From positions 1 through 64,000 of the forward strand of contig NZ_BDCC01000050.1 in the NCBI RefSeq assembly GCF_001613305.1: DNA of 64,000 bases, read 5' to 3'. The position numbers were made by a program, and so were the translations under genes. The notes below the pieces were generated by a model. It made no database searches, was not told where the DNA came from, and worked only from the letters and a program-made list of their open reading frames with translations. Within the stretch, counting starts at the first letter, position 1. Each line of letters starts with the position of its first letter. Positions 1 to 64,000 of the stretch are shown here, one piece after another. Source of the stretch: Nocardia vaccinii NBRC 15922. Lineage in GTDB: Bacteria; Actinomycetota; Actinomycetes; Mycobacteriales; Mycobacteriaceae.

Positions 1-1
1 C

Positions 2-3000
2 GTGGATTGGTCTTCGGGTGCGGTCTCGTTGCTGAGCGAGTCCCGGGAGTGGCCGGAGACCGGTGCACCTCGTCGCGCGGGCGTCTCGTCGTTCGGGATC
101 AGCGGAACCAACGCGCACGTCATCTTGGAGCAGGCACCCGACAGTGTGGCATCGGACGCGGCGGAATCCCATGGCGTGCGGTTGCCGGTTGTGCCGTGGA
201 CGTTGTCGGGCAAATCTGCCGAAGCGCTTGTAGGACAGGCGAATCGGTTGCTCGCGCAAGTACGGCGATATCCGGAGCTGGACGTGTCCGATATCGGCTT
301 CTCGCTGGCGCGCCGGTCGATGTTCGAGCATCGGGCCGTCGTGGTCGGCAGAGATCGCGACGAGCTGATCCACGGCCTGACCGAACTGATCGAGGGCGAA
401 CCCGGCCGAAACGTCGTGCGCGGCCGTGTCGGCCTCGCGGGCGGGACGGTGTTCGTCTTCCCCGGCCAAGGCGCGCAATGGCTGGGCATGGGTGCGGACC
501 TGTATGCGGGATTCCCGGCGTTCGCCGAGGCATTCGACGACGTGACCGACGTGCTGGACAAATATCTTGACCAGCCGTTGCGCGAAATCCTCTGGGGCCG
601 AGACGAAGAGCTGCTGAACAGCACCGAATTCGCGCAACCCGCGCTGTTCGCGATCGAGGTGGCGCTCTTCCGGCTGCTGGAGAAGTGGGGGCTGCGACCG
701 GATTTCGTGATGGGGCACTCGGTGGGCGAGTTGGCCGCGGCCCACGTGGCGGGCGCGCTGACATTGCCCGACGCCGCGGCGCTGGTCGTCGCACGGGGAC
801 GATTGATGCAGTCGCTGCCGACCGGCGGAGCGATGGTCGCGGTGCAGGCCGACGAGGACGAGGTTCGGTCGTCGCTGATCGATGGCGTCGCCGTCGCCGC
901 CGTCAACGGCCCGCGATCGGTGGTGATCTCCGGTGCCGAGCAGGCAGTGCAGGCCATCGCGGATCGGTGGGGTGAGCAGGGTCGCCGAATTCACCGCCTG
1001 CCGGTGTCACATGCCTTCCATTCACCGTTGATGGAACCGATCCTCGCCGAATTCGGCGCGATCGCCGAAACCGTCGAAGTCACCGAACCGGAGATTCCGA
1101 TCATTTCGAATCTCACTGCGGGACCGACAGATTCGGATTTCGGCTCGGCACGGTACTGGACCGGGCACGTGCGCGAGACGGTGCGATTCGCCGACAGCGT
1201 GCGGTTCCTGGAATCGGCGGGTGTGACTCGATTCGTCGAGGTGGGGCCGACCGGAGGACTCGCGGCATCGATCGAGCAATCGCTGTCGTCCCCCGACGTC
1301 GCCGCGACGATCCCCGTCCTGCGAAAAGGACGCTCGGAACCGGAATCGCTGATGGTGGCGCTGGGCCGTCTGGTGGTAGCGGGCGCATCCTGGGACGGCC
1401 TGTTCACGGGATCGGGTGCTCGTCGTATTTCGTTGCCGTCGTACGCGTTTCAGCGTCGTCGATTCTGGTTGCCGAGTTCGGCCGCGGCTGGTGACGCCGG
1501 CCGGTTCGGGGTGGACGAGGCCGGCCACGGCCTGCTGGGTGCGGTGGTGGAACAGCCCGGCACCGGCGGTGTCGTGTTGACCGGGCGACTGTCGCCGGCC
1601 GTGCAGCCGTGGCTGGCCGACCATCTGCTGGCCGGTGCGGCGATATTCCCGAATGCCGGTGTGGTGGAACTGGTCGTGCGTGCCGGTGACCAGGTCGGTT
1701 GCGGTGTGGTCGAAGAATTGGCGCTGCGAGCGCCACTGGTACTACCGACCGAGGGAGCGGTTCAGGTACAGGTCGCCGTCGGCCCCGGCGAAGAATCCGG
1801 ACAGCGGACGGTATCGGTGTACTCGCGACGAAGTGCGGCTTCCGGCTGGGTGCTGCACGCCGAGGGAGTGCTGGGCCCCAAGGGTTTCGCGCCGGGTGGG
1901 TCGGATCTTTCGGCGTGGCCTCCGGTGGTCGCCACCGCGCTCGATATCTCCGATATCTACGAGAAATTGACGGCGCGGGGTTATGGATACGGCCCGGCGT
2001 TCCGCGGTCTGCGGGCGATGTGGCAACGCGGCGCGGAGCTGTTCGCCGAGGTCGCCGTCCCTGCGGAAACTGCTATCCGCACAACCGCTTTCGGCGTGCA
2101 CCCGGTGCTCCTGGACGCGGCGTTGCACGCTGTGGTAGCCGCTTCCGGTGGGAGAGATATCGCGCTGCCGTCCGCATGGGAAGGTATTTGCCTGCACGCC
2201 GCCGGAGCCGATGTGGTGCGTGTGCGCGTCAGCCCTGCCGGTGCCGGTGCCGTGTCGTTGGAGTTGACCGACGAGGCCGGACTTCCGGTGTTGTCGGTGC
2301 GGTCGCTGACACTGCGTTCGGTGGCGGCCGCGGAGTTGCGTGCCGCGGCGTTGTCCGGGGCCGGTACGGACAACCTGTTCGAGCTGACATGGTCGCCGAT
2401 ACCTACCACCGGCCGACCTGTGACGCTGGTGAAGACGTTGGCCTGGAACGTATTCGAGCAGCACGCGACCTCGCCGGACGCGGTGTCGGATGCGGTCGCT
2501 CCGGATGCGGTGATCTTGGAGGCGAGTGCCCTGGGGGGCGACGTCGTGGCCGACGCTCACGACCTGACCCGCCGAGTGCTGGCAAGCGTGCAATCCTGGC
2601 TGACCCGGACCATTTCGAGTCCACTGATCGTGGTGACGCATCGCGCGGTCGCGTTGCCGGGTGAGGACGTGCGAGATCTGGCCGGTGCGGCGGTGTGGGG
2701 GTTGGTGCGGTCGGCGCAGACCGAACAGCCCGGCCGGATCATATTGGCGGACACCGATTCCCACGTCGATGCATCCGCGATCCTGGCGACCGGAGAAGCG
2801 CAGGTCGTCGTCCGTGCCGGGACCATCCATGCCGCGCGGTTGACCAGGGCTTCCGCTGAGCACGATATCGCCGGGGCCGAATTCGATTCGGCGGGCACGG
2901 TATTGATCACCGGGGGCACCGGGATGGCCGGCGCCGCGATCGCACGACATGTGGTCGCCGAGCACGGCATCAGGAATGTGCTGCTGGTGAGTCGGCGCGG

Positions 3001-3973
3001 TACGGAGGCCGACGGTGCGTCCGATCTGGTTGCCGAATTGACCGAATCGGGTGCCCGGGTGCGGGTGGCGGCCTGCGATGTGGCCGACCGGGACGCATTG
3101 GCGCAGTTGCTGTTCGACATACCCGCCGAGGCTCCGCTCACGGCCGTGATCCATGCCGCCGGAGTGGTCGACGACGCGGTGTTCGGTTCGCTGACCGCTG
3201 ACCGCGTCGATACGGTATTGCGCGCGAAGGTCGACGGTGCGTGGAATCTGCACGAGTTGACCCGCGATATGAACCTTCCGGTGTTCGTGCTGTTCTCGTC
3301 GATGGCGGGCATCGTGGGCTCACCGGGACAGGCCAACTACGCCGCGGCGAACGCCTTCCTCGACGCCTTGGCCACCCGTCGCCGCGCCCAGGGTTCGGCG
3401 GCGATGTCGTTGGCGTGGGGACTGTGGGCTCAGGCCAGTGCCATGACCGGACACCTGGGTGCGCGGGAGATGGCCCGGATCGGCCGCGGCGGATTGGCGG
3501 CGATGTCCGAACCGGAAGCGCTGGCGCTGTTCGACACCGCACTGGGCCTCGACCGCGCCTGCCTGGCCCCGGCGCGGCTCGAGATGCGTGCCCTGGAGCG
3601 CGGAACCGACGTATTCCCGCTGCTCCGGACCCTCATCCCGGCGCCTGCGCGCAGACCGGCCGACACCCGGCGCGAGGTCGTACGGACCGATATCGACGAG
3701 CTCTCCCCGGCCGAGCGGCGATCCGAGCTGATGGCGATGATCCGTACCAAGGCCGCCGTCGTCCTGGGTTTCGCCGGCCCGGAAGATATCGACCCGGACG
3801 ATCCGTTCGAAGATCTGGGCCTGGATTCGATGGGCGCGGTCGAACTTCAGAACAGCCTGGGCGCGGTGCTCGGACAACCGCTGCCGCCCGGACTGGTATT
3901 CACCTATCCCACGGCGACCGAATTGGCCGATCACCTTCTGGATGATCTGTCGGTAGAGGTGAATCCGGGCTAA
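2..3973 (+). CDS. Type I modular polyketide synthase, 3' part (KS end-AT-DH-KR-ACP)
   Basis: This is the last 1323 residues of a PKS whose 5' end lies outside the window. The first ~45 residues are the end of a ketosynthase (NAHVILE motif near 37-43). The acyltransferase follows (FPGQGAQW near 152, active-site GHSVGE near 239). Its HAFH signature near 338 is the malonyl-CoA type, not the methylmalonyl YASH. The dehydratase has a complete HxxxGxxxxP (H near 540) and the DAALH motif near 705. The ketoreductase has TGGTG near 970, a VDD loop that suggests a B-type KR, and a catalytic Tyr in NYAAANAF near 1113. There is no enoylreductase. A single ACP has its phosphopantetheine Ser in LGLDSM near 1277. 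Predicted step: malonyl extension, ketoreduction and dehydration to an enoyl thioester. The protein ends soon after the ACP with no thioesterase or clear docking helix, so release is carried out elsewhere. Its stop overlaps the convergent next gene. Confidence 0.95.
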
Positions 3974-5148
3974 CCGACCCTGGAAATCTCGACCGAACCA
4001 CCCGGCTCGTCCGTGTCGCGAATCCGGGTCGCGTCGAGCCGGGCCGCGACATCGACGGTGCGCAGCGACGGATCGGCCAGGTGCCGGCTCACCGCGGCCG
4101 ACACCTCGGCGGCGATCCGGCGGCGGAGATTGCCGATCACGCCGATCGTGCGGGCCCGCAGCCCGTCGGCCCGCAGCTGGACCTCGATCTGTGCTGGGTT
4201 CGGCTGCTCCACATCGATCACGATGAGCAGCGGGGCGGCCGTGCGCGTCACCAGTACCAGCGGGATCTCCACCTCGGCGTGATAATGGTCGGCCTTGCGC
4301 ACATCCACCACGACATCGAGCGTGACGGGGACGACCATATCGAAGGCGACCGTATCCTCGTCGGTTCGCTCACTCACCCTGGGCAACCGGATGGCGCCCC
4401 GCGCGGTCACCTCGGCCGCGTCGCGGGGTCCGGTGCGCAACGATTCCACATCGATCACCCGACCCGACAGGCTCTCGGCCACCGCGCGCACCCGCTCGGG
4501 CGTCACGATGCGCGGGAGGAAACGGCGACCGAACTCGGCGTACTCGATCCAGTCGTAGTTCGCGCGAGCCTCGTGCCCGGCGGGTTCGCCCGCCGAGATC
4601 GCCTCGATGTCGAACACCCGGGCCCGCCGGGCACGAGGCTCGGAGAGCATGACATCGAGCCGGTCGGCGACCTCTTTCCGGATCATTTTCGCCGTCGGTT
4701 CGAGCAGTACTTCCGCTTCGGCGTCGATGGCCTCGGCCCGGATGACCGGCGGGCCGACGTTCCGCTTGGTGACCGGCGGGATATCGATGACCACGAGCAA
4801 CGGGTCGGCGGTGCGCGCGTGCAGCGTCAGGTCGATGTCGACGGCTGCTTCCAGCCGCAGTTCCCGTCCGCCCAGCGTGACGGTCAACTCCAGCCGCACC
4901 GGAATACGCACCGCGAAGACGACTTCCGATCCGGTGCGGGTGATCGCCGGACTACCGATATCACCCCGCACCCGCACGCGCGCGAGCTTGCCCGGCCCGA
5001 CCGCGAACGGCCCCAGCTCGATCCGCCCGGCCAGACTGGAGACGGCCGCCTCGATGCGCGCGGGCGTAACCGCGTGCGCGACGAAACGTTCGCCGAACTC
5101 CCCATAGGAAATCCACGTGGGCAGGTCGACTTCGCTGGACTGTCGCAT
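3970..5148 (-). CDS. Internally duplicated hypothetical protein, possibly lipid-binding
   Basis: A 392-residue protein without a family I can name. It is an internal tandem duplication. The block opening [11 protein letters not shown] near residue 11 recurs as [11 protein letters not shown] near 210. Each copy of about 190 residues is a helix-poor N-part (TPxRxxAxxxSLxGR), then alternating short hydrophobic strands ending in PLLxVIDxxxP, then an amphipathic helix. That pattern of long beta strands with duplicated domains resembles TULIP/SMP-type lipid-binding proteins, but this is inference only. I see no signal peptide or membrane segment. The ATG at 5148 is chosen because GGAAG lies just upstream; the upstream in-frame ATG at 5199 has no ribosome binding site. 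The TAG stop (3970-3972) interlocks with the PKS TAA (3971-3973), so the two genes converge with a 4-bp overlap. Confidence 0.75.
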
Positions 5149-5400
5149 AGACTTCCCGGAATCTCGTGGTGTCGGACGGCACGCTCCCGCCCCGGGCATG
5201 GACCGTCAAATCTACCGACGAAGGGCCGACCGGCCAAGTGCCCGCACTGCCGCGCCGGTTATCGGGATCGCCTCCCGCGCAGAGAGTTTGCCCGACCAGT
5301 GGTCAGCGGCTTCCGGTCGTAGTCCGGAAACCCGGCTCAGGTCGCCGCGAAACGACCATGCCGATGCGGGCTACACCAGCCGCTGCATCACCGGCCGGGG

Positions 5401-6672
5401 CTACTGTCCGGTTGCCGGATCGTCGTCGGCGCGGTGCAGCACCCAGGTGCCGCGACCGGCCGCCTTGGCGTGGTACATGCCGACATCGGCGTCGTCCAAA
5501 AGCTTTTCGGCATTCGCACCGGCGACCGGGGTGACGACGGCGCCGATGCTCGCCGACATCGACAGCAGCTCGCTGGGCCCGACGGCAATCGGGTCGCGCA
5601 GCGTCGCGAGCATCCTCTCGGCGGTCGCGTGAGCCGCGGCGTCGTCGCAGGGCGGCGCGAGCAGTGCGACGAATTCGTCCCCTCCGATGCGGGCCACCGT
5701 GACCGCCGGTGACGCCATCGCCGCGTCGAGCCTGCGGCCGATCTCGGCGAGCACGCTGTCTCCCGTGCGGTGACCGTAGCGGTCGTTGATCACCTTGAAT
5801 TCATCGAGATCGAGGAAGCACAAACCGATGTGATCGCCCGGGCGGGCCGCCGCGACGATGTCCTCCAGCCGCTCGAGCAGGAAAAGACGATTCGGCAGAC
5901 CCGTCAACGGGTCGTGCCGGGCCTGCCACCACAGTTTCTGCTGCATCGCCCGGCGCTCGGTGATGTCCTCCCCGACGGCGAGCAGCCGGCGCCCACGTCC
6001 GTCCGCGCCGCGCACCAGCGTCATCGTCCACGCACCCCAGGAAACGCTGCCGTCGGCGCGCCGGAAGCGGCCTTCGAAGTACTCGGTGCCCTGTCTGCGT
6101 TCGTACAGGTCGACCACCACCTGACGGAGTTTGTCGCGGTCTTCGGGGTGCATCAGATCCAGTCCGGGCACACCCGGCAGGTCCTCCCGTTTCATCCCGA
6201 CCATCCGCGCCGTCGTGGGATTGGCCTCGAGCGTGATGCCGTCGCTGTCGTAGAGCGCGATGGCCACCGCGGCGTTCTCGAACACCACGCGGAAGCGTTC
6301 GTCGGCTGCCTGGTGGGTCTGCGCGTGGACCTTCGACAGCTCGGTACCGTACCCACGGCCCAGTTCGCCCAGGAGCGCACCGAATCGCTGTGCCCGGTCC
6401 GGCCGCCGCGACCGCTCCAGCAAACCGGCAAGCACCGTCGCGGTCGGGGTCATCATGGTGGGCAGCGTCACGTGCGACCGAACCAGCTCGCCCCCGATTC
6501 GGTACGCGGGGGAAAGGTCGAACGGATCGGCCGACAGGGCGGCTTCGAGTTCGACGATCCATCGCGTGGTCAAGCTGCGGAGATCATGCGGCAGGGAGGT
6601 CGGCACGCCACCGCAATCGACCAGGGCCGCCGACCAGGTCCGCGCCATGTCGGCAACCTCGCCACCGTCCAT
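5401..6672 (-). CDS. PAS-GGDEF diguanylate cyclase
   Basis: A 423-residue signalling protein predicted to make cyclic di-GMP from two GTP. Residues 1-125 are a helical N-terminal region with no motif I recognise. A PAS sensor domain starts near 129 (ERFRVVFENA) and is followed by a PAC-like strand block ending GEDITERR near 245. The GGDEF domain runs from about 255 to 415 and begins with the usual DPLTGLPNR. The active-site loop is an intact GGDEF at 330-334, so the protein should be catalytically active. The RxxD inhibitory site expected five residues upstream is absent, so product feedback through that site is unlikely. There is no EAL domain and no transmembrane segment, so it is probably cytosolic. 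GGAGGAAGG nine bases upstream supports this ATG. It appears monocistronic. Confidence 0.93.
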   Translation of the reverse strand: MDGGEVADMARTWSAALVDCGGVPTSLPHDLRSLTTRWIVELEAALSADPFDLSPAYRIGGELVRSHVTLPTMMTPTATVLAGLLERSRRPDRAQRFGALLGELGRGYGTELSKVHAQTHQAADERFRVVFENAAVAIALYDSDGITLEANPTTARMVGMKREDLPGVPGLDLMHPEDRDKLRQVVVDLYERRQGTEYFEGRFRRADGSVSWGAWTMTLVRGADGRGRRLLAVGEDITERRAMQQKLWWQARHDPLTGLPNRLFLLERLEDIVAAARPGDHIGLCFLDLDEFKVINDRYGHRTGDSVLAEIGRRLDAAMASPAVTVARIGGDEFVALLAPPCDDAAAHATAERMLATLRDPIAVGPSELLSMSASIGAVVTPVAGANAEKLLDDADVGMYHAKAAGRGTWVLHRADDDPATGQ

Positions 6673-7021
6673 CCGCGAGGACCTTCCTCCATCGCTGGAT
6701 CATCGAGATCCAACATCGACGCCCCTCCCCTATCGCTAACACTCAGCATACGAAAGGACCGCGGTGAAAGTTCATCCGCATTCCAGAAACACCCGGCAGG
6801 CGTGGTCGCCATCGCCGGTCATGTCTCGCTGCTGGTGGATCACTGCGGGTTTCCGACGCTCGCCTGCGCGCGACCGGTTGGGCGCCGAGGCCGAGCGCCC
6901 GCGAAGGTAGGCTCGCCACCGCTGCCGACCGGAGTCGATGAACATGTGGCACAGCGGAATCCGTCCCGAGGGTGAGGATAGGTCTCTCGCGGTACGACGC
7001 GATAACGCCTACCCTCCGGGT
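6673..7021. other. Intergenic region between divergent genes
   Basis: This 349-bp stretch separates the leftward GGDEF gene from the rightward membrane-protein gene and must hold both promoters. A small perfect inverted repeat, TGGATC-ATCGA-GATCCA, lies at 6696-6712, 24 bp before the GGDEF start, and could be an operator. I see no credible ORF with a ribosome binding site and no RNA gene. Confidence 0.5.
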
Positions 7022-7558
7022 ATGAGGCAGCTGAGCAGCCCGTGGTCACATCTGCCCGAACGCGTCGCTGCTCCGGAGCCGGTCCGCCACGAGGACATTC
7101 ATCCGCCGCCGCAACCGTGGATCATCGTGTACCGGCGATTGCGCGAGTTGCAGGGCTCATCGCTCGTCGTCATCGGGCTGTGCCTGTTGCTGGTGCTGGC
7201 AGTACTGTCGTCCTGCCTGCGCACCGACAACCATGCCGCGGCATCGCGCCCGGTGGCGAGTACCGCGACCGCCACACCCGCGACCGCCGCACCCGCGGCC
7301 GGCTCGCAAGCGAACCGCGGCATGACATTCGGACAGGTCACCGCCACCGACGGCACGATAATGACCGTCCAGGCGATGCTCGGTGGGACCGTTGTCGTGC
7401 ACAGCACTCCGGCCACCGAGGTGCTGGCGCTGGGAGGCGGCCGGATATCCGATATCGCCGTCGGCTATGCGGTTTTCGTGCAGGGCGACCGTAATCCGGA
7501 CGGGTCCATCGTCGCGAGCCTGATCATCGGCGCACCCCTGAGTCTTTCCGGTAAGTGA
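7022..7558 (+). CDS. Single-pass membrane protein with DUF5666-like outer domain
   Basis: A 178-residue protein with about 45 polar N-terminal residues, one strongly hydrophobic segment (SSLVVIGLCLLLVLAVL, near 46-62), an Ala/Thr-rich linker, and a small C-terminal beta domain. That domain (GQVTATDGTIMTV ... GGTVVVHSTPATEV ... VGYAVFVQGDRNPDGSIVAS) has the strand pattern of DUF5666-type domains, where a Gly-rich repeat alternates with polar strands. It probably sits outside the membrane. The ATG at 7022 is used because the hydrophobic segment then lies at a normal distance; no strong ribosome binding site is visible. Function unknown. Two other proteins in the window (37877-38356 and 56641-57294) carry a similar domain. 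It converges with the next gene, leaving 23 bp between stops. Confidence 0.7.
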   Translation: MRQLSSPWSHLPERVAAPEPVRHEDIHPPPQPWIIVYRRLRELQGSSLVVIGLCLLLVLAVLSSCLRTDNHAAASRPVASTATATPATAAPAAGSQANRGMTFGQVTATDGTIMTVQAMLGGTVVVHSTPATEVLALGGGRISDIAVGYAVFVQGDRNPDGSIVASLIIGAPLSLSGK

Positions 7559-7581
7559 TCGCCGGCAGCCACGTCACCCGG

Positions 7582-7920
7582 TCAGTGGCTGCTTGTCCGC
7601 TCAGCGCTCTTGCTGTCCTCTGCGGTTCGTTCCGCGCGCTGTGCTTTGATGTCGGCCTGCCACTTCTCGAAGTCGGCCCGCATCGTGTCGATCTGACGTT
7701 CGATGGCTTCCCTGGTGTCCGACCACCAGCTCTGCGCGGCCTCCTGCAACTCCGCCGTGGTCGTTTCGAGCTCGTTCTTCTCGTGCTCCAAGGTCGCGCC
7801 CAGCTCTTCCCGCTGAGCCTGCAGCATCGCTCGGTTCTTCTCCCGCGCCGTGGCCGAGGACTCTTCGAACTTCTTCACCTGCGCCGCGAGATCCATCAAT
7901 GCTTCCGACAACGGTTTCAT
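7582..7920 (-). CDS. Small coiled-coil protein
   Basis: A 112-residue, highly charged protein with continuous heptad-like helices from about residue 5 to 95 (KKFEESSATAREKNR, EELGATLEHEKNELET), a WW pair near 65, and a Ser/Glu-rich tail. No signal peptide or membrane segment. It is predicted to be a cytosolic coiled coil; similar small proteins occur in actinomycetes without assigned function. The start at 7920 is chosen over an upstream in-frame ATG at 7950 because AAAGGA lies at good spacing before it. Confidence 0.7.
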   Translation of the reverse strand: MKPLSEALMDLAAQVKKFEESSATAREKNRAMLQAQREELGATLEHEKNELETTTAELQEAAQSWWSDTREAIERQIDTMRADFEKWQADIKAQRAERTAEDSKSAERTSSH

Positions 7921-8240
7921 GTGCTTGTCCTTTCGAAATGGTTCATTCACACAAGGACCTGGTCATCCATTGCCATCAAGCGTGGCTTCTGTATTCCGCC
8001 GAACCAAGGGGAGAACGTCATCTGCTGTCCCGGGCGGATGCACCGGGACTCCGGACCGGTGTCAGCAGGGGCTACCGCACGCACTCGATGCGCTGCTCGG
8101 CGCAGGGCCGGATATCGCACGATCTCCAGAATGCGTTGTGCGCGAAATCGCGTACGCGGAGTGCTGCCCAATCCGCCGATGTGGAATAGAAAGTCGCAGT
8201 GCACGAAACCCTCGAGGGGTTCGCACACTGCGACGACAGG
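7921..8240. other. Gap between coiled-coil gene and tRNA-His
   Basis: About 320 bp. It holds the terminator-like hairpin at 8193-8234 (listed separately) and presumably the promoter of the leftward coiled-coil gene. I see no supported ORF. Confidence 0.5.
8193..8234 (-). terminator. Hairpin terminator after tRNA-His
   Basis: Arms GTCGCAGTG (8193-8201) and CACTGCGAC (8226-8234) enclose a second stem around CCCTCGAGGG. Read on the minus strand the hairpin ends 7 bp downstream of the tRNA and is followed by TTTCTATT, a classic factor-independent terminator layout. Confidence 0.75.
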
Positions 8241-8314
8241 GGTGGCTGACGGGACTCGAACCCGCGACACCCAGGATCACAACCTGGTGCTCTACCAGCT
8301 GAACTACAGCCACC
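8241..8314 (-). tRNA. tRNA-His (GTG anticodon)
   Basis: On the minus strand the sequence folds as a cloverleaf. The acceptor GGTGGCTG pairs with CAGCCACC. The D-arm contains AGCTGGTAGAGC. The anticodon stem-loop is CAGGT-TGTGATC with anticodon GTG, and the T-arm is CGGGTTCGAGTCCCG. The extra 5' G pairing with C73, giving an 8-bp acceptor stem, is the hallmark of histidine tRNAs. CCA is not encoded. It lies downstream of orn on the same strand, an arrangement also found in mycobacteria, and is followed by a hairpin terminator. Confidence 0.97.
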
Positions 8315-8366
8315 ATGCCGGTAACAACCGGCGCGGTAGATACTAACGCGTACCCCTGTGCGGGAC

Positions 8367-8996
8367 CTAATCGGTGCCTCGAGCTGGGTTTTTGCCGCGG
8401 GTGGTGAGCTGGGCGGCAACCGTGGCGATTTCCGCGGTGGAGGGCCCGGGGGCGGGGACGAAGGCGGTGCGGCGGTAGTACTCGAGTTCGCGGATGGACT
8501 CCTGGATATCGGCCAGGGCGCGGTGGGACAGCCCCTTCTCGGGCTGGCCGAAGTAGATGCGGGGGTACCAGCGGCGGCACAGTTCCTTGATCGAGCTGAC
8601 ATCGATCATCCGGTAATGCAGGTACTCGTCCAAGGCGGGCATATCGCGGGCCAGGAAGCCGCGGTCGGTGGCGATGGAGTTGCCTGCCAGTGGCACGGTG
8701 CCCGGGGTCGGAGCGAATTCCTTGATGTAGTCCAGGATCTGCTGTTCGGCCTCGGCCATGGTCACAGTGGAATTGCGTACCTCCTCGGTCAGTCCGGAAC
8801 GCGCGTGCATCTCCTGAACGACCGGGGGCATCGCGGCCAGTGCCTGGTCGTCGGCGTGGATGACGATATCCACGCCCTCACCGAGGACATTGAGTTCGCT
8901 GTCGGTGACCAGCGCGGCCACCTCGATCAGCTTGTCGCTGTCCAGCCGCAGGCCGGTCATCTCACAATCCATCCACACCACAAGTTTGTCGGACAC
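8367..8996 (-). CDS. orn: Oligoribonuclease
   Basis: A 209-residue DEDDh 3'-5' exonuclease that degrades di- to pentanucleotides, completing mRNA turnover and removing pGpG from cyclic di-GMP breakdown. The family signature is clear: WMDCEMTGL near the N-terminus supplies the first D and [17 protein letters not shown] supplies the next D. The HRALAD block near residue 155 supplies the catalytic His and last Asp. [12 protein letters not shown] is typical of Orn. The GTG at 8996 (VSDKLVVW) gives the normal family length; the frame stays open upstream only because of GC richness. Its presence alongside the GGDEF gene in this window is compatible with cyclic di-GMP use, although Orn is a general essential enzyme. 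Confidence 0.95.
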
Positions 8997-9276
8997 CTGG
9001 GCCACATTAGCGCCGCAACCGGGCCTCGGACCCCGGCCGGGCCGCATTTCGGGGTGTTTGCTCCGTTTCTCCTCGCGCGGCGACCTGCATTCGCGGCGCC
9101 TCGCGCGCCCGGAATCGGTCGTGACGAGATTGCTGGTTGGTGGTATGCGGCCGCGAGCTCTATGCGGCGGTTCGCCCGTACGCCCGTGCCCGCCGCTGAA
9201 TTGGTTGCGCTGCAAAATGTTCGGTGGAGTGCCACGGAGTCCACCGCGGACGGTCCGGGCGGCGGGCCGGTCGCGA

Positions 9277-10212
9277 TCAGGCGGCCAGGCGCGGGAACAG
9301 CGATTCGGCATTGCCGCGGTTGATCGCACGCAGGCCGCCTTCGGGCCAGGCGTCGTAACCGTCCAGGTAACGGTCGTTGTGGGCCACGGAGGTGGCTGGG
9401 GCGAACGGGCCGTCGCTGCCGTAGAGGATGTGCGCCGGGTCGGCGAACTCCTGGAGCGCCGGCAGGGACGTGGGGCTGGTGGCCAGGGCCGTATCGAAGT
9501 AGAAGCGCCGCAGTTCGGCCAGCACCTCCTCGGGATTCCTGTCGTCGCCGATCAGCGGTGCGGTCAGCGCGACCCGGTAGGCGAGGAAGGGGAGTGCGCC
9601 ACCTGCGTGCGACAGGATCACCTTCACCCGCGGATGCCGGGACAGCACCCGCGAGTTGGCCATCTGCACGGCGGTGCGAGTGGTGTCGAACGGAAAGTCC
9701 ACGATCGGGGCCACGATGCCCGGGAGGGCGGGCAGCTCCGATTCGGTGGGATGGACGAAAACCACCGCCGCGCGGGCATCCAGCTCGGCCCACAGCGGCT
9801 CGAATACGGGATCGCCGAGATAGCGTCCGCCCGCGTTGGTCATCAAGGTGACCCCGTCGGCGTGCAGGGTGTCGAACGCGTATGCCACCTCGGCGAGCGC
9901 GCCGTCGAGATCCGGCAGCGGCAGGCTCGCGAACAGGCCGAAGCGGTCGGGTCGGTCCTTGACCAGCTCGGCGGTGAATTCATTTCCCGCGCGGGCGGTT
10001 TCGCGAGCGCCGGCGTCGTCGCCGAAATGTGTGCCCGGTGCGCTGATGGACAACAGGCCGGTGGCGATCTCGTTCTCGTCCATCGCCGCGACGGCGCTGC
10101 TCGGCGACCATTCGGGCAGCGGCCAGCCGGCCGGATTGCGATCGATCAGGGTGCGCCGGTAGCTCGGCGGGAGGATGTGCTGGTGGACGTCGATGCGTGC
10201 GGAATCGGTCAT
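9277..10212 (-). CDS. Amidohydrolase-2 family metal-dependent hydrolase
   Basis: A 311-residue TIM-barrel hydrolase of the amidohydrolase-related/ACMSD type. The metal-binding HxH is at residues 10 and 12 (IDVHQH). Further conserved barrel motifs are VFVHP (His on a central strand), [14 protein letters not shown] and [10 protein letters not shown], whose Asp is the usual catalytic or metal ligand. Members decarboxylate or hydrolyse aromatic-acid derivatives; the substrate cannot be read from the sequence. No signal peptide, so cytosolic. It stands alone, with orn downstream and a 317-bp gap upstream. An 11-bp AT-rich palindrome 36 bp before its start may be regulatory. Confidence 0.88.
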
Positions 10213-10247
10213 TACCGGACTCCCTCGTCTGTGGATGCGTCGTCACG

Positions 10248-10258
10248 GTTAAATTAAC
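10248..10258. promoter_or_regulatory. AT-rich palindrome before amidohydrolase
   Basis: GTTAA-A-TTAAC is a perfect 11-bp palindrome in otherwise GC-rich DNA, 36 bp upstream of the amidohydrolase start. It could be an operator or part of the promoter. No regulator gene is adjacent. Confidence 0.35.
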
Positions 10259-10430
10259 AAGGGCTATCCGAGGTCGCGGGCGAGCAGGTCCCCGGCCGGT
10301 TCCATTGAGATCCGCGGTCGCGGAAAGTGATTCGGCCGTCGCGGTGCTACCGAGCGGGAAGCCGAACCTCTGTTCCGCCGCACCGGTTCGCACCGCTGGA
10401 TGGCCGTGCACATCGGAATCGGGGGGACAG

Positions 10431-10451
10431 CCGCAGCAGTACCTGCTGCGG
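10431..10451 (-). terminator. Hairpin downstream of SDR gene
   Basis: CCGCAGCAG-TAC-CTGCTGCGG has perfect 9-bp arms and a 3-nt loop. It lies about 80 bp past the SDR stop, before the amidohydrolase promoter. No T-tract follows, so termination activity is inferred from position. Confidence 0.4.
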
Positions 10452-10529
10452 CCGGGTGGCCACCGCGGCCGGCAGGGTGATCTCGCCCACGCCGATCGTG
10501 TTGTGGTCGAGGGTGTCTCGAGGTGTGAG

Positions 10530-11324
10530 CTACCCGCCCAGCTTCTTGTAGAAGGCGCCGACGATCGGCGCGGTCAGCGCGCGGGGGGAGTACTGCCCCG
10601 CGACGCTCATACCCTTGCTGATCAGGCCCGGAACCACCCGCATCTTGTTGCGTTCGAGCGCGTCGATGGAGATCTTCGCGGTGTAGGCGGCGGTGACCCA
10701 GATGAAATCGGGGATCTTGTTGCCGACCTCGTCCTGATCCGGGTTGTCGGTGCGGACCGGTCCGGGCGCGAGCAGCGTGACGTTGACGCCGCTGCCGGTC
10801 AGCTCGCCGCGCAGCGATTCGGAGAAGCTGTTGGTGAACGCCTTGCTGGCCGCGTAGGTGGCGTTGTTCGGAATGGGCATGTTCCCGGCCGCCGATCCGG
10901 TGATCAGAATGCCGCCGCTGCGCCGCTTCAGCATCCCGGGCAGCACCGCGAGCGTCAGATCGTGCACCGCGACGGCGTTGAGCTCCATCACCGAGCGCTC
11001 GAAGTCCAGATCCAGCTTCGCGACCGGACCGAACGTCGCGACTCCGGCGTTGTTGCACAGGATCGCGATATCGCGGGAGGCGAGTTCGGTCGCGAGCGGG
11101 GCGCGCTGATCGCGATCGGAGAGATCCACCGCGCGCACCTCTGCGGCGACGCCGTATCGGTCGGTCAGTCGCTGGGCCAGCTCGGCGAGCAGATCGCCGC
11201 GCCGGGCGATCAGGATCACCGAATAACCCCGGCGGGCAAGCTCTTCGGCCAGCGCGGTTCCGATCCCCGAGGAGGCCCCGGTGACGACGGCACGATTATC
11301 TGAGGTGGGTGCGGGAAGACTCAC
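10530..11324 (-). CDS. Short-chain dehydrogenase/reductase
   Basis: A 264-residue classical SDR. The Rossmann nucleotide motif TGASSGIG lies near residue 14. ARR after the second strand favours NADP(H). NNAG (CNNAGVATFG), a catalytic Ser (TGSAAG) and the YxxxK pair (YAASK) follow in order. Substrate unknown. The GTG at 11324 overlaps the upstream MDR stop as GTGA, so the two oxidoreductases are translationally coupled and probably act on related compounds under the divergent TetR regulator. The frame is open further upstream, but that stretch is the other gene read out of frame. Confidence 0.9.
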   Translation of the reverse strand: MSLPAPTSDNRAVVTGASSGIGTALAEELARRGYSVILIARRGDLLAELAQRLTDRYGVAAEVRAVDLSDRDQRAPLATELASRDIAILCNNAGVATFGPVAKLDLDFERSVMELNAVAVHDLTLAVLPGMLKRRSGGILITGSAAGNMPIPNNATYAASKAFTNSFSESLRGELTGSGVNVTLLAPGPVRTDNPDQDEVGNKIPDFIWVTAAYTAKISIDALERNKMRVVPGLISKGMSVAGQYSPRALTAPIVGAFYKKLGG

Positions 11325-12346
11325 GCCCGGGAGCCTACCGGGGTTGTGCGCCCCTGGGTCTGGTCGGCCTGTCCGGGCATCGAGGGGGTCTGTCCGGGGA
11401 GCAACAGGAGCTTGCCGCGCGCGTGTCCGCGCTGACTGATCTCGAGTGCCGTGCGCCAATCCTCGAGAGCGAAGGTGCGAGCGATGGGGATGCCGAACTT
11501 GCCGTCGGCCGCGCGCCGGGCGAATTCGGGAAGTGCGTCGAACGGCTCGGGCCGAGCCTCGCCGAAACTGTCCCGCGCGCCGAGTTCCGCGGCCTCCGGG
11601 AGTGACCCGCCGCAGGTCAGCACCCGCTTCGGGTCGTCTCCGGCGACCCGGATCAGATCCGGCAGCGCGCCACCGACCGGGGACGTGTCCAGGACGAGAT
11701 CGACCGGGCCGTCGCTGATCGCCAGGAGCCGTTCGGCCATCCCGTCCCCGTAGGAGGTGACCTCGGCGCCGAGGTCACGCAGCCGCTGGGCGTGTGTCTG
11801 CCCGGCGGTGGCGATCACCCGCATACCGCGCGTGCGGGCGATCTGCACGGCCGCGTACCCGATGGTGCTGCCCGCGCCGTGAATCACGATCGTCTTGTCC
11901 GGATCGAGCCCCAACATCGTGAGGTGCACGAAGGCCGTGTCGACCGCCATCGGCAGCGCGGCCGCCCGGGTGAGATCCAGTCCTGCGGGAACGGGCGTCC
12001 AGCGGTCCATGATCGCGCGATCCGACGCGCCCGCGGTCGATGACCCGCGCCAGTCGGCGTTGCCGAGCACGACGTCACCGAGACGCACGCCGGTGACGCC
12101 GTCGCCGACGGCCTCCACCGTGCCGGACACATCGATTCCGATGCCGCGCGGAAGCCGGCCCGCGAACAAACCCCCGCACAATGCCCAATCCGCCGGGGCG
12201 AGTGCACAGGCGTGCACGGCTATCCGGATTCGGCCGGGCCCCGGTTCGGGGATCGGCACGTACTCGAGTCGCAGCACCTCGCCGGCCTCCCCGTATTCGT
12301 GGAATCGCACCGTGCGCATCGTGGTCGTGGGGTTGTTGCCGGTCAT
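11321..12346 (-). CDS. MDR-family zinc-type alcohol dehydrogenase/quinone oxidoreductase
   Basis: A 341-residue medium-chain dehydrogenase/reductase. The N-terminal GroES-like domain contains FHEYGEAGEVLRLEYVPIPEPGPG and GIDVSGTVEAVGDGV. The nucleotide-binding half carries VIHGAGSTIGYAAVQIAR, a variant of the usual GGxGxxG loop. Zinc-ligand cysteines of true alcohol dehydrogenases are not evident, which favours a zinc-independent quinone-oxidoreductase-like reductase using NADPH. The start at 12346 (MTGNNP) is plausible; an alternative ATG nine codons in (12319) begins directly with the conserved MRTVRFHEYG. It is the first gene of a two-gene operon with the SDR, divergent from a TetR gene, and two operator repeats lie in the shared promoter region. 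Confidence 0.88.
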   Translation of the reverse strand: MTGNNPTTTMRTVRFHEYGEAGEVLRLEYVPIPEPGPGRIRIAVHACALAPADWALCGGLFAGRLPRGIGIDVSGTVEAVGDGVTGVRLGDVVLGNADWRGSSTAGASDRAIMDRWTPVPAGLDLTRAAALPMAVDTAFVHLTMLGLDPDKTIVIHGAGSTIGYAAVQIARTRGMRVIATAGQTHAQRLRDLGAEVTSYGDGMAERLLAISDGPVDLVLDTSPVGGALPDLIRVAGDDPKRVLTCGGSLPEAAELGARDSFGEARPEPFDALPEFARRAADGKFGIPIARTFALEDWRTALEISQRGHARGKLLLLPGQTPSMPGQADQTQGRTTPVGSRA

Positions 12347-12387
12347 CAGCGTCTGCTCGCAATCGTGAGTTCCGATGCGGTCGCGTA

Positions 12388-12407
12388 AAATGGAACGCGA
12401 TCCGTTT
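12388..12407. promoter_or_regulatory. TetR-type operator, copy 1
   Basis: AAATGGAACGCGATCCGTTT is a 20-bp imperfect palindrome (16 of 20 positions symmetric) between the divergent MDR and TetR genes. A second copy with two differences lies 39 bp away. The pair is a likely binding site for the adjacent TetR repressor. Confidence 0.7.
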
Positions 12408-12426
12408 GCCGATTCAGCGTAACACG

Positions 12427-12446
12427 AAATGGAGCGTGATCCGTTT
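12427..12446. promoter_or_regulatory. TetR-type operator, copy 2
   Basis: AAATGGAGCGTGATCCGTTT matches copy 1 at 18 of 20 positions and ends 23 bp before the ATG of the TetR gene, so binding here would give autorepression. Its overlap with a possible TTG start at 12446 favours the downstream ATG as the true start. Confidence 0.7.
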
Positions 12447-12469
12447 TGCCTGGGGTCGAATCGACCGAG

Positions 12470-13021
12470 ATGCGCGCCGATGCCGCGCGCAATCGGGAGG
12501 CCGTGCTGGAGGCGGCCACCCGGACCTTCGCCGCATCGGCCACCGAGCCGTCCATGCGGGCCATCGCGCGCTCGGCCGGTGTCGGGATCGCCACCCTCTA
12601 CCGGCACTTCCCGACCAGGGAGGCTCTGGTCGACGCCGTCTACCACGACCAGGTGCAACGTCTCACCCAGGGAGCCGGTGACCTACTGCGCCGGGTTCCC
12701 CCGGGCGAGGCGATGCGAGCGTGGATGGACCTGTTCGGCAGCTGGCTGTCGACCAAGCACGGCATGGTCGACACGCTGCGCAGCATGATCGATGCCGGTG
12801 AGATCGAACAGACCGAAACCCGCGACAAACTGCTCGCGGCGATCGCCGAGATCCTCGAAGCCGGAAGTGCCACAGGCGATCTGCGCGCCGATGTCCCGGC
12901 GGAGGACGTTGCGGCGAGCATCCTCGGCATCTTCACCGTCACCAACGGTCGAAGCGAGCAGGCCGGGCGGCTGCTCGATCTTCTGGTGGACGGCCTGAGA
13001 GTTCATTCCGGCCGGCGATGA
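12470..13021 (+). CDS. TetR-family transcriptional regulator
   Basis: A 183-residue regulator. The N-terminal DNA-binding domain spans about residues 5-55. It starts with RNREAVLEAATRTFA and its recognition helix is in GVGIATLYRHFPTREALV, the typical TetR HTH end. The C-terminal ligand domain shows no diagnostic motif. The ATG at 12470 is preferred; an in-frame TTG at 12446 sits inside an operator copy. The gene is divergent from the MDR-SDR operon and two matching palindromes lie between them, so it most likely represses that operon and itself. Confidence 0.9.
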   Translation: MRADAARNREAVLEAATRTFAASATEPSMRAIARSAGVGIATLYRHFPTREALVDAVYHDQVQRLTQGAGDLLRRVPPGEAMRAWMDLFGSWLSTKHGMVDTLRSMIDAGEIEQTETRDKLLAAIAEILEAGSATGDLRADVPAEDVAASILGIFTVTNGRSEQAGRLLDLLVDGLRVHSGRR

Positions 13022-13128
13022 GAACCCGCGGCCGACCGGGAGCCCGATCGGAGTAGGACGCGACGGGACGCCGGCCTCGCGAACGCACGCCGGGTGCGGT
13101 GGCGGATCCGACAGCGACAGCGTGCCTC

Positions 13129-13725
13129 CTACGAGCGCGCCGGCGGTTCGTAGAAGGCGATGCCCCAGTTCGCGTGCCCGGACCAGACACTGGCGATGCG
13201 GCCGCCCTGGACCGCCGGCTTGGGGTCGCTGATCGGGCCGTCGGTGGCGCGGATCGTGGCCACGGTGGTGTCGAGATCGCGTGTGCCGAAGGCTATTCCG
13301 GGCAGGGTGGCAGGTTTGCCGGAAGCGACGACTTCCAGTACGGCCTCGCCCGCGCGGAAGAAGGCCATTTCGGGACCCGAGGGCCCGCGGGGGCGGAAGC
13401 GCCGGCGAGGACCGGCGCCCAGGACCGCGGTGAGCGCGGCGACGGCCTCGTCCAGGTCGGGCACCCAGTACACGACGTGGTCGATGAAGCTCACGACGTT
13501 GGGATGGGTTGTGCCGTCGAATGATTCATCCGAATCGTCGGACAGCAGTTCCGGAATGCCGAGCAGGCCCGGATCATCGATGGCCCCGTCGAAGCCCCAG
13601 CTCGGTCGCACATCGATGGTGCAGCTGATGCCGCCGATCCGGAATCCGCCGTCGGATACCGTGAAACCCAGTGTGGTCCAAGCCTTCTCGTCCCCGGGCA
13701 GGCCGAGGCGGGTGAGCGCGCCCAT
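13129..13725 (-). CDS. VOC-superfamily (glyoxalase-like) protein
   Basis: A 198-residue protein with the paired beta-alpha-beta-beta-beta pattern of the vicinal oxygen chelate fold. A first module covers ~1-90. A second begins at SFIDHVVYWVPDLDEAVAALTAVLGAG, the typical VOC opening with a candidate metal His, and continues through EMAFFRAGEAVLEVVA. Substrate unknown. Its ATG shares one base with the stop of the preceding fadH-like gene (TGATG), so it is coupled to it and probably assists with the same substrate class. No signal peptide. Confidence 0.82.
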   Translation of the reverse strand: MGALTRLGLPGDEKAWTTLGFTVSDGGFRIGGISCTIDVRPSWGFDGAIDDPGLLGIPELLSDDSDESFDGTTHPNVVSFIDHVVYWVPDLDEAVAALTAVLGAGPRRRFRPRGPSGPEMAFFRAGEAVLEVVASGKPATLPGIAFGTRDLDTTVATIRATDGPISDPKPAVQGGRIASVWSGHANWGIAFYEPPARS

Positions 13726-15785
13726 CAGATCGCCGCCGCCAGTCGAGTGCCCTGATCGATCGCTCGTTTCGCGTCCAGTTCGGCGGCCACGTCGGCGCCG
13801 CCGATCAGGTGGATCCGCACCCCCGCCGCCCACAGCGGCTCGGCCAGTTCGCGCACGGATTCCTGTCCGGCGCAGAGGATCACATTATCGCAGTCGATCA
13901 CGGTCGGGCGAGATCGCTGCTCACCGAAGCTGATGTGCAGGCCACGATCGTCGATCCGCTCGTAGTTGACCCCGCCGATCTGCTCCACGCCCTTGGCCTT
14001 GACCGCGGCGCGGTGCACCCAGCCGGTGGTCTTGCCCAGGCTCTTACCGAACGCCCCCGATTTACGTTGCAGCAGAACCACTTCCCGGGTCGCGGGGGAG
14101 GGTCGCGCGGTGACGAGCTGACCGGGCGCGTCGGGATCCGTCGCGGTGACGCCCCATTCCTGCATCCACTCCTCCAGCTTCAGCGACGGATGACCGTCGA
14201 CGGTGAGGTATTCGCTGACGTCGTAACCGATTCCGCCCGCGCCGATCACCGCGACCTTCCTGCCGACCGGCTTCTCCTCGCGCACCAGTTCGGCGTAGGT
14301 GAGTACCTTCGGATGATCGATACCGGTGATATCCGGGATGCGTGGGCGTACCCCGGTGGCCAGCACGACTTCGTCGTAGCGCCCCTCGATCAGCTCGGCG
14401 GCCTCGACCCTGCGGTTCAGGAACACCCGGACACCGGTGACCTCCAGCTTGCGCGTGAAATAGCGGATGGTCTCGGTGAACTCCTCCTTGCCGGGAATGC
14501 GCCGGGCGATGTCGAACTGCCCGCCGATCTTGTCCTCGGCCTCGAACAGATCCACCTTGTGCCCGCGTTCGGCCAGGCTCACCGCGGCCGAGAGACCGGC
14601 CGGGCCCGCGCCGACGACGGCGATGCGCCGCATTCGCCGGGTGGGCAGCAGCCGCAGTTCGGTCTCGTGTCCGGCGCGCGGATTCAACAGGCAGGACACC
14701 GTCTTGTGCACGAAGGCGTGATCCAGGCAGGCCTGATTGCAGGCGATGCAGGTATTGATCTCGTCCTCGCGGGTCTGGCGGGCCTTGTTCACCCAGTCCG
14801 GATCGGCGAGCAGCGGGCGCGCCATCGAGATCAGGTCGGCGTCGCCGCGGGTGAGGATCTCCTCGGCGGTCTCGGGCATATTGATCCGGTTCGACGCGCA
14901 CACCGGAATGCTCACTCGCGCCTTGATTTTCGCGGTGAACTCCACGAATGCCGCCCGCGGCACCGAGGTGACGATGGTCGGCACCCGCGCCTCGTGCCAG
15001 CCGATGTCGGTGTTGATGACGCTGGCGCCGGCATCCTGCAATTCCATTGCCAGCGCGAGAATTTCGTGTTCGGTCTGGCCGTGCTCGACGAATTCGGCCA
15101 TGGACAGCCGGAAGACGATCAGGAAGTCCGGCCCGACGGCCGCGCGGATGCGCCGCACGATCTCGATCGGGAACCGGCGGCGGTTCTCCGGCGACCCGCC
15201 CCAGCGATCGGTGCGCTTGTTGGTGCGCGGTGCGAGGAACTGGTTGATCAGATAACCCTCCCCGCCCATCACCTCGACACCGTCGTATCCGGCGAATTTC
15301 GCCAGTTCCGCGCAGCGCGCGTAGTCGTCGATGGTGCGTTCGACGCCCTTGGCGGACAGCTTGCGCGGCCGGAACGGGTTGATCGGCGCCTTGATCGAGG
15401 AGGCCGAAACACTGAACGGCACATAGGCATACCGTCCGGCGTGCAGGATCTGCAGGGCGATCCGGCCGCCCTCGGCGTGCACTGCCCGGGTGACCGCGCG
15501 ATGCCGGTACGCCTCGGTCCGGTTGGTGAGTTTCGCGCCGAAGGGCAACAGCCAGCCCTCTCGATTCGGCGCGTATCCGCCGGTGATGATCAGGCCGACG
15601 CCGCCGCGCGCCCGTTCGGCGAAATAGGCGGCGAGCCGGTTGGTGTCCCACGCCCGGTCCTCGAGTCCGGTGTGCATCGAACCCATCACCACCCGGTTGC
15701 GCAGGGTGAGCGATCCGACCTGCAGCGGTTCGAACAGATGCGGATACGGATTGGCGGATGCGGCCGCCGCGGGATTCACGGTCAT
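13725..15785 (-). CDS. fadH: 2,4-dienoyl-CoA reductase-type NADH:flavin oxidoreductase
   Basis: A 686-residue three-domain enzyme of the FadH/trimethylamine dehydrogenase family (E. coli FadH is about 670). Residues ~15-370 are an old-yellow-enzyme FMN barrel (NRVVMGSMHTGLED, GVEVMGGEGYLINQFL). A 4Fe-4S cluster follows with Cx2Cx3Cx11C spacing (CIACNQAC ... C). The C-terminal half contains an FAD site (VVGAGPAGLSAAVSLAERG) and an NAD(P)H site (VIGAGGIGYDVSEYL). In FadH these pass electrons from NADPH through FAD and the cluster to FMN to reduce a double bond of unsaturated acyl-CoA. Related enzymes act on other enones, so the substrate is not certain. It starts just after the padR-like gene with a good GGTGAG site and is followed by the coupled VOC gene. 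Confidence 0.9.
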   Translation of the reverse strand: MTVNPAAAASANPYPHLFEPLQVGSLTLRNRVVMGSMHTGLEDRAWDTNRLAAYFAERARGGVGLIITGGYAPNREGWLLPFGAKLTNRTEAYRHRAVTRAVHAEGGRIALQILHAGRYAYVPFSVSASSIKAPINPFRPRKLSAKGVERTIDDYARCAELAKFAGYDGVEVMGGEGYLINQFLAPRTNKRTDRWGGSPENRRRFPIEIVRRIRAAVGPDFLIVFRLSMAEFVEHGQTEHEILALAMELQDAGASVINTDIGWHEARVPTIVTSVPRAAFVEFTAKIKARVSIPVCASNRINMPETAEEILTRGDADLISMARPLLADPDWVNKARQTREDEINTCIACNQACLDHAFVHKTVSCLLNPRAGHETELRLLPTRRMRRIAVVGAGPAGLSAAVSLAERGHKVDLFEAEDKIGGQFDIARRIPGKEEFTETIRYFTRKLEVTGVRVFLNRRVEAAELIEGRYDEVVLATGVRPRIPDITGIDHPKVLTYAELVREEKPVGRKVAVIGAGGIGYDVSEYLTVDGHPSLKLEEWMQEWGVTATDPDAPGQLVTARPSPATREVVLLQRKSGAFGKSLGKTTGWVHRAAVKAKGVEQIGGVNYERIDDRGLHISFGEQRSRPTVIDCDNVILCAGQESVRELAEPLWAAGVRIHLIGGADVAAELDAKRAIDQGTRLAAAI

Positions 15786-15790
15786 GGAGC

Positions 15791-16399
15791 TCACCTTTCG
15801 GAGACGGAATCCTGTTGTGGCACCGTAGTATTCGGGCTGTCTCGCGGTGCCGGGGAGAGACTGTGGCCGAGTGCTTCGAGGACCTCGTCGCACCACTCGA
15901 CGAAGCCTGCTTCCACCCGGATGCCGCCGCGCAGCACGAGATACTGGTGCAGGGCTGGACCGGTGAGCCGCGCGGGCGCGGGGAAATCTCGCTTCTCGAT
16001 CTGCCGGTACAGCTCGAGCCGGCCGGCGTGATTGTCGCGGTGCCGGGCGATCTCGGCGCACAGTGCGGGCAGATCGCCGTGTGCGGCGGCGCGGATCTTG
16101 ATGCCGAGTTCGCTGCGCTGGAAGGCGGCGTCGTCCTCGGTGGGGGCGCAGATCCAGCGGGACAGCTCGGCGCGACCGCTGGCGCCGACGGTGTAGACCT
16201 TCTTGTCGGGGCGGCCTTCCTGCGGGACGGTCTCGCCGACGACCCAGCCGCGCTCCTCCATGCGTTTGAGTACGCGATAGATCTGCTGATGTGTGGCGTT
16301 CCAGAAGAAACCGATGGATTTGTCGAAGCGGCGCGCCAGCTCATAGCCCGAACCGGCCCGCTCGGTCAGCGACACCAGCAGCGCATGCTCGAGGGCCAT
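15791..16399 (-). CDS. PadR-family transcriptional regulator
   Basis: A 202-residue PadR regulator. The N-terminal winged helix includes MALEHALLVSLTERAGSGYELARRF and QIYRVLKRMEERGWV, whose Y-R-x-L-x-x-x-E recognition-helix pattern is typical. The wing (EGRPDKKVYTVG) follows, then a helical dimerisation domain rich in charged residues. It is the first gene of an operon with fadH and the VOC gene; its stop is 5 bp before the fadH start. A perfect palindrome (16427-16448) lies 28 bp before its start, so it is expected to repress its own operon in response to a small phenolic or lipid-like ligand. The ligand is inference. Confidence 0.92.
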   Translation of the reverse strand: MALEHALLVSLTERAGSGYELARRFDKSIGFFWNATHQQIYRVLKRMEERGWVVGETVPQEGRPDKKVYTVGASGRAELSRWICAPTEDDAAFQRSELGIKIRAAAHGDLPALCAEIARHRDNHAGRLELYRQIEKRDFPAPARLTGPALHQYLVLRGGIRVEAGFVEWCDEVLEALGHSLSPAPRDSPNTTVPQQDSVSER

Positions 16400-16426
16400 G
16401 CGGCGAGACTAATGGATATTCGCCGC

Positions 16427-16448
16427 CCTATGCAACTCGGTGCATAGG
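16427..16448. promoter_or_regulatory. PadR operator palindrome
   Basis: CCTATGCA-ACTCGG-TGCATAGG is a perfect 8-bp inverted repeat directly upstream of the padR-fadH-VOC operon. PadR proteins typically bind ATGxx/xxCAT-type dyads near their own promoter, which fits the TGCA core here. Confidence 0.75.
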
Positions 16449-16614
16449 ACCATTCCATTCCGAATTATGCGTCCGTACGGTACCGTCGGGCTCGGTGCTC
16501 GGAGCACCGTCTTGGATACGGGAAGGGCGCCTCGCGATCCCGGGAGGCTCGCGGGGCGTTCTTCTGTATCACGGAAATCTGAAGTCGTTGGGCGCCAGCG
16601 GAATCGACTCATCG

Positions 16615-17250
16615 CTAGGGCGTCGAGTGCCAGGCGGCCATGCCCAGGGCGATCAGGCGGACCTGTCGTACCGTGCGTTCCACGAGTTCCGGGCGTTCGC
16701 GGGGGAGAGCGGCGACGTAATCGGCGATATGACTGGCCACCGTCGAGACGATCAGATCCGCGGCCAGTTCCAGATCATCGGGAGACCAGCTGTCCAGGGC
16801 GCGCAGCCGGGAGAGGTCGACGACCAATTCCCTGGTGATGAGCTGCATTTCGATCGCGATGGCACTGCGCAGTGCCGCCGAGCCGCCGTGTCGCTCGCGA
16901 ATCAGGAATCCGTACAGGGCATCGCGCCCGGCGATCTGAGTGAACACGAACCGCACGGTCTCGGCCAGGCGCGCGTCCGGGGTGCGGCGCAAATCACGCA
17001 GGGCCAGACGCAATTGGCGGACCCCCTCGTCGACCAGTGCGGTGCCCAGCTCGTCCAGTGAGCCGAAGTGCCGGTAGAACGCGGTCGGCACGATTCCGGC
17101 CGAGCGCGCGACCTCGCGCAGGCTCAGTGCCGCGAAGCCTCGCTCGGCGGCGAGTGTCAGGGTGCCCTCGAGCAGTGCCTGCCGGGTGCGCTCCTTGCGC
17201 TCGCCCCGGGTTTCGGCCTGCTCAATCCGCTCGCTCACGTCGGTGAGCAT
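16615..17250 (-). CDS. TetR-family regulator divergent from desaturase operon
   Basis: A 211-residue TetR regulator. The HTH is near residues 20-65 (RTRQALLEGTLTLAAERGFAALSLREVARSAGIVPTAFYRHFGSL). The C-terminal domain is helical with a run of acidic and Leu residues. The ATG at 17250 (MLTDVSERIEQ) gives a normal length; the open frame extends upstream without support. It is divergent from the reductase-desaturase operon, and a perfect inverted repeat at 17356-17377 lies between them. This layout matches acyl-CoA-responsive regulators of fatty-acid desaturation such as Pseudomonas DesT, so an acyl-CoA ligand is plausible but not shown. Confidence 0.88.
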   Translation of the reverse strand: MLTDVSERIEQAETRGERKERTRQALLEGTLTLAAERGFAALSLREVARSAGIVPTAFYRHFGSLDELGTALVDEGVRQLRLALRDLRRTPDARLAETVRFVFTQIAGRDALYGFLIRERHGGSAALRSAIAIEMQLITRELVVDLSRLRALDSWSPDDLELAADLIVSTVASHIADYVAALPRERPELVERTVRQVRLIALGMAAWHSTP

Positions 17251-17355
17251 ACATCCGTTCACGATAGGTCCATTCTTCAGGATGTTGCCGCGGTCACATG
17301 ACCTGCTGGTTGAACTTCTGTACCCATTCGAGGCACACTTACTTAGTGTACAGAT

Positions 17356-17377
17356 GTGCACCGAAATGTTGGTGCAC
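17356..17377. promoter_or_regulatory. Inverted repeat before desaturase operon
   Basis: GTGCACC-GAAATGTT-GGTGCAC has perfect 7-bp arms and an 8-bp spacer, 32 bp upstream of the reductase start. It is a probable operator of the divergent TetR regulator. Confidence 0.65.
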
Positions 17378-17409
17378 TACCACCTGATGAACAGCAGTGG
17401 GAGATCGCA

Positions 17410-18519
17410 ATGGCAGGACTCGTCGAACTGGTCCAGACGTTGACAACGCCGCATGCCCTCGATCGCTACCTGGAGTTGGTGCGGCCGACGCTGACCGTGC
17501 GCGATATGCGCGCGGAGATCATCGCGGTACATCGCGGCACCCCCGGCTCGATCACTCTCACCCTGCGACCCACCCGGCAGTGGCGTGGCCACCTAGCCGG
17601 ACAGTACGTGCAGATCGGCGTGCTGATCGACGGCGTCAAGCACACCCGGTGCTATTCGCCGATCGACGTGCAGGCCGGCCCGCAGCGGCGGCTGCGGCTC
17701 ACGATCAAGGCCCACCCCGAGGGGCTGGTCTCGCAATACCTGCACCGCCACGCCGCACCCGGCATGGTCGTGGACCTGTCTCCCGCGGCGGGGGTGTTCA
17801 CCCTGCCGGAGATCCGTCCGGACAAGATCGTGCTGATCAGCGGCGGCAGTGGCATCACCCCGGTGCTGTCCATGTTGCGCACCCTGGACGTGGAGGAATA
17901 TCGCGGGCCGGTGGTCTTCCTGCACTACGCGCAGTCGCCGGAGGCGGTGCCGCATCGTGACGAACTCGACGCGATCGCCGCGCGCCGCACCAATTTCCGT
18001 GTCGCGCTGTGCTATCCGGAATTGGACCTGTCCGAGGTGCTGCACGGCGCGCCGTGGAGCTGTGCGGCCAATCCGGTCTCCGGATTCTTCGATTACGAGC
18101 AGCTCGAGCGGATCGCACCGTGGTTCGCCACCGCCGAGACCTACGTCTGCGGCCCGGCGCCGCTGATGAACTCGGTCCGCGAGGTGTTCCGGGCCGAACG
18201 GCTCGAACATCGGCTGCACGCCGAGGAGTTCACGCTGAGCACCGCACCGATCGATGCGGAACAGGTTGCCGGGACCACCACCTTCTCCGCCAGCGGCGCG
18301 GAGTCGTCCAATACCGGCGAGAGCCTGCTCGATCAGGCCGAATCCGCCGGTCTCACACCGGAATACGGCTGCCGGATGGGAATCTGCTTCTCCTGCACCT
18401 CGATCAAGCGTTCGGGCTGCACTCGCAACCTGCGCACCGGGGAACTGGACAGCGATCCCGATCAGCCGATCCAGCTCTGCGTCAACGCCGCCGTGGGCGA
18501 CGTGGATATCGACATCTGA
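17410..18519 (+). CDS. Ferredoxin-type oxidoreductase partner of desaturase
   Basis: A 369-residue three-domain electron-transfer protein. It has an FAD-binding barrel (RCYSPIDVQ), an NAD(P)-binding domain (ISGGSGITPVLSMLRTL, YVCGPAPLM) and a C-terminal 2Fe-2S plant-type ferredoxin domain with CRMGICFSC and a final Cys about 30 residues later (QLCVN). It is the counterpart of M. tuberculosis Rv3230c, which passes electrons from NADPH to the membrane acyl-CoA desaturase DesA3. The ATG at 17410 has GGGAG six bases upstream. The desaturase gene follows after 12 bp, so the two should be co-expressed. Some TetR-dependent control is expected from the operator upstream. Confidence 0.93.
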   Translation: MAGLVELVQTLTTPHALDRYLELVRPTLTVRDMRAEIIAVHRGTPGSITLTLRPTRQWRGHLAGQYVQIGVLIDGVKHTRCYSPIDVQAGPQRRLRLTIKAHPEGLVSQYLHRHAAPGMVVDLSPAAGVFTLPEIRPDKIVLISGGSGITPVLSMLRTLDVEEYRGPVVFLHYAQSPEAVPHRDELDAIAARRTNFRVALCYPELDLSEVLHGAPWSCAANPVSGFFDYEQLERIAPWFATAETYVCGPAPLMNSVREVFRAERLEHRLHAEEFTLSTAPIDAEQVAGTTTFSASGAESSNTGESLLDQAESAGLTPEYGCRMGICFSCTSIKRSGCTRNLRTGELDSDPDQPIQLCVNAAVGDVDIDI

Positions 18520-18531
18520 GAGGGGAACGAC

Positions 18532-19767
18532 ATGGCAATCCTCACCGAAACCCAGGACCTCACCGAAACCCAGGACCTCACCGAAACCCAGGATCTCACC
18601 GAAACCAAGGACGGCCCGCTGGTCCTGAGCCCGGACCAGGTCGAGGAGATCGGCCGCGCGCTCGACGAGCTGCGGGAGCGCATCACCGCCGATCTGGGCG
18701 AGAAGGACCGCCAGTACATCTACTCGATCATCAAGGCGCAGCGCGGATTCGAGGTCGCCGGCCGCGGCCTGATGTATCTGGGCTTCCTGCCGCCGTTCTG
18801 GCTGGCGGGCGTCGCGGCGCTGAGCCTGTCCAAGATTCTGGACAATATGGAGATCGGCCACAACGTCATGCACGGCCAGTGGGACTGGATGCGTGAGCCG
18901 GGGCTGAATTCTCGTGTGTTCGAATGGGATACGGTCTGCCCGGCCGATCAGTGGAAGCATTCGCACAACTACGTGCACCACACCTACACCAACATCCACG
19001 GCCGCGACCGCGATATCGGCTACGGCATCCTGCGCATCGACGAGGGCCAGGAGTGGAATCCGTACTACCTGGGCAACCCGGTCTACGCCTTCCTGCTGAT
19101 GATGCTCTTCGAATGGGGCGTCATGGTGCACGACCTCGAGGTGGACAACATCATCGAGGGCAAGCGCTCCTGGTCCGATGTGAAGCGTCTGCTCAAGGGG
19201 CAGTGGCGCAAGGCGGGCAAGCAGGTGCTCAAGGACTACGTGGCGTTCCCGCTGCTGTCCGGGCCGCTGTTCCTGTCCACGCTGGCCGGGAACGCGACGG
19301 CGAATCTGGTGCGCAACGTGTGGGCGTACTCGATCATCTTCTGCGGGCACTTCCCGTCCGGCGTACAGACGTTCACCGAGGAGGAGACGGCCGAGGAGAC
19401 CCGCGGCGAGTGGTACGTGCGGCAGATGCTGGGCTCGGCCAACATCAGCGGCAGCAAGCTGTTCCACATCCTGTCCGGCAACCTGTCGCACCAGATCGAG
19501 CACCATCTGTTCCCCGACCTGCCCGCCAACCGCTATCCGGAGATCGCCCCCGAGGTGCGCGCCCTGTGCGAGAAGTACGGCCTGCCCTACAACACCGGCC
19601 CGCTGAGCCGCCAGATCGGTTCGGTGTGGGGCAAGATCTTCCGGCTGGCCCTGCCGCCCGCGCTCGTCGGGAAGGCTTCGCAACCCGGTGTTATCGTGAT
19701 GCGCAGAGTAGCCAGCTCGAAGACCAACGAGCAACAGCCGGAGCCGAGCGAAGCGGGCGTTGAATGA
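18532..19767 (+). CDS. Membrane acyl-CoA desaturase (DesA3-like)
   Basis: A 411-residue integral-membrane fatty-acid desaturase, predicted to insert a delta-9 double bond in stearoyl-CoA with its reductase neighbour, as M. tuberculosis DesA3 (Rv3229c) does. The three iron-binding histidine boxes are present: HNVMH near residue 108, HSHNYVHH near 145, and HQIEHH near 325. Hydrophobic segments include FLPPFWLAGVAALSL and NPVYAFLLMMLFEW. Residues 3-27 are four near-identical LTETQD hexapeptides encoded by 18-bp DNA repeats. This is an unusual acidic tail that may vary in copy number. GGGGA six bases before the ATG supports the start. Its stop overlaps the next gene as ATGA. Confidence 0.95.
   Translation: MAILTETQDLTETQDLTETQDLTETKDGPLVLSPDQVEEIGRALDELRERITADLGEKDRQYIYSIIKAQRGFEVAGRGLMYLGFLPPFWLAGVAALSLSKILDNMEIGHNVMHGQWDWMREPGLNSRVFEWDTVCPADQWKHSHNYVHHTYTNIHGRDRDIGYGILRIDEGQEWNPYYLGNPVYAFLLMMLFEWGVMVHDLEVDNIIEGKRSWSDVKRLLKGQWRKAGKQVLKDYVAFPLLSGPLFLSTLAGNATANLVRNVWAYSIIFCGHFPSGVQTFTEEETAEETRGEWYVRQMLGSANISGSKLFHILSGNLSHQIEHHLFPDLPANRYPEIAPEVRALCEKYGLPYNTGPLSRQIGSVWGKIFRLALPPALVGKASQPGVIVMRRVASSKTNEQQPEPSEAGVE
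18541..18612 (+). repeat. Four tandem 18-bp in-frame repeats
   Basis: Four copies of CTCACCGAAACCCAGGAC (the third ends GAT, the fourth has CAAGGAC) start at 18541, 18559, 18577 and 18595. Each encodes LTETQD or LTETKD at the N-terminus of the desaturase. The near-identity at DNA level suggests recent slippage expansion. Confidence 0.95.
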
Positions 19768-20084
19768 TCGGAAAATTCGAGAGCAACAAGGATCTGATCC
19801 AGGAACTGACCTCGTCCGGGGCCAAGCACGTCGGCAATATCGCCTCGATCATCACCGGCACGGTGTCGGAGGTGACCCGCGAGATCGGCGACTGGATCAC
19901 CGACGCGATCGAGATGCGCGAGGCGGCCGCTGCCGCGGAACGCGACCGGGAGGCGGCCGAGCGCGTCAACGCGGACAAGAAGAAGCCGGACGTTCTGCTG
20001 GACGATCCGGCGCCCAGTGCACGGGTGTCCGCCGATCAGCCGTTCATCGACGCCGACGTCGAGATCGTCGACCCAGAGCGCTGA
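19764..20084 (+). CDS. Small hypothetical protein coupled to desaturase
   Basis: A 106-residue protein with no family I recognise. Residues ~5-45 form an amphipathic region (ELTSSGAKHVGNIASIITGTVSEVTREIGDWI). Then come a charged Ala/Glu-rich helix (EMREAAAAAERDREAAERV) and an acidic tail. There is no signal peptide or clear membrane segment, though the first helix could lie on a membrane. Its ATG overlaps the desaturase stop (ATGA), so it is translationally coupled and may be an accessory of the desaturase-reductase complex; that role is inference. Confidence 0.75.
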   Translation: MIGKFESNKDLIQELTSSGAKHVGNIASIITGTVSEVTREIGDWITDAIEMREAAAAAERDREAAERVNADKKKPDVLLDDPAPSARVSADQPFIDADVEIVDPER

Positions 20085-20116
20085 GCCGCCGAGTGGCGTC
20101 GTAGAGCCCGCCGGGC

Positions 20117-20671
20117 TCAGAACACCGGCAACCGGCGTCGTCGCGCGGCGACGTCGGTGATCAGATCTTTGTAGCCGTCGGTGAGTTCGGCCAAACGCAC
20201 CCAGTGCAGGTGGGCCTCGAGGTCCACATCGCGGTGACCGTCGCGCGGGTGCGGGCCGGACTCGCCGGAGGTCGATAGCAGTCCCAAAGCATCTTGGGCC
20301 GCAACCCATTTCGCCGCCAGACGGTCGATCACCGCGCCGAGGGTCTCGGTGTGCAGGGTTGCGCCGGTGCGGTGCGGGATCGTTTCCGCCACCCAGATAT
20401 CTATTTCCGCAACGAGTTTCGCCCGTTCGGCATCGATGGCGCCGACCGTCCGGGTGCAGTGTGCCAGCCGGTCGCTATCGATGCAGCGCGTGTGTGCCGT
20501 GGTCACCGCGCGATGACGCCGTTCGTGGCAGCCCACCAGCGCGTGTGCCGCCTCGAGTACGGCGTGCGGTCGCACCGGTCGCTCCGCCGGTGTGTGAAAG
20601 GCCCGCAACAATTCCGGCGCTGTCGGCAGCTCGTCGAAACTGTTGCGGCCACCGGCATATTCGGTCGCCAT
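20117..20671 (-). CDS. DUF4254-type protein
   Basis: A 184-residue mostly helical protein. The block CTRTVGAIDAERAKLVAEIDIWVAE and the His-rich CHERRHR match my memory of actinomycete DUF4254 proteins, whose function is unknown. The C-terminal LAELTDGYKDLITDVAARRRRLPVF is also typical. No signal peptide or membrane segment. It converges with the desaturase operon (33 bp between stops) and is divergent from a small gene to its right. Family assignment is from pattern memory and only moderately sure. Confidence 0.7.
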   Translation of the reverse strand: MATEYAGGRNSFDELPTAPELLRAFHTPAERPVRPHAVLEAAHALVGCHERRHRAVTTAHTRCIDSDRLAHCTRTVGAIDAERAKLVAEIDIWVAETIPHRTGATLHTETLGAVIDRLAAKWVAAQDALGLLSTSGESGPHPRDGHRDVDLEAHLHWVRLAELTDGYKDLITDVAARRRRLPVF

Positions 20672-20921
20672 CGCATTCCGCCCTCATATCCGATATCGGA
20701 TCGTGGTCACGCTTTCCCCTTCCCGCACAGCGCATTCCAGCTTCGAACGCACGGTGGAGAACCGGAAATCCGCGGCTGTGTGATGGAGTCGGTCCAGGAA
20801 AGGGGCCCTTTCAGGAAAGCGCGCGGGAACAAAGTGTGCAACTGTCGGTACCCCCATCGGTGGAAGCTGCGCGGCAATCGTTATACACAGCTACGAGAAG
20901 GTCACGTGATCGCCAAGATCG

Positions 20922-21347
20922 ATGATTTACCCGCGCGTTTTTTCCCGCTCGTCCGCATCGATGGTCCGGACCGCACGGCAGGCCTGGTCGCGCAGGGGAT
21001 ACAGCACTTCCGTAACCTGGTATTTCGTGTCCGCCTATGTGTCCTCACCGGAGTTGACCTTCGGTTTCCTGTTCGCCCTGGAAGATCCGGAGCGAATCGC
21101 CGAGGTGGTGCGTCAGCTCATGGAACGTCAGGTGGTCTCGGTCTTCCGGATGGCGCCGATGTCCGGGGCCGACGGCCCGCCCGAACGCTACGTCGTCAAT
21201 TGGGCGGCCATCCCGCAGATCGTGATCACCACCGCCGCACCGGAAGCCGACGAGTTGCTGGAGCGCCGGACGATGCTGATCAACGCCTTCCTGAGCGAGA
21301 ACGGCGAGATCAGCCTGTATTCCGCGGAGGGCAAAACGCCCCAGTAG
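20922..21347 (+). CDS. Small hypothetical protein
   Basis: About 141 residues, or 128 if it starts at the ATG at 20961. No family recognised. From about residue 32 the sequence looks like a folded alpha/beta domain (VTWYFVSAYVSSPELTFGFLFALEDPERIAEVVRQLMERQVVS, then YVVNWAAIPQIVITTAAPEADELLERRTMLINAFL). The Arg/Ser-rich first 30 residues look less like coding sequence, and neither start has a good ribosome binding site. No signal peptide. Function unknown. Confidence 0.55.
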   Translation: MIYPRVFSRSSASMVRTARQAWSRRGYSTSVTWYFVSAYVSSPELTFGFLFALEDPERIAEVVRQLMERQVVSVFRMAPMSGADGPPERYVVNWAAIPQIVITTAAPEADELLERRTMLINAFLSENGEISLYSAEGKTPQ

Positions 21348-21538
21348 GCGGGGTAGCGGATGCGACCTGTATCGCCCGGTCCGGGCGTCGCGTTACGGTG
21401 ATTTAAAACATGGGTGCTTCTTATATTCCGCACAGGTTCGGGCCAGCTTGCTCTCGAGTCGGCCCGCGAGGGTGGACCCGGTCGGCGCTCCAGCGCGGAT
21501 CGCCGACAGTTCATGTCCCTGACAGAGAGGTTGACCCC

Positions 21539-21655
21539 ATGATTCCGGTCATCATCGACACCGGCTCCGCTGCCCTCCACGGCCTGCTCGGCACCGGCAG
21601 CGCGGCTGCCCACGGCATCCTGAGCACCCTGTGGACCGGCTCGTTCGGCCGCTGA
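21539..21655 (+). CDS. Small ORF with internal 12-residue repeat
   Basis: A 38-codon ORF, preceded by GAGAGG eight bases upstream of the ATG, which supports translation. The peptide begins with MIPVIID. It then has two copies of a 12-residue unit, TGSAALHGLLG and TGSAAAHGILS, followed by TLWTGSFGR. The hydrophobic, Gly/Ala-rich repeats could form a short amphipathic or membrane-associated helix. It lies alone between a hypothetical gene and the end of the conservon. No homologue recognised. Confidence 0.55.
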   Translation: MIPVIIDTGSAALHGLLGTGSAAAHGILSTLWTGSFGR

Positions 21656-21747
21656 TCGCACGGTGACGCCCGCACCCGCGAGGTGCCCGAATCCGCCCCG
21701 GCCACTCGGATGTGCCGGGGCGGATTCATATCCGGGGAGGTATCCGG

Positions 21748-22374
21748 TCAGCTCGCCCGCACCGAATGTGCGGCCAGGCGGGCGGCCAGCACCTGCTCGA
21801 GCAGGACGACCAGAACCTGTTTGACGGATTCCCGATCGCGGGCATCGCATTCGACCAGTGGCACCGCTTCGCGTACGCCCAGCGCCTCGCGCACCTCGGG
21901 CAGCTCGAATCGGGCGCCCTCGGCGAAACGGTTGACCGCCACGACGAAGGGGGTTTCGTGCTGCTCGAAGAAGTCCAGTACCGGATAGCAGTCCTGAATG
22001 CGGGCGGTGTCCACCAGGATCACCCCGCCCAGCGCGCCGTCGAGCAGATCGTCCCAGAGGAATTCGAAACGCTCCTGACCCGGTGTGCCGAACAGGTACA
22101 GCACCAGTGACCGGTCCAGGGTGATGCGGCCGAAGTCCATCGCCACGGTCGTGGTCGTCTTCTCGGTGCGCAGGCCCGGATCGTCAACGCCCACCGAGAC
22201 TTCCGTCATCGCCGCCTCGGTGGACAGCGGTTCGATCTCGGAGATGGCGCCGATGAACGTGGTTTTGCCGACCCCGAATCCGCCGCTTACCACGATCTTG
22301 ACCGAGAAGGCCGTCGGTTCCGGCGGGGTGGTGGCGAGCTCCGGGGGATTGCGAAACTCAGAGTGCCCGAACAA
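21748..22374 (-). CDS. cvnD: Conservon small GTP-binding protein CvnD
   Basis: A 208-residue Ras-like GTPase of the kind encoded last in actinobacterial conservons. G1 is GGFGVGKTT, the G2/switch region contains EKTTTTVAMDFG, G3 is FGTPGQERF, and G4 appears as VAVNRF in place of NKxD, the usual variation in this family. Conservon proteins form a membrane-associated complex reminiscent of eukaryotic G-protein systems. No ATG fits; the TTG at 22374 (LFGHSEF) is the likely start and overlaps the DUF742 gene by 17 bp. The gene ends the operon; no P450 (cvnE/F) follows. Confidence 0.93.
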   Translation of the reverse strand: MFGHSEFRNPPELATTPPEPTAFSVKIVVSGGFGVGKTTFIGAISEIEPLSTEAAMTEVSVGVDDPGLRTEKTTTTVAMDFGRITLDRSLVLYLFGTPGQERFEFLWDDLLDGALGGVILVDTARIQDCYPVLDFFEQHETPFVVAVNRFAEGARFELPEVREALGVREAVPLVECDARDRESVKQVLVVLLEQVLAARLAAHSVRAS

Positions 22375-22774
22375 GATCCCTGATCCTCTCGATGACTGCG
22401 GTGGAAATTTCCTGGGCCTGGGCCACCGAAACATGTCCGGCGGCCACCAGATCGCCGACCACGACCCGGGCCACACCGATCGGAACATGGAGTGCGGCAG
22501 CGATTTCGGCGATCGAGAGCGGCTGCTGGCACAACCGTACGACAGTTCGCAGCTCGAAGCGCAGCGGGGCCGACAGTGCCTCCGGTGTGGCGTGGACCAG
22601 GGTTTCGATACGCAGTCCCTCGATCATCGGGGTGGTCCGGCCACCGGTCATCAGGAACGGGCGCACCACGGGTTCGAGATCCGATGGCCCCGCGGGTGCG
22701 CCGGTTTCGGGGCCATCGGGTAGGCGGTGGGCCGGGGCGACCGGTGGATCGGGCGCCCGGTGCTGACCGGTCAT
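22358..22774 (-). CDS. cvnC: Conservon DUF742 protein CvnC
   Basis: A 138-residue DUF742 protein. After a Pro-rich N-terminus, the conserved part starts at VVRPFLMTGGRTTP and continues with LRFELRTVVRLCQQPLSIAEIAAALHVPIGVARVVVGDL, a winged-helix-like block that defines the family. It ends with the AVIERIRDLVRAL helix. In conservons this protein binds the kinase-like CvnA and the GTPase. Its ATG overlaps the stop of the roadblock gene as ATGA and its own stop lies within the start of cvnD. Confidence 0.93.
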   Translation of the reverse strand: MTGQHRAPDPPVAPAHRLPDGPETGAPAGPSDLEPVVRPFLMTGGRTTPMIEGLRIETLVHATPEALSAPLRFELRTVVRLCQQPLSIAEIAAALHVPIGVARVVVGDLVAAGHVSVAQAQEISTAVIERIRDLVRAL

Positions 22775-23199
22775 CTGCGTAGCGACTCTCGCAACTCGCT
22801 GATCAGCGCGGGAGTCAGCAGTGAGCCGGCCCGCTCGGCCAGTACGGCCATCTGGTAGCCGACCAGGCCGATATCGCTGTCGCTGTCGGCGATCACGCCG
22901 ATACAGCTGCCGTCTGCGACCGCCGAGATGAGCAGGAACCCGCGCCGCATCTCGATCATGATCAGCTTGAGGCCGTCGAAATCGTAACTGCGCGAGGCGC
23001 TTCGGGACAGGCTCACCAGGCCCGACACCATCGCGGCAAGGCGGTCGGCCCCGGCGCGGTCCAGCCCGTCCGACATCGCCATGAGCAATCCGTCCGAGGA
23101 CACCGCCACGGTGTCGCGGACGCCGTCGGTGGTACGCACGAAATCGGCGAGCAGCCAGTTGAAGGTGTGCGGACCGGAATCCGGCAGTTGGGTTGTCAC
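22771..23199 (-). CDS. cvnB: Conservon roadblock/LC7 protein CvnB
   Basis: A 142-residue roadblock/LC7-domain protein, a fold that serves as GTPase-activating partner in MglB-like systems. Features are FNWLLADFVRTTDGVRDTVAVSSDGLLMAMSDGLDR, the typical opening, and GVIADSDSDIGLVGYQMAVL towards the end. It starts with GTG, overlapping the stop of cvnA (GTGA), and ends overlapping cvnC (ATGA). Predicted partner of the CvnD GTPase. Confidence 0.95.
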   Translation of the reverse strand: MTTQLPDSGPHTFNWLLADFVRTTDGVRDTVAVSSDGLLMAMSDGLDRAGADRLAAMVSGLVSLSRSASRSYDFDGLKLIMIEMRRGFLLISAVADGSCIGVIADSDSDIGLVGYQMAVLAERAGSLLTPALISELRESLRR

Positions 23200-25832
23200 C
23201 GGGTTTCCTCCTGTGCGATCGATGCCGGAACCGCTGGGGCCTCGTTCAATTGGCCGCGTCGATGGCCCGCGCGGAAGCTGGTGAGCATCCCGCGAACCTG
23301 CTCGGGTGAGCGATCGACGGCGGGCGCCGCCGGATGCCCGGACGTGCTGACCGCCTGGGTCGGTGCGGTCGTTCCGGGAATCTTCTTGGCGCGCTTGACG
23401 AGACCGTTTCGGGTCCGTTGCACCTCGGGGTCGGGTGCGGCATCAGTGTAGTGAATTCCGTTGGAGTCCGAAGCAGGTGCCACGGGTTTCGGCCCACCGA
23501 GCTGATGACGTTGCGCGGCAGTGGTGTTCAGCAACTTCTTCAGCGGGCCCGGCGGCAGCGTCGGAAACGGGTCCGGACGGTCGCCGAGCTCGACGGCGGC
23601 GGGATTCAGTGTGGGCTGTTCGGGCTGATCACGGCCCTGCACGGAGCTTTCGGGAAGCTCGCGCGACGCCTCGGCGGCCACGGCCGAGGCGGGCCAACCC
23701 GGAACGGCGAATCCGCTGTAGCCCTCGGGCTGCGCACCGGTCGGTACGGCCGCCGGAATGGCGGCGGCGGTGCGGCCCGGCGCGAGTTCGGCCAGATCCT
23801 GCGAGACCGGTTCCAGCGCGGGCAGCCGCTCGGCGGGCGGCAGCGAGACCGTGGTCCAGACCGGTTGTGCCGGTTCGAGTTTGCGGGCGGCGGCGAGGGC
23901 GACGTCGCTGCCGACCAGGGTGGCGGGCAACAGGATGCGCGCGGCCACGCCGCTGATCGGCGACGCGGTCAGCTCGACCTCGATGCCCAGTCGTTTGGCC
24001 AGCCGCCCGACGACGTAATGTCCCAGGAAGCGGGTCGGTGCGACCAGGAAGTCCGCGTCGCCGCGCAGTCGCGCATTGGCCGCGGTCAACTGGTCCTCCG
24101 GCATGCCGATTCCGTGGTCGACCACGGCCAGCATGTACTGCTGGCCCAGTCGGCGGCCGTAGATCTCGACCTCGAGATCCGGTGGCGAGAAGGCCAATCC
24201 GTTCTCGATCAGCTCGGCGAGCATATGCGCCAGCTCGCTGACCGCCGACCCGGAGATCGACACCTCGTCGATGCGACGCAGCACCACGCGGCGGTAGTCC
24301 TCGACCTCCGAGAGCGCGGCCCGGATGACATCGGTCAGCGGGATCGGCTCGCTCCACCGTCGCGGGCTGGCCGCGCCGACGAGCACCAGCAGGCTCTCGG
24401 CGTTGCGGCGCATGCGGGTGGCCAGATGGTCGAGCTCGAACATGTTCGACAGCGTCTTGGGATCGAGTTCCTCGCGTTCGAACTCGCTGATCAAGCCGAG
24501 TTGGCGGCGCAACAGATTCTGGTTGCGCCGGCCGAGGTTGCCGAGCGATTCGGTGATGTTGCGGCGCAGCAGCGCCTGTGCCGAGGCGAGTTCGAACGCG
24601 GTGGTCTGCAACCGGTCGAATGCCTCTGCGACCGAGACGATTTCGTTACTCGCGTTGTGCGGCGTGCGCACCGGCTCGGGCGGATCGGGCGCACTGACGT
24701 CCTCCTGCTGCCAGGCGGCGATCAGCGCGGGCAGCCGCTGCGTGGCCACCTCGTCGGCCTCGCGCGCCAGCGCCGCGAGCGGGCGCACGATGGCGCGCAC
24801 ACCCGTGACCACCAGGGCCACCAGGATCAGCAGCGCCACCACGGCCGCGGCGGTGTAGGCGATCAGCGTGATCGCCGAAGCCCGGCGCAGATCCTGCGCG
24901 CGATGCTGGATGTCCGCGCCGATGGACCGCTGCACACCGCGTTCGGCGTCGATCACCGACGTCGTCTGCGCCCACCACTGTCCGGGCGGCACGAGTTCGG
25001 CGAGCTGCCCGTCCTGCGCGGCGGCGGCGATCGTCTGGGATTGCGCCGCCGCGGTCGCGTCCGGGGAGTGCAGGGCGGTATCCAGCAGGGCGCGCTGACT
25101 CGCCGTGGCGTCGCGCGGAAAAGCCGCCAGCGCAGCCTGTTTCGCCGCATCGATCTGCAAGAACTGCACGTACTCGCCGGGCTGGAAGGCGTTGGCCGCG
25201 AAGACGCCGGTGAGGAATCCGCGTTCCTGACCGGTGAACTCCTTGACATCGGCCAGGGCGTACAGCGCCTGCAGGCCGCGCCAGATGCGTGGGTCGCTCG
25301 CGTGGTCCAGGCCGGGGCGGGCGTGGTCGAGCGCGGCGACGGCATCGGTGTAGAACGCGAACGCGTCGGCGCGATCGATGCGCTGCCCGTCCACCTCGGC
25401 CCGGGTACTGCTCAGGGACGTCAATCGGGCCAGGGCCGTGCGTACCTCGGCGGCGGCGGGCGCATCGTCGGACAGGGCCGAGTTCAGGGCCAGCAGGGCT
25501 CGATCGGTGGCCGGGCGCTGCGTGTCGAGCGCCTGACGCATCGCGGCGTCGCCGCCGAGCATGCCGTTGGTGAGGCCACGTTCGCGCTGAATCTCGTGTA
25601 CCAGATCCTGGACCGACAATGCCAGCGACACCGCGTGTGCCGTATCGCCGCTGTCGCGGTAGGCCCGCACCTCGTTGGTGAGCACGACGCCCAGCAGCGC
25701 GAGTACCAACACGACCGAAACCACGAGTACCCGGATCAGCTGCCCGCGGATGGTGCGGGGACGCAACAGCCTCGCCGCCGGGTTACGCCTTTTGTCGCCT
25801 TTCGGTGACAACCGCGCTCGACGGAATTGCAC
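23196..25832 (-). CDS. cvnA: Conservon sensor kinase-like protein CvnA (NIT domain)
   Basis: An 878-residue membrane sensor. A first membrane segment near 30-52 (LIRVLVVSVVLVLALLGVVL) is followed by a large extracellular nitrate/nitrite-sensing (NIT) domain with HEIQRERGLTNGML. A second membrane segment (TLIAYTAAAVVALLILVALVV) leads to a HAMP-like linker (RPLAALAREADEVA). The cytosolic part has an HATPase fold with N-box LAHMLAELIENGLAFSPP and G-box DHGIGMPEDQL. I see no canonical phospho-acceptor His box, as is usual for conservon kinases. The tail of about 250 residues is Pro/Ala-rich. The second GTG (25832) is best placed after GAGGAG. It heads a four-gene overlapping operon. Confidence 0.92.
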   Translation of the reverse strand: MQFRRARLSPKGDKRRNPAARLLRPRTIRGQLIRVLVVSVVLVLALLGVVLTNEVRAYRDSGDTAHAVSLALSVQDLVHEIQRERGLTNGMLGGDAAMRQALDTQRPATDRALLALNSALSDDAPAAAEVRTALARLTSLSSTRAEVDGQRIDRADAFAFYTDAVAALDHARPGLDHASDPRIWRGLQALYALADVKEFTGQERGFLTGVFAANAFQPGEYVQFLQIDAAKQAALAAFPRDATASQRALLDTALHSPDATAAAQSQTIAAAAQDGQLAELVPPGQWWAQTTSVIDAERGVQRSIGADIQHRAQDLRRASAITLIAYTAAAVVALLILVALVVTGVRAIVRPLAALAREADEVATQRLPALIAAWQQEDVSAPDPPEPVRTPHNASNEIVSVAEAFDRLQTTAFELASAQALLRRNITESLGNLGRRNQNLLRRQLGLISEFEREELDPKTLSNMFELDHLATRMRRNAESLLVLVGAASPRRWSEPIPLTDVIRAALSEVEDYRRVVLRRIDEVSISGSAVSELAHMLAELIENGLAFSPPDLEVEIYGRRLGQQYMLAVVDHGIGMPEDQLTAANARLRGDADFLVAPTRFLGHYVVGRLAKRLGIEVELTASPISGVAARILLPATLVGSDVALAAARKLEPAQPVWTTVSLPPAERLPALEPVSQDLAELAPGRTAAAIPAAVPTGAQPEGYSGFAVPGWPASAVAAEASRELPESSVQGRDQPEQPTLNPAAVELGDRPDPFPTLPPGPLKKLLNTTAAQRHQLGGPKPVAPASDSNGIHYTDAAPDPEVQRTRNGLVKRAKKIPGTTAPTQAVSTSGHPAAPAVDRSPEQVRGMLTSFRAGHRRGQLNEAPAVPASIAQEETR

Positions 25833-26096
25833 TTCCACTCCTCATTTCCCTCTCCGCGGCCCGGTGGTTCGAACGTGGCGGAGAATCAGAAGCAAGGTGT
25901 CACATGCGGATCGTTCGCGCAACACGTGGGCACGGCTCGACCGGGCGATGTGACGCGCCGGGGCCGATGTGCGCGACGCGCCGCAGTCGATGACACATCC
26001 ATCCGGCAAATACGCATGAATGTGACCTGGGTGCGAAACAATTGACCGTGCCAGGGCTCGGCGGCGAGCCTGGAAACGCCCGAGAGGAGCGTGGTC

Positions 26097-26927
26097 ATGC
26101 AACCTGATACCCCCGTTTACCCCGTGCGCGTCCGGGGCGATCTGGACCCGGCGCTGTCGCGCTGGCAATGGATCGTCAAATGGATTCTCGCGATTCCCCA
26201 TTACATTGTGCTGTTTTTCCTGTACATTGCCTACTTCGTGGTCACCGTGATCGCATTCTTCGCGATCCTGTTCACGGCTCGTTATCCGCGCGGGCTATTC
26301 GATTTCAATGTCGGCGTCATGCGCTGGGGATGGCGGGTGCGGTTCTACGCGTTCTCCCCGCTGGGCACCGATCGCTATCCGCCGTTCAGCCTGCGCCCGG
26401 ACGAGAACTATCCGGCCGACCTCGACGTCGACTATCCCGAGCGGCTGCATCGCGGGCTGGTGCTGATCAAGTGGTGGTTGCTGGCGATTCCGCAGTATCT
26501 GATCGTCGCGGCTATCGTCGGCGGCATGGGGTCCTGGGGCGGCGAATATCGTCATGGGCACCACGACCATTACGGGGATATGGATCGTACGTACATGGGC
26601 GGCGGGAGCTGGATCTCGCTGCTGACCGTCCTGGTGCTCATCGCCGCGATCGGGCTGTTGTTCACCGGCAAGTACCCGCGCGGGCTGTTCGACTTCGTGA
26701 TGGGGCTGGTCCGCTGGATCATCCGGGTACGCGTGTACAGCTCGCTGATGCGCGACGAGTACCCGCCGTTCCGGTTGGATCAGGGCGCTCGGGAACCCGG
26801 TGCCGCTGTGCCCGCGTTCAGCCCGGGTCCCGCGCCCGGACCTGCCCCCGAGGCGGGTGCCGGCCCGGAGTCCGGTCCTACGGCCGAGTCGGGGGCAGGC
26901 CCGGAGCCCGGTCCCGAATCTTCCTGA
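26097..26927 (+). CDS. DUF4389-family membrane protein
   Basis: A 276-residue membrane protein with two copies of the DUF4389 unit. Each has hydrophobic helices followed by a conserved block: YPRGLFDFNVGVMRWGWRVR then YPPFSL in the first, and YPRGLFDFVMGLVRWIIRVR then YPPFRL in the second. Membrane segments lie near 22-60, 125-150 and 172-195. A His-rich loop (HGHHDHYGD) joins the two halves. The last 50 residues are a Pro/Gly/Glu low-complexity tail. AGGAG seven bases before the ATG supports the start. Function unknown in the family. It converges with the ABC exporter, and a 24-bp sequence at its 3' end is repeated inside the end of that gene. Confidence 0.85.
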   Translation: MQPDTPVYPVRVRGDLDPALSRWQWIVKWILAIPHYIVLFFLYIAYFVVTVIAFFAILFTARYPRGLFDFNVGVMRWGWRVRFYAFSPLGTDRYPPFSLRPDENYPADLDVDYPERLHRGLVLIKWWLLAIPQYLIVAAIVGGMGSWGGEYRHGHHDHYGDMDRTYMGGGSWISLLTVLVLIAAIGLLFTGKYPRGLFDFVMGLVRWIIRVRVYSSLMRDEYPPFRLDQGAREPGAAVPAFSPGPAPGPAPEAGAGPESGPTAESGAGPEPGPESS

Positions 26928-27027
26928 GCCGCAACGTGGTCGGGTGGGACAGCCCGGCAGTGGGTCGGCTCCGGAGGCCGAGCCGGTGTCCGGCCTTCAG
27001 CTCGGTCCCGAATCCTCCTGAGCCGCA
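26910..27027. repeat. Direct repeat pair spanning two convergent gene ends
   Basis: GGTCCCGAATCTTCCTGAGCCGCA-type units lie at 26910-26933 and 27004-27027 with one difference, 94 bp apart, and weaker similarity continues for about 12 bp. The first covers the stop of the DUF4389 gene, the second lies in the 3' end of the ABC ATPase gene on the other strand. Confidence 0.7.
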
Positions 27028-28094
27028 GTATTGTCGGGCGTGACTGCTCGATCGTTGTGCGGGCGGTGCGCGTCCTCGCCGCGTTGCGGCGGGGGCGCGC
27101 TGCTGGGTGGGCGTGGATCCGGTGCGAGGTTCTGCGTGCGGTAGATGCGCCGCACCACATCCTCGATATCGGGTTCTTCGATGGACAGATCGCGCACCTC
27201 CGCCCGCGCCGAGACGGCGGTGAGCAGTTGTGCGGCGGTGACCACCTGGGGGTCGAAGGCCAGCCGCTGCCGGATCCCGCCGCCCTCGCTCGCGATGAGC
27301 TGGGCCCCGGGCAGTCCGGTGAGGTCGGGGGCGGGCACGGCCAGATCCACCACCAGCATCCGGCGCACCCGCACGGTGGCGGCCAGGCCGGTGAGGGTGC
27401 CGTCGTAGACCAGGCGGCCGTGATCGACCACCAGCACCCGTTCGCACAGCCGCTCGATATCGCCCATATCGTGGGTGGTCAGCAGCAGGGTGGTGCCGCG
27501 TTCGATCCGCTCATAGGACAGGAAGTCGCGTAATCGTTGTTTGGACAGCACATCCAGGCCGATGGTCGGCTCGTCCAGGATCAGCAGTTCGGGCGAATGC
27601 AGCAGTGCCGCGGCGATTTCCGCGCGCATGCGCTGGCCCAGGGACAGTTGCCGCACGGGTGTGTCGAGGGTGTGCGCCATCTCCAATTGTTCGACCAGCT
27701 CGTGGATGCGCTTACCCGCCCGGTCCGGATCGAGGCGGTGAATGGCTGCCAGAATGGTGAACGATTCGCGCAGTGGCAGATCCCACCACAGTTGCGAACG
27801 TTGCCCGAACACCACCCCGATGTGCCCGGCCAGCTCCCGGCGCTGGCGTACCGGTTCGAGCCCGCAGGTGCGCACCGTCCCCGAGGTGGGCACCAGGATG
27901 CCGGTGAGCATCTTGATCGTCGTGGACTTGCCCGCGCCGTTGGCGCCGATATATCCCACCGCCGCACCGGGTTCGATGCGGAAGCTCATCCGGTCGACCG
28001 CGGTGATCACCTCGCGACGTCTTCGTCGCCACGGCCGCTCATCCTTGCGATGGATGACGAATTCCCTTGTCAAATCCGTGATCTCGATGGACAC
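26997..28094 (-). CDS. ABC-2 exporter ATP-binding protein
   Basis: A 365-residue ATPase. Walker A is GANGAGKST, the signature is LSLGQRMRAE (variant of LSGGQ), and Walker B is LLILDEPTIGLD, followed by a switch His (LLTTHDMGD). The C-terminal extension includes a regulatory-like region and a Pro/Ala-rich tail ending in TAAQEDSGPS, which derives from a local DNA repeat. It pairs with two ABC-2 permeases encoded immediately upstream, as in the three-gene DUF990-type exporters of actinomycetes. The GTG at 28094 lies 2 bp after the permease stop. Substrate unknown; drug, lipid or polymer export are typical. Confidence 0.9.
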   Translation of the reverse strand: MSIEITDLTREFVIHRKDERPWRRRRREVITAVDRMSFRIEPGAAVGYIGANGAGKSTTIKMLTGILVPTSGTVRTCGLEPVRQRRELAGHIGVVFGQRSQLWWDLPLRESFTILAAIHRLDPDRAGKRIHELVEQLEMAHTLDTPVRQLSLGQRMRAEIAAALLHSPELLILDEPTIGLDVLSKQRLRDFLSYERIERGTTLLLTTHDMGDIERLCERVLVVDHGRLVYDGTLTGLAATVRVRRMLVVDLAVPAPDLTGLPGAQLIASEGGGIRQRLAFDPQVVTAAQLLTAVSARAEVRDLSIEEPDIEDVVRRIYRTQNLAPDPRPPSSAPPPQRGEDAHRPHNDRAVTPDNTAAQEDSGPS

Positions 28095-28096
28095 CG

Positions 28097-28930
28097 CTAT
28101 CCACCGCCTCCCTGATAGTGCCGTACTCCCGAACGCCAGCACAGCAGCGCGATGGCCCAGACCCATACTGCGGCAATCGGACTCGCCCATGCCAGCCATG
28201 CGGGCAGCCATTGCGGGCCGGGCAGGCGCAGCAGGGCGATCGTGGGCAGATAGGCGACGAAGGACACCGGCACCGTGAATCCGAACAGCAGTGTCAGCGG
28301 GTGGCCGAACACCGATGTGGGCTGCTGTGCGGCGAATGCCCCGCCGTAGGTGAAACTGTTGGTCAGCTCGGAGCCGTCGATGAGGAAGAACTGCAGACCG
28401 GCCGCGCAGACGAACAGCCCGGCGAAAATCGCCGTCCCGGCGAGCAGCGACATTGTCACGAGAATGAATGTTGTTGCGGTCCAGTGGATATCGTCAGCGA
28501 CGATGCCGATGCCCAGCACCGTCGCGGCCACGCCCGCGCGGGCCACCCGGCGCAGTGAGATATCGCTGGTGATCAGTTGCAGCAGCAGCGGCTGCGGACG
28601 CAGGTGGAAGGCGTCCAGGGTGCCGGCGCGAATGTAGGTCGGCAACGTGTCGGTATGCCCGACCAGTATCTGGGCGATGGAAAAGGCCAGATTGGACAGG
28701 CCGAACAGCAGCAGCATCGCATGCATGCCGAGCCCGCCGAGCACGCGCACGTTGTGGTAGATGACCCACACCTCGGCGAATTCCACCGCGCCGACCAGCA
28801 GGGAGGAGAGCATATCCGCGGCGAAGGACAGCGGGTAGGCGCGCTGGGATCGCATCCGGGAGCGGAGCACCGCACTGTAGGGGGTGAACCATGTTCCCGA
28901 TTTCCGGGCGGCATCGAGCAGTTCAGCCAC
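28097..28930 (-). CDS. ABC-2 type permease (second subunit)
   Basis: A 277-residue integral membrane protein with about six hydrophobic segments (for example MHAMLLLFGLSNLAFSIAQI and LTLLFGFTVPVSFVAYLPTI). It has the PF06182-type (ABC2_membrane_6) pattern, including LDAFHLRPQPLLLQLI after the second helix pair. It starts with GTG, overlapping the other permease gene by 8 bp, and is followed after 2 bp by the ATPase gene. The two non-identical permeases probably form the heterodimeric channel of one exporter. Confidence 0.87.
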   Translation of the reverse strand: MAELLDAARKSGTWFTPYSAVLRSRMRSQRAYPLSFAADMLSSLLVGAVEFAEVWVIYHNVRVLGGLGMHAMLLLFGLSNLAFSIAQILVGHTDTLPTYIRAGTLDAFHLRPQPLLLQLITSDISLRRVARAGVAATVLGIGIVADDIHWTATTFILVTMSLLAGTAIFAGLFVCAAGLQFFLIDGSELTNSFTYGGAFAAQQPTSVFGHPLTLLFGFTVPVSFVAYLPTIALLRLPGPQWLPAWLAWASPIAAVWVWAIALLCWRSGVRHYQGGGG

Positions 28931-29735
28931 CCTGCACCTCCAGCTTGTGACGCCCCGCGCGCAGCAGGATCCGGCCGAGGAGAACCGCGACAGCTACCCA
29001 GAATAGCTGTACAGCAAGGATTCCCAGCGCTCGAGAACCGACCGCGCGGCCCGATAACACGTCGATGGGCGCCTGCAGCAGTGAGGGGAACGGCGTGAGT
29101 TCGGCCAGCGTGCGCAACCAGTCGGGGAACAGGTGCACCGGGACGAACAGTCCGGCCAGGAAGGTGGCCACGATCTGGTAGAGCAGCCGGACCCCGCGGG
29201 TCTCCACCGCCCAGAATCCGGTGAGGCAGACCGCGAACAGCAGCAGGAACGAGATCGTCACCGCCAGCACGACGCTCAGCGCGCCGAGCAGATAGGGCCA
29301 CGCGCTGCGCGGCAGGGTGAGCTGGAAGACCGCGAGTCCCACCACGACGCTGGGCGCCCCGCGCAGCAGCAGCGTACATCCCGAGCGACCCAAATCGGTT
29401 GCCAGATAAGAGAACTGAATATCCACCGGGCGCAGGAAATCGACCGCGACATCACCGTTGCGAATACGTTCGGCGATGTCCAGTGGCGGCCCCATGACTC
29501 CGAGCGCGCCCAGCAGCCCCTGCGAGAGCCAGACGTACGCGCCCATGGAATCGGCTGTGTAGCCGCCGAGTCCGGCGCTCGCCCGGACGGCGGCGAGCAT
29601 CACCGCGGCGCGGACCAGCCCGAACACCACATTGGTGACCATGCCCGCGAACATGGCGAGCCGATAGTGCCACTGCCGGAGGAACCCTGCTTCCGCCAGT
29701 CGCCAATAAACCCCTGGAACGGCGTGCACAACCAT
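28923..29735 (-). CDS. ABC-2 type permease (first subunit)
   Basis: A 270-residue membrane protein with about six hydrophobic segments (LAMFAGMVTNVVFGLVRAAVML, WPYLLGALSVVLAVTISFLLL, LGILAVQLFWVAVAVLL). The conserved NGDVAVDFLRPVDIQFSYLATDLG loop parallels LDAFHLRPQPLLLQL of its partner. It is the first gene of the exporter operon. The ATG at 29735 has no obvious ribosome binding site, and a 19-bp-arm inverted repeat ends 12 bp upstream, so expression may depend on that element. Confidence 0.87.
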   Translation of the reverse strand: MVVHAVPGVYWRLAEAGFLRQWHYRLAMFAGMVTNVVFGLVRAAVMLAAVRASAGLGGYTADSMGAYVWLSQGLLGALGVMGPPLDIAERIRNGDVAVDFLRPVDIQFSYLATDLGRSGCTLLLRGAPSVVVGLAVFQLTLPRSAWPYLLGALSVVLAVTISFLLLFAVCLTGFWAVETRGVRLLYQIVATFLAGLFVPVHLFPDWLRTLAELTPFPSLLQAPIDVLSGRAVGSRALGILAVQLFWVAVAVLLGRILLRAGRHKLEVQGG

Positions 29736-29747
29736 TCAACGCTACGG

Positions 29748-29791
29748 CCGGTATCGGGTGTTACACAACACCGTGTAACACCCGATACCGG
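29748..29791. promoter_or_regulatory. Large perfect inverted repeat between MFS and ABC operons
   Basis: CCGGTATCGGGTGTTACAC (29748-29766) and its exact reverse complement (29773-29791) flank a 6-nt loop. It begins 2 bp after the MFS stop and ends 12 bp before the exporter start, both leftward. It could terminate the efflux operon, but no T-tract follows, so an operator or attenuator for the ABC operon is equally possible. Confidence 0.8.
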
Positions 29792-29793
29792 GA

Positions 29794-32072
<2,279 letters not shown>

Positions 32073-32080
32073 AGGGAAAA

Positions 32081-32117
32081 ATTAGCACGAACTGCAAAAT
32101 TTCAGAAAGTGCAATTT
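32081..32117. promoter_or_regulatory. AT-rich promoter region with direct repeats
   Basis: TGCAAAATTT (32093-32102) and TGCAATTT (32110-32117) form a 17-bp-spaced direct repeat in the only AT-rich stretch before the tetR-MFS operon. It may hold the promoter and a TetR site; the symmetry is weak. Confidence 0.35.
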
Positions 32118-32220
32118 GTGTGAGCCGAGTTACATCTGCCGTGCGCGTGTCACCATGGATGGAGAGCGTGAGCTGGACCACACCGTTGCCGAATTGTGAC
32201 CTCCATCGCGGGTTCGGTGT

Positions 32221-32245
32221 CATATGTTGTTGCCTACAACATATG
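32221..32245. promoter_or_regulatory. Palindromic operator before sugar ABC operon
   Basis: CATATGTTGT-TGCCT-ACAACATATG is a perfect 10-bp inverted repeat 65 bp before the start of the substrate-binding protein. Given the ROK regulator encoded at the end of the same cluster, it is a good candidate for its binding site. Confidence 0.75.
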
Positions 32246-32310
32246 GCACTCGTCGCCCGGTCCCTACCCGAGCCCGGTGACGAATGCCGTCGGCTCGAAA
32301 GGTTCACCTG

Positions 32311-33435
32311 ATGAGGATGAAACAGTATGGGGCGGTGGCTGTCGCGCTGGCCGGCCTCCTGACCCTCACCGCTTGCGGATCCAATTCCGCGAGCAGCGGC
32401 GGGAATTCCAGCAGCTCGGGCGGCAGCGGGGGAGGGAAGAACGGGACCGTAGGGGTGATCTTGCCGGAGACCGCCACCTCGGCCCGCTGGGAGGGATTCG
32501 ACCGCCCGATGCTGCAGAAGGCCCTGAGCGCACAGGGATTCGACTCGGATATCGAGAACGCGCAGGGCGATGTGCAGAAATTCAGCACACTGGCCGACGG
32601 CATGATCGCCAAGGGCGTGAAGGTGCTGGTCATCGCGTCGATCAACAGTGAGGTCGGCAACGCGGTCGCCAACAAGGCGCACAAGGCCGGAATTCCGACG
32701 ATCGACTACGACCGGTTGAACCTGGGCGGCTCCTCGGACTACTACGTCTCCTTCGACAATGTGAAGGTCGGCGCGCTGCAGGGGCAGGATCTGGCCGACG
32801 CGCTGAAGAGCAAGGCGGGCGGGCAGGTCATCGAGATCGAGGGTGCGCCGACCGACAACAACGCCACCCTGTTCCATCAGGGACAGGAGCAGGTTCTGAA
32901 GCCGCTCTACGACTCCGGTGCGCTGAAACTCGTCGCCAGCCAAGCGATCGACGGCTGGGACAACCAGAAGGGCGGGCAGGTCTTCGAGCAGCTGCTCACC
33001 GGTAACGGCAACAAGATCGGCGGCGTCGTCGCGGCCAACGACGGTCTGGCCGGGGCGATCATCACGGTGCTGAAGAAGAACGGCCTCAACGGCAAGGTGC
33101 CGGTGACCGGCCAGGACGCGACCACCGAGGGGCTCAAGGCGGTGCTGCGCGGTGATCAGTACATGACGGTGTTCAAGCCGATCGAGGAGGAGGCGGACTC
33201 CGCCGCCAAACTCGCCGCGGCGCTGGCCAAGAACGACAAGGCCGCCGCGGATGCGATCGCCACCGGCACGTCCCAGGACCCGAAGGGCAACCGGACCGTG
33301 AAATCCGTTCTGCTGGACCCGCAGTCGATCATTCGCGATCAGGTCAAGGTGGTCGTGGACAAGGGCTATGTCAAGGCGAGCGATCTGTGCTCGGGCGACG
33401 TGGCCTCGGTCTGCACCCAGCTCGGGATCTCCTGA
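32311..33435 (+). CDS. Sugar ABC transporter substrate-binding lipoprotein (XylF-like)
   Basis: A 374-residue exported lipoprotein. The signal peptide VAVALAGLLTLTAC ends in the lipobox LTAC, so Cys is lipidated and the protein is tethered to the outer face of the membrane. A Ser/Gly linker follows, then a type-1 periplasmic-binding fold (VGVILPETATSARWEGFDRP, LVIASINSEVGNAVANKAHKAGIPTIDYDRL, VVAANDGLAGAIITVLKKNG, VPVTGQDATTEGLKAVLRGDQYMTVFK) characteristic of xylose/glucose binders. AAAGG eight bases before the ATG at 32311 supports that start. ATPase and permease genes follow directly. Xylose is the best guess; other aldoses are possible. Confidence 0.92.
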   Translation: MRMKQYGAVAVALAGLLTLTACGSNSASSGGNSSSSGGSGGGKNGTVGVILPETATSARWEGFDRPMLQKALSAQGFDSDIENAQGDVQKFSTLADGMIAKGVKVLVIASINSEVGNAVANKAHKAGIPTIDYDRLNLGGSSDYYVSFDNVKVGALQGQDLADALKSKAGGQVIEIEGAPTDNNATLFHQGQEQVLKPLYDSGALKLVASQAIDGWDNQKGGQVFEQLLTGNGNKIGGVVAANDGLAGAIITVLKKNGLNGKVPVTGQDATTEGLKAVLRGDQYMTVFKPIEEEADSAAKLAAALAKNDKAAADAIATGTSQDPKGNRTVKSVLLDPQSIIRDQVKVVVDKGYVKASDLCSGDVASVCTQLGIS

Positions 33436-33436
33436 C

Positions 33437-34210
33437 ATGAGTGAGCCGCTGCTGCAGATCTCCGGGCTCAACAAGAGCTTCGGTGCGGTTCATGTCCTGC
33501 ACGACGTCGAATTCACCGCTCCGGCGGGCGAAGTGACCGCGCTGGTCGGCGATAACGGCGCGGGCAAGTCGACGTTGGTGAAATGCATTGCCGGAATTCA
33601 TGGTTCGGATTCGGGATCGGTGAAGTTCCGGGGCGAGGAAGTGCACCTGCACGGCCCCAAGGATGCCGCGGCGCTGGGCATCGAGGTGGTCTATCAGGAC
33701 CTCGCGCTGGCCGACAATCTCGACATCGTGCAGAACATGTTCCTGGGTCGCGAACGCGGCAAACCGTGGTTCCTGGACGAGGCCGCCATGGAGGATGCGG
33801 CGCGGCGCACTCTGGCATCGTTGTCGGTGCGCACCGTGAAATCGGTGCGCACCCCGGTCGCGTCGCTGTCCGGTGGACAGCGGCAGACCGTGGCGATCGC
33901 GAAATCGGTGCTGTGGAACAGCAATCTGGTTCTGCTCGACGAGCCGACCGCCGCCCTCGGGGTGGCGCAGACCCGCCAGGTGCTCGACCTGGTGCGCCGG
34001 CTCGCCGAACAGGGGCTGGGTGTGGTGCTGATCAGCCACAACCTCGCCGACGTGTTCGAGGTGGCGGATCGGATCGCGGTGCTGTACCTGGGCCGGATGG
34101 CCGCGCAGGTGCGGACCAGCGAGGTCACTCAGAACCAGGTCGTGGAATTGATCACCGCGGGACGTTCCGGCGAATTGGGCCTGGCCCGGCCGGATTCCGC
34201 GGTGCTGTAG
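33437..34210 (+). CDS. Sugar ABC transporter ATPase (XylG-like, single domain)
   Basis: A 257-residue ATPase with one nucleotide-binding domain, half the size of E. coli XylG, which has two. Walker A is GDNGAGKST, the Q-loop is YQDLALADNLDIVQN, the signature is LSGGQRQ, Walker B is LVLLDEPTAAL, and the switch His is in LISHNLADVFE. It starts 1 bp after the binding-protein stop and should act as a homodimer with the permease that follows. Confidence 0.93.
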   Translation: MSEPLLQISGLNKSFGAVHVLHDVEFTAPAGEVTALVGDNGAGKSTLVKCIAGIHGSDSGSVKFRGEEVHLHGPKDAAALGIEVVYQDLALADNLDIVQNMFLGRERGKPWFLDEAAMEDAARRTLASLSVRTVKSVRTPVASLSGGQRQTVAIAKSVLWNSNLVLLDEPTAALGVAQTRQVLDLVRRLAEQGLGVVLISHNLADVFEVADRIAVLYLGRMAAQVRTSEVTQNQVVELITAGRSGELGLARPDSAVL

Positions 34211-34235
34211 CAGGATCAGCAAGAAAGCGATTGTG

Positions 34236-35690
34236 ATGACGCAAGTTTCGGCGGAGACAGCGGGCGGCGGGGAGACCCCCGAGTCCGCCACCGGGGACCG
34301 GACGGCGATCGCCGATTTCGGTATCGACACCACCACCGTATCCACGGCGGAGGCCGTGCGTGCTTATCTCGCCCGCGTGAGGGGCGGCGAGATCGGTTCG
34401 CTGCCTGCGCTGTTGGGTCTGGTGGTGCTGGTCGTCCTGTTCAGCTCGCTGTCGGATGTATTCCTCTCACTCAACAACATCGCCAATCTGCTCGCCCAGG
34501 GGGCCGGGCAGACCATCATCGCGATGGGCATCGTCTACGTGTTGTTGCTGGGTGAGATCGATCTATCGGCGGGCACCGCCTCCGGTGTGGCGGGGGCGGT
34601 CCTGGCGATGCATTATGTCGACAACGGAAATCTGTTGTCGGGCATGGGAAGTACCGTCTTCTTCATCTTCAACGGACTGCTGGTACTCGCCGCGGTGCTG
34701 GCGGGACTGCTGCGGATCTGGCCCGGGGTGGCGATGTCGCTGCTCGGGGTGTTGATCACGGTGGTGGGCTTCCATGCCGATCCGTGGATCGAGATGCTGT
34801 TGGCGGTGTGCGTCGGCACCGCCATCGGCTGCATCACCGGATTCCTGATCTCCAAGATCGGCATGCCGTCGTTCGTGGTGACTCTGGCGCTGTTCCTGGC
34901 CTGGCAGGGCGCGATCCTGCAGTTGATCGGCGAGGGCGGCGTGCTGGGCATCAGCTCCTCGCACGTACTGGACTCGGTGGCCAACGGCAATCTGTCGGTG
35001 CTGTGGAGCTGGGTGCTGTTCGTGGTGGGTGCGGGAGGCTTCGGCGCGGTGACGTTGTTCGGGCATTTCCGCAGACGCGGTAAGGGTTTGGTGACCCAGC
35101 CGACTCCGCTGGTGGTGGCCAAGGTGGCGGTGCTGACGGTACTGGCCGCGGTGGCGACGGCGTTCATGTCGGTGAACCGGTCGCCGAGCTCATTGATAAA
35201 GATCTCCGGAGTGCCGTACGTGGTGCCGATCGTGCTGGTCCTGCTGGTCGTCGGGACGTATGTGCTGAACCGCACCACGTACGGGCGGCACCTCTACGCG
35301 ATCGGCGGGAACCGGGAGGCCGCGCGGCGTGCGGGCATCAATGTCACGCAGTTGCGGTCGAGCGTGTTCGTGATCAGCTCGGGCTGTGCGGCGGTGGGTG
35401 CGATCGTGTACTCCTCCAAGGTCGGTTCGGTCGATCCACAGGCCGGTGGGTTGAATACGCTGTTGTTCGCGGTCGGTGCGGCGGTGATCGGCGGTACCTC
35501 CCTCTTCGGTGGGAAGGGCCGGATCGCCGACGCGGTGATCGGCGGTACTGTGCTCGCGGTGGTTTCCAACGGCCTGGGCCTGCTGCGCCAGCCGGCCGCC
35601 GTGGTGTCGGTGGTCACCGGCCTGGTCCTGCTGCTGGCGGCGACGGTCGATGCCCTGTCTCGCCGCCGGGCCGCCGCGACGGGTCGATGA
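34236..35690 (+). CDS. Sugar ABC transporter permease (XylH-like)
   Basis: A 484-residue membrane permease of the ribose/xylose type. About ten hydrophobic segments are seen. Conserved elements include YVLLLGEIDLSAGTASGVAG, KIGMPSFVVTLALFLAWQG, TYGRHLYAIGGNREAARRAGI and GGTSLFGGKGRIADAVIGG. The N-terminal 45 residues are polar, and an extra soluble loop with FRRRGKG lies in the middle; both make it longer than ribose permeases, as in XylH. An in-frame GTG lies just before the ATG at 34236; AAGAAAG precedes both. Confidence 0.92.
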   Translation: MTQVSAETAGGGETPESATGDRTAIADFGIDTTTVSTAEAVRAYLARVRGGEIGSLPALLGLVVLVVLFSSLSDVFLSLNNIANLLAQGAGQTIIAMGIVYVLLLGEIDLSAGTASGVAGAVLAMHYVDNGNLLSGMGSTVFFIFNGLLVLAAVLAGLLRIWPGVAMSLLGVLITVVGFHADPWIEMLLAVCVGTAIGCITGFLISKIGMPSFVVTLALFLAWQGAILQLIGEGGVLGISSSHVLDSVANGNLSVLWSWVLFVVGAGGFGAVTLFGHFRRRGKGLVTQPTPLVVAKVAVLTVLAAVATAFMSVNRSPSSLIKISGVPYVVPIVLVLLVVGTYVLNRTTYGRHLYAIGGNREAARRAGINVTQLRSSVFVISSGCAAVGAIVYSSKVGSVDPQAGGLNTLLFAVGAAVIGGTSLFGGKGRIADAVIGGTVLAVVSNGLGLLRQPAAVVSVVTGLVLLLAATVDALSRRRAAATGR

Positions 35691-36015
35691 GACGAACGGC
35701 AGAACGACCGAATGTCATCGGGGTGCACGGTGTTCGGAAATGTTCTGGACACCGGCGTACCGGCGGTCCGCAGCTCCGGATCGCACCGATGGCATTCGGC
35801 CGGACCGGGCCGGAACAGGTGAGAGGGAGTAAGCGGGTGCCGAGGTCGCAGGGTGGGTTCGTGGACGAGCTTGCGATCGAACGATCGATATCGTGCGTGT
35901 CGCACCCGACGGAGCCGAAGCACGGGCGAGGTGGAGTCATGGACGGGCGCTCGAGTGAGTCGGCGGCGCGGCGCATTCTGCGCACGGCCGTGCCGCACGG
36001 CGGCGGGACGCGCGC
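35691..36015. other. Gap between permease and ROK gene
   Basis: A 325-bp stretch that may contain the promoter of the ROK gene and a possible small ORF (35837-36019, listed separately). I see no hairpin terminator after the permease, so read-through into the ROK gene is possible. Confidence 0.4.
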
Positions 36016-36019
36016 ATGA
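35837..36019 (+). CDS. Possible small ORF coupled to ROK gene
   Basis: A GTG with GGGAG seven bases upstream opens a 60-codon frame whose TGA overlaps the ROK start as ATGA. The peptide is Arg/Ser/Gly-rich with no recognisable family. The ribosome binding site and stop overlap support translation, but the composition is weak. It could be a leader that couples translation to the regulator gene, or chance. Confidence 0.25.
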   Translation: MPRSQGGFVDELAIERSISCVSHPTEPKHGRGGVMDGRSSESAARRILRTAVPHGGGTRA

Positions 36020-37173
36020 ACGTTGCGCGGCCGGACGAGGTGCGCAAGTTCAATCGCGCCTCGCTGCTGCGGATCCTGCACGTCGGCGGCCCGGCCACTC
36101 GCGCGGCGCTGGCCGCCGAACTGGGACTGAACCGTTCGACCATCAAGATGCTGGTCGACGGCCTGGCCGGGGACGGTGTGGTCGAGGAGCGGGTGCCGCG
36201 GCTGCCGCAGGGCGCGGGACGTCCTTCATTGCTGGTGCTGCCGCAGGCACAGGCGGCTGTGGTGCTGGCGGTGGACGTCCAGGTCGAGCACGCGGGTATC
36301 GCGCTGGTCGGTCTGGGCGGTCAGATCCTGGGTCGCAACAGCTGGAATCTGCTTGGGCGGCAACGAGATCCGGACGAGGTGGTGACCCACGTCGCGGAAT
36401 CCTCGGCGCTGCTGGCCCAGGATCTGGATCTGCATCCGGTGGCCGCGGGAATCTCGGTGCCCGGCGTGGTGCGCCGCACCGACGGAATGGTGCACGACTC
36501 GTCCAATCTCGGCTGGACGGATGTGCCGTTCGGCGAGCGGATGGGCACGGTGCTGGGCGTTCCGGTGGTGGTGGGCAACGACGCCGAACTCGGCGCGCTG
36601 GCCGAATACGTGCGCGGGGTGGGGCGAGGCGCGTCGGACGCGGTATTCGTCTCCGCGGATGTGGGCGTCGGCGGCGGCATCATCGCCCAGGGCGGTCTGC
36701 TGCGCGGCTCCGGCGGCTACCTGGGTGAAATCGGCCATATGACAGTGCATCCCGGTGGGCGCGCCTGCCACTGCGGGAATGCGGGCTGCTGGGAGACCGA
36801 GGTCGGCGAGCTCGCGCTGCGCCGCGCGCTGGGGCTGGCCGAATCGGTGCCGCGGGGGGCCATCGTGGCGGAACTGCGTGAGCTGCGAAGGGATTCGGAC
36901 CCGGTGGCCAGGCTCGGCGATTACGTCGACTGGCTGATCCTGGGGTTGGTCAATGTGGTCAACATCCTGGGGCCGGAGCTGGTGGTGCTCGGCGACCTGT
37001 TCGCGATCCTGCCCGAAGCGGTGGTGCAGCGCATCCAGCAGGAGGTCCGCAAGCGCAGTATTGTCAGTCGCGCGCTGGGTGGCGTGCGGATCGAGAAGTC
37101 CTCTCTCGGAGCGGATCTCAAACTTCTCGGAGCCGCCGAGGCGGCTTTCGAGGATGTGCTCACCTCGTTGTGA
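36016..37173 (+). CDS. ROK-family transcriptional regulator
   Basis: A 385-residue ROK regulator. The N-terminal winged helix (residues ~10-60) includes RASLLRILHVGGPATRAALAAELGLNRSTIKMLVDGL. The ROK sugar-kinase-like part has AGISVPGVVRRTDGMVHDSSNLGW, VVVGNDAELGALAE and the zinc motif CHCGNAGCWE. Such proteins (XylR, NagC) repress transport genes until the sugar binds. Its place after a xylose-type ABC transporter and the palindrome at 32221-32245 suggest it controls that operon. Kinase activity is unlikely given the DNA-binding fusion. Confidence 0.93.
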   Translation: MNVARPDEVRKFNRASLLRILHVGGPATRAALAAELGLNRSTIKMLVDGLAGDGVVEERVPRLPQGAGRPSLLVLPQAQAAVVLAVDVQVEHAGIALVGLGGQILGRNSWNLLGRQRDPDEVVTHVAESSALLAQDLDLHPVAAGISVPGVVRRTDGMVHDSSNLGWTDVPFGERMGTVLGVPVVVGNDAELGALAEYVRGVGRGASDAVFVSADVGVGGGIIAQGGLLRGSGGYLGEIGHMTVHPGGRACHCGNAGCWETEVGELALRRALGLAESVPRGAIVAELRELRRDSDPVARLGDYVDWLILGLVNVVNILGPELVVLGDLFAILPEAVVQRIQQEVRKRSIVSRALGGVRIEKSSLGADLKLLGAAEAAFEDVLTSL

Positions 37174-37332
37174 GCGCGTCGCGGGCCGGATACAGTCCGG
37201 CCCCGGGGCTACCTCACTCCGGGCCGATCGCCCGGATGGGGACGCCGATGCGCGCGGTCCCATGCCCGAACAACGGGCATGGGACCGTGTCGCACTTCGT
37301 CTTTCTACGCAGCCCTCATCTCCCGCGCAGAA

Positions 37333-37566
37333 CTACTTGTGCGGGCAAGCGGGCGGCTTGCCCGCGGGTGGGTTGCCCGGCGGCTTCTGGTGGTTGCTGG
37401 GCGGGGGCCCCTGCGGGTGGCCGGCCGGCGGAGCACACTGCCCGTTCGGTGCGGGGTTCTGCTGCGGGGCCGGAGCGGCACTCGCCATACCCGCACCCAT
37501 GCCCACCAGTGCGAATGCCACGGCTCCCGCCGCCGCACCCGCTGCCAACCTCGACTTGATTCGCAT
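37333..37566 (-). CDS. Small secreted proline-rich protein
   Basis: A 77-residue exported protein. A signal peptide of about 32 residues (MRIKSRLAAGAAAGAVAFAL, ending AGMASAAPA) is followed by a mature part of about 45 residues rich in Pro, Gly, Gln and His with two Cys (NGQCAPP, PPACPHK), which may form a disulfide. AGGAG five bases before the ATG supports the start. No homologue recognised; similar short Pro-rich secreted peptides are common in Nocardia-like genomes. Confidence 0.72.
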   Translation of the reverse strand: MRIKSRLAAGAAAGAVAFALVGMGAGMASAAPAPQQNPAPNGQCAPPAGHPQGPPPSNHQKPPGNPPAGKPPACPHK

Positions 37567-37876
37567 CGCATCTCCTTGTCTCGCCGGACGTCGTCCGATC
37601 CGCCGGTTCGTCACCGGCGAACCGACCAGGAGAGCTTCGCCACCGAGCATGTGTCGCGAGTAGGTGGAGATTAGGTGTGAGCTGTGAGAAGCGCCGAGAG
37701 TCCGCCGAATCGGGATCCCTGCGCCGAATCTGCGGTCCGGACCGGCCCGTTGTGCGGCGCCGCCGGTCGGCAGCGGGGCGCACATCGGAAGTGCCTGCCG
37801 CGCAACGGATATCGTGGGTTGCGCCGGAATGCGTTCCGGTGGCCGGGGAGCGCGGGCTACCGGAACGACGGGACGG

Positions 37877-38356
37877 TCAGTTGGTGGGAGGCGGGGCGCT
37901 GGAAGCGGACGGCGTGGTCGTGGCGGGGCGGGCCTTGGCCGGCATGATCGCGGTGGCGGTGATGGTGGTCCCGGACTCCTTACCGCGCACGACGACGTTC
38001 TCACCGACCGTGAACTGCGACTTCTGTGCCGGATTCTGCTTGCTGCCGAAGGTGGTCTGCGGTGTGATGGTGACGGTCTCGGTGGTTCCGTCCTTCTTGG
38101 TGAGTGTCCAGGTGTCGGCGTTCTCCGCGGCGATGGTGCCCATTACCCCGTGTCCGTGCCCCATCCGCTTACCCGCTTTCGCCGAACTCGATGCCGCCGC
38201 GGACGTGGACGCCGCCGAACTCGAACCTCCCGATGAACCGCACGCGCTCACCCCCGCCGCAACCGCCACGGCCAGCCCCGTAGTACCGATGAGCAGCGTG
38301 ATCCCGCGCCGCCGAGACGACCTGGCGGATTCCGTGGAACGTGTCGAATTTGTCAT
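37877..38356 (-). CDS. Lipoprotein with DUF5666-like domain
   Basis: A 159-residue predicted lipoprotein. The N-terminal basic region (TESARSSRRRG) precedes a hydrophobic signal (ITLLIGTTGLAVAVAAGVSAC) ending in a lipobox-like VSAC. A Ser/Ala linker and MGHGHGVMG lead to a small beta domain (GTIAAENADTWTLTKKDG, VTITPQTTFG, VGENVVVRGKESGTTITATAIMP) of DUF5666 type. The ATG at 38356 places the signal correctly, although no clear ribosome binding site is seen. It lies alone; function unknown. Confidence 0.78.
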   Translation of the reverse strand: MTNSTRSTESARSSRRRGITLLIGTTGLAVAVAAGVSACGSSGGSSSAASTSAAASSSAKAGKRMGHGHGVMGTIAAENADTWTLTKKDGTTETVTITPQTTFGSKQNPAQKSQFTVGENVVVRGKESGTTITATAIMPAKARPATTTPSASSAPPPTN

Positions 38357-38705
38357 GGCGGCAACGGTATTCGCCGCCCCTGTGAGATTCCTCCGCGCTC
38401 GCCGGCAGTACCTCCAGGACCTCCTGTGAGCATCCTGGTAGGTGATGGGCGGCGTTCCCACCGGGACGATGTGGTCGGCGGGCTGCGCTGACTGGATTCT
38501 CAATGGGACTCTGCCGCAATGAAATCAGGCAGGTTCTGAATCCGTTCGGCAGTAGAGCCGTTGGTGGAGCGGAGCCGGATTGTGCGGAAGCAAATTCTCC
38601 GTATCGGGTCGCCTGCGGGGGGACTCCGGGCCCGAGGTGCCGGTGCACACGCCGATCTCGCCGTGTGCCGCCCTGGATCGGTATCTCTATCCCGGTCGGG
38701 ACCGA
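38357..38705. other. Gap between lipoprotein gene and purine operon end
   Basis: A 349-bp gap that must hold the promoter of the leftward lipoprotein gene and any terminator of the purine operon. I see no supported ORF, RNA or strong hairpin. Confidence 0.4.
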
Positions 38706-39116
38706 TCACTCGGGTGAGATCTCGGTATCGCGTTGTGCGGCGGCCGATTCCTCGCGGTAGGCGCGCCAGTCGCCGATATCGGAAATATCGATGAGTTCGG
38801 GCGAGCCGAGCAGATCGGCGCGCAGGACCGTCGCCAGGCAGGCGGTGCCGTCCTCGAGTTCGATCAGGCCGAGTTCGAGTTCGGGCGGCTCGCTCGGAAT
38901 GAGCCTGTCCCGCAGCACTTCCAGCGGCACGTCGTACACCTCGCCGGTGACCGCGCGGCCATCGTCGGCGGCGATCATGGCGGGAAAGCGGTCGCCGACC
39001 GAGTAGTAGCGGTACTTCGCCGCGCTGCGCGCCGTCCGGAGCAATGGTGCGCCGTCGAGCAGGGCGTTCAGGCGACCGCCGCGCATACCGTCACCGTTGA
39101 GGAACATCAGGACCAT
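38706..39116 (-). CDS. Allophanate hydrolase C-terminal-like (GGCT-fold) protein
   Basis: A 136-residue protein resembling the C-terminal domain of AtzF-type allophanate hydrolases, which has a gamma-glutamylcyclotransferase-like fold. Matching blocks are MVLMFLNGDGMRGGRLNALL, a nucleotide-loop-like start, AAKYRYYSVGDRFPAM, TGEVYDVPLEVL and the closing ISDIGDWRAYREE. It lacks the amidase domain, so it does not hydrolyse allophanate alone. It is the last gene of the leftward allantoin operon, 13 bp after allantoicase, which produces urea and ureidoglycolate. A role in ureide processing is plausible but unproven. Confidence 0.7.
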   Translation of the reverse strand: MVLMFLNGDGMRGGRLNALLDGAPLLRTARSAAKYRYYSVGDRFPAMIAADDGRAVTGEVYDVPLEVLRDRLIPSEPPELELGLIELEDGTACLATVLRADLLGSPELIDISDIGDWRAYREESAAAQRDTEISPE

Positions 39117-39129
39117 AGCGTCTCCTTGG

Positions 39130-40137
39130 TCATCGGCCGGAAGTGGTTTTCCTGAAACGCTTTTCGAGCTCGCTGCGCCCTGCGTCGGTGATCCGGCCGA
39201 ACAGGCGCAGGCGGGCGATGCCGCCATCGGGAAAGACGTTGAGCCGCACCTGCTGCACCGGGATGTCCCCGGTGAGGCGGAATCGGTGCGGTGCGTCGGG
39301 TTGCAGCGCCACTGGATCGAGCAGGCCGATCGGTTTCCCGTCGGCAGCGTGGCCGTCGAGTGAGATCCGGGCCGGAGCATTTCCCTTGTAGTGCGTGGTG
39401 TCCACCTCGAGCACCGTGGGAACCGCCTCGGTGGCCAGTGCCACGGTGGCCCAGTCGTTTCCGCCGTCGCGGCGCCGCCGCATCTCCCAGCCGTCGGCCA
39501 TGAGGCGTGAAATCCCCTGCTGCAGCATATTGTTCGGCGGTGAGAAGAAGCCGTCGCTGCAGGCCACCACCCGGCCGCCGTTGTGCAGGGCCGCCAGATC
39601 GAAGGGGATGTCGTCGATCCACTGCGGATCGGGAACCGCGGTGCCGTGCACCCGGACCCTCGCGATACCGCCGTCCGGGTACATGTTCACCCGCACATGC
39701 GTGATCCGGCGGTCCGAACCGACCTCGAAAGTGTTGCGCGTGTCGCCCTCGACCGGGGATACCGGAACCAGGGGGTGCCAATCGGCCTCGAGCAGTTGCG
39801 TCACCGAGGGGTGTCCGAGCACACCGCATCCCTCGATCGACACCCGCGGCGGATAATTTCCGACGAAATGCGCTGTGTCAACAACGATTCCGGCCGGAAT
39901 GCCCGGGATACCCAGACGGATCAGCGCCCAGTCGGGCCCGGGGCTGCCGTCCCGCCGGCGCCGCGTCTCCCAGCCGTCGTACACCTGCCCCTTGGCAGTG
40001 AAGGTATGCGGTTGGAACACCGGGGCCTCGTCTCGGATGAGATTCTCTCGGTCGGCGAAGAATTCGTCGTTGGCGGCGACGACACTGCCGCCGCTGTGCC
40101 GGGCGGCCAGATCGGGACGCTGGGACCACTCACTCAT
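39130..40137 (-). CDS. alc: Allantoicase
   Basis: A 335-residue allantoicase that splits allantoate into ureidoglycolate and urea. The enzyme is a duplicated jelly-roll, and the repeat is visible. [19 protein letters not shown] near the N-terminus recurs as [19 protein letters not shown] near 190. [20 protein letters not shown] recurs as [36 protein letters not shown] recurs as [18 protein letters not shown]. The ATG at 40137 overlaps the stop of allantoinase by 8 bp, so the two are coupled. Cytosolic. Confidence 0.96.
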
Positions 40138-41482
40138 CGATACCTCGTTTCTGCAGCAGGCGGCCACGGGGGCGGCCGTCGGTGATCCGTTCGCCGCGCA
40201 GCCAGGTGGATCGGACCACGCCGCGCAGAGTGCGCCCGTGGTAGGCCGAGATCGGGTTTCGATGCCGCAGTTCGGCCGCGTCGACGGTGAACTCCTCGTG
40301 TGGTGCGAAGACGCAGAAATCCGCGTCCGCGCCGATCGCTATGCGGCCCTTCCGTTCCAGTCCGACCAGATCCGCCGGCCCGGTGGCCATCCAGCGGGCC
40401 AGATCGACCAGATCGACCCAGTCCGGTGCGGCCGTCCAGACCGCGGGCAGGCCCACCTGCAAGCCCGCGATCCCACCCCAGGCCCTGCCGAAATCCCCGT
40501 CACCGGCACGTTTGAGCGCCACGGTACTCGGCGAGTGGTCGCTGACGATGCAGTCGACGATGTTGTCGCGCAATCCGTTCCAGAGATTCCGCTGATTCAC
40601 CCGGTCGCGGATCGGCGGACAGCATTTGAATTCGGTTGCCCCGTCCGGAATCTCCTCGGCACACAGGGACAGATAATGCGGACAGGTCTCGGCGGTGATT
40701 CGCACGCCTCGTATCCGCGCCGCCGAGAGCATCGGCAGGGCATCGGCCGCGGCCAGATGCAGGATGTGTACCCGGGCGTCATACCGTTCGGCCAGGTCGA
40801 TCAGCGTTGTGATGGCGCGGATCTCCGCCTCGGCGGGTCGCGATGCGAGGAATTCGGCGTAGCCGCGGCCGTGCGGCGCGGGCGCGGTATCGATGACGTT
40901 CGGGTCCTCGGCGTGCACGATCAGCAGCGCGTCGAGTTCGGCGACGACGCGCACCGCGGCCTCGAGCTGCGCGGAGTTCAGATGACAGAACTCCTCGACG
41001 CCCGAGGGCAGCAGAAAGGCCTTGAACCCGAACACCCCGGCATTCGCAAGATCGCCCATATCGGCGAGATTGCTGCCGACCGCCCCGCCCCAGAATCCCA
41101 CATCGATACTGCACTGCGCCGCGGCGGCATTCTGCTTCTCGCGCAACGCCGCCACCGTCACGGTAGCGGGAATACTGTTGAGCGGCATATCGATCAGCGT
41201 CGTGACACCGCCCGCCGCCGCGGCGCGAGTGGCGGTGGCGAAGCCCTCCCATTCGGTGCGCCCGGGTTCGTTCACGTGCACGTGGCTGTCGACCAGTCCG
41301 GGCAGCAGTGCCGCGTCATCGGGGATCTCCACGATCTGTCGTGCGCCGGGAACCGCATCGTACGGTGCGATGTCACTGATCCGGCCGGACCGAACCACCA
41401 CCGATGCCGCAAGCTCCCCGGCCGGGGTGATCACCCGGCGGGCGCGAAAGACTCTGTCCGCGAGGGGGTTCGGTGCGTTCAT
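40130..41482 (-). CDS. allB: Allantoinase
   Basis: A 450-residue cyclic amidohydrolase that opens the hydantoin ring of allantoin to give allantoate. Metal-binding features are [20 protein letters not shown] (HxH), FKAFLLPSG (the carboxylated Lys), VHAEDP and [10 protein letters not shown] with their His ligands, and [10 protein letters not shown] with the catalytic Asp. Length and motifs match AllB/PucH. The ATG overlaps the stop of the small 87-codon ORF upstream (ATGA). It is part of a leftward operon from hydroxypyruvate isomerase to the GGCT-like gene. Confidence 0.97.
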
Positions 41483-41742
41483 AGGCGCGGGTACTCCGGT
41501 ATCACTGGTGCGGTCGCATCGTCGGGGCCGGCGGGCCGATGGACAGCCATCGGCGGCTCGGCCTCATGGGCCTGTGTTGTCTGTGTTCGAGGCGGAGCGA
41601 CGCCGCCGAAGGCATGAAACGCGGCGTCGGCATGCGGGTCGGCGTATTCGTGCGTGCGGTGCTCCTTGCTGATGATGTGTGCGCGTCGAACCGGGTGCGG
41701 ACGATGTGCACGGGCTCGGGCGGCGGGCATGGTCTCGGTCAT
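41479..41742 (-). CDS. Unknown 87-codon ORF between glycerate kinase and allantoinase
   Basis: An 87-residue ORF of unknown family. Its ATG overlaps the stop of glycerate kinase (ATGA) and its stop overlaps the ATG of allantoinase (ATGA). Without it there would be a gap of about 256 bp in a tightly packed operon. The peptide is rich in His, Arg and Pro ([26 protein letters not shown]) with nine His residues, which could bind metal. No signal peptide or membrane segment. Codon bias is weaker than in its neighbours, so it may be a true small protein, a coupling leader, or the eroded remainder of a former gene. Confidence 0.5.
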
Positions 41743-42926
41743 GATGGCGAGTGGGGTGGCGGCGGGATCGGTGCGGTGAGCTGTTCGCGGGCGATCCGCT
41801 CACCCTGTCGTCGCAGCAGCGCCGCGGCCTCGTCCTGGCAACGGCGCGTGTCCGGCTCCAGATCGGTGAGCGGATACGCGGCCGCGAATCCCGCCGCGCG
41901 CAGCCGAGCTTCATCCAGCAGTTGCCGACCCGCCACGGCGATCGTGCGAATCCCCGCGCGCCCGGCGCGGGCCGCGACGCCCGCGGGCGCCTTGCCGTGC
42001 AGGGTCTGCGCATCGAGCGAGCCCTCGCCGGTCACCACGAGGTCCGCTCCTCGCACGATCCGGTCGAATCCGACCAGGTCGAGCAAGACATCGATACCGC
42101 TGGACCGGTGCGCCCCGAGCACGGCCAGGGCGGCGAAGCCGATCCCTCCGGCCGCCCCGGCTCCCGGCCGATCGGCGGCATCGAATCCGGTGTGCTGGGC
42201 CACCAGCTCGGCCCAATGCGCCAGACCCGCTTCCAGGGCGGCCACCTCACTCGGGCCCGCACCCTTCTGCGGACCGAAAACCGCGGCAGCGCCACGGATT
42301 CCGAGCAACGGATTGTCCACATCGCTGGCCAGCACCAGTTCGGCCTCGCGGACACGCGGATCGAGCCGATGCAGATCCAGATCGGCGATATCTGTCAGTG
42401 CGCCGCCACCCGGACCAACGGGTCGGCCGTCGGCGTCGAGCAGCGAAGCGCCCAGCGCATCGAGCAATCCGGCCCCGCCATCGGTGCAGGCGCTACCACC
42501 GACACCGAGAATGATTGTGCCGCAACCGGTATCGAGCGCGGCGCGAATCAGCTCGCCGACGCCGCGACTGGTTGCCGTCAGCGGGGCGAGTACACCGCCG
42601 GGCAGCTGGTACAACCCGCAGGCCGCGGCCGCTTCGACGACCGCGACGGATCGGTTGTACGCGAACGAAGTTCGTATCTGTTCGCCGGTTGGCCCGGTCA
42701 CCCGGACCGTGCGCGCCTCGAATCCGGCGGCGATCGCCGCATCCACCGTGCCCTCCCCGCCGTCGGCCACGGGTACCCGGACGATATCGGCATCGGGGCG
42801 AATCCGCCGGATTCCCTCGGCCACCGCATCGGCGACCTGCCGGGCGGTGAGCGATCCTTTGAACTTGTCCGGCGCCAGGACGATTCGCGGCGGTGGTCCG
42901 CCCGGGGTACTCCCTCGCCGCGTCAT
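41739..42926 (-). CDS. glxK: Glycerate kinase
   Basis: A 395-residue glycerate kinase of the GlxK/GarK class (Pfam Gly_kinase), which phosphorylates D-glycerate, usually to 2-phosphoglycerate. Conserved blocks are IVLAPDKFKGSLTARQVADAVAEGI, VPVADGGEGTVDA, TIILGVGGSACTDGGAGLLDALGA, ASDVDNPLLG and DLVVTGEGSLDAQTLHGKAP. In this operon it would take glyoxylate carbon from allantoin into lower glycolysis. Its start overlaps the stop of the shortened reductase gene (ATGA). Confidence 0.95.
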   Translation of the reverse strand: MTRRGSTPGGPPPRIVLAPDKFKGSLTARQVADAVAEGIRRIRPDADIVRVPVADGGEGTVDAAIAAGFEARTVRVTGPTGEQIRTSFAYNRSVAVVEAAAACGLYQLPGGVLAPLTATSRGVGELIRAALDTGCGTIILGVGGSACTDGGAGLLDALGASLLDADGRPVGPGGGALTDIADLDLHRLDPRVREAELVLASDVDNPLLGIRGAAAVFGPQKGAGPSEVAALEAGLAHWAELVAQHTGFDAADRPGAGAAGGIGFAALAVLGAHRSSGIDVLLDLVGFDRIVRGADLVVTGEGSLDAQTLHGKAPAGVAARAGRAGIRTIAVAGRQLLDEARLRAAGFAAAYPLTDLEPDTRRCQDEAAALLRRQGERIAREQLTAPIPPPPHSPS

Positions 42927-43138
42927 GACTCGCCGCGTCCGTCGAGCTTCTCGATCACCGTCGGCAGTGCGGAATGATCGAACGATCCGAGGCCCCGGGC
43001 GCGGGCGGCGGCGATGAGCGAGGCGGTCGGCAGTGCGAGGTCTGCCTGGCGGGCGGCATCGGTGACGGTGCCCAAATCCTCGGCGGATGCCATGGGTGCG
43101 CCCATGATTCCGAGTCCGATGAATCCGATCCTGCTCAT
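42923..43138 (-). pseudogene. glxR: Tartronate-semialdehyde reductase with in-frame internal deletion
   Basis: Only 71 codons remain of a family normally about 295 residues long. Residues 1-17 (MSRIGFIGLGIMGAPMA) are the intact Rossmann N-terminus. The rest, from EDLGTVTDAARQADLALP to GLGSFDHSALPTVIEKL, is the C-terminal end, itself about four residues shorter than usual in the middle. The substrate-binding and catalytic Lys regions are absent, so it cannot be an active reductase. The start is normal and the stop still overlaps glycerate kinase (ATGA), so translational coupling in the operon has been kept. Natural deletion is favoured; an assembly error is possible. Confidence 0.85.
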
Positions 43139-43230
43139 TTGCGCTCCAATATCGCTGTGTCCCAGTGGTATTCGGCCGGTCTGGCTCGTGCCGCAGATCG
43201 TCGCGCTCGGGCGCCGATGCCGCGGTTCGT

Positions 43231-44043
43231 TCAGCGGGTTGCCGGCAGCCAACCGAAGCTCTCGGCACTGGCTCCGCTGGGGACGTATTCCGCGGCGACG
43301 TGGCCGCGATAACCGGTATCGGCGATCCGGTCCAGATAACCGAAGATGTCCAGGTCACCGGTGCCGGGTTCGTGACGTCCGGGTGCGTCGGCGATCTGGA
43401 CGTGTGCGATCCGATCCGCGTAGCCGTCGATGACCTTGTCCAGATCGTCGCCGTTGACGCTCAGGTGGTACAGGTCCGCGAGCAGGCCCAGATTCGTCGC
43501 ACCGTGCGCATCACGCACCCGATCGATGACGCCGATCGCATCCTGCGCGGTGCGCAACGGATAGGCGGGCATCCCGCTGACCGGCTCGATCAAGGCGGTG
43601 CCGCCGATCGCACCGAGAACGCCGGCGGCCATACCCAGATTGCGGATCGCCACCTCGTCCTGCTCGTCCGGGTCCTGTCCCTCGATTCGATTGCCGTACA
43701 AGGCGTTGAACGCCGGGCAGCCGAGCCGCCTGCCGATTCGCGCGGCGGCGGTGACACCCGCGGCGAACTCCTCCTCGCGGCCGGGCCAGGAGACCAGTCC
43801 GCGGTCACCGGCGGGCATATCCCCGGCGAAGAGGTTCAGCCCGATCAGCCGCACCCCGGCTCGTTCGATCGCGGCGGCGAAGGCGTCGACCTCGGCATCG
43901 GCCGGGGCCGCGGTGGCGAAGGGCCACCAGAACTCCACCGCGTCGAATCCGGCGGCTGCGGCCGCCGCCGGGCGCTCGAGCAGCGGCAGTTCGGTGAACA
44001 GGATGGACAGATTCACCGCATAAGGCAGGGGGTGTCGTGTCAT
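43231..44043 (-). CDS. hyi: Hydroxypyruvate isomerase
   Basis: A 270-residue TIM-barrel isomerase that interconverts hydroxypyruvate and tartronate semialdehyde. Matches are YAVNLSILFTELPLLERPAAAAAAGFDAVEFWWPF, a typical Hyi opening, GLNLFAGDMPAGDRG, ALIEPVSGMP with metal Glu, LADLYHLSVNGDDL, and HVQIADAPGRHEPGTGDLD. It heads the leftward operon, followed by the shortened glxR, glycerate kinase and allantoin genes. No glyoxylate carboligase gene is in the window, so the supply of tartronate semialdehyde must come from elsewhere. Confidence 0.93.
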   Translation of the reverse strand: MTRHPLPYAVNLSILFTELPLLERPAAAAAAGFDAVEFWWPFATAAPADAEVDAFAAAIERAGVRLIGLNLFAGDMPAGDRGLVSWPGREEEFAAGVTAAARIGRRLGCPAFNALYGNRIEGQDPDEQDEVAIRNLGMAAGVLGAIGGTALIEPVSGMPAYPLRTAQDAIGVIDRVRDAHGATNLGLLADLYHLSVNGDDLDKVIDGYADRIAHVQIADAPGRHEPGTGDLDIFGYLDRIADTGYRGHVAAEYVPSGASAESFGWLPATR

Positions 44044-44254
44044 GCCATCTCTTCTTCGTCTGAGTGGGTGCGGGCGAATCCGCTGCCGTCGATCCCACCA
44101 CGGGGTCGCCCGAACGGCGAGTTTCGTAATGTGGAATTTTACTTCCGTAATATGACGGTAACGCCTGTCGGGCATGGTGGTCAACGTCTGCGATTCGGCC
44201 ATTCGGCTTTCGGTCGTGAGTCTGCCGGAACAATGAGACTCGGAGGTGCGGCGA
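44044..44254. promoter_or_regulatory. Divergent purine promoter region with IclR-like sites
   Basis: This 211-bp region separates the leftward allantoin/glyoxylate operon from the rightward urate operon. An AT-rich core holds TTTCGTAATGTGGAA (44122-44136) and ACTTCCGTAATATGACGG (44141-44158). Both resemble the dyad TTCCG-N5-CGGAA upstream of the iclR gene (46016-46030), so the IclR protein probably controls both directions. Confidence 0.55.
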
Positions 44255-44752
44255 GTGCGACTACCCCTGACGATGGCACAGTTGAACGAGCTACCCGAGG
44301 ACGATTGGCGCGACACCCTGCGAGCGGTGATCGGCCTGGTGGAGTGGATCGACGCGGTCGCCGCCGCCCGTCCCTACCCCGATCGGGCGACGCTGCTGTC
44401 CCTGGCCGAGCGCGAGGTGCTCGCACTGCGTCCCGAACAGGTGCGCGCCGCACTGGCCGATCATCCTCGTATCGGCGCGGCCACGGTCCCCGGCTCATCG
44501 GCCGCGAGAGAGCAGTCCGGTGTCGACCCCGCCGACGCCGCGCTCCTCGAACGGCTGCGTGCGGGAAATCGCGCCTACGAAGCCCGATTCGGGCGCATCT
44601 ACCTGGTGTGCGCCGCCGGTCGCAGCGGGCCGGAGCTGCTCGCCGACCTCACCGCGCGCCTGGACAACGATCCCGACACCGAAATCCACGTCACCAGAAC
44701 GGAACTCGCCGCGATCACGCGAAAGCGGCTGGAAGGGACGGTAATTCCATGA
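44255..44752 (+). CDS. OHCU decarboxylase
   Basis: A 165-residue 2-oxo-4-hydroxy-4-carboxy-5-ureidoimidazoline decarboxylase, the third step of urate to S-allantoin. The helical fold shows typical blocks: LTMAQLNELPEDDWRDTL, the conserved DHPRIG (catalytic His region, LADHPRIGAATVPG), EQSGVDPADAALLERLRAGNRAYEARFGRIYLVCAAGRS, and ELAAITRKRLEG. A GTG at 44255 is chosen because GGAGG lies eight bases upstream. Its stop overlaps the HIU hydrolase start (ATGA). First gene of the urate operon. Confidence 0.95.
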   Translation: MRLPLTMAQLNELPEDDWRDTLRAVIGLVEWIDAVAAARPYPDRATLLSLAEREVLALRPEQVRAALADHPRIGAATVPGSSAAREQSGVDPADAALLERLRAGNRAYEARFGRIYLVCAAGRSGPELLADLTARLDNDPDTEIHVTRTELAAITRKRLEGTVIP

Positions 44753-45084
44753 CCCGCAGCGCCATCACCACCCATGTGCTCGACACCGCCGACGGCCGCC
44801 CCGCGCACGACGTTCCCGTCCGGCTCGAAGTGCGTTCGCCCGAGGGCTGGCGCGAGCTGGGTTCCGGCCGCACCGACGAGGACGGCCGCTGCACCACCCT
44901 CGGCCCGGAGCGGGCGGCGGCCGCGGACCATCGGCTCACCTTCGACACCGCCGCCTACTACGGCGACCGTGAGCACTTCTTCCCCGAGGTGACGATCACC
45001 TTCACCGTCGCCGATCCGCGACAGCACCACCATGTTCCGCTGCTGCTGTCCCCGTTCGCCATTTCCACCTACCGAGGGAGTTGA
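44749..45084 (+). CDS. pucM: 5-hydroxyisourate hydrolase (transthyretin-like)
   Basis: A 111-residue transthyretin-related enzyme that opens 5-hydroxyisourate to OHCU. Signature ends are present: N-terminal ITTHVLDTADGRPA with the active-site His and the C-terminal YRGS tetrapeptide. RTDEDGRC and HHHVPLLLSPFAISTY are also typical. It is a tetrameric cytosolic enzyme. Coupled by ATGA to the decarboxylase upstream; uricase starts 3 bp downstream. Confidence 0.97.
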   Translation: MTRSAITTHVLDTADGRPAHDVPVRLEVRSPEGWRELGSGRTDEDGRCTTLGPERAAAADHRLTFDTAAYYGDREHFFPEVTITFTVADPRQHHHVPLLLSPFAISTYRGS

Positions 45085-45087
45085 CCC

Positions 45088-45996
45088 ATGGCCATTCGGC
45101 TCGGGCCCAATCAGTACGGCAAGGCCGAGAACCGTCTCGTGCGCGTATTCCGGGACACCGATCGCCACCGGATCCGCGACCTGAATGTCTCCACCGCGCT
45201 GCGCGGCCGGTTCGAGGACGCGCACGTCACCGGTGATCAGCGGGACGTTCTGCCCACCGATACGCAGAAGAACACGGTATTCGCCTTCGCCAAGGAGAAG
45301 GGCGTGGCCGCGATCGAGGAGTTCGCGCTGACTCTCGGCGACCATTTCATCGCCCGCTGTCCGGGCGCGGACGGGGCGCGCATCGAGATCGACGAGTACT
45401 CCTGGGGCCGCATCCCGGTGGACGGCGCGCCGCACGACCACTCCTTCGTGCGCACCGGCGGCGGTGTGCGCACGACGGTGGTCAATGTCGACGGAGCCGG
45501 GCCGGATCGGCGGGCGCACGTGGTGTCCGGGATCAAGGATCTGATGGTGCTGAAGTCGACCGGTTCGGAATTCCACGGTTTCTTCCAGGACGAGTACACC
45601 ACCCTCGAACCGACCACGGACCGCGTCATGGCCACCTCTCTCGTCGCCCGCTGGCGCTACAGCGGCGCCGACGCGATCGACTGGGACGGAAGTTTCGACT
45701 CGATTCGCGCGATCCTGTTGCGGCAGTTCGCCGTTGTGCATTCGTACGCATTGCAGCAAACCCTCTACAGCATGGGGCACGCGGTGCTCGAACAGCATCC
45801 GGACGTCGCCGAGATCCGCTTCTCGGCCCCGAACAAGCACCACTTCCAATACGACCTGGAGCGTTTCGGGCTGGACAACCCGGGGGAGGTGTTCATCGCC
45901 GCGGACCGGCCGTACGGGCTGATCGAGGCCACTGTCGAACGTGACGACGCACCCGAGCCGGGCAACGCTTGGCGCGGCATCCCGGGCTTCTGCTGA
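45088..45996 (+). CDS. Urate oxidase (uricase)
   Basis: A 302-residue cofactor-free uricase that oxidises urate to 5-hydroxyisourate with O2. Two tandem T-fold domains are visible: LGPNQYGKAENRLVRVFRD, then LPTDTQKNTVFAFAKEKG holding the catalytic Thr-Lys region, RTGGGVRTTVVNVDG, LMVLKSTGSEFHGFFQDEYTTL with the QDEYTTL signature, and EIRFSAPNKHHFQYDLERFG near the end. Completes the urate-to-allantoin set in the rightward operon. The iclR-type regulator follows after 80 bp. Confidence 0.97.
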   Translation: MAIRLGPNQYGKAENRLVRVFRDTDRHRIRDLNVSTALRGRFEDAHVTGDQRDVLPTDTQKNTVFAFAKEKGVAAIEEFALTLGDHFIARCPGADGARIEIDEYSWGRIPVDGAPHDHSFVRTGGGVRTTVVNVDGAGPDRRAHVVSGIKDLMVLKSTGSEFHGFFQDEYTTLEPTTDRVMATSLVARWRYSGADAIDWDGSFDSIRAILLRQFAVVHSYALQQTLYSMGHAVLEQHPDVAEIRFSAPNKHHFQYDLERFGLDNPGEVFIAADRPYGLIEATVERDDAPEPGNAWRGIPGFC

Positions 45997-46015
45997 GCGG
46001 AGACACCAGACACTC

Positions 46016-46030
46016 TTCCGTATGGCGGAA
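46016..46030. promoter_or_regulatory. Dyad before iclR gene
   Basis: TTCCG-TATGG-CGGAA is a perfect 5-bp-arm dyad between the uricase stop and the IclR start, 46 bp before the GTG. Related sequences are found in the divergent purine promoter region, so it is a candidate autoregulatory IclR site. Confidence 0.6.
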
Positions 46031-46076
46031 TTCGCTGGCAAGATGGTGGAAATGCCTACCGAGGAGGAGTAGCGGC

Positions 46077-46844
46077 GTGACCGAAACGCAGACGCGGGCC
46101 AGTGGCGGCGTGCAGTCCGTCGACCGGGCCTTCGAACTGCTGGAGCTGGTGGCCGACGCCGGTGGGGATGCGACGCTGTCCCAGCTCGCGGAGGCGTCCG
46201 GGCTGCCGCAGCCGACCATCCACCGGCTGTTGCGTACACTCATCTCGGGCGGTTACATCCGGCAGCAGCCATCGCGGCGGTACGCGTTGGGGCCCAGGCT
46301 TATTCGTCTCGGCGAGACGGCCGGCCGGGTGCTGGGCGCCTCGGCCCGCCCGCATCTGACCCGGCTGCGGGATCTGACCGGGGAGACCTCCAATATGGCT
46401 GTGCTGGACGGCGATCAGGTCGTCTACGTCGCGCAGGTGCCCTCACCGCACGCCATGCGGATGTTCACCGAGATCGGTCAGCGCGTGGACCTGCACTGCA
46501 CCGCCGTCGGCAAGGCTGTGCTCGCCACCCTGTCGCCCGCCGAGGTCGATCGCATCCTGTCGCGAATCACGATGAGCCCCCGCACAATTCACACCATCAC
46601 CGATCCGGCCGTGATCCTGGAGGAGATCGATCGAATCCGCGAGCAGGGCTACGCCATGGACGACGGTGAGCAGGAGATCGGCGTCCGCTGCTTCGCGGTC
46701 GCCATCCCCGATGCTCCGACTCGCGCCGCCGTGTCCATCTCCGGCCCGCAGGCGCGGGTCTCCGGTCTGGACATGGACGCCATCATCCCGCTGCTGACCG
46801 ACACTGCCTCGAGCCTCGGCCGAGACCTCAACGCGGCCAACTGA
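46077..46844 (+). CDS. IclR-family regulator of purine catabolism
   Basis: A 255-residue IclR regulator. The N-terminal winged helix is clear (SVDRAFELLELVADAGGDATLSQLAEASGLPQPTIHRLLRTL). The C-terminal effector domain includes NMAVLDGDQVVYVAQVPSPHAMRMF, LHCTAVGKAVLATLSPAEV and GYAMDDGEQEIGVRCFAVAIPD. By position it is the counterpart of AllR, which responds to glyoxylate or allantoate. The GTG at 46077 has GAGGAGGAG upstream. It probably controls both purine operons and itself through the dyads noted. Confidence 0.92.
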   Translation: MTETQTRASGGVQSVDRAFELLELVADAGGDATLSQLAEASGLPQPTIHRLLRTLISGGYIRQQPSRRYALGPRLIRLGETAGRVLGASARPHLTRLRDLTGETSNMAVLDGDQVVYVAQVPSPHAMRMFTEIGQRVDLHCTAVGKAVLATLSPAEVDRILSRITMSPRTIHTITDPAVILEEIDRIREQGYAMDDGEQEIGVRCFAVAIPDAPTRAAVSISGPQARVSGLDMDAIIPLLTDTASSLGRDLNAAN

Positions 46845-46877
46845 TTCGGGATCCCTATGGCAGTGGCAACTCTTCGA

Positions 46878-47077
46878 ACCCGCCACCTGTCCGCCGTCGG
46901 CGACGCCGTCGTCTCATGTGCCGAGTCGGCGGCTCGGTCACCCGCGCCGAGGTTGCGAGACGATCTTGCCCGACGCCGCCGGGTCTGCCTGGTGCGGCGT
47001 CAGTATTCGAGTTCGGACCACGGGATACGGATGGGAAACGGGAAATCGAAAGTGATTCCGTCGGAATTGAATTCGCC
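46878..47077. repeat. 200-bp direct repeat, copy 1
   Basis: This block covers the last 26 codons of the first Uma2 gene and 122 bp beyond it. It matches 47793-47992 at 196 of 200 positions by eye (offset 915 bp). It contains a short hairpin, CCGAG-N7-CTCGG, that may act in termination. Confidence 0.93.
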
Positions 47078-47701
47078 ATATGCTGCGCGGTCGTCGGCAT
47101 CGGGTGTATCCGATCGCCACTCCCCGGCGATGATGTAGTTCGCCGAGTGTAGCGGCGTAACGCCCGCCGGCAGTTTCCCATGACCGGTTTCCAGCGCAAA
47201 CGCCCGAACGGTCTTTATGCGGCGGGGCGAGTGCCCCATCAGCACTTCCCAGTACAACGGGATGCCCGCATGCGCGTAGCGCGCTTTCTTTGCTTCGATG
47301 TCACGATCGGAATTCGAGGGTGAAATGACCTCTCCGGCCACGTAGACATCAGCTGCCCGGATATCCTGAAACTCCTCCTCGAGGCAACGATAAATGAGGA
47401 AATCGGGAGTTACGTAGTCGGACTTGCCGGTTTCGCCGAAGAAGATGTTCGTTTCGGTTGACACTCGCCAGCAATGTCCGAGACTGTTCTGCATTTCTTG
47501 CCGAGCACAGCGTCGCAGGCTCGACCAGAGCAGGTTCGTAAAATCCTGATGCTCTGCAGGACCGCGCCGCGCCCACACGACGCGCCCGTTCCACAGTTCG
47601 ATCTGACCCGCGATCTCCTCGGGCAGGAGTTCGAGTTCCTCCCAGGTCATATACGCCGGGAGGTTCGGCGGCGCGACGTGTGGGACACCCATGCCGGTCA
47701 T
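47000..47701 (-). CDS. Uma2-family (DUF820) putative endonuclease, copy 1
   Basis: A 233-residue Uma2/DUF820 protein with a PD-(D/E)xK nuclease-like core. YMTWEELELLPEEIAGQIELWNGRVVWARRGPAEH is the family opening. TPDFLIY gives the Asp, and GEVISPSNSDRDIEAKKARYAHAGIPLYWEV gives the Glu and Lys. The role of the family is not established; some members act in small modules, many stand alone. It has the same length as its neighbour at 47915-48616, and the last 22 residues are identical. Upstream parts have diverged much more. No partner gene is adjacent. Confidence 0.88.
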   Translation of the reverse strand: MTGMGVPHVAPPNLPAYMTWEELELLPEEIAGQIELWNGRVVWARRGPAEHQDFTNLLWSSLRRCARQEMQNSLGHCWRVSTETNIFFGETGKSDYVTPDFLIYRCLEEEFQDIRAADVYVAGEVISPSNSDRDIEAKKARYAHAGIPLYWEVLMGHSPRRIKTVRAFALETGHGKLPAGVTPLHSANYIIAGEWRSDTPDADDRAAYGEFNSDGITFDFPFPIRIPWSELEY

Positions 47702-47792
47702 GATAACCGCAGACCGGACTATGGTGTGAGGCTCGATTTCGGGCCGAAGTGTTCACCGTGCTGTGACAGCTGCCAGAACCGTTGGTGTGGGC

Positions 47793-47992
47793 ACCCGCCA
47801 CCTGTCCGCCGTCGGCGACGCCGTCGTCTCATGTGCCGAGTCGGCGGCTCGGTCACCCGCGCCGAGATTGCGAGACGATCTTGCCCGACGCCGCCGGGTC
47901 TGCCGGGTGCGGCGTCAGTATTCGAGTTCGGACCACGGGATACGAATGGGAAACGGGAAATCGAAAGTGATTCCGTCGGAATCGAATTCGCC
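47793..47992. repeat. 200-bp direct repeat, copy 2
   Basis: Second copy of the block at 46878-47077, covering the last 26 codons of the second Uma2 gene and 122 bp beyond. Four differences by eye. The boundaries are sharp on both sides. Confidence 0.93.
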
Positions 47993-48616
47993 GGGGTCCA
48001 GGCCGTCCTCCAGGTCCTCGGTCTCCGGAGGGCCGGACATCCACTCTCCGGCGATGATGTAGTTCGCCCGACGCAACGGGGTTACATCTTCAGGAAGCCG
48101 ACCGTGGCCGGTCTCGAGGCCGAATGCTCGAACGGTGGTCGTGGGATGCTCTCCGCGCCCGAGGAGCACCTCCCAGTACCAGGGGATACCGGCATTCGCG
48201 TATCTCGTCTTCTTCATTTCGACGTCACGCGGAGTGTTGGACGGCGACAGTACTTCGCCGACCAGTTGCACGTCCGAGGCGCGAATGTCCTGGTACCTCT
48301 CCTGCAGACAGCCGTAGACCAAGAAGTCGGGGGTCAGAAAGTCGGATTTACCGGTGTCGCCGAGGAATATATTTGTTTCGACGCTGACTCGCCAACACCG
48401 GTCCGGACGCTCGGCCATATCTGCGCGGGCGCACCGTCTGAGTGCGTTGCGAAACTCGACGGTGCAGTCCCGGTGCTCGGCCGGTCCTCGTCGTGCCCAT
48501 ACGACGCGCCCCTCCCACAGTTCGATCTGACCCGCGATCTCCTCGGGCAAGAGCTCGAGTTCCTCCCAGGTCATCGTCGAGGGAAGGTCGGGGCGCGCAT
48601 GGTGCCGGATGGACAT
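47915..48616 (-). CDS. Uma2-family (DUF820) putative endonuclease, copy 2
   Basis: A 233-residue paralogue of the protein at 47000-47701, with the same architecture: TMTWEELELLPEEIAGQIELWEG, LTPDFLVYGCL (Asp), and GEVLSPSNTPRDVEMKKTRYANAGIPWYWEV (Glu and Lys). The catalytic residues appear intact in both. The two share FDFPFPIRIPWSELEY at the end, encoded by the 200-bp DNA repeat. It is probably the upstream member of a tandem duplication. Function unknown. Confidence 0.88.
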   Translation of the reverse strand: MSIRHHARPDLPSTMTWEELELLPEEIAGQIELWEGRVVWARRGPAEHRDCTVEFRNALRRCARADMAERPDRCWRVSVETNIFLGDTGKSDFLTPDFLVYGCLQERYQDIRASDVQLVGEVLSPSNTPRDVEMKKTRYANAGIPWYWEVLLGRGEHPTTTVRAFGLETGHGRLPEDVTPLRRANYIIAGEWMSGPPETEDLEDGLDPGEFDSDGITFDFPFPIRIPWSELEY

Positions 48617-48670
48617 ATCGGTAATGGTAATGGCTGTCTGTCGAGGTCGGTGTGTGTATTTCTGTCATGC

Positions 48671-49759
48671 TCAGCGCGGTGATCGCGGTGTTCTGTCTCG
48701 CTCGGCGAGTGGGGGGATCTCGCCGGAGCCGCGGGGGACGAGACGGGTGGGGATCACTCGGTGATGGGGCGGGGACGGGTCGCCGTCGAGGCGGGCGAAC
48801 AGGAGTTCGGCGGCGGTGTGGCCGATGCGGGCGGGGTCCTGGGCGACGGCGGTGAGGCGCGGGGTGAGGAGTTCGGCCAGTGGGAGGTCGTCGAAGCCGA
48901 CGAGGGCGATCTCATGGTGCAGGCCGTGTTTCTGGATGGCGCGCAACACGCCGACGGTGACCAGGTTCTGGGCACTGAAGATCGCGGTAGGGCGGTCGGG
49001 GCGAGTGAGCAGAATGTCGGCTGCGGTCTCGGCGGCCTCGGGGGAGTGCAGGTCGGCACGGACCAGTTCCGGGTCCAGGGTGATTCCGTTGCGGGCCAGG
49101 CCCTCGACGTAGCCGGCGTAGCGTTGCGCGGCGGTCCAGATCGTTTGCAGGTCACCGAGATACGCGATGCGGCGATGGCCGTGCGCGGCGAGGTGTTCGA
49201 CCGCGCGCCGCGCGCCCTCGCGATTGTCTACGGTGACGCTGTCGATTTCGGCGGCCGCGGGCAGTCGGTCGACGAAAACCATTGGGGTGCCGCGCTTTTG
49301 CTCGTGCAATAGCATGCCGTGATCGATGCCGACCGGCATCACGATGAGCCCGTCGACGCGGCGGCAAAGCAGCGCGTCGAGCACCTCGCGCTGACGGCCG
49401 GGGTTCTCGTCGCTGGACACCGCGAATACCAATGTCCCGCGGTCGTGTGCGAAATCCTCCACCGCGCGATGCAGCGCCGAGGCGAACGGGTTGGCGACAT
49501 CCATCAGCACCAGCCCGATCGCGGCGGTCTTCTGACCGCGCCCACGCAGCGTGCTGGCCGCGAGATTGTGCCGGTAGTCGAGCATGGCGGCGGCGTCGGT
49601 GACCCGCGCGGCCAGCTCCGGGGAGACCCCGGCTTCGCCGCGCACCACCCGCGACACCGTCTTGATACTCACGCCGGCCAGTGCGGCGACCTCACGCATG
49701 GTGGCACCGCGTCGTGGTGCGCGAGAGGTGGGCGGCGTGGAACTTGACAACGCTGACAT
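48671..49759 (-). CDS. LacI-family transcriptional regulator
   Basis: A 362-residue LacI regulator. The HTH (MREVAALAGVSIKTVSRVVRGEAGVSPELAARV) and hinge (LAASTLRGRGQKTAAIGLVL) are followed by a periplasmic-binding-like sugar domain (VDGLIVMPVGIDH, AIFSAQNLVTVGVLRAI, VALVGFDDLPLAELLTP). The ATG at 49759 is used; the first 20 residues before the HTH are Ser/Pro/Arg-rich. It is divergent from a sugar ABC transporter operon, with a 12-bp palindrome between them and a related sequence over its own start, so it should repress both in the absence of sugar. Confidence 0.93.
   Translation of the reverse strand: MSALSSSTPPTSRAPRRGATMREVAALAGVSIKTVSRVVRGEAGVSPELAARVTDAAAMLDYRHNLAASTLRGRGQKTAAIGLVLMDVANPFASALHRAVEDFAHDRGTLVFAVSSDENPGRQREVLDALLCRRVDGLIVMPVGIDHGMLLHEQKRGTPMVFVDRLPAAAEIDSVTVDNREGARRAVEHLAAHGHRRIAYLGDLQTIWTAAQRYAGYVEGLARNGITLDPELVRADLHSPEAAETAADILLTRPDRPTAIFSAQNLVTVGVLRAIQKHGLHHEIALVGFDDLPLAELLTPRLTAVAQDPARIGHTAAELLFARLDGDPSPPHHRVIPTRLVPRGSGEIPPLAERDRTPRSPR
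49746..49757. promoter_or_regulatory. Secondary LacI-like half-conserved site
   Basis: GACAACGCTGAC overlaps the first codons of the LacI gene and matches the palindrome at 49889-49900 at 10 of 12 positions. It may allow looping or autoregulation. Confidence 0.45.
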
Positions 49760-49888
49760 CACCTTCTTTTCTAGCACGCCGTGGAACGCCCACACCGATC
49801 GATGAAGCCGCGTCCGCCAGCGGATAAGCGGAGTGGTGACAGTTGGACACAGCTCTGGACGTGAGCTGCGCCACGGTCTATGGTCTCT

Positions 49889-49900
49889 GACAACGTTGTC
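49889..49900. promoter_or_regulatory. LacI operator palindrome
   Basis: GACAACGTTGTC is a perfect 12-bp palindrome with the central CG typical of LacI-family operators, 27 bp before the binding-protein gene. It is the likely site of the divergent LacI regulator. Confidence 0.75.
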
Positions 49901-49927
49901 TTCGCAGTACCCGCCAGGAGCACATCG

Positions 49928-50965
49928 ATGTCCTCTCGTGCCATATCCCCTCGTGTTTCTCGTTTCGCCGCCGCCGCGGTCGCGCTCACCTGTGTCGCCC
50001 TCACGGCCACTGCCTGTGGCAAGGGGGCCGGCGGCAGCGGGCAAATCGAGGTCGGGCTCATCACCAAGACCGACACCAACCCGTACTTCGTCAAGATGAA
50101 ACAGGGTGCGCAGAAGGCCGCCGACCAGGCGGGGGTCAAACTGGTCACGGCCGCGGGAAAATTCGACGGGGACAACGCCAGCCAGGTGACCGCGATCGAG
50201 AATATGGTCGCCGAGGGCGTCAAGGGCATCATGATCACCGCGAGCGACACCAAGGCGATCGTCCCGGCGATCGCCAAGGCCCGTGCCAAGGGCGTCGTAG
50301 TGTTCGCGCTGGACACCCCGACCGAGCCGCAATCCGCGGTCGACGCGCTGTTCGCGACGAACAACTTCACCGCGGGAACGTTGATCGGCAAGTACGCCAA
50401 GGCCGTCGAGGGTGACAAGCCGGTCAAGATTGCGATGATCGACCTGAACCCGGGCGTGAGCGTCGGCACGTTGCGGCACAACGGATTCCTGTCCGGTTAC
50501 GGCGCCGCTCAGGCCACCCAGGATATGACCCAGGACGTGACCGCGCCGAACGTGGTGTGTGCGCAGGCCGCCCAGGGCGACCAAGCCAAGTCGCAGACGG
50601 CGATGGAGACCTGCCTGCAGAAGGATCCCGACATCAACCTCGTCTACACCATCAACGAGCCCTCGGCGTTGGGCGCGTACACCGCGCTCGAGACAGCCGG
50701 CCGGAAGAACGACGCGCTGATCGTATCCATCGACGGCGGCTGCACTGGCGTGCAGGCGGTCAAGGACGGCAAGATCGCTGCGACCGCCCAGCAGTACCCG
50801 CTGAAGATGGCCGGCGAGGGCGTGCAGGCGATCGTCGACTACGCCAGGACCGGCAAGAAGACCACCGGCTTCACCGACACCGGGGTCAACCTCGTCACCG
50901 CCGAACCGCGCGCCGGCATCGACTCCAAGGATGTGCAGTACGGCCTGGACAACTGCTGGGGCTGA
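49928..50965 (+). CDS. Sugar ABC transporter substrate-binding lipoprotein
   Basis: A 345-residue lipoprotein. The signal (VSRFAAAAVALTCVALTATAC) ends in lipobox TATAC. The mature part is a ribose/fructose-type binding protein (IEVGLITKTDTNPYFVKMKQGAQKAADQ, GIMITASDTKAIVPAIAKARAKGVVVFALDTP, VYTINEPSALGAYTALETAG, VSIDGGCTGVQAVKDGKIAATAQQYP). AGGAG seven bases before the ATG at 49928 supports the start. Permease, ATPase and a PfkB kinase follow. The set resembles fructose uptake systems (FrcBCA with FrcK), so fructose is the best guess. Confidence 0.92.
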   Translation: MSSRAISPRVSRFAAAAVALTCVALTATACGKGAGGSGQIEVGLITKTDTNPYFVKMKQGAQKAADQAGVKLVTAAGKFDGDNASQVTAIENMVAEGVKGIMITASDTKAIVPAIAKARAKGVVVFALDTPTEPQSAVDALFATNNFTAGTLIGKYAKAVEGDKPVKIAMIDLNPGVSVGTLRHNGFLSGYGAAQATQDMTQDVTAPNVVCAQAAQGDQAKSQTAMETCLQKDPDINLVYTINEPSALGAYTALETAGRKNDALIVSIDGGCTGVQAVKDGKIAATAQQYPLKMAGEGVQAIVDYARTGKKTTGFTDTGVNLVTAEPRAGIDSKDVQYGLDNCWG

Positions 50966-51010
50966 TCGCCCAGCCTCCCCAGGCCACACTTCACCGAAGC
51001 AAGGATTCGC

Positions 51011-52018
51011 ATGACCGCCACCACCTCCGCCCCGCAAAGCACTCCGCCGCGGTCGATTTCGTCGACCCTGACGCGCGTGCTGAATCTGCCGAACTTCGGC
51101 CCGGTCGCGGCGATCCTCATCGCCGTGGTCTTCTTCGCCGCCGAATCCGACCGGTTCCTCACCGGCGGCAACTTTTCGCTGATCGTGCAGCAGGTGATGG
51201 AGGTCGGGACACTGGCCATCGGGCAGACGCTGGTCATCCTCACCGCCGGTATCGACCTGTCCAACGGTGCGGTGATGGCGCTGGGCAATATCGCGATCAC
51301 GAAACTGGCCGTGGACTCCGGGCTGCCGCCGCTGCTGGCGATCGTGCTGGGCCTGGCGCTGACCGCGGCATTCGGACTGGTGAACGGCTCGCTGGTCAGC
51401 ATGCTGAAGTTGCCGCCGTTCATCGTCACGCTCGGTACCTACGGTGTCGCGTTCGCGCTGACGCACATCTATTCACAGGAGCAGACCATCTCGGGACTGC
51501 CTCCGATGCTCACCTTCTTCGACCGGACGTTCCCGCTCGGCAGCACCGACATCACCTATGGCTCGGTGGCCATGCTGGTGCTGTTCGCCGTGGCGTGGTA
51601 TGTGCTGCGGCAGACCTCGGCCGGGCGGCACGTCTATGCCGTCGGAAACAATCCCGAGGCCGCGCGGCTGAGCGGAATAGACACGCGCCGAGTCCTTCTC
51701 GGCGTCTACACCGTCGCCGGGCTGATCTACGGCCTGGCCGCGTTGCTGCTGGTCGCGCGCACCGGGGTGGGTGATCCGAATGCGGGGCAGACCGACAATC
51801 TCGACTCGATCACCGCCGTGGTTCTCGGCGGCACCAGCTTGTTCGGCGGGCGCGGCAGTGTGATCGGAACGCTGCTGGGCGCGCTGATCGTCGGAATCAT
51901 CCGAAACGGCCTGCAGCTCATGGGCGTCGCGTCGATCTATCAGACGCTGATCACCGGCATCCTGGTGATCGCCGCGGTGGCCGTGGACCAGTTCAACCGC
52001 AGGAGGGCGCAGAGATGA
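51011..52018 (+). CDS. Sugar ABC transporter permease
   Basis: A 335-residue permease of the ribose type with about nine membrane segments. Conserved blocks are TLVILTAGIDLSNGAVMALGN, KLPPFIVTLGTYGVAFALTHIY, SAGRHVYAVGNNPEAARLSGI and VLGGTSLFGGRGSVIGTLLGALIVGII. It is encoded between the binding protein and the ATPase. Its stop overlaps the ATPase start (ATGA). Confidence 0.93.
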   Translation: MTATTSAPQSTPPRSISSTLTRVLNLPNFGPVAAILIAVVFFAAESDRFLTGGNFSLIVQQVMEVGTLAIGQTLVILTAGIDLSNGAVMALGNIAITKLAVDSGLPPLLAIVLGLALTAAFGLVNGSLVSMLKLPPFIVTLGTYGVAFALTHIYSQEQTISGLPPMLTFFDRTFPLGSTDITYGSVAMLVLFAVAWYVLRQTSAGRHVYAVGNNPEAARLSGIDTRRVLLGVYTVAGLIYGLAALLLVARTGVGDPNAGQTDNLDSITAVVLGGTSLFGGRGSVIGTLLGALIVGIIRNGLQLMGVASIYQTLITGILVIAAVAVDQFNRRRAQR

Positions 52019-52809
52019 GTGAGTTGAAACAGCCTGTCCTGCAGGCGAAGGGACTGGTGAAGCGTTACGGCCATGTCACCGCGCTGGACGGCGCCGACTT
52101 CGACCTGTATCCGAACGAGATCCTCGCGGTGATCGGCGATAACGGCGCTGGGAAATCCACTCTGATCAAAACGCTTTCGGGTGCGGTGGCTCCGGACGAG
52201 GGCGAGATCCTCCTGGATGGCAAGCCGATGCGATTCCGCCGTCCCCTCGATGCCCGCCGCGCCGGCATCGAGACGGTGTATCAGGATCTGGCGGTGGCTC
52301 CCGCGCTCGATATAGCCGAGAATCTGTTCCTGGGCAGGGAATTGCGCCGCCGCGGCATCCTGGGTTCGGTGTTCCGGATGCTGGACAAGGATCGGATGGT
52401 CCGCGAATCCCAGGAGCACATGGCGAATCTGAAGATCGGCATCCGATCGATGAAGCAGTCCGTGGAGACGCTCTCGGGTGGGCAGCGTCAGGGGGTGGCG
52501 GTGGCGCGTAGCGCTGCCTTCGCCCGGCATGTAGTGATCATGGACGAGCCCACCGCGGCCCTCGGGGTCAAGGAAACCGGCATGGTACTCGATCTGATCC
52601 GTGAGGTCCGCGACCGCGGCCTGGCGGTGATCGTGATCAGCCACAACATGCCCAACGTCTTCGAGATCGCCGACCGCGTGCACATCCAGCGGCTGGGCCG
52701 CCGGGTAGCGGTTATCGAACCGCACGAGTTCTCGATGTCCGACGCTGTCGCCATCATGACCGGGGCGATGGCCGGTGAGGAGGTGGACAGTCACCGTGTC
52801 CGGGGCTGA
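52015..52809 (+). CDS. Sugar ABC transporter ATPase (single domain)
   Basis: A 264-residue ATPase with one nucleotide-binding domain: Walker A GDNGAGKST, Q-loop YQDLAVAPALDIAENLFLG, signature LSGGQRQG, Walker B VVIMDEPTAAL and switch HNMPNVFEIADR. Like FrcA it is half the size of RbsA, so it should dimerise. Coupled to the permease by ATGA; the kinase gene begins within its 3' end. Confidence 0.93.
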   Translation: MSELKQPVLQAKGLVKRYGHVTALDGADFDLYPNEILAVIGDNGAGKSTLIKTLSGAVAPDEGEILLDGKPMRFRRPLDARRAGIETVYQDLAVAPALDIAENLFLGRELRRRGILGSVFRMLDKDRMVRESQEHMANLKIGIRSMKQSVETLSGGQRQGVAVARSAAFARHVVIMDEPTAALGVKETGMVLDLIREVRDRGLAVIVISHNMPNVFEIADRVHIQRLGRRVAVIEPHEFSMSDAVAIMTGAMAGEEVDSHRVRG

Positions 52810-53806
52810 GGAGAGTGTGGAAGACGCCGGTGGGGCAGCGCGGATCATCGCCGTCGCCGGGGAGGCGCTGGTCGACCTCGTGCCCGCCGACGCTCCGGGA
52901 CAGTTCGTGGCGATGCCCGGCGGCAGCCCGGCCAATGTCGCGGTGGGGTTGGCCCGGTTGGCTACTCCGGTGCGGATGCTTGCGCGCATCGGCGTGGGCG
53001 CGATGGGTAACCGAGTCCGGAACCATCTGCGGCACAACGGCATAAGCCTCGACCATACGATTCAGGCGCGGGAACCGACCTCCCTTGCCATCGTCGATCT
53101 GGACGCGAACGGTGTGGCGCAGTACGACTTCCGCATCGACGGCACCGCGGATTGGCAGTGGACCGATGCCGAACTCGCCGATGCGCTCGACGGTGGCGTC
53201 GTCGCCCTGCACACCGGCTCGCTGGCGATGACCCAGCAGCCCGGCGCCGACGCTCTACTTCGCCTGATCGAACGCGCCCGACCCGTCGCGACGATCTCCT
53301 ACGACCCGAATATGCGGCCGCAGTTGATGAATCATGAACAGGCGCGGACCCGGGTCGACACGGTGCTACCGCTGGCCGATGTGGTCAAGGTCGGTTCGGA
53401 GGATCTGGCCTGGCTCTACCCTGGACGTTCGCCGCGGGACGTCCTCACGGACTGGGCATGCCGGGGCCCGGCGTTGGTCGTCGTCACCCTCGGTGGTGAC
53501 GGCGCCCTCGCCGCTACCGCCGAGGATCGCACCCCGATTCACCGCCCCGGCCTGTCGATCGAGGTGATGGATACCGTCGGCGCGGGCGACGCCTTCTCCA
53601 CGGGCCTGCTCGCCGGTCTGCACCGTCGCGACCTGCTGGGTGCTGACCGTCGAAAAGCTTTGCGCGCCATAAGCGAAACCGACCTGGTGCAACTCCTGGA
53701 CGAGGCGGCGCTGATAGCGGCCCTGACCTGCACCCGCCGTGGAGCGGACCCGCCCGCGGCCGCGCAGGTCAGTGAATTCGTCCGTCGCGAGCGGCACCGA
53801 GCCTGA
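52796..53806 (+). CDS. PfkB-family carbohydrate kinase
   Basis: A 336-residue sugar kinase of the ribokinase/fructokinase family. Signature 1 is in MPGGSPANVAVGLARLATPVRMLARIGVGAMGNRV. The catalytic signature is DTVGAGDAFSTGLLAGL with the catalytic Asp in GAGD. SYDPNMRPQ and VVTLGGDGAL are also typical. It would phosphorylate the sugar brought in by the upstream transporter, most likely fructose. The GTG at 52796 overlaps the ATPase by 14 bp; an earlier GTG at 52775 is possible. Last gene of the operon. Confidence 0.92.
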   Translation: MSGAEESVEDAGGAARIIAVAGEALVDLVPADAPGQFVAMPGGSPANVAVGLARLATPVRMLARIGVGAMGNRVRNHLRHNGISLDHTIQAREPTSLAIVDLDANGVAQYDFRIDGTADWQWTDAELADALDGGVVALHTGSLAMTQQPGADALLRLIERARPVATISYDPNMRPQLMNHEQARTRVDTVLPLADVVKVGSEDLAWLYPGRSPRDVLTDWACRGPALVVVTLGGDGALAATAEDRTPIHRPGLSIEVMDTVGAGDAFSTGLLAGLHRRDLLGADRRKALRAISETDLVQLLDEAALIAALTCTRRGADPPAAAQVSEFVRRERHRA

Positions 53807-53842
53807 CCCTGGACGCTCTGTTGTGCTGCTGTTGTGTTCGTG

Positions 53843-54793
53843 TCAACGGAATTCTGTGCGTAGGCCTTGGGATCGGACTTGGCTGGCGGGTGGGGAGGTG
53901 GTGATGGTGGCTGCTGTGCGTAGGTGGTGATCGAACCAGTCGACGGCTATGGCCATGGCTTGGCCGAGGCCGGGTTCGATGGTGAGGCCGCGTTCGTCGT
54001 AGGGCAGTATCTCGAGCTGTTTCGGTTCGTGGGCAGCAGCGAAGGCGGTGAGGACTTCGTCGATGTCGTGGGTGAGGTCCGCACTTCCGGTGACCATCAG
54101 CAGCGGCCGCGGCGCCACTCGGGTCAGGAAGACTTCCGGCGTCCAGGCGAGGATGTGGGCCAGGGATTCCACCTGCACCTCGTCGTCGAAACTGGGAAAT
54201 GCTTCTTTGGCCAGGGTCAGGTAGTCGACGATGTGGGGATCGCCGGTACCGAGCAGCGGGATGCGCATTCCGGTGCCGGTTGCGAACCGTTGTTGCTGGT
54301 CGCGGTCGATCGTGTCGAGCAGGGCTTGCACACCGGCGCGGCCGCGGCTCTTCTCCAAGGCTCGCCAGCCGTTGAACATGCTCGGGTTCTGGCAGGCGAG
54401 GCAGGCGATCCTGCGGTCGATCGCAGCTGCCTGGATGGCTACGGTCGCGCCGAGACTGTGGCCCCACACACCGATCCGCCGCGGGTCGATTTCACGACGT
54501 GTTTCCAGATAGGACAGAGCGTTGCGGACGTCGTCGACGTAACGGCCGGGAAAGACCTGCCCCCGAGGTGTGCCTTCGCTGGATCCGATGGTGCGGTAGT
54601 CGACGGCCAGCACGGCATATCCGGCCCGGACCAGATAGTCCGCATGCGGCGCCAGTGCCTCCTTGACCATGTGCACACTGTGACCCATCACGACCGCGGG
54701 AAGGGGGGATGGATCGTCGATCTCGTCCGGCAGATAGAGATCGCCAGCGCATCGGACCTGGTCACTGCGGAACATCACGTGCTCGACAGTCAT
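53843..54793 (-). CDS. Alpha/beta hydrolase
   Basis: A 316-residue alpha/beta hydrolase of the dienelactone hydrolase/dipeptidyl type. The oxyanion strand is in PAVVMGHSVHMVKEAL. The nucleophile elbow is GVWGHSLGATVAIQ (Ser in GHSLG), and a candidate acid is in LMVTGSADLTHDID. The catalytic His expected after the last strand is not obvious: the aligned segment reads ILPYDERGLTIEPG, so activity or the identity of the His is uncertain. It starts 1 bp after the stop of the FAD monooxygenase gene and probably handles its product (for example an ester or ring-opened acid). Confidence 0.85.
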   Translation of the reverse strand: MTVEHVMFRSDQVRCAGDLYLPDEIDDPSPLPAVVMGHSVHMVKEALAPHADYLVRAGYAVLAVDYRTIGSSEGTPRGQVFPGRYVDDVRNALSYLETRREIDPRRIGVWGHSLGATVAIQAAAIDRRIACLACQNPSMFNGWRALEKSRGRAGVQALLDTIDRDQQQRFATGTGMRIPLLGTGDPHIVDYLTLAKEAFPSFDDEVQVESLAHILAWTPEVFLTRVAPRPLLMVTGSADLTHDIDEVLTAFAAAHEPKQLEILPYDERGLTIEPGLGQAMAIAVDWFDHHLRTAATITTSPPASQVRSQGLRTEFR

Positions 54794-54794
54794 G

Positions 54795-55991
54795 TCATTC
54801 GCCTTTCACCGTGGCTGGGTGTGTGTTGATGGTGGGTGGGGTCCAATCCCACAGGTGGGCGGACTTGCGGGCGCCGATACCGCTGCCTGCCAGACTGGTC
54901 AGCCCGGTCATGAGGCTGTAAGTGAAAGGGTTGGTGGACAGGCTGATTCGCGGGTCCTGGCGGGCCATGCGCTCCACCCGTTGGCTGCGGGGCCGGCGCA
55001 GCCGGTCGTAGCCCGCCAGGGCAGTGGGGATTTCGGTGTCACCTGACAGTTGCGCGGCCAGCACGCACGCATCCTCGAACGCCTGACAAGCACCTTGAGC
55101 CAGGAACGGAGTCATCGCGTGCGCGGCGTCACCGAGCAGCACGACCCGGCGATCGATGTACGACTCGAGCGGCTCGAGGTCGTAAATATCATGGCGCAGA
55201 ATCGCTTCCGGCGGTGTCGCGGCCAGCATGGCGGGGATCGGGTCGTGCCAGTAGCCGACGCGGCGGCCGATCTCGGTGAGATCGTCGTCGTATCGAATGC
55301 CGGGCTGGTCGCAGCGGATGGCGAGGAACCAGAACACGCGCTGGCCGGCCAGCGGGTGTGCCCCGAAACGTGCTCCGCGACCCCAGGTCTGGAATCCGTC
55401 GACCGGCCATACCGCGCCGGACGTGGTGACCCCCCGCCAGCACAGAATGCGCTGAAACACCGGTTCGGGCGCTTTCGGGAAGACGGACCGCCGGATTGTG
55501 CTGCGGATACCGTCGGCTCCCACGACCACATCGGCGGTGGCTCGCCGCGATCCTTCCGCGGTGCGGTAGGTGACAGTCGCCTCGCTGCCGGATTGCTCGA
55601 CGCCGATGACTTCCGCGGCAGGGACCACGCATTCGGCCGGAAGGTTCGCATGCAGCACACCGTGCAGATCGGCGCGATGGTTGGCCAGCAGTGCCGTATC
55701 ACGTCCTGGACGGAATCGCATGAGATAGCGGCCGTCGGGGGTGCGCAGCGTCGCACCGGCCTGTGTCGGAACCGACACAGCACGGAATTCTTCGCCTATC
55801 CCCAGCGCATCCACAGCGCGGACGGCGTTGGGTGCGAACGACCAGCCAGCCCCGACCTCGCCGGTATCGGCACGTCGCTCCAGTACCGTGACCGACCATC
55901 CGGCCCGCCGCAGCCCGATCGCCGCGGCGAGCCCGCCGATCCCGCCACCAACTACTATCGCGGTCCGGCCACGCTCTACAGATTCGGTCAT
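54795..55991 (-). CDS. FAD-dependent aromatic-ring-type monooxygenase
   Basis: A 398-residue class A flavoprotein monooxygenase. The FAD dinucleotide loop is AIVVGGGIGGLAAAIGLRRAGW, the DG motif is VVVGADGIRSTIRRSVF, and the second FAD motif (GD) is RVVLLGDAAHAMTPFLAQGACQAFEDA. The pattern fits salicylate-hydroxylase-like enzymes using NAD(P)H. The substrate is unknown. It overlaps the upstream regulator gene (ATGA) and is followed by the hydrolase, so the three genes form one transcript. Confidence 0.92.
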   Translation of the reverse strand: MTESVERGRTAIVVGGGIGGLAAAIGLRRAGWSVTVLERRADTGEVGAGWSFAPNAVRAVDALGIGEEFRAVSVPTQAGATLRTPDGRYLMRFRPGRDTALLANHRADLHGVLHANLPAECVVPAAEVIGVEQSGSEATVTYRTAEGSRRATADVVVGADGIRSTIRRSVFPKAPEPVFQRILCWRGVTTSGAVWPVDGFQTWGRGARFGAHPLAGQRVFWFLAIRCDQPGIRYDDDLTEIGRRVGYWHDPIPAMLAATPPEAILRHDIYDLEPLESYIDRRVVLLGDAAHAMTPFLAQGACQAFEDACVLAAQLSGDTEIPTALAGYDRLRRPRSQRVERMARQDPRISLSTNPFTYSLMTGLTSLAGSGIGARKSAHLWDWTPPTINTHPATVKGE

Positions 55992-56464
55992 CGCTTGCTG
56001 TCCTTTTCGAAAGGCAGAGGTTCGTCGGTGAGTCGCTTGGCCATCCAGTCGTAAACGTCGTGCGCGGCCCGTAGCCGCCGGGACCGGGCCGACCCTGTTC
56101 CCGACAGGTCGATTCCCGTGGCGATGACATCACGGAACGCGGCCAGGGAGGCCACCCGGCGACGCACCACGGTTTCCCACGCGTCGTCGTCCATCCGGTA
56201 ATAGTTCGTGCGCTCACCCGGTCTCGAGCGGCGCCGTATGAAACCCGCATCAGTCAGCACTCGCATGTTGGTCGCCAGTGACGCCCGGCTCGCACCGATC
56301 ACCCCGCAGATCTGCTCGGCGGACTGCTCCGCCGGATCGCAGATCATCAACCAACCCAGGATCCGGCCCGCGATCGGCGGCACCCCGTACTCCCCCGTGC
56401 AGAACATCGCCACCTGCTCGACCCACTCCAGTAACCGTTCGTTGTCGGCACCCGGTGCACTCAT
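55988..56464 (-). CDS. GbsR/MarR-type transcriptional regulator
   Basis: A 158-residue winged-helix regulator. The N-terminus (MFCTGEYGVPPIAGRILGWLMICDPAEQSAEQICGVIGASRASLATNMRVLTDAGFI) is typical of GbsR-like MarR proteins, and the wing has RRRSRPGERTNYYRM. The C-terminal helices probably dimerise. It leads the operon with the monooxygenase and hydrolase and lies just downstream of a palindrome with 16-bp arms, so autoregulation together with the enzymes is very likely. Confidence 0.9.
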   Translation of the reverse strand: MSAPGADNERLLEWVEQVAMFCTGEYGVPPIAGRILGWLMICDPAEQSAEQICGVIGASRASLATNMRVLTDAGFIRRRSRPGERTNYYRMDDDAWETVVRRRVASLAAFRDVIATGIDLSGTGSARSRRLRAAHDVYDWMAKRLTDEPLPFEKDSKR

Positions 56465-56484
56465 CGCCTCCGACCCTCTTATGT

Positions 56485-56520
56485 GTCTAGTAGTTTCAGT
56501 TCTTACTGAAACTACTAGAC
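56485..56520. promoter_or_regulatory. Long palindrome at regulator-monooxygenase promoter
   Basis: GTCTAGTAGTTTCAGT (56485-56500) and its exact reverse complement (56505-56520) flank TCTT, starting 20 bp before the regulator's start codon. A further ACTAGACTAGT overlap at its edge suggests several half sites. It is a strong operator candidate for the GbsR/MarR protein. Confidence 0.85.
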
Positions 56521-56640
56521 TAGTACAGTCTCCTGTTGTCGGTTCGAAAGCGTCACCGCTACCTCACGCCGACGCCCGAACATGAGTGACCCTGCGGTTA
56601 CCAGGCCCACCGCGGCTTCATGTACCGGGTGACATGATCG

Positions 56641-57294
56641 TCAACGCACCCCGAACATGCGGCTGCTGCGGCTGCTCGAATTGTTGCTGTTCTGATCGGC
56701 GCTGGGCTCGGTGATGACCGTAGCCGTGGACGTTCCGTTCGCATCGGTGGCCCGGATACTCACGGTGTCACCGACTTTCAAGCCGGACTCGGACTGTGTC
56801 GAGGTGTTGATCGTATAGGTGTGCGTGTAGTCGTCGGTGCTCTTCGCGGTGATCGAATCGGCGGAAATCGCTGTGACGGTACCGGTTTGGGTGAGTTCGG
56901 TGGTGTATCCGCCGTCGCCGTCGGAGATGACGAACTGTCCGTGCAGGGTTGGTGCGCCGATCGCGTCACCGGGTGCGGAGTCGGCTCCGCCCGGACCGGA
57001 GGCATTCGCCGCGCCCTGGCCGCCGGGTCCGTTCATACTCCAGCCGGGGCCGCCGCCCGGGCCGCCGAATCCGCCGTGCTCGGACGAATTGCCCGAGGCC
57101 GCGTAGATCACGCCGCCGCCCACGGCGGCGATCGCCGCGGCGATGCCGACCGTGGCGATGGTCTTGCGGGTGGTCCAGGTCGAGGGGGTGGTCTGCGGCC
57201 CGCCCCAGGTCGGCTCGGTCCGGGGCGGTTCGGCCTGGATCGGCTCGGTGTGATCGGGCTGCTCGGGGCGCGGGGGCTGCTCGGGAGCGGTCAT
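56641..57294 (-). CDS. Membrane-anchored Gly-rich protein with DUF5666-like domain
   Basis: A 217-residue protein with a Pro/Glu-rich cytosolic N-terminus (about 40 residues), one membrane segment (TIATVGIAAAIAAVGGGVIYAA), a Gly/Ser/Asn-rich linker, and an outer beta domain (TGTVTAISADSITAKSTDDYTHTYTI, LKVGDTVSIRATDANGTSTATVI). The domain is like DUF5666. AAGGAG before the ATG supports the start. It is divergent from the PhoP-like gene, sharing the 218-bp promoter region that has a PhoP-type box, so it may belong to the same regulon. Function unknown. Confidence 0.8.
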   Translation of the reverse strand: MTAPEQPPRPEQPDHTEPIQAEPPRTEPTWGGPQTTPSTWTTRKTIATVGIAAAIAAVGGGVIYAASGNSSEHGGFGGPGGGPGWSMNGPGGQGAANASGPGGADSAPGDAIGAPTLHGQFVISDGDGGYTTELTQTGTVTAISADSITAKSTDDYTHTYTINTSTQSESGLKVGDTVSIRATDANGTSTATVITEPSADQNSNNSSSRSSRMFGVR

Positions 57295-57442
57295 GAGGGA
57301 GGTACTCCTTGGGTACGAGGGCCCGACAGGGTCGTCGGTGTTCGCTCCACCGTGTGCGGCGAAGCTGGGTGCGGGCTGTGCACGGAGTCAGCATTGGATA
57401 TGTGTGCGCTGGTCAGGGCGGTTTTCCGGGGTGGGGTACGTT

Positions 57443-57460
57443 TCACAGGTAGCGCACAGC
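57443..57460 (+). promoter_or_regulatory. PhoP-type direct-repeat box A
   Basis: TCACAGG-TAGC-GCACAGC. M. tuberculosis PhoP binds two TCACAGC units separated by 4 bp; this has one mismatch in each unit. It lies 52 bp before the response-regulator start and in the promoter shared with the divergent DUF5666-like gene. Confidence 0.7.
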
Positions 57461-57512
57461 AGGGACAAAGCCCGCTCCGAGCGGCGGGCGTGACCATGAT
57501 GAGGTGACCGCT

Positions 57513-58253
57513 ATGACCAGTGTCAATACCCCGACCGAACGCCCCGTGATGCGCCGCGCCGACGGCAGTCCCGTGACCGTGCTGGTCGTCGACGACGAGC
57601 CGATGCTGGCCGAGATGTTGTCGATGGCGCTGCGGTTCGAGGGCTGGGAGGTGCACAGCGCCGGTGACGGCCGCACCGCCATCGCCCGCGCCCGCGAGAC
57701 CCGCCCTGACGTGGTCGTCCTGGACGTCATGCTGCCCGATATGACCGGACTCGAGGTGCTGGGCAAGATGCGTGCGGAGATCGCCCACCTGCCCGTCCTC
57801 CTGCTGACCGCCAAGGATTCGGTCGAGGACCGCATCGCCGGACTCACCGCCGGCGGCGACGACTACGTCACCAAGCCGTTCAGCATCGAAGAGGTCGTGC
57901 TGCGGCTGCGTGCTCTGCTGCGGCGTACCGGAATCACGATGCACGACAGCGGCGCTCAGATCGTCGTCGGCGATCTCGTCCTGGACGAGGACAGCCACGA
58001 GGTGACCCGCGGCGGCGACCCGATCAACCTGACCTCCACCGAATTCGAATTGCTGCGCTTCTTCATGCGCAATCCCAAACGTGTGCTGAGCAAGGCGCAG
58101 ATCCTGGACCGGGTCTGGAACTACGACTTCGGCGGCACCTCCAATATCGTCGAGCTGTACGTCTCCTACCTGCGTAAGAAGATCGACAACGGCCGCGAGC
58201 CGATGATCCATACGCTCCGGGGTGCGGGCTATGTCCTCAAACCCGCAACCTGA
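57513..58253 (+). CDS. OmpR-family response regulator (PhoP-like)
   Basis: A 246-residue response regulator very similar in design to M. tuberculosis PhoP (247 residues). The receiver has acidic pocket VVDDE, phospho-acceptor Asp71 in VVVLDVMLPD, the conserved Thr (LLLTAKDS) and Lys (VTKPFS). The winged-helix domain (STEFELLRFFMRNPKRVLSKAQILDRVWNYDFGG, VELYVSYLRKKID, IHTLRGAGYVL) closely follows PhoP. The ATG at 57513 has GAGG eight bases upstream; a GTG three codons earlier is possible. A PhoP-type box precedes it, suggesting autoregulation. The histidine kinase gene overlaps its end. Confidence 0.93.
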   Translation: MTSVNTPTERPVMRRADGSPVTVLVVDDEPMLAEMLSMALRFEGWEVHSAGDGRTAIARARETRPDVVVLDVMLPDMTGLEVLGKMRAEIAHLPVLLLTAKDSVEDRIAGLTAGGDDYVTKPFSIEEVVLRLRALLRRTGITMHDSGAQIVVGDLVLDEDSHEVTRGGDPINLTSTEFELLRFFMRNPKRVLSKAQILDRVWNYDFGGTSNIVELYVSYLRKKIDNGREPMIHTLRGAGYVLKPAT

Positions 58254-60075
58254 GCCACCGGCTTCCGGCGCGGCGGCGGCGCCATTGCGGCGGCTGTCCG
58301 GCACCGGCTTCGGATCTCGTGAATCCGGCAGGGAGACAGTCGATTCCGATCGCTCCAGAACTTTGCGGCGGCGTTCTCCAGCGGGTTCGGCGCAGCAATC
58401 CGCCGGAGAACAGGACCCCTACCCCCGCTCCGGCCGCTGGTCCCCGCGACGCTGGTCGCTGCGACTGCGGCTGCTGGTCGGCCAGGTGCTGCTGCTGGTA
58501 CTCGTGGTCGTCGGCATCGGGGCCGCGACAGAGCTTGCGCTGCAACAGTTCCTGGTTCACCAGCTGGATTCGCAGCTGATGGACACCGAGACCCACGCCC
58601 TGTTCGATTCCGGTGGTGGTCCCAGCGTCGGTCACCTCCCGGATGACATCGCCGCGCATCCGCCGCCGCGTCCGCCGGAGTCCAAGACCTCCGGGCCGGG
58701 CCCGACCTTCCTCGATCGCGGCGGCATCCAGCCCGATTCCATCGGTGCCGTGGTTGCTGGCGGAAAGGTCACGGCCGCAGGCAAAATCGGCTCCGACGGC
58801 AGTCAGGTATCGCTGAGCGACACCGCGAAGAGTCAGCTGGCGAATCTCGCGGTCGACGGCAAGCCGGTCACGATGGACCTGGACGGGGTCGGCAGCTATC
58901 GGGTCGTGGCGAGTGAGACCTTCGAGCACACCACCGTCGTCAGCGGCCTGCCGATGGCTTCGGTGAACGCGACACTCGTGCGGGGACTGGCGGTTTCGGT
59001 GATCGTCACGATCGTAGCGCTGGCCGTCGCGATCACCGTGGGCGTCTGGGTGATCCGTCGTGCCCTGGCGCCGCTGGATCGGGTCGCCTCGACCGCCGCG
59101 CGGGTAGCCCGGTTGCCGCTGGATCGTGGGGAAGTCGAACTGCCCGTACGTGTTCCGGAGTCGGACTCCGATCCGGGAACCGAGGTCGGGAAGCTCGGCG
59201 CGGCGGTGAACCGGATGCTCGACCATATCGCCGGAGCGCTGTCGGCCCGGCATGACAGCGAGACGCGGGTGCGACAGTTCGTCGCGGACGCCAGTCACGA
59301 GTTGCGTACTCCGCTGGCCGCGATCCGCGGCTATACCGAACTGGCGCAACGGAATCGGGACGATGTGCCGCCGGTCGTCGCGGATGCCATGGGCCGGGTG
59401 GATGCCGCCGCGCATCGGATGTCCGGTCTGGTGGAGGATCTGCTGCTGCTGGCCAGGCTGGATTCGGGCCGCCCGCTCGAACGCCAGCCGGTCGATCTGA
59501 CCCCGCTGACCGTCGACGCGGTCAGTGATGCCCACGTCGCGGGCCCGGATCACCATTGGGATCTGTCATTGCCGGATCGTCCGGTGATGGTCGTCGGCGA
59601 TGTCGCGCGGCTGCATCAGGTGCTGGCGAATCTGCTCACCAACGCCCGCGTGCACACCCCGCCGGGTACCACCGTCGTCGCCGCGCTGGATATCGATGCC
59701 GCCGCTGGTTCGGCGGTGTGGACCGTGCGGGACGACGGGCCCGGCATCCCCGCCGCGCTGCAACCCGAGGTGTTCCAGCGGTTCGCCCGTGGTGACTCCT
59801 CGCGGTCGCGTCATGCGGGCAGCACCGGGCTGGGTCTGGCGATCGTGGCCGCCGTGGTCAAGGCGCACGACGGCGAGATCGCCGTGGACAGCGTGCCCGG
59901 CCGTACCGAATTCACCGTTCGGCTGCCGCTGGTCCAGGGTGCGCCGCCGATCGCCCGGCCTGGTTCAGGACTCGCAACGTGCGAGACGAAGACCTCTGGG
60001 CGGCGTCCCTCGACAGCTCGCACCTCACCCGCGGATATTCGTCACGTCCGCTCGGCGCGTCATCGTCGTTGGTGA
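58231..60075 (+). CDS. Sensor histidine kinase
   Basis: A 614-residue transmembrane kinase partnering the upstream regulator. After a basic Pro/Ser-rich N-terminus, membrane segment 1 is near 80-105 (VGQVLLLVLVVVGIGAATEL). An extracellular sensor of about 150 residues follows, then segment 2 (VSVIVTIVALAVAITVGVWVI) and a HAMP domain. The phospho-acceptor His356 is in ASHELRTPLAAIRGY. The ATPase has N-box HQVLANLLTNARVHTP, G1 VRDDGPGIP and G2 GSTGLGLAIV. The last 45 residues are a basic unordered tail. It overlaps the regulator gene by 23 bp. The signal sensed is unknown. Confidence 0.92.
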   Translation: MSSNPQPEPPASGAAAAPLRRLSGTGFGSRESGRETVDSDRSRTLRRRSPAGSAQQSAGEQDPYPRSGRWSPRRWSLRLRLLVGQVLLLVLVVVGIGAATELALQQFLVHQLDSQLMDTETHALFDSGGGPSVGHLPDDIAAHPPPRPPESKTSGPGPTFLDRGGIQPDSIGAVVAGGKVTAAGKIGSDGSQVSLSDTAKSQLANLAVDGKPVTMDLDGVGSYRVVASETFEHTTVVSGLPMASVNATLVRGLAVSVIVTIVALAVAITVGVWVIRRALAPLDRVASTAARVARLPLDRGEVELPVRVPESDSDPGTEVGKLGAAVNRMLDHIAGALSARHDSETRVRQFVADASHELRTPLAAIRGYTELAQRNRDDVPPVVADAMGRVDAAAHRMSGLVEDLLLLARLDSGRPLERQPVDLTPLTVDAVSDAHVAGPDHHWDLSLPDRPVMVVGDVARLHQVLANLLTNARVHTPPGTTVVAALDIDAAAGSAVWTVRDDGPGIPAALQPEVFQRFARGDSSRSRHAGSTGLGLAIVAAVVKAHDGEIAVDSVPGRTEFTVRLPLVQGAPPIARPGSGLATCETKTSGRRPSTARTSPADIRHVRSARHRRW

Positions 60076-60100
60076 CGTGCGGAACACCGCTCACCCGGGC

Positions 60101-60118
60101 TCACAGCCAGTGCACAGC
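60101..60118 (+). promoter_or_regulatory. PhoP-type direct-repeat box B
   Basis: TCACAGC-CAGT-GCACAGC matches the TCACAGC-N4-TCACAGC PhoP consensus with a single mismatch. It lies 43 bp before the first glycosyltransferase start, in the end of the kinase operon. Confidence 0.75.
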
Positions 60119-60141
60119 GGTGACCAAGTCAGGAGCCACGA

Positions 60142-60165
60142 ATGATCCGAAGAATTACGGCGTGA
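60142..60165 (+). CDS. Seven-codon leader ORF before glycosyltransferase
   Basis: ATG with AGGAG six bases upstream opens a frame encoding MIRRITA. Its TGA overlaps the GTG start of the glycosyltransferase (GTGA). The main start itself lacks a good ribosome binding site, so translation probably enters through this leader by coupling. It contains two adjacent Arg codons (CGA AGA), both rare in high-GC actinomycetes, which could slow ribosomes. If transcription starts after 60142 the leader would not be used. Confidence 0.5.
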   Translation: MIRRITA

Positions 60166-62186
60166 CCTCGACATTGCTGGAACCTGTACCCGCCCCGACG
60201 GCGCCGCTGCCCGCCGGATCGCGGCGTCCGCGGCGGATTCGTCGCCTGAGTCCGGCGGCCCTTCTGGTCGCGACGGCGGTGCTGTACCTGTGGGATCTGG
60301 GTGCGAGCGGCTGGGCGAACCAGTTCTACGCCGCGGCCGTACAGGCCGGGTCGTCGAGTTGGAAGGCGATGCTGTTCGGATCCAGTGACGCGGCGAATTC
60401 GATCACCGTGGACAAGACGCCCGGCGCGCTGTGGGTGATGGACATCTCCGCCCGGCTGTTCGGCTTCAATGCGTGGAGTCTGCTCGTACCGCAGGCGCTC
60501 GAGGGAGTCGCGGCGGTCGCGGTGCTGTATGCCGCGGTGCGGCGGGCCGGTGGGCACTGGGCCGGGATCCTGGCAGGTGCCGTGCTGGCGCTGACTCCCG
60601 TGGCCGCCTTGATGTTCCGCTACGACAATCCGGACGCGCTGCTGGTCCTGATGCTGACCGTGGCCGCCTATTGCACGTTGCGAGCGGTCGAGAAGGGCTC
60701 TGCCGCATGGTGGTTGCCGCTGGCCGGTGCGTTCATCGGCTTCGGTTTCCTGGCCAAGATGTTGCAGGCGTTCCTGGTGCTGCCCGCGCTGCTGGTGGTG
60801 TATCTGCTTGCCGCACAACGGTCGTGGCCTCGACGGCTGCTGCAGGCGGGAGCAGCGGCGCTGGCGATGGTGGTGTCCGCGGGGTGGTATCTGGCCCTGG
60901 TGGCGCTGTGGCCCGCGGATTCGCGGCCCTATATCGGCGGCTCGCAGCACAACAGCGTGCTCGAATTGGCCCTGGGCTACAACGGCGTCGGCCGGTTGAC
61001 CGGCGATGAGACCGGCGGGCTGGGCAATACCAACTACGACGTCGGGTGGAACCGGCTGTTCGCCGATTCGATGGGCGGTCAGATCGCCTGGCTGATCCCG
61101 GCGGCGATGATCCTGGGCGTGGCCGGCCTGTGGGTGATCCGACGCGCTTCGCGCACGGACCGCACTCGCGCGTCGCTGCTGGTGTGGTTGGGCTGGCTGG
61201 TGATCACCGGTGGTGTGTTCAGCTTCGCGAACGGGATCCTGCACCCGTACTACACCGTGGCTCTCGCGCCCGCGATCGGCGGCGCCGTCGGTATCGGCGC
61301 GGCGCTGATGTGGCGCAGCCGCAACGATATTCGCTCTCGCGTCGTGCTGGCGGGCACGTTGCTCGTGACCGCCGCACTGGCCTGGACACTGTTGCGGCGG
61401 ACCTCGGGCTGGATGCCGTGGTTGGCGCCCGCCATCGTGGTTGCCGCGGTGCTCGCGGCGGTGCTGATCCTGGTGGTCGACCGGCTGCCCGAAGCGGTCG
61501 CGACGGTGGCGCTGTTGTCGGCCGTGATCACCGGTCTTGCCGCGCCTGCCGCGTATTCCATTGCGACGGTGTCGACAACGCACAGCGGCGCGATGCCGTC
61601 GGCGGGGCCGGACGACACGGGAGGCTTCCCGGGCGGCGGCCATGGTGGCCCGGGAGGCGGGCACTGGAACGGCGGCGCGACGGCCGACCGCGGTGCGAAT
61701 GCCGCAGCCGGTCGGGGCAATTCGGCCGCCGGTCAAGCGCAGAACGCCCCCGGCGCAGGTGCCGCGGTCGGCGCCTCTCGGACCGGAAATCCCGGCGGTA
61801 TGCACGGCGGCCCGTTCGGCAGTGCCGATCCGGGTGCGAATATCGTTGCGGCACTGAAGAACAACGTGAGCAACTACACCTGGGCGGCGGCCACCATCGG
61901 CTCGGACAACGCCGCCGGATATCAGCTCGCGGTCGGTTCTCCCGTCATGGCCATCGGCGGCTACAACGGCACCGACCCGTCACCGACCCTGCAACAGTTC
62001 GAAACCTATGTGGCCCAGCGCAAGATCCACTACTACATCGACGCCTCGGTGATGGGCGGCATGCGGGGCGGCTCCACCAGCACCGGCAGCGATACGGACA
62101 CCCGGATCGCCGCGTGGGTCGGGGCCAATTTCACCGCCCAGACCATCGACGGCACCACGGTCTACGACCTGACCACCACCCGCTGA
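60162..62186 (+). CDS. ArnT/PMT-like membrane glycosyltransferase
   Basis: A 674-residue GT39/ArnT-like transferase using a polyprenyl-phosphate sugar donor on the outer face of the membrane. The first helix (AALLVATAVLYLWDLG) is followed by the conserved loop GWANQFYAAAVQAGSSSWKAM and SITVDKTPGALWVM, with the catalytic acidic residue expected here. About eleven more helices follow, then a Gly/Ala-rich linker and a C-terminal soluble domain (IVAALKNNVSNYTWAAATIGSDNAAGYQL, YIDASVMGG). The acceptor is unknown; cell-wall polymers or exported proteins are typical. A GTG start is used, overlapping a 7-codon leader. A PhoP-type box and a hairpin flank the gene. Confidence 0.92.
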   Translation: MTSTLLEPVPAPTAPLPAGSRRPRRIRRLSPAALLVATAVLYLWDLGASGWANQFYAAAVQAGSSSWKAMLFGSSDAANSITVDKTPGALWVMDISARLFGFNAWSLLVPQALEGVAAVAVLYAAVRRAGGHWAGILAGAVLALTPVAALMFRYDNPDALLVLMLTVAAYCTLRAVEKGSAAWWLPLAGAFIGFGFLAKMLQAFLVLPALLVVYLLAAQRSWPRRLLQAGAAALAMVVSAGWYLALVALWPADSRPYIGGSQHNSVLELALGYNGVGRLTGDETGGLGNTNYDVGWNRLFADSMGGQIAWLIPAAMILGVAGLWVIRRASRTDRTRASLLVWLGWLVITGGVFSFANGILHPYYTVALAPAIGGAVGIGAALMWRSRNDIRSRVVLAGTLLVTAALAWTLLRRTSGWMPWLAPAIVVAAVLAAVLILVVDRLPEAVATVALLSAVITGLAAPAAYSIATVSTTHSGAMPSAGPDDTGGFPGGGHGGPGGGHWNGGATADRGANAAAGRGNSAAGQAQNAPGAGAAVGASRTGNPGGMHGGPFGSADPGANIVAALKNNVSNYTWAAATIGSDNAAGYQLAVGSPVMAIGGYNGTDPSPTLQQFETYVAQRKIHYYIDASVMGGMRGGSTSTGSDTDTRIAAWVGANFTAQTIDGTTVYDLTTTR

Positions 62187-62194
62187 TCGGAGGC

Positions 62195-62252
62195 CGAGAC
62201 AACGATTCCGCGCCCGTTCCACATCCGGAAGGCGCGCGGAATCGTTGTCTCG
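62195..62252 (+). terminator. Long hairpin after glycosyltransferase
   Basis: CGAGACAACGATTCCGCGC (62195-62213) and its exact reverse complement (62234-62252) enclose a 20-nt loop, 8 bp after the stop. No T-run follows, but the position between this gene and the oppositely oriented tRNA-Gly favours a bidirectional terminator. Confidence 0.7.
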
Positions 62253-62314
62253 AAGACGGGCACGGGGAAGAAGTCCTGGGCCGGGAAAGAAATCTTGGGC
62301 CGGAGAAAATACTG

Positions 62315-62387
62315 AGCGGATGACGGGATTCGAACCCGCGACCCTCACCTTGGCAAGGTGATGCGCTACCAGCTGCGCTACATCCGC
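62315..62387 (-). tRNA. tRNA-Gly (GCC anticodon)
   Basis: On the minus strand: acceptor GCGGATG paired with CATCCGC, D-arm GCGCAGCTGGTAGCGC, anticodon stem-loop CACCT-TGCCAAG with anticodon GCC, and T-arm CGGGTTCGAATCCCG. U73 discriminator as usual for Gly. CCA is not encoded. It lies between the two glycosyltransferase genes on the opposite strand. Confidence 0.97.
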
Positions 62388-62494
62388 ATACCGTGTTCCC
62401 ACGGCGAGTAGAAACCTTAGCCCACCGACCGGGAAAATGCCGAATCAGCAGGTCAGGGTGGGTGCCGTTGGTGCGTGGGGTGCGGGCCTCGACT

Positions 62495-62512
62495 TCACAG
62501 GATGCGCACAGG
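62495..62512 (+). promoter_or_regulatory. PhoP-type direct-repeat box C
   Basis: TCACAGG-ATGC-GCACAGG keeps the 7-4-7 spacing and the CACAG cores of boxes A and B. It lies 64 bp before the second glycosyltransferase gene. Confidence 0.7.
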
Positions 62513-62576
62513 GCGGACCAATATCCGGCCCATCGCCCAATCCGAACATGGTAGGGACCGAGGAGAGGACCTTCCG

Positions 62577-64000
62577 ATGACGATCACCGCCGCGCCCGTC
62601 CACCGGGCCGCACCAGCTGAGCCCGACGAGCCGCGCACGCGACCGCCGTGGCATCGCCGGCTCTACGGACCGCCCGGCCAACCGCGCTGGGTGCGACCGA
62701 GCCTGTGGGTTCTGCTGGTCGCAGCCGCGTTCCTGTACTTCCGGGGCCTGACCTGCAACGGCTGGGCCAACGACTTCTACGCCGCCGCAGTGCAATCCGG
62801 CACCAAGAGCTGGAAGGCGCTGCTGTTCGGTTCGCTCGATCCGGGTAACTCCATCACCGTCGACAAGCCACCCGCCGCCATGTGGGTGATGGCCCTGTCC
62901 GGCCGGTTGTTCGGGTTCAGCTCGTTCTCGATGCTGCTGCCCGAGGCGCTGATGGGTGTGGCCTCGGTGGCCCTGGTGTATGCCGCGGTGCGGCGCTGGA
63001 GCGGTCCGGCGGCGGGTCTGCTCGCGGGTAGCGCGCTCGCGCTGACTCCGGTGGCCGCGCTGATGTTCCGGTTCAACAACCCGGACGCGCTGCTGGTCTT
63101 CCTGCTCGTCGCGGCCGCGTACTGCACGGTGCGCGCGACCGAGAGGGGCAGCGGGCGCTGGCTGGCGCTGACCGGTGTCGCGGTCGGATTCGCCTTCCTC
63201 GCCAAGTTGATGCAGGCATTCCTGGTGCTGCCCGCGCTGGGACTGGTTTTCCTCGTCGCCGCGCCGATCACCCTGCGCGAGCGCATTCTGAAACTGCTCG
63301 GCGCATGTGTCACGATGGTGATCTCCGGTGGCTGGTTCGTCGCCCTGGTCGCCCTGTGGCCCAGCGCTTCCCGGCCGTACATCGGCGGATCCACCGACAA
63401 CAGCCTGCTCGAGCTGGCGCTGGGCTACAACGGCCTGGGGCGTGTTCTGGGCGGTGCAGGCAACGGCGGCGGGGGCGGCGGTGGCGGTGGCACCATGTTC
63501 GGCGGCAGCACCGGCATCACCCGGCTGTTCGGCGACTCCTTCGGCACCGAGATCTCCTGGATGCTGCCCGCCGCGCTGATCGGGCTGATCGCGGGTCTGT
63601 GGTTCACTCGCCGCACCCCGCGCACCGGACGCACCCGGGCGGGCCTGATCCTCTGGGGCGGATGGCTTCTCGTCACCGGTATCGTGTTCAGCTTCATGCA
63701 GGGCACCATCCACCCGTACTACATGATCGCGCTGGCGCCGGCCGTGGCCGCGCTGGTCGGCATGTCGGTGGTCGAATTGTGGCGCGGCAGAGATAATCTC
63801 GCGGCCCGGGTGGTGCTCGGCGCGATGCTGGCCGGCACCGGAGTCTGGAACTACGTCCTGCTCGACCGCACGCCCGACTGGTATCCGGCGCTGCGCTGGA
63901 TCGTGCTGGTGGGCTCGATCCTGATCGCGGCGGTGCTCATCGTCGGAGCTCATGCGCTGGGCCGCTTCACGGTGATCGTCGCGGCGGCGGGCCTGCTGTT
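62577..64000 (+). CDS. ArnT/PMT-like membrane glycosyltransferase, paralogue (3' end outside window)
   Basis: The first ~474 residues of a paralogue of the gene at 60162. Shared features are GWANDFYAAAVQSGTKSWKALL, GNSITVDKPPAAMWVM, the LTPVAALMFRFNNPDALLVF helix and YIGGSTDNSLLELALGYNG. A Gly-only stretch (NGGGGGGGGG) lies near residue 295, in the same place as the Gly-rich loop in the paralogue. Membrane segments continue to the window edge. GAGGAGAGG before the ATG gives a strong start. A PhoP-type box upstream suggests regulation by the two-component system here. Confidence 0.93.
   Translation, partial: MTITAAPVHRAAPAEPDEPRTRPPWHRRLYGPPGQPRWVRPSLWVLLVAAAFLYFRGLTCNGWANDFYAAAVQSGTKSWKALLFGSLDPGNSITVDKPPAAMWVMALSGRLFGFSSFSMLLPEALMGVASVALVYAAVRRWSGPAAGLLAGSALALTPVAALMFRFNNPDALLVFLLVAAAYCTVRATERGSGRWLALTGVAVGFAFLAKLMQAFLVLPALGLVFLVAAPITLRERILKLLGACVTMVISGGWFVALVALWPSASRPYIGGSTDNSLLELALGYNGLGRVLGGAGNGGGGGGGGGTMFGGSTGITRLFGDSFGTEISWMLPAALIGLIAGLWFTRRTPRTGRTRAGLILWGGWLLVTGIVFSFMQGTIHPYYMIALAPAVAALVGMSVVELWRGRDNLAARVVLGAMLAGTGVWNYVLLDRTPDWYPALRWIVLVGSILIAAVLIVGAHALGRFTVIVAAAGLL

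Follow-up and report, generated by a model that had tools for sequence, protein, structure and literature searches.

The 71-codon open reading frame between the hydroxypyruvate isomerase-like gene and the glycerate kinase gene of Nocardia vaccinii NBRC 15922 is, as judged from sequence comparisons, most probably a deletion pseudogene of glxR (tartronate-semialdehyde reductase) that arose as the branch of purine (urate/allantoin) breakdown leading from glyoxylate to glycerate decayed (probability of roughly 0.88). An intact orthologue, a syntenic position and a disabling lesion were all found, and the case represents an ordinary pathway loss in one Nocardia lineage. The window, i.e., the whole stretch of 64,000 nucleotides analyzed, is located on contig NZ_BDCC01000050.1 (C50) of a 9.22-Mb genome assembled into 141 contigs, the closest relatives of which are Nocardia members; its sequence is free of N. 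The locus is a purine-breakdown island featuring the following elements:

38626..38676, minus strand: scrap of gcl (glyoxylate carboligase), 51 nt, 86% identity to N. jiangxiensis gcl
38706..39107, minus strand: allophanate hydrolase C-terminal-domain protein (PF21986)
39130..40137, minus strand: allantoicase gene alc, intact (PF03561)
40130..41482, minus strand: allantoinase gene allB, intact (TIGR03178 above cut-off)
41739..42926, minus strand: glycerate kinase gene glxK, intact (TIGR00045, PF02595), its start ATG overlapping the TGA of the remnant
42923..43138, minus strand: glxR remnant (orthologue alignment, blastn, profile)
43081..43090, minus strand: approximate position of the scar left by the 657-nt deletion (break between the blastn segments at 43086 and 43080; alignment)
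43231..44043, minus strand: hyi, hydroxypyruvate isomerase-like, intact (TIGR03234, 277 bits, cut-off 353)
44246..44752, plus strand: OHCU decarboxylase gene, divergent neighbor (PF09349)
45088..45996, plus strand: uricase gene, intact (PF01014)
45969..46844, plus strand: IclR-type regulator gene

The genes for uricase, allantoinase, allantoicase and glycerate kinase as well as hyi are thus all intact. Among the loci compared, the closest relative is that of N. jiangxiensis (L057), with identities of 90% for hyi, 86% for glxK, 90% for allB, and 87% for alc. In close relatives, the genes stand in one row (hyi-glxR-glxK-allB-alc-...-gcl), with gcl being located behind the allantoicase gene and an allophanate-hydrolase-like gene in N. 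jiangxiensis and N. macrotermitis. Outside this row, two similar adjacent ORFs of 233 aa (47000-47701 and 47915-48616) look like a tandem duplication, a single counterpart being present in N. macrotermitis (L153:17234-17977).

The remnant (43138-42923, minus strand) comprises 71 codons plus TGA and joins codons 1-18 of GlxR to its last ~53 codons; open reading frame, strand, coordinates and both GlxR ends were found as described in the sequence-only reading. GlxR of N. jiangxiensis (L057:6907-7788, 294 aa), which passes the TIGR01505 cut-off (350.7 bits vs. 340.75) and matches the solved reductase 1vpd at 3.9e-63, served as the reference orthologue. Nucleotide alignment to the corresponding gene revealed three gaps of 657, 12 and 6 nt, each of them a multiple of three. 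The 657-nt deletion takes out orthologue residues 19-237 and with them the hinge region along with the greater part of the NAD-binding domain, and the retained part resumes at residue 238; the exact breakpoint is blurred because the flanks have diverged. The internal loss of about 220 residues proposed previously corresponds to this in-frame gap of 219 codons, but the two smaller deletions (12 and 6 nt) had been missed, and about 223 codons are gone in total. In blastn searches of the whole genome, orthologue nucleotides 1-53 and 716-879 matched the remnant with 91% (E 3.5e-13) and 77% identity (E 9e-32), respectively. Since these flanks represent the top two genome-wide matches of the orthologue gene, both ends are recognizable beyond chance.

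At the profile level, the remnant obtained 39.8 bits (3.1e-10) for NCBIfam TIGR01505, covering only profile positions 237-287 and staying below the cut-off of 340.75, and 29.9 bits for PRK11559, far under the cut-off. No Pfam family matched the remnant at 0.001, and PF03446 and PF14833 appeared as sub-threshold hits only when E values of up to 1 were allowed. The plasmid collection yielded a single match, namely to a TIM-barrel gene over 26% of the query. Published work names S120, G121, G122, K171 and Q173 as catalytic residues of GarR (PMC12694930); by eye, in the 1vpd alignment, these positions fall inside the gap of the remnant. Compared to GlxR/GarR (TIGR01505; PDB 1vpd), both ends are therefore recognizable and the operon context resembles that of purine/glyoxylate clusters, but the ~223 missing codons include the catalytic residues named there for GarR (PMC12694930), that is, the active-site Ser-Gly-Gly and the hinge Lys/Gln within residues 19-237. 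The GGAG ahead of the remnant ATG is preserved.

Alignment to N. jiangxiensis indicated that the 6-nt deletion took the native glxR stop; with these six bases missing, the frame now closes at the TGA within the ATGA that it shares with glxK. In none of seven loci from relatives (six genomes) does the TGA of an ATGA end glxR, the stop being TAG or TAA instead, and the glxK start was found at -1 (two loci), +2 (two loci), +4, +5, and +18 nt relative to glxR. N. jiangxiensis and N. macrotermitis feature the stop TAG followed by TC and the glxK ATG, N. miyunensis and the second N. jiangxiensis cluster the one-base overlap TAATG, and N. albiluteola, N. transvalensis (L063) and N. wallacei (L062) gaps of 4, 5 and 18 nt, respectively, when the next ATG is taken as the glxK start. 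An overlap conserved as in a translation-coupled leader cistron was accordingly not found among these loci (TAATG in 2/7, gaps of 2-18 nt in 5/7), and the alignments mark the ATGA overlap as a new product of decay. The earlier statement that coupling was retained is incorrect in this form: the overlap is derived and was made by the 6-nt deletion, and nothing but the close spacing between glxR stop and glxK start is old.

To this lesion comes the state of the pathway in the remaining genome, for which the sequence-only reading had suggested searching for a second glxR and for gcl. Scoring of 14 of the 36 candidates revealed no TIGR01505 match at E<=1e-70 in this genome, and the N. jiangxiensis GlxR query recovered, besides the 3' part of the remnant, eight paralogues of only 23-37% identity. 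Likewise, a genome-wide search for the lost 662 nt (query positions 54-715) did not recover them, the matches outside the two flanks being short and the best one measuring 73 nt with 78% identity and residing in a paralogue. Deletion of the active-site motifs, absence of the missing DNA from other places and lack of a second glxR support the suspected loss of the reductase step. A family-level copy of gcl was not found in the genome either: there was no match at E<=1e-200, and the best one reached 383 bits compared to a cut-off of 711.2 (14/14 candidates scored), while gcl of six other Nocardia members scored 672-700 bits, slightly under the cut-off. In the control of the gcl profile, matches were obtained in 14/14 genomes at E<=0.001, in one of them above the cut-off. 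The 383-bit match was rejected as a second gcl, because related thiamine enzymes account for such matches; we infer that it represents acetolactate synthase.

The best genome-wide blastn match of N. jiangxiensis gcl (E 4e-9) is the scrap at 38626-38676, which corresponds to nucleotides 179-229 of the 1764-nt match of that gene and occupies the syntenic place in the same orientation. A base-by-base alignment of the gcl region was set aside in favor of blastn, since it forced unrelated sequence together. As stated in PMC12694930, Gcl converts two glyoxylates to tartronate semialdehyde, which is reduced to glycerate by GlxR. The reductase step is moot in this genome, because gcl, encoding the maker of its substrate, is lost as well, and the branch from glyoxylate via tartronate semialdehyde to glycerate is, by all sequence indications, lost. 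A malate synthase G gene is present (1193 bits vs. a cut-off of 989).

Decay is also evident within the retained sequence. When only positions covered by the alignment of four genomes and identical in two outgroups were considered, lineage-specific replacements were counted at 11/43 sites of the 3' part, compared to 71/1511 in six neighbors (hyi, glxK, allB, alc, uox, and OHCU, the first 11-12 glxK codons being left out; Fisher p = 7e-6). In the N. jiangxiensis control, the corresponding values were 2/43 and 34/1511 (p = 0.26). The neighbor genes evolved somewhat faster in the lineage studied than in N. jiangxiensis (71 vs. 34 of 1511), so that the remnant has to be compared with genes of its own lineage. 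For the whole remnant, 11/59 sites carried such replacements (p = 1.4e-4), whereas the 5' part showed none at its 16 sites (difference from the 3' part p = 0.026, uncorrected); relaxed constraint, as expected for a deletion pseudogene, was thus observed in the 3' part only. Furthermore, 10 of the 49 retained positions that are invariant in 11 intact GlxR copies are altered in the remnant, compared to 1/50 each in leave-one-out controls with N. jiangxiensis, N. macrotermitis, and N. albiluteola. Against three relatives, dN/dS ranged from 0.29 to 0.31 for the whole remnant and from 0.32 to 0.41 for its 3' part, the latter compared to 0.17-0.18 for intact pairs. Since these values are below 1, the loss must date from only part of the branch.

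Several observations argue against a pseudogene, namely the open frame with three frame-keeping deletions and the preserved GGAG, the 5' part lacking lineage-specific replacements at its 16 sites, and the intactness of hyi (dN/dS 0.21 vs. N. jiangxiensis), which would be expected to be idle without Gcl and GlxR. The dN/dS values below 1 and the somewhat faster evolution of the neighbor genes in this lineage point in the same direction. The product of hyi scores below the hydroxypyruvate isomerase cut-off of TIGR03234, which is reached by none of the 148 Nocardia genomes (0/148). Regarding the open frame, it is probably mostly luck in a G+C-rich sequence; in addition, there was perhaps selection against frameshifts and stops impairing glxK translation, the glxK start being near the glxR stop in relatives too.

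A stronger version of the latter idea, which we consider unlikely, assigns the remnant a role as a translational relay: ribosomes that have completed its 71 codons would initiate on glxK by termination-reinitiation, and selection would maintain the open frame, the ribosome-binding site and the stop/start spacing, with the peptide as such being irrelevant. The deletions of 657, 12 and 6 nt are consistent with this idea, as all of them keep the frame, for which the chance with random lengths is between 1/9 (stop-removing deletion set aside) and 1/27; so are the GGAG ahead of the ATG, the spacing of -1 to +18 nt in the seven loci of relatives, and the intact glxK with a dN/dS of 0.19. The contrast between the 5' and the 3' part points in the same direction, but its p value is uncorrected and the first GlxR codons are near-invariant among the aligned relatives, so that the lack of change at the 5' end says little. 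A second hint, though a single example, comes from N. wallacei, in which allB has been reduced to an in-frame remnant. On the other hand, the ATGA overlap is new rather than kept, simulated copies of the present stop-free sequence remained without a stop in about 77% of cases after 20 random substitutions, and the demand for glxK is uncertain without Gcl. Moreover, it was the open frame that drew attention to the case, which biases the chance figures and overstates the surprise. The related proposal of selection to keep only the ends gains weak support from the three in-frame deletions, while the rapid evolution of the 3' end speaks against it. Slightly less probable still is the combined scenario, in which a dead enzyme gene would have been pared by successive frame-keeping deletions to a relay from the hyi side to glxK, with the new ATGA tightening the link.

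It was also considered whether the true gene is of full length and the deletion reflects assembly collapse or sequencing error, a concern raised by the sequence-only reading and in principle conceivable for a draft of 141 contigs. This is very improbable, because the retained 3' part has diverged and 10 of the 49 invariant positions are changed; a collapse would neither produce such alterations nor delete the native stop, nor would it coincide with gcl loss 4 kb away. Furthermore, there is no repeat at the breakpoints to collapse on: exact words occurring within 60 nt of both breakpoints were at most 7-9 nt long in the three intact relatives inspected, as compared to a mean of about 7 and maxima of 9-11 for shuffled sequences. 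Also, the absent segment was not detected in any other part of the genome.

Equally improbable is the idea that the two GlxR ends make up a novel, functional small protein, for which the open frame with its good ribosome-binding site and the dN/dS below 1 would speak, but which is opposed by replacements at positions invariant in intact copies, by the loss of most of the NAD-binding domain and of the hinge-region active site, and by the fact that the 71-residue query was matched from 1 to 71 in its own genome only. Using collections with one genome per species, 52 of 150 Nocardia genomes matched this query at E<=0.001, and the other Nocardia matches, among those listed, were all situated in open frames of at least 291 aa. 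At the level of the order, 34 of 397 genomes matched at E<=1e-8, again with a full-query match in the own genome only. The short form, wide conservation of which under selection would have spoken for a small protein, was therefore seen in no other genome searched (150 Nocardia; 397 of the order). Among the best 80 of 491 confirmed loci, GlxR was matched over 250 aa or more in 77 and not at all in two (L060 and L129), and L113 was matched in part, at its border and on the opposite strand. In a genome from another family with a completeness of 74% (G181:C23:112087-112248), the C-terminal portion of GlxR was matched in a 144-aa open frame, with the N-terminal part being absent; this may represent either a truncated gene or an assembly effect.

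The distribution of the three genes was determined for 148 Nocardia genomes, of which 48 encode gcl (E<=1e-200), 55 glxR (E<=1e-70), and 58 hyi (E<=1e-40), with all three being present in 47; 47 of the 48 gcl-bearing genomes hence also possess glxR and hyi. One genome (G044) harbors gcl and hyi without glxR, eight harbor glxR without gcl (three of them with hyi), and seven, including the genome studied here, harbor hyi without the other two. The remaining six members of the last group at the thresholds used are G015, G023, G080, G099, G106, and G115, G015 and G106 having weak scores. In G029, G030 and one G143 copy, the contig start is about 400 bases or less away from glxR, and these cases may be assembly gaps.

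Further irregularities were recorded in the loci compared. In N. wallacei strain 740803001 (L062:5508-5903), allB features an in-frame internal deletion of ~308 codons with an open frame and no N, and alc matches in full length behind the allB remnant. The collapsed allantoin cluster of N. miyunensis (L060) represents the same locus as that in the window and also lacks a glxR match, its gcl being cut to a piece of ~226 nt directly after hyi (L060:6804-7136). Unlike in the window, glxK, allB and alc were not found in the stretch behind hyi, and N. miyunensis possesses a second hyi-glxR-glxK-gcl cluster (L058). Two such clusters are also present in N. jiangxiensis (L057 and L059) and N. albiluteola (L064 and L065); those of N. 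albiluteola, located on different contigs, gave identical match statistics for most genes and represent either a recent duplication or an assembly duplicate. In Saccharopolyspora oryzae (L133:6814-7695), a full-length glxR match contains one internal stop, possibly its natural end. In two Saccharomonospora loci (L101 and L111), glxK seemed to carry internal deletions, but these were rejected, as they are runs of N in the assemblies. Stops were reported inside several allB and glxK matches; the L057 allB and L063 glxK queries overran their own natural stops, and such overrun can account for stop reports near gene ends.

For the preferred reading, a deletion pseudogene in a decaying pathway, the following course is proposed. 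Loss of either glxR or gcl would have made the other useless, because Gcl makes the tartronate semialdehyde that GlxR reduces, and both would then have eroded, with either gene possibly being lost first. The nitrogen-releasing steps catalyzed by uricase, allantoinase and allantoicase would have stayed under selection. Glyoxylate may be consumed via malate synthase G, or it may be a mere by-product when allantoin serves as the nitrogen source. Functionally dependent genes reportedly erode together, as proposed by Dagan et al. in 2006 under the term 'domino theory of gene death'; the title of that work refers to obligate symbiotic bacterial pathogens, whereas the genome studied here comprises 9.2 Mb.

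A literature search combining Nocardia with allantoin, glyoxylate and purine degradation returned no match. In the gcl cluster of Pseudomonas aeruginosa (PA1498-PA1502) and in the Nocardia relatives, hyi, glxR, glxK and gcl are located near purine genes, whereas the window keeps only hyi and glxK, gcl and glxR being gone. According to PMC12694930, P. aeruginosa transposon mutants in glxR, hyi or gcl did not grow on allantoin as the sole carbon source but grew on glucose plus allantoin, and the poor growth of E. coli glycerate kinase mutants supplied with allantoin as the nitrogen source was ascribed to glyoxylate toxicity. By analogy, a growth cost in the strain studied here is possible.

The results illustrate that a stop/start overlap observed in one genome need not be ancestral. 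If relays into downstream genes proved general, in-frame operon remnants, another one being that of allB in N. wallacei (L062), would have to be regarded as non-polar scars that persist for the benefit of the genes behind them. For N. vaccinii NBRC 15922, it is predicted, by analogy with the mutants described above, that urate or allantoin would be usable as a nitrogen source, whereas allantoin as the sole carbon source would allow poor or no growth. The locus represents a clean case in which the dependent enzymes Gcl and GlxR were lost together while the nitrogen-yielding steps of purine breakdown stay.
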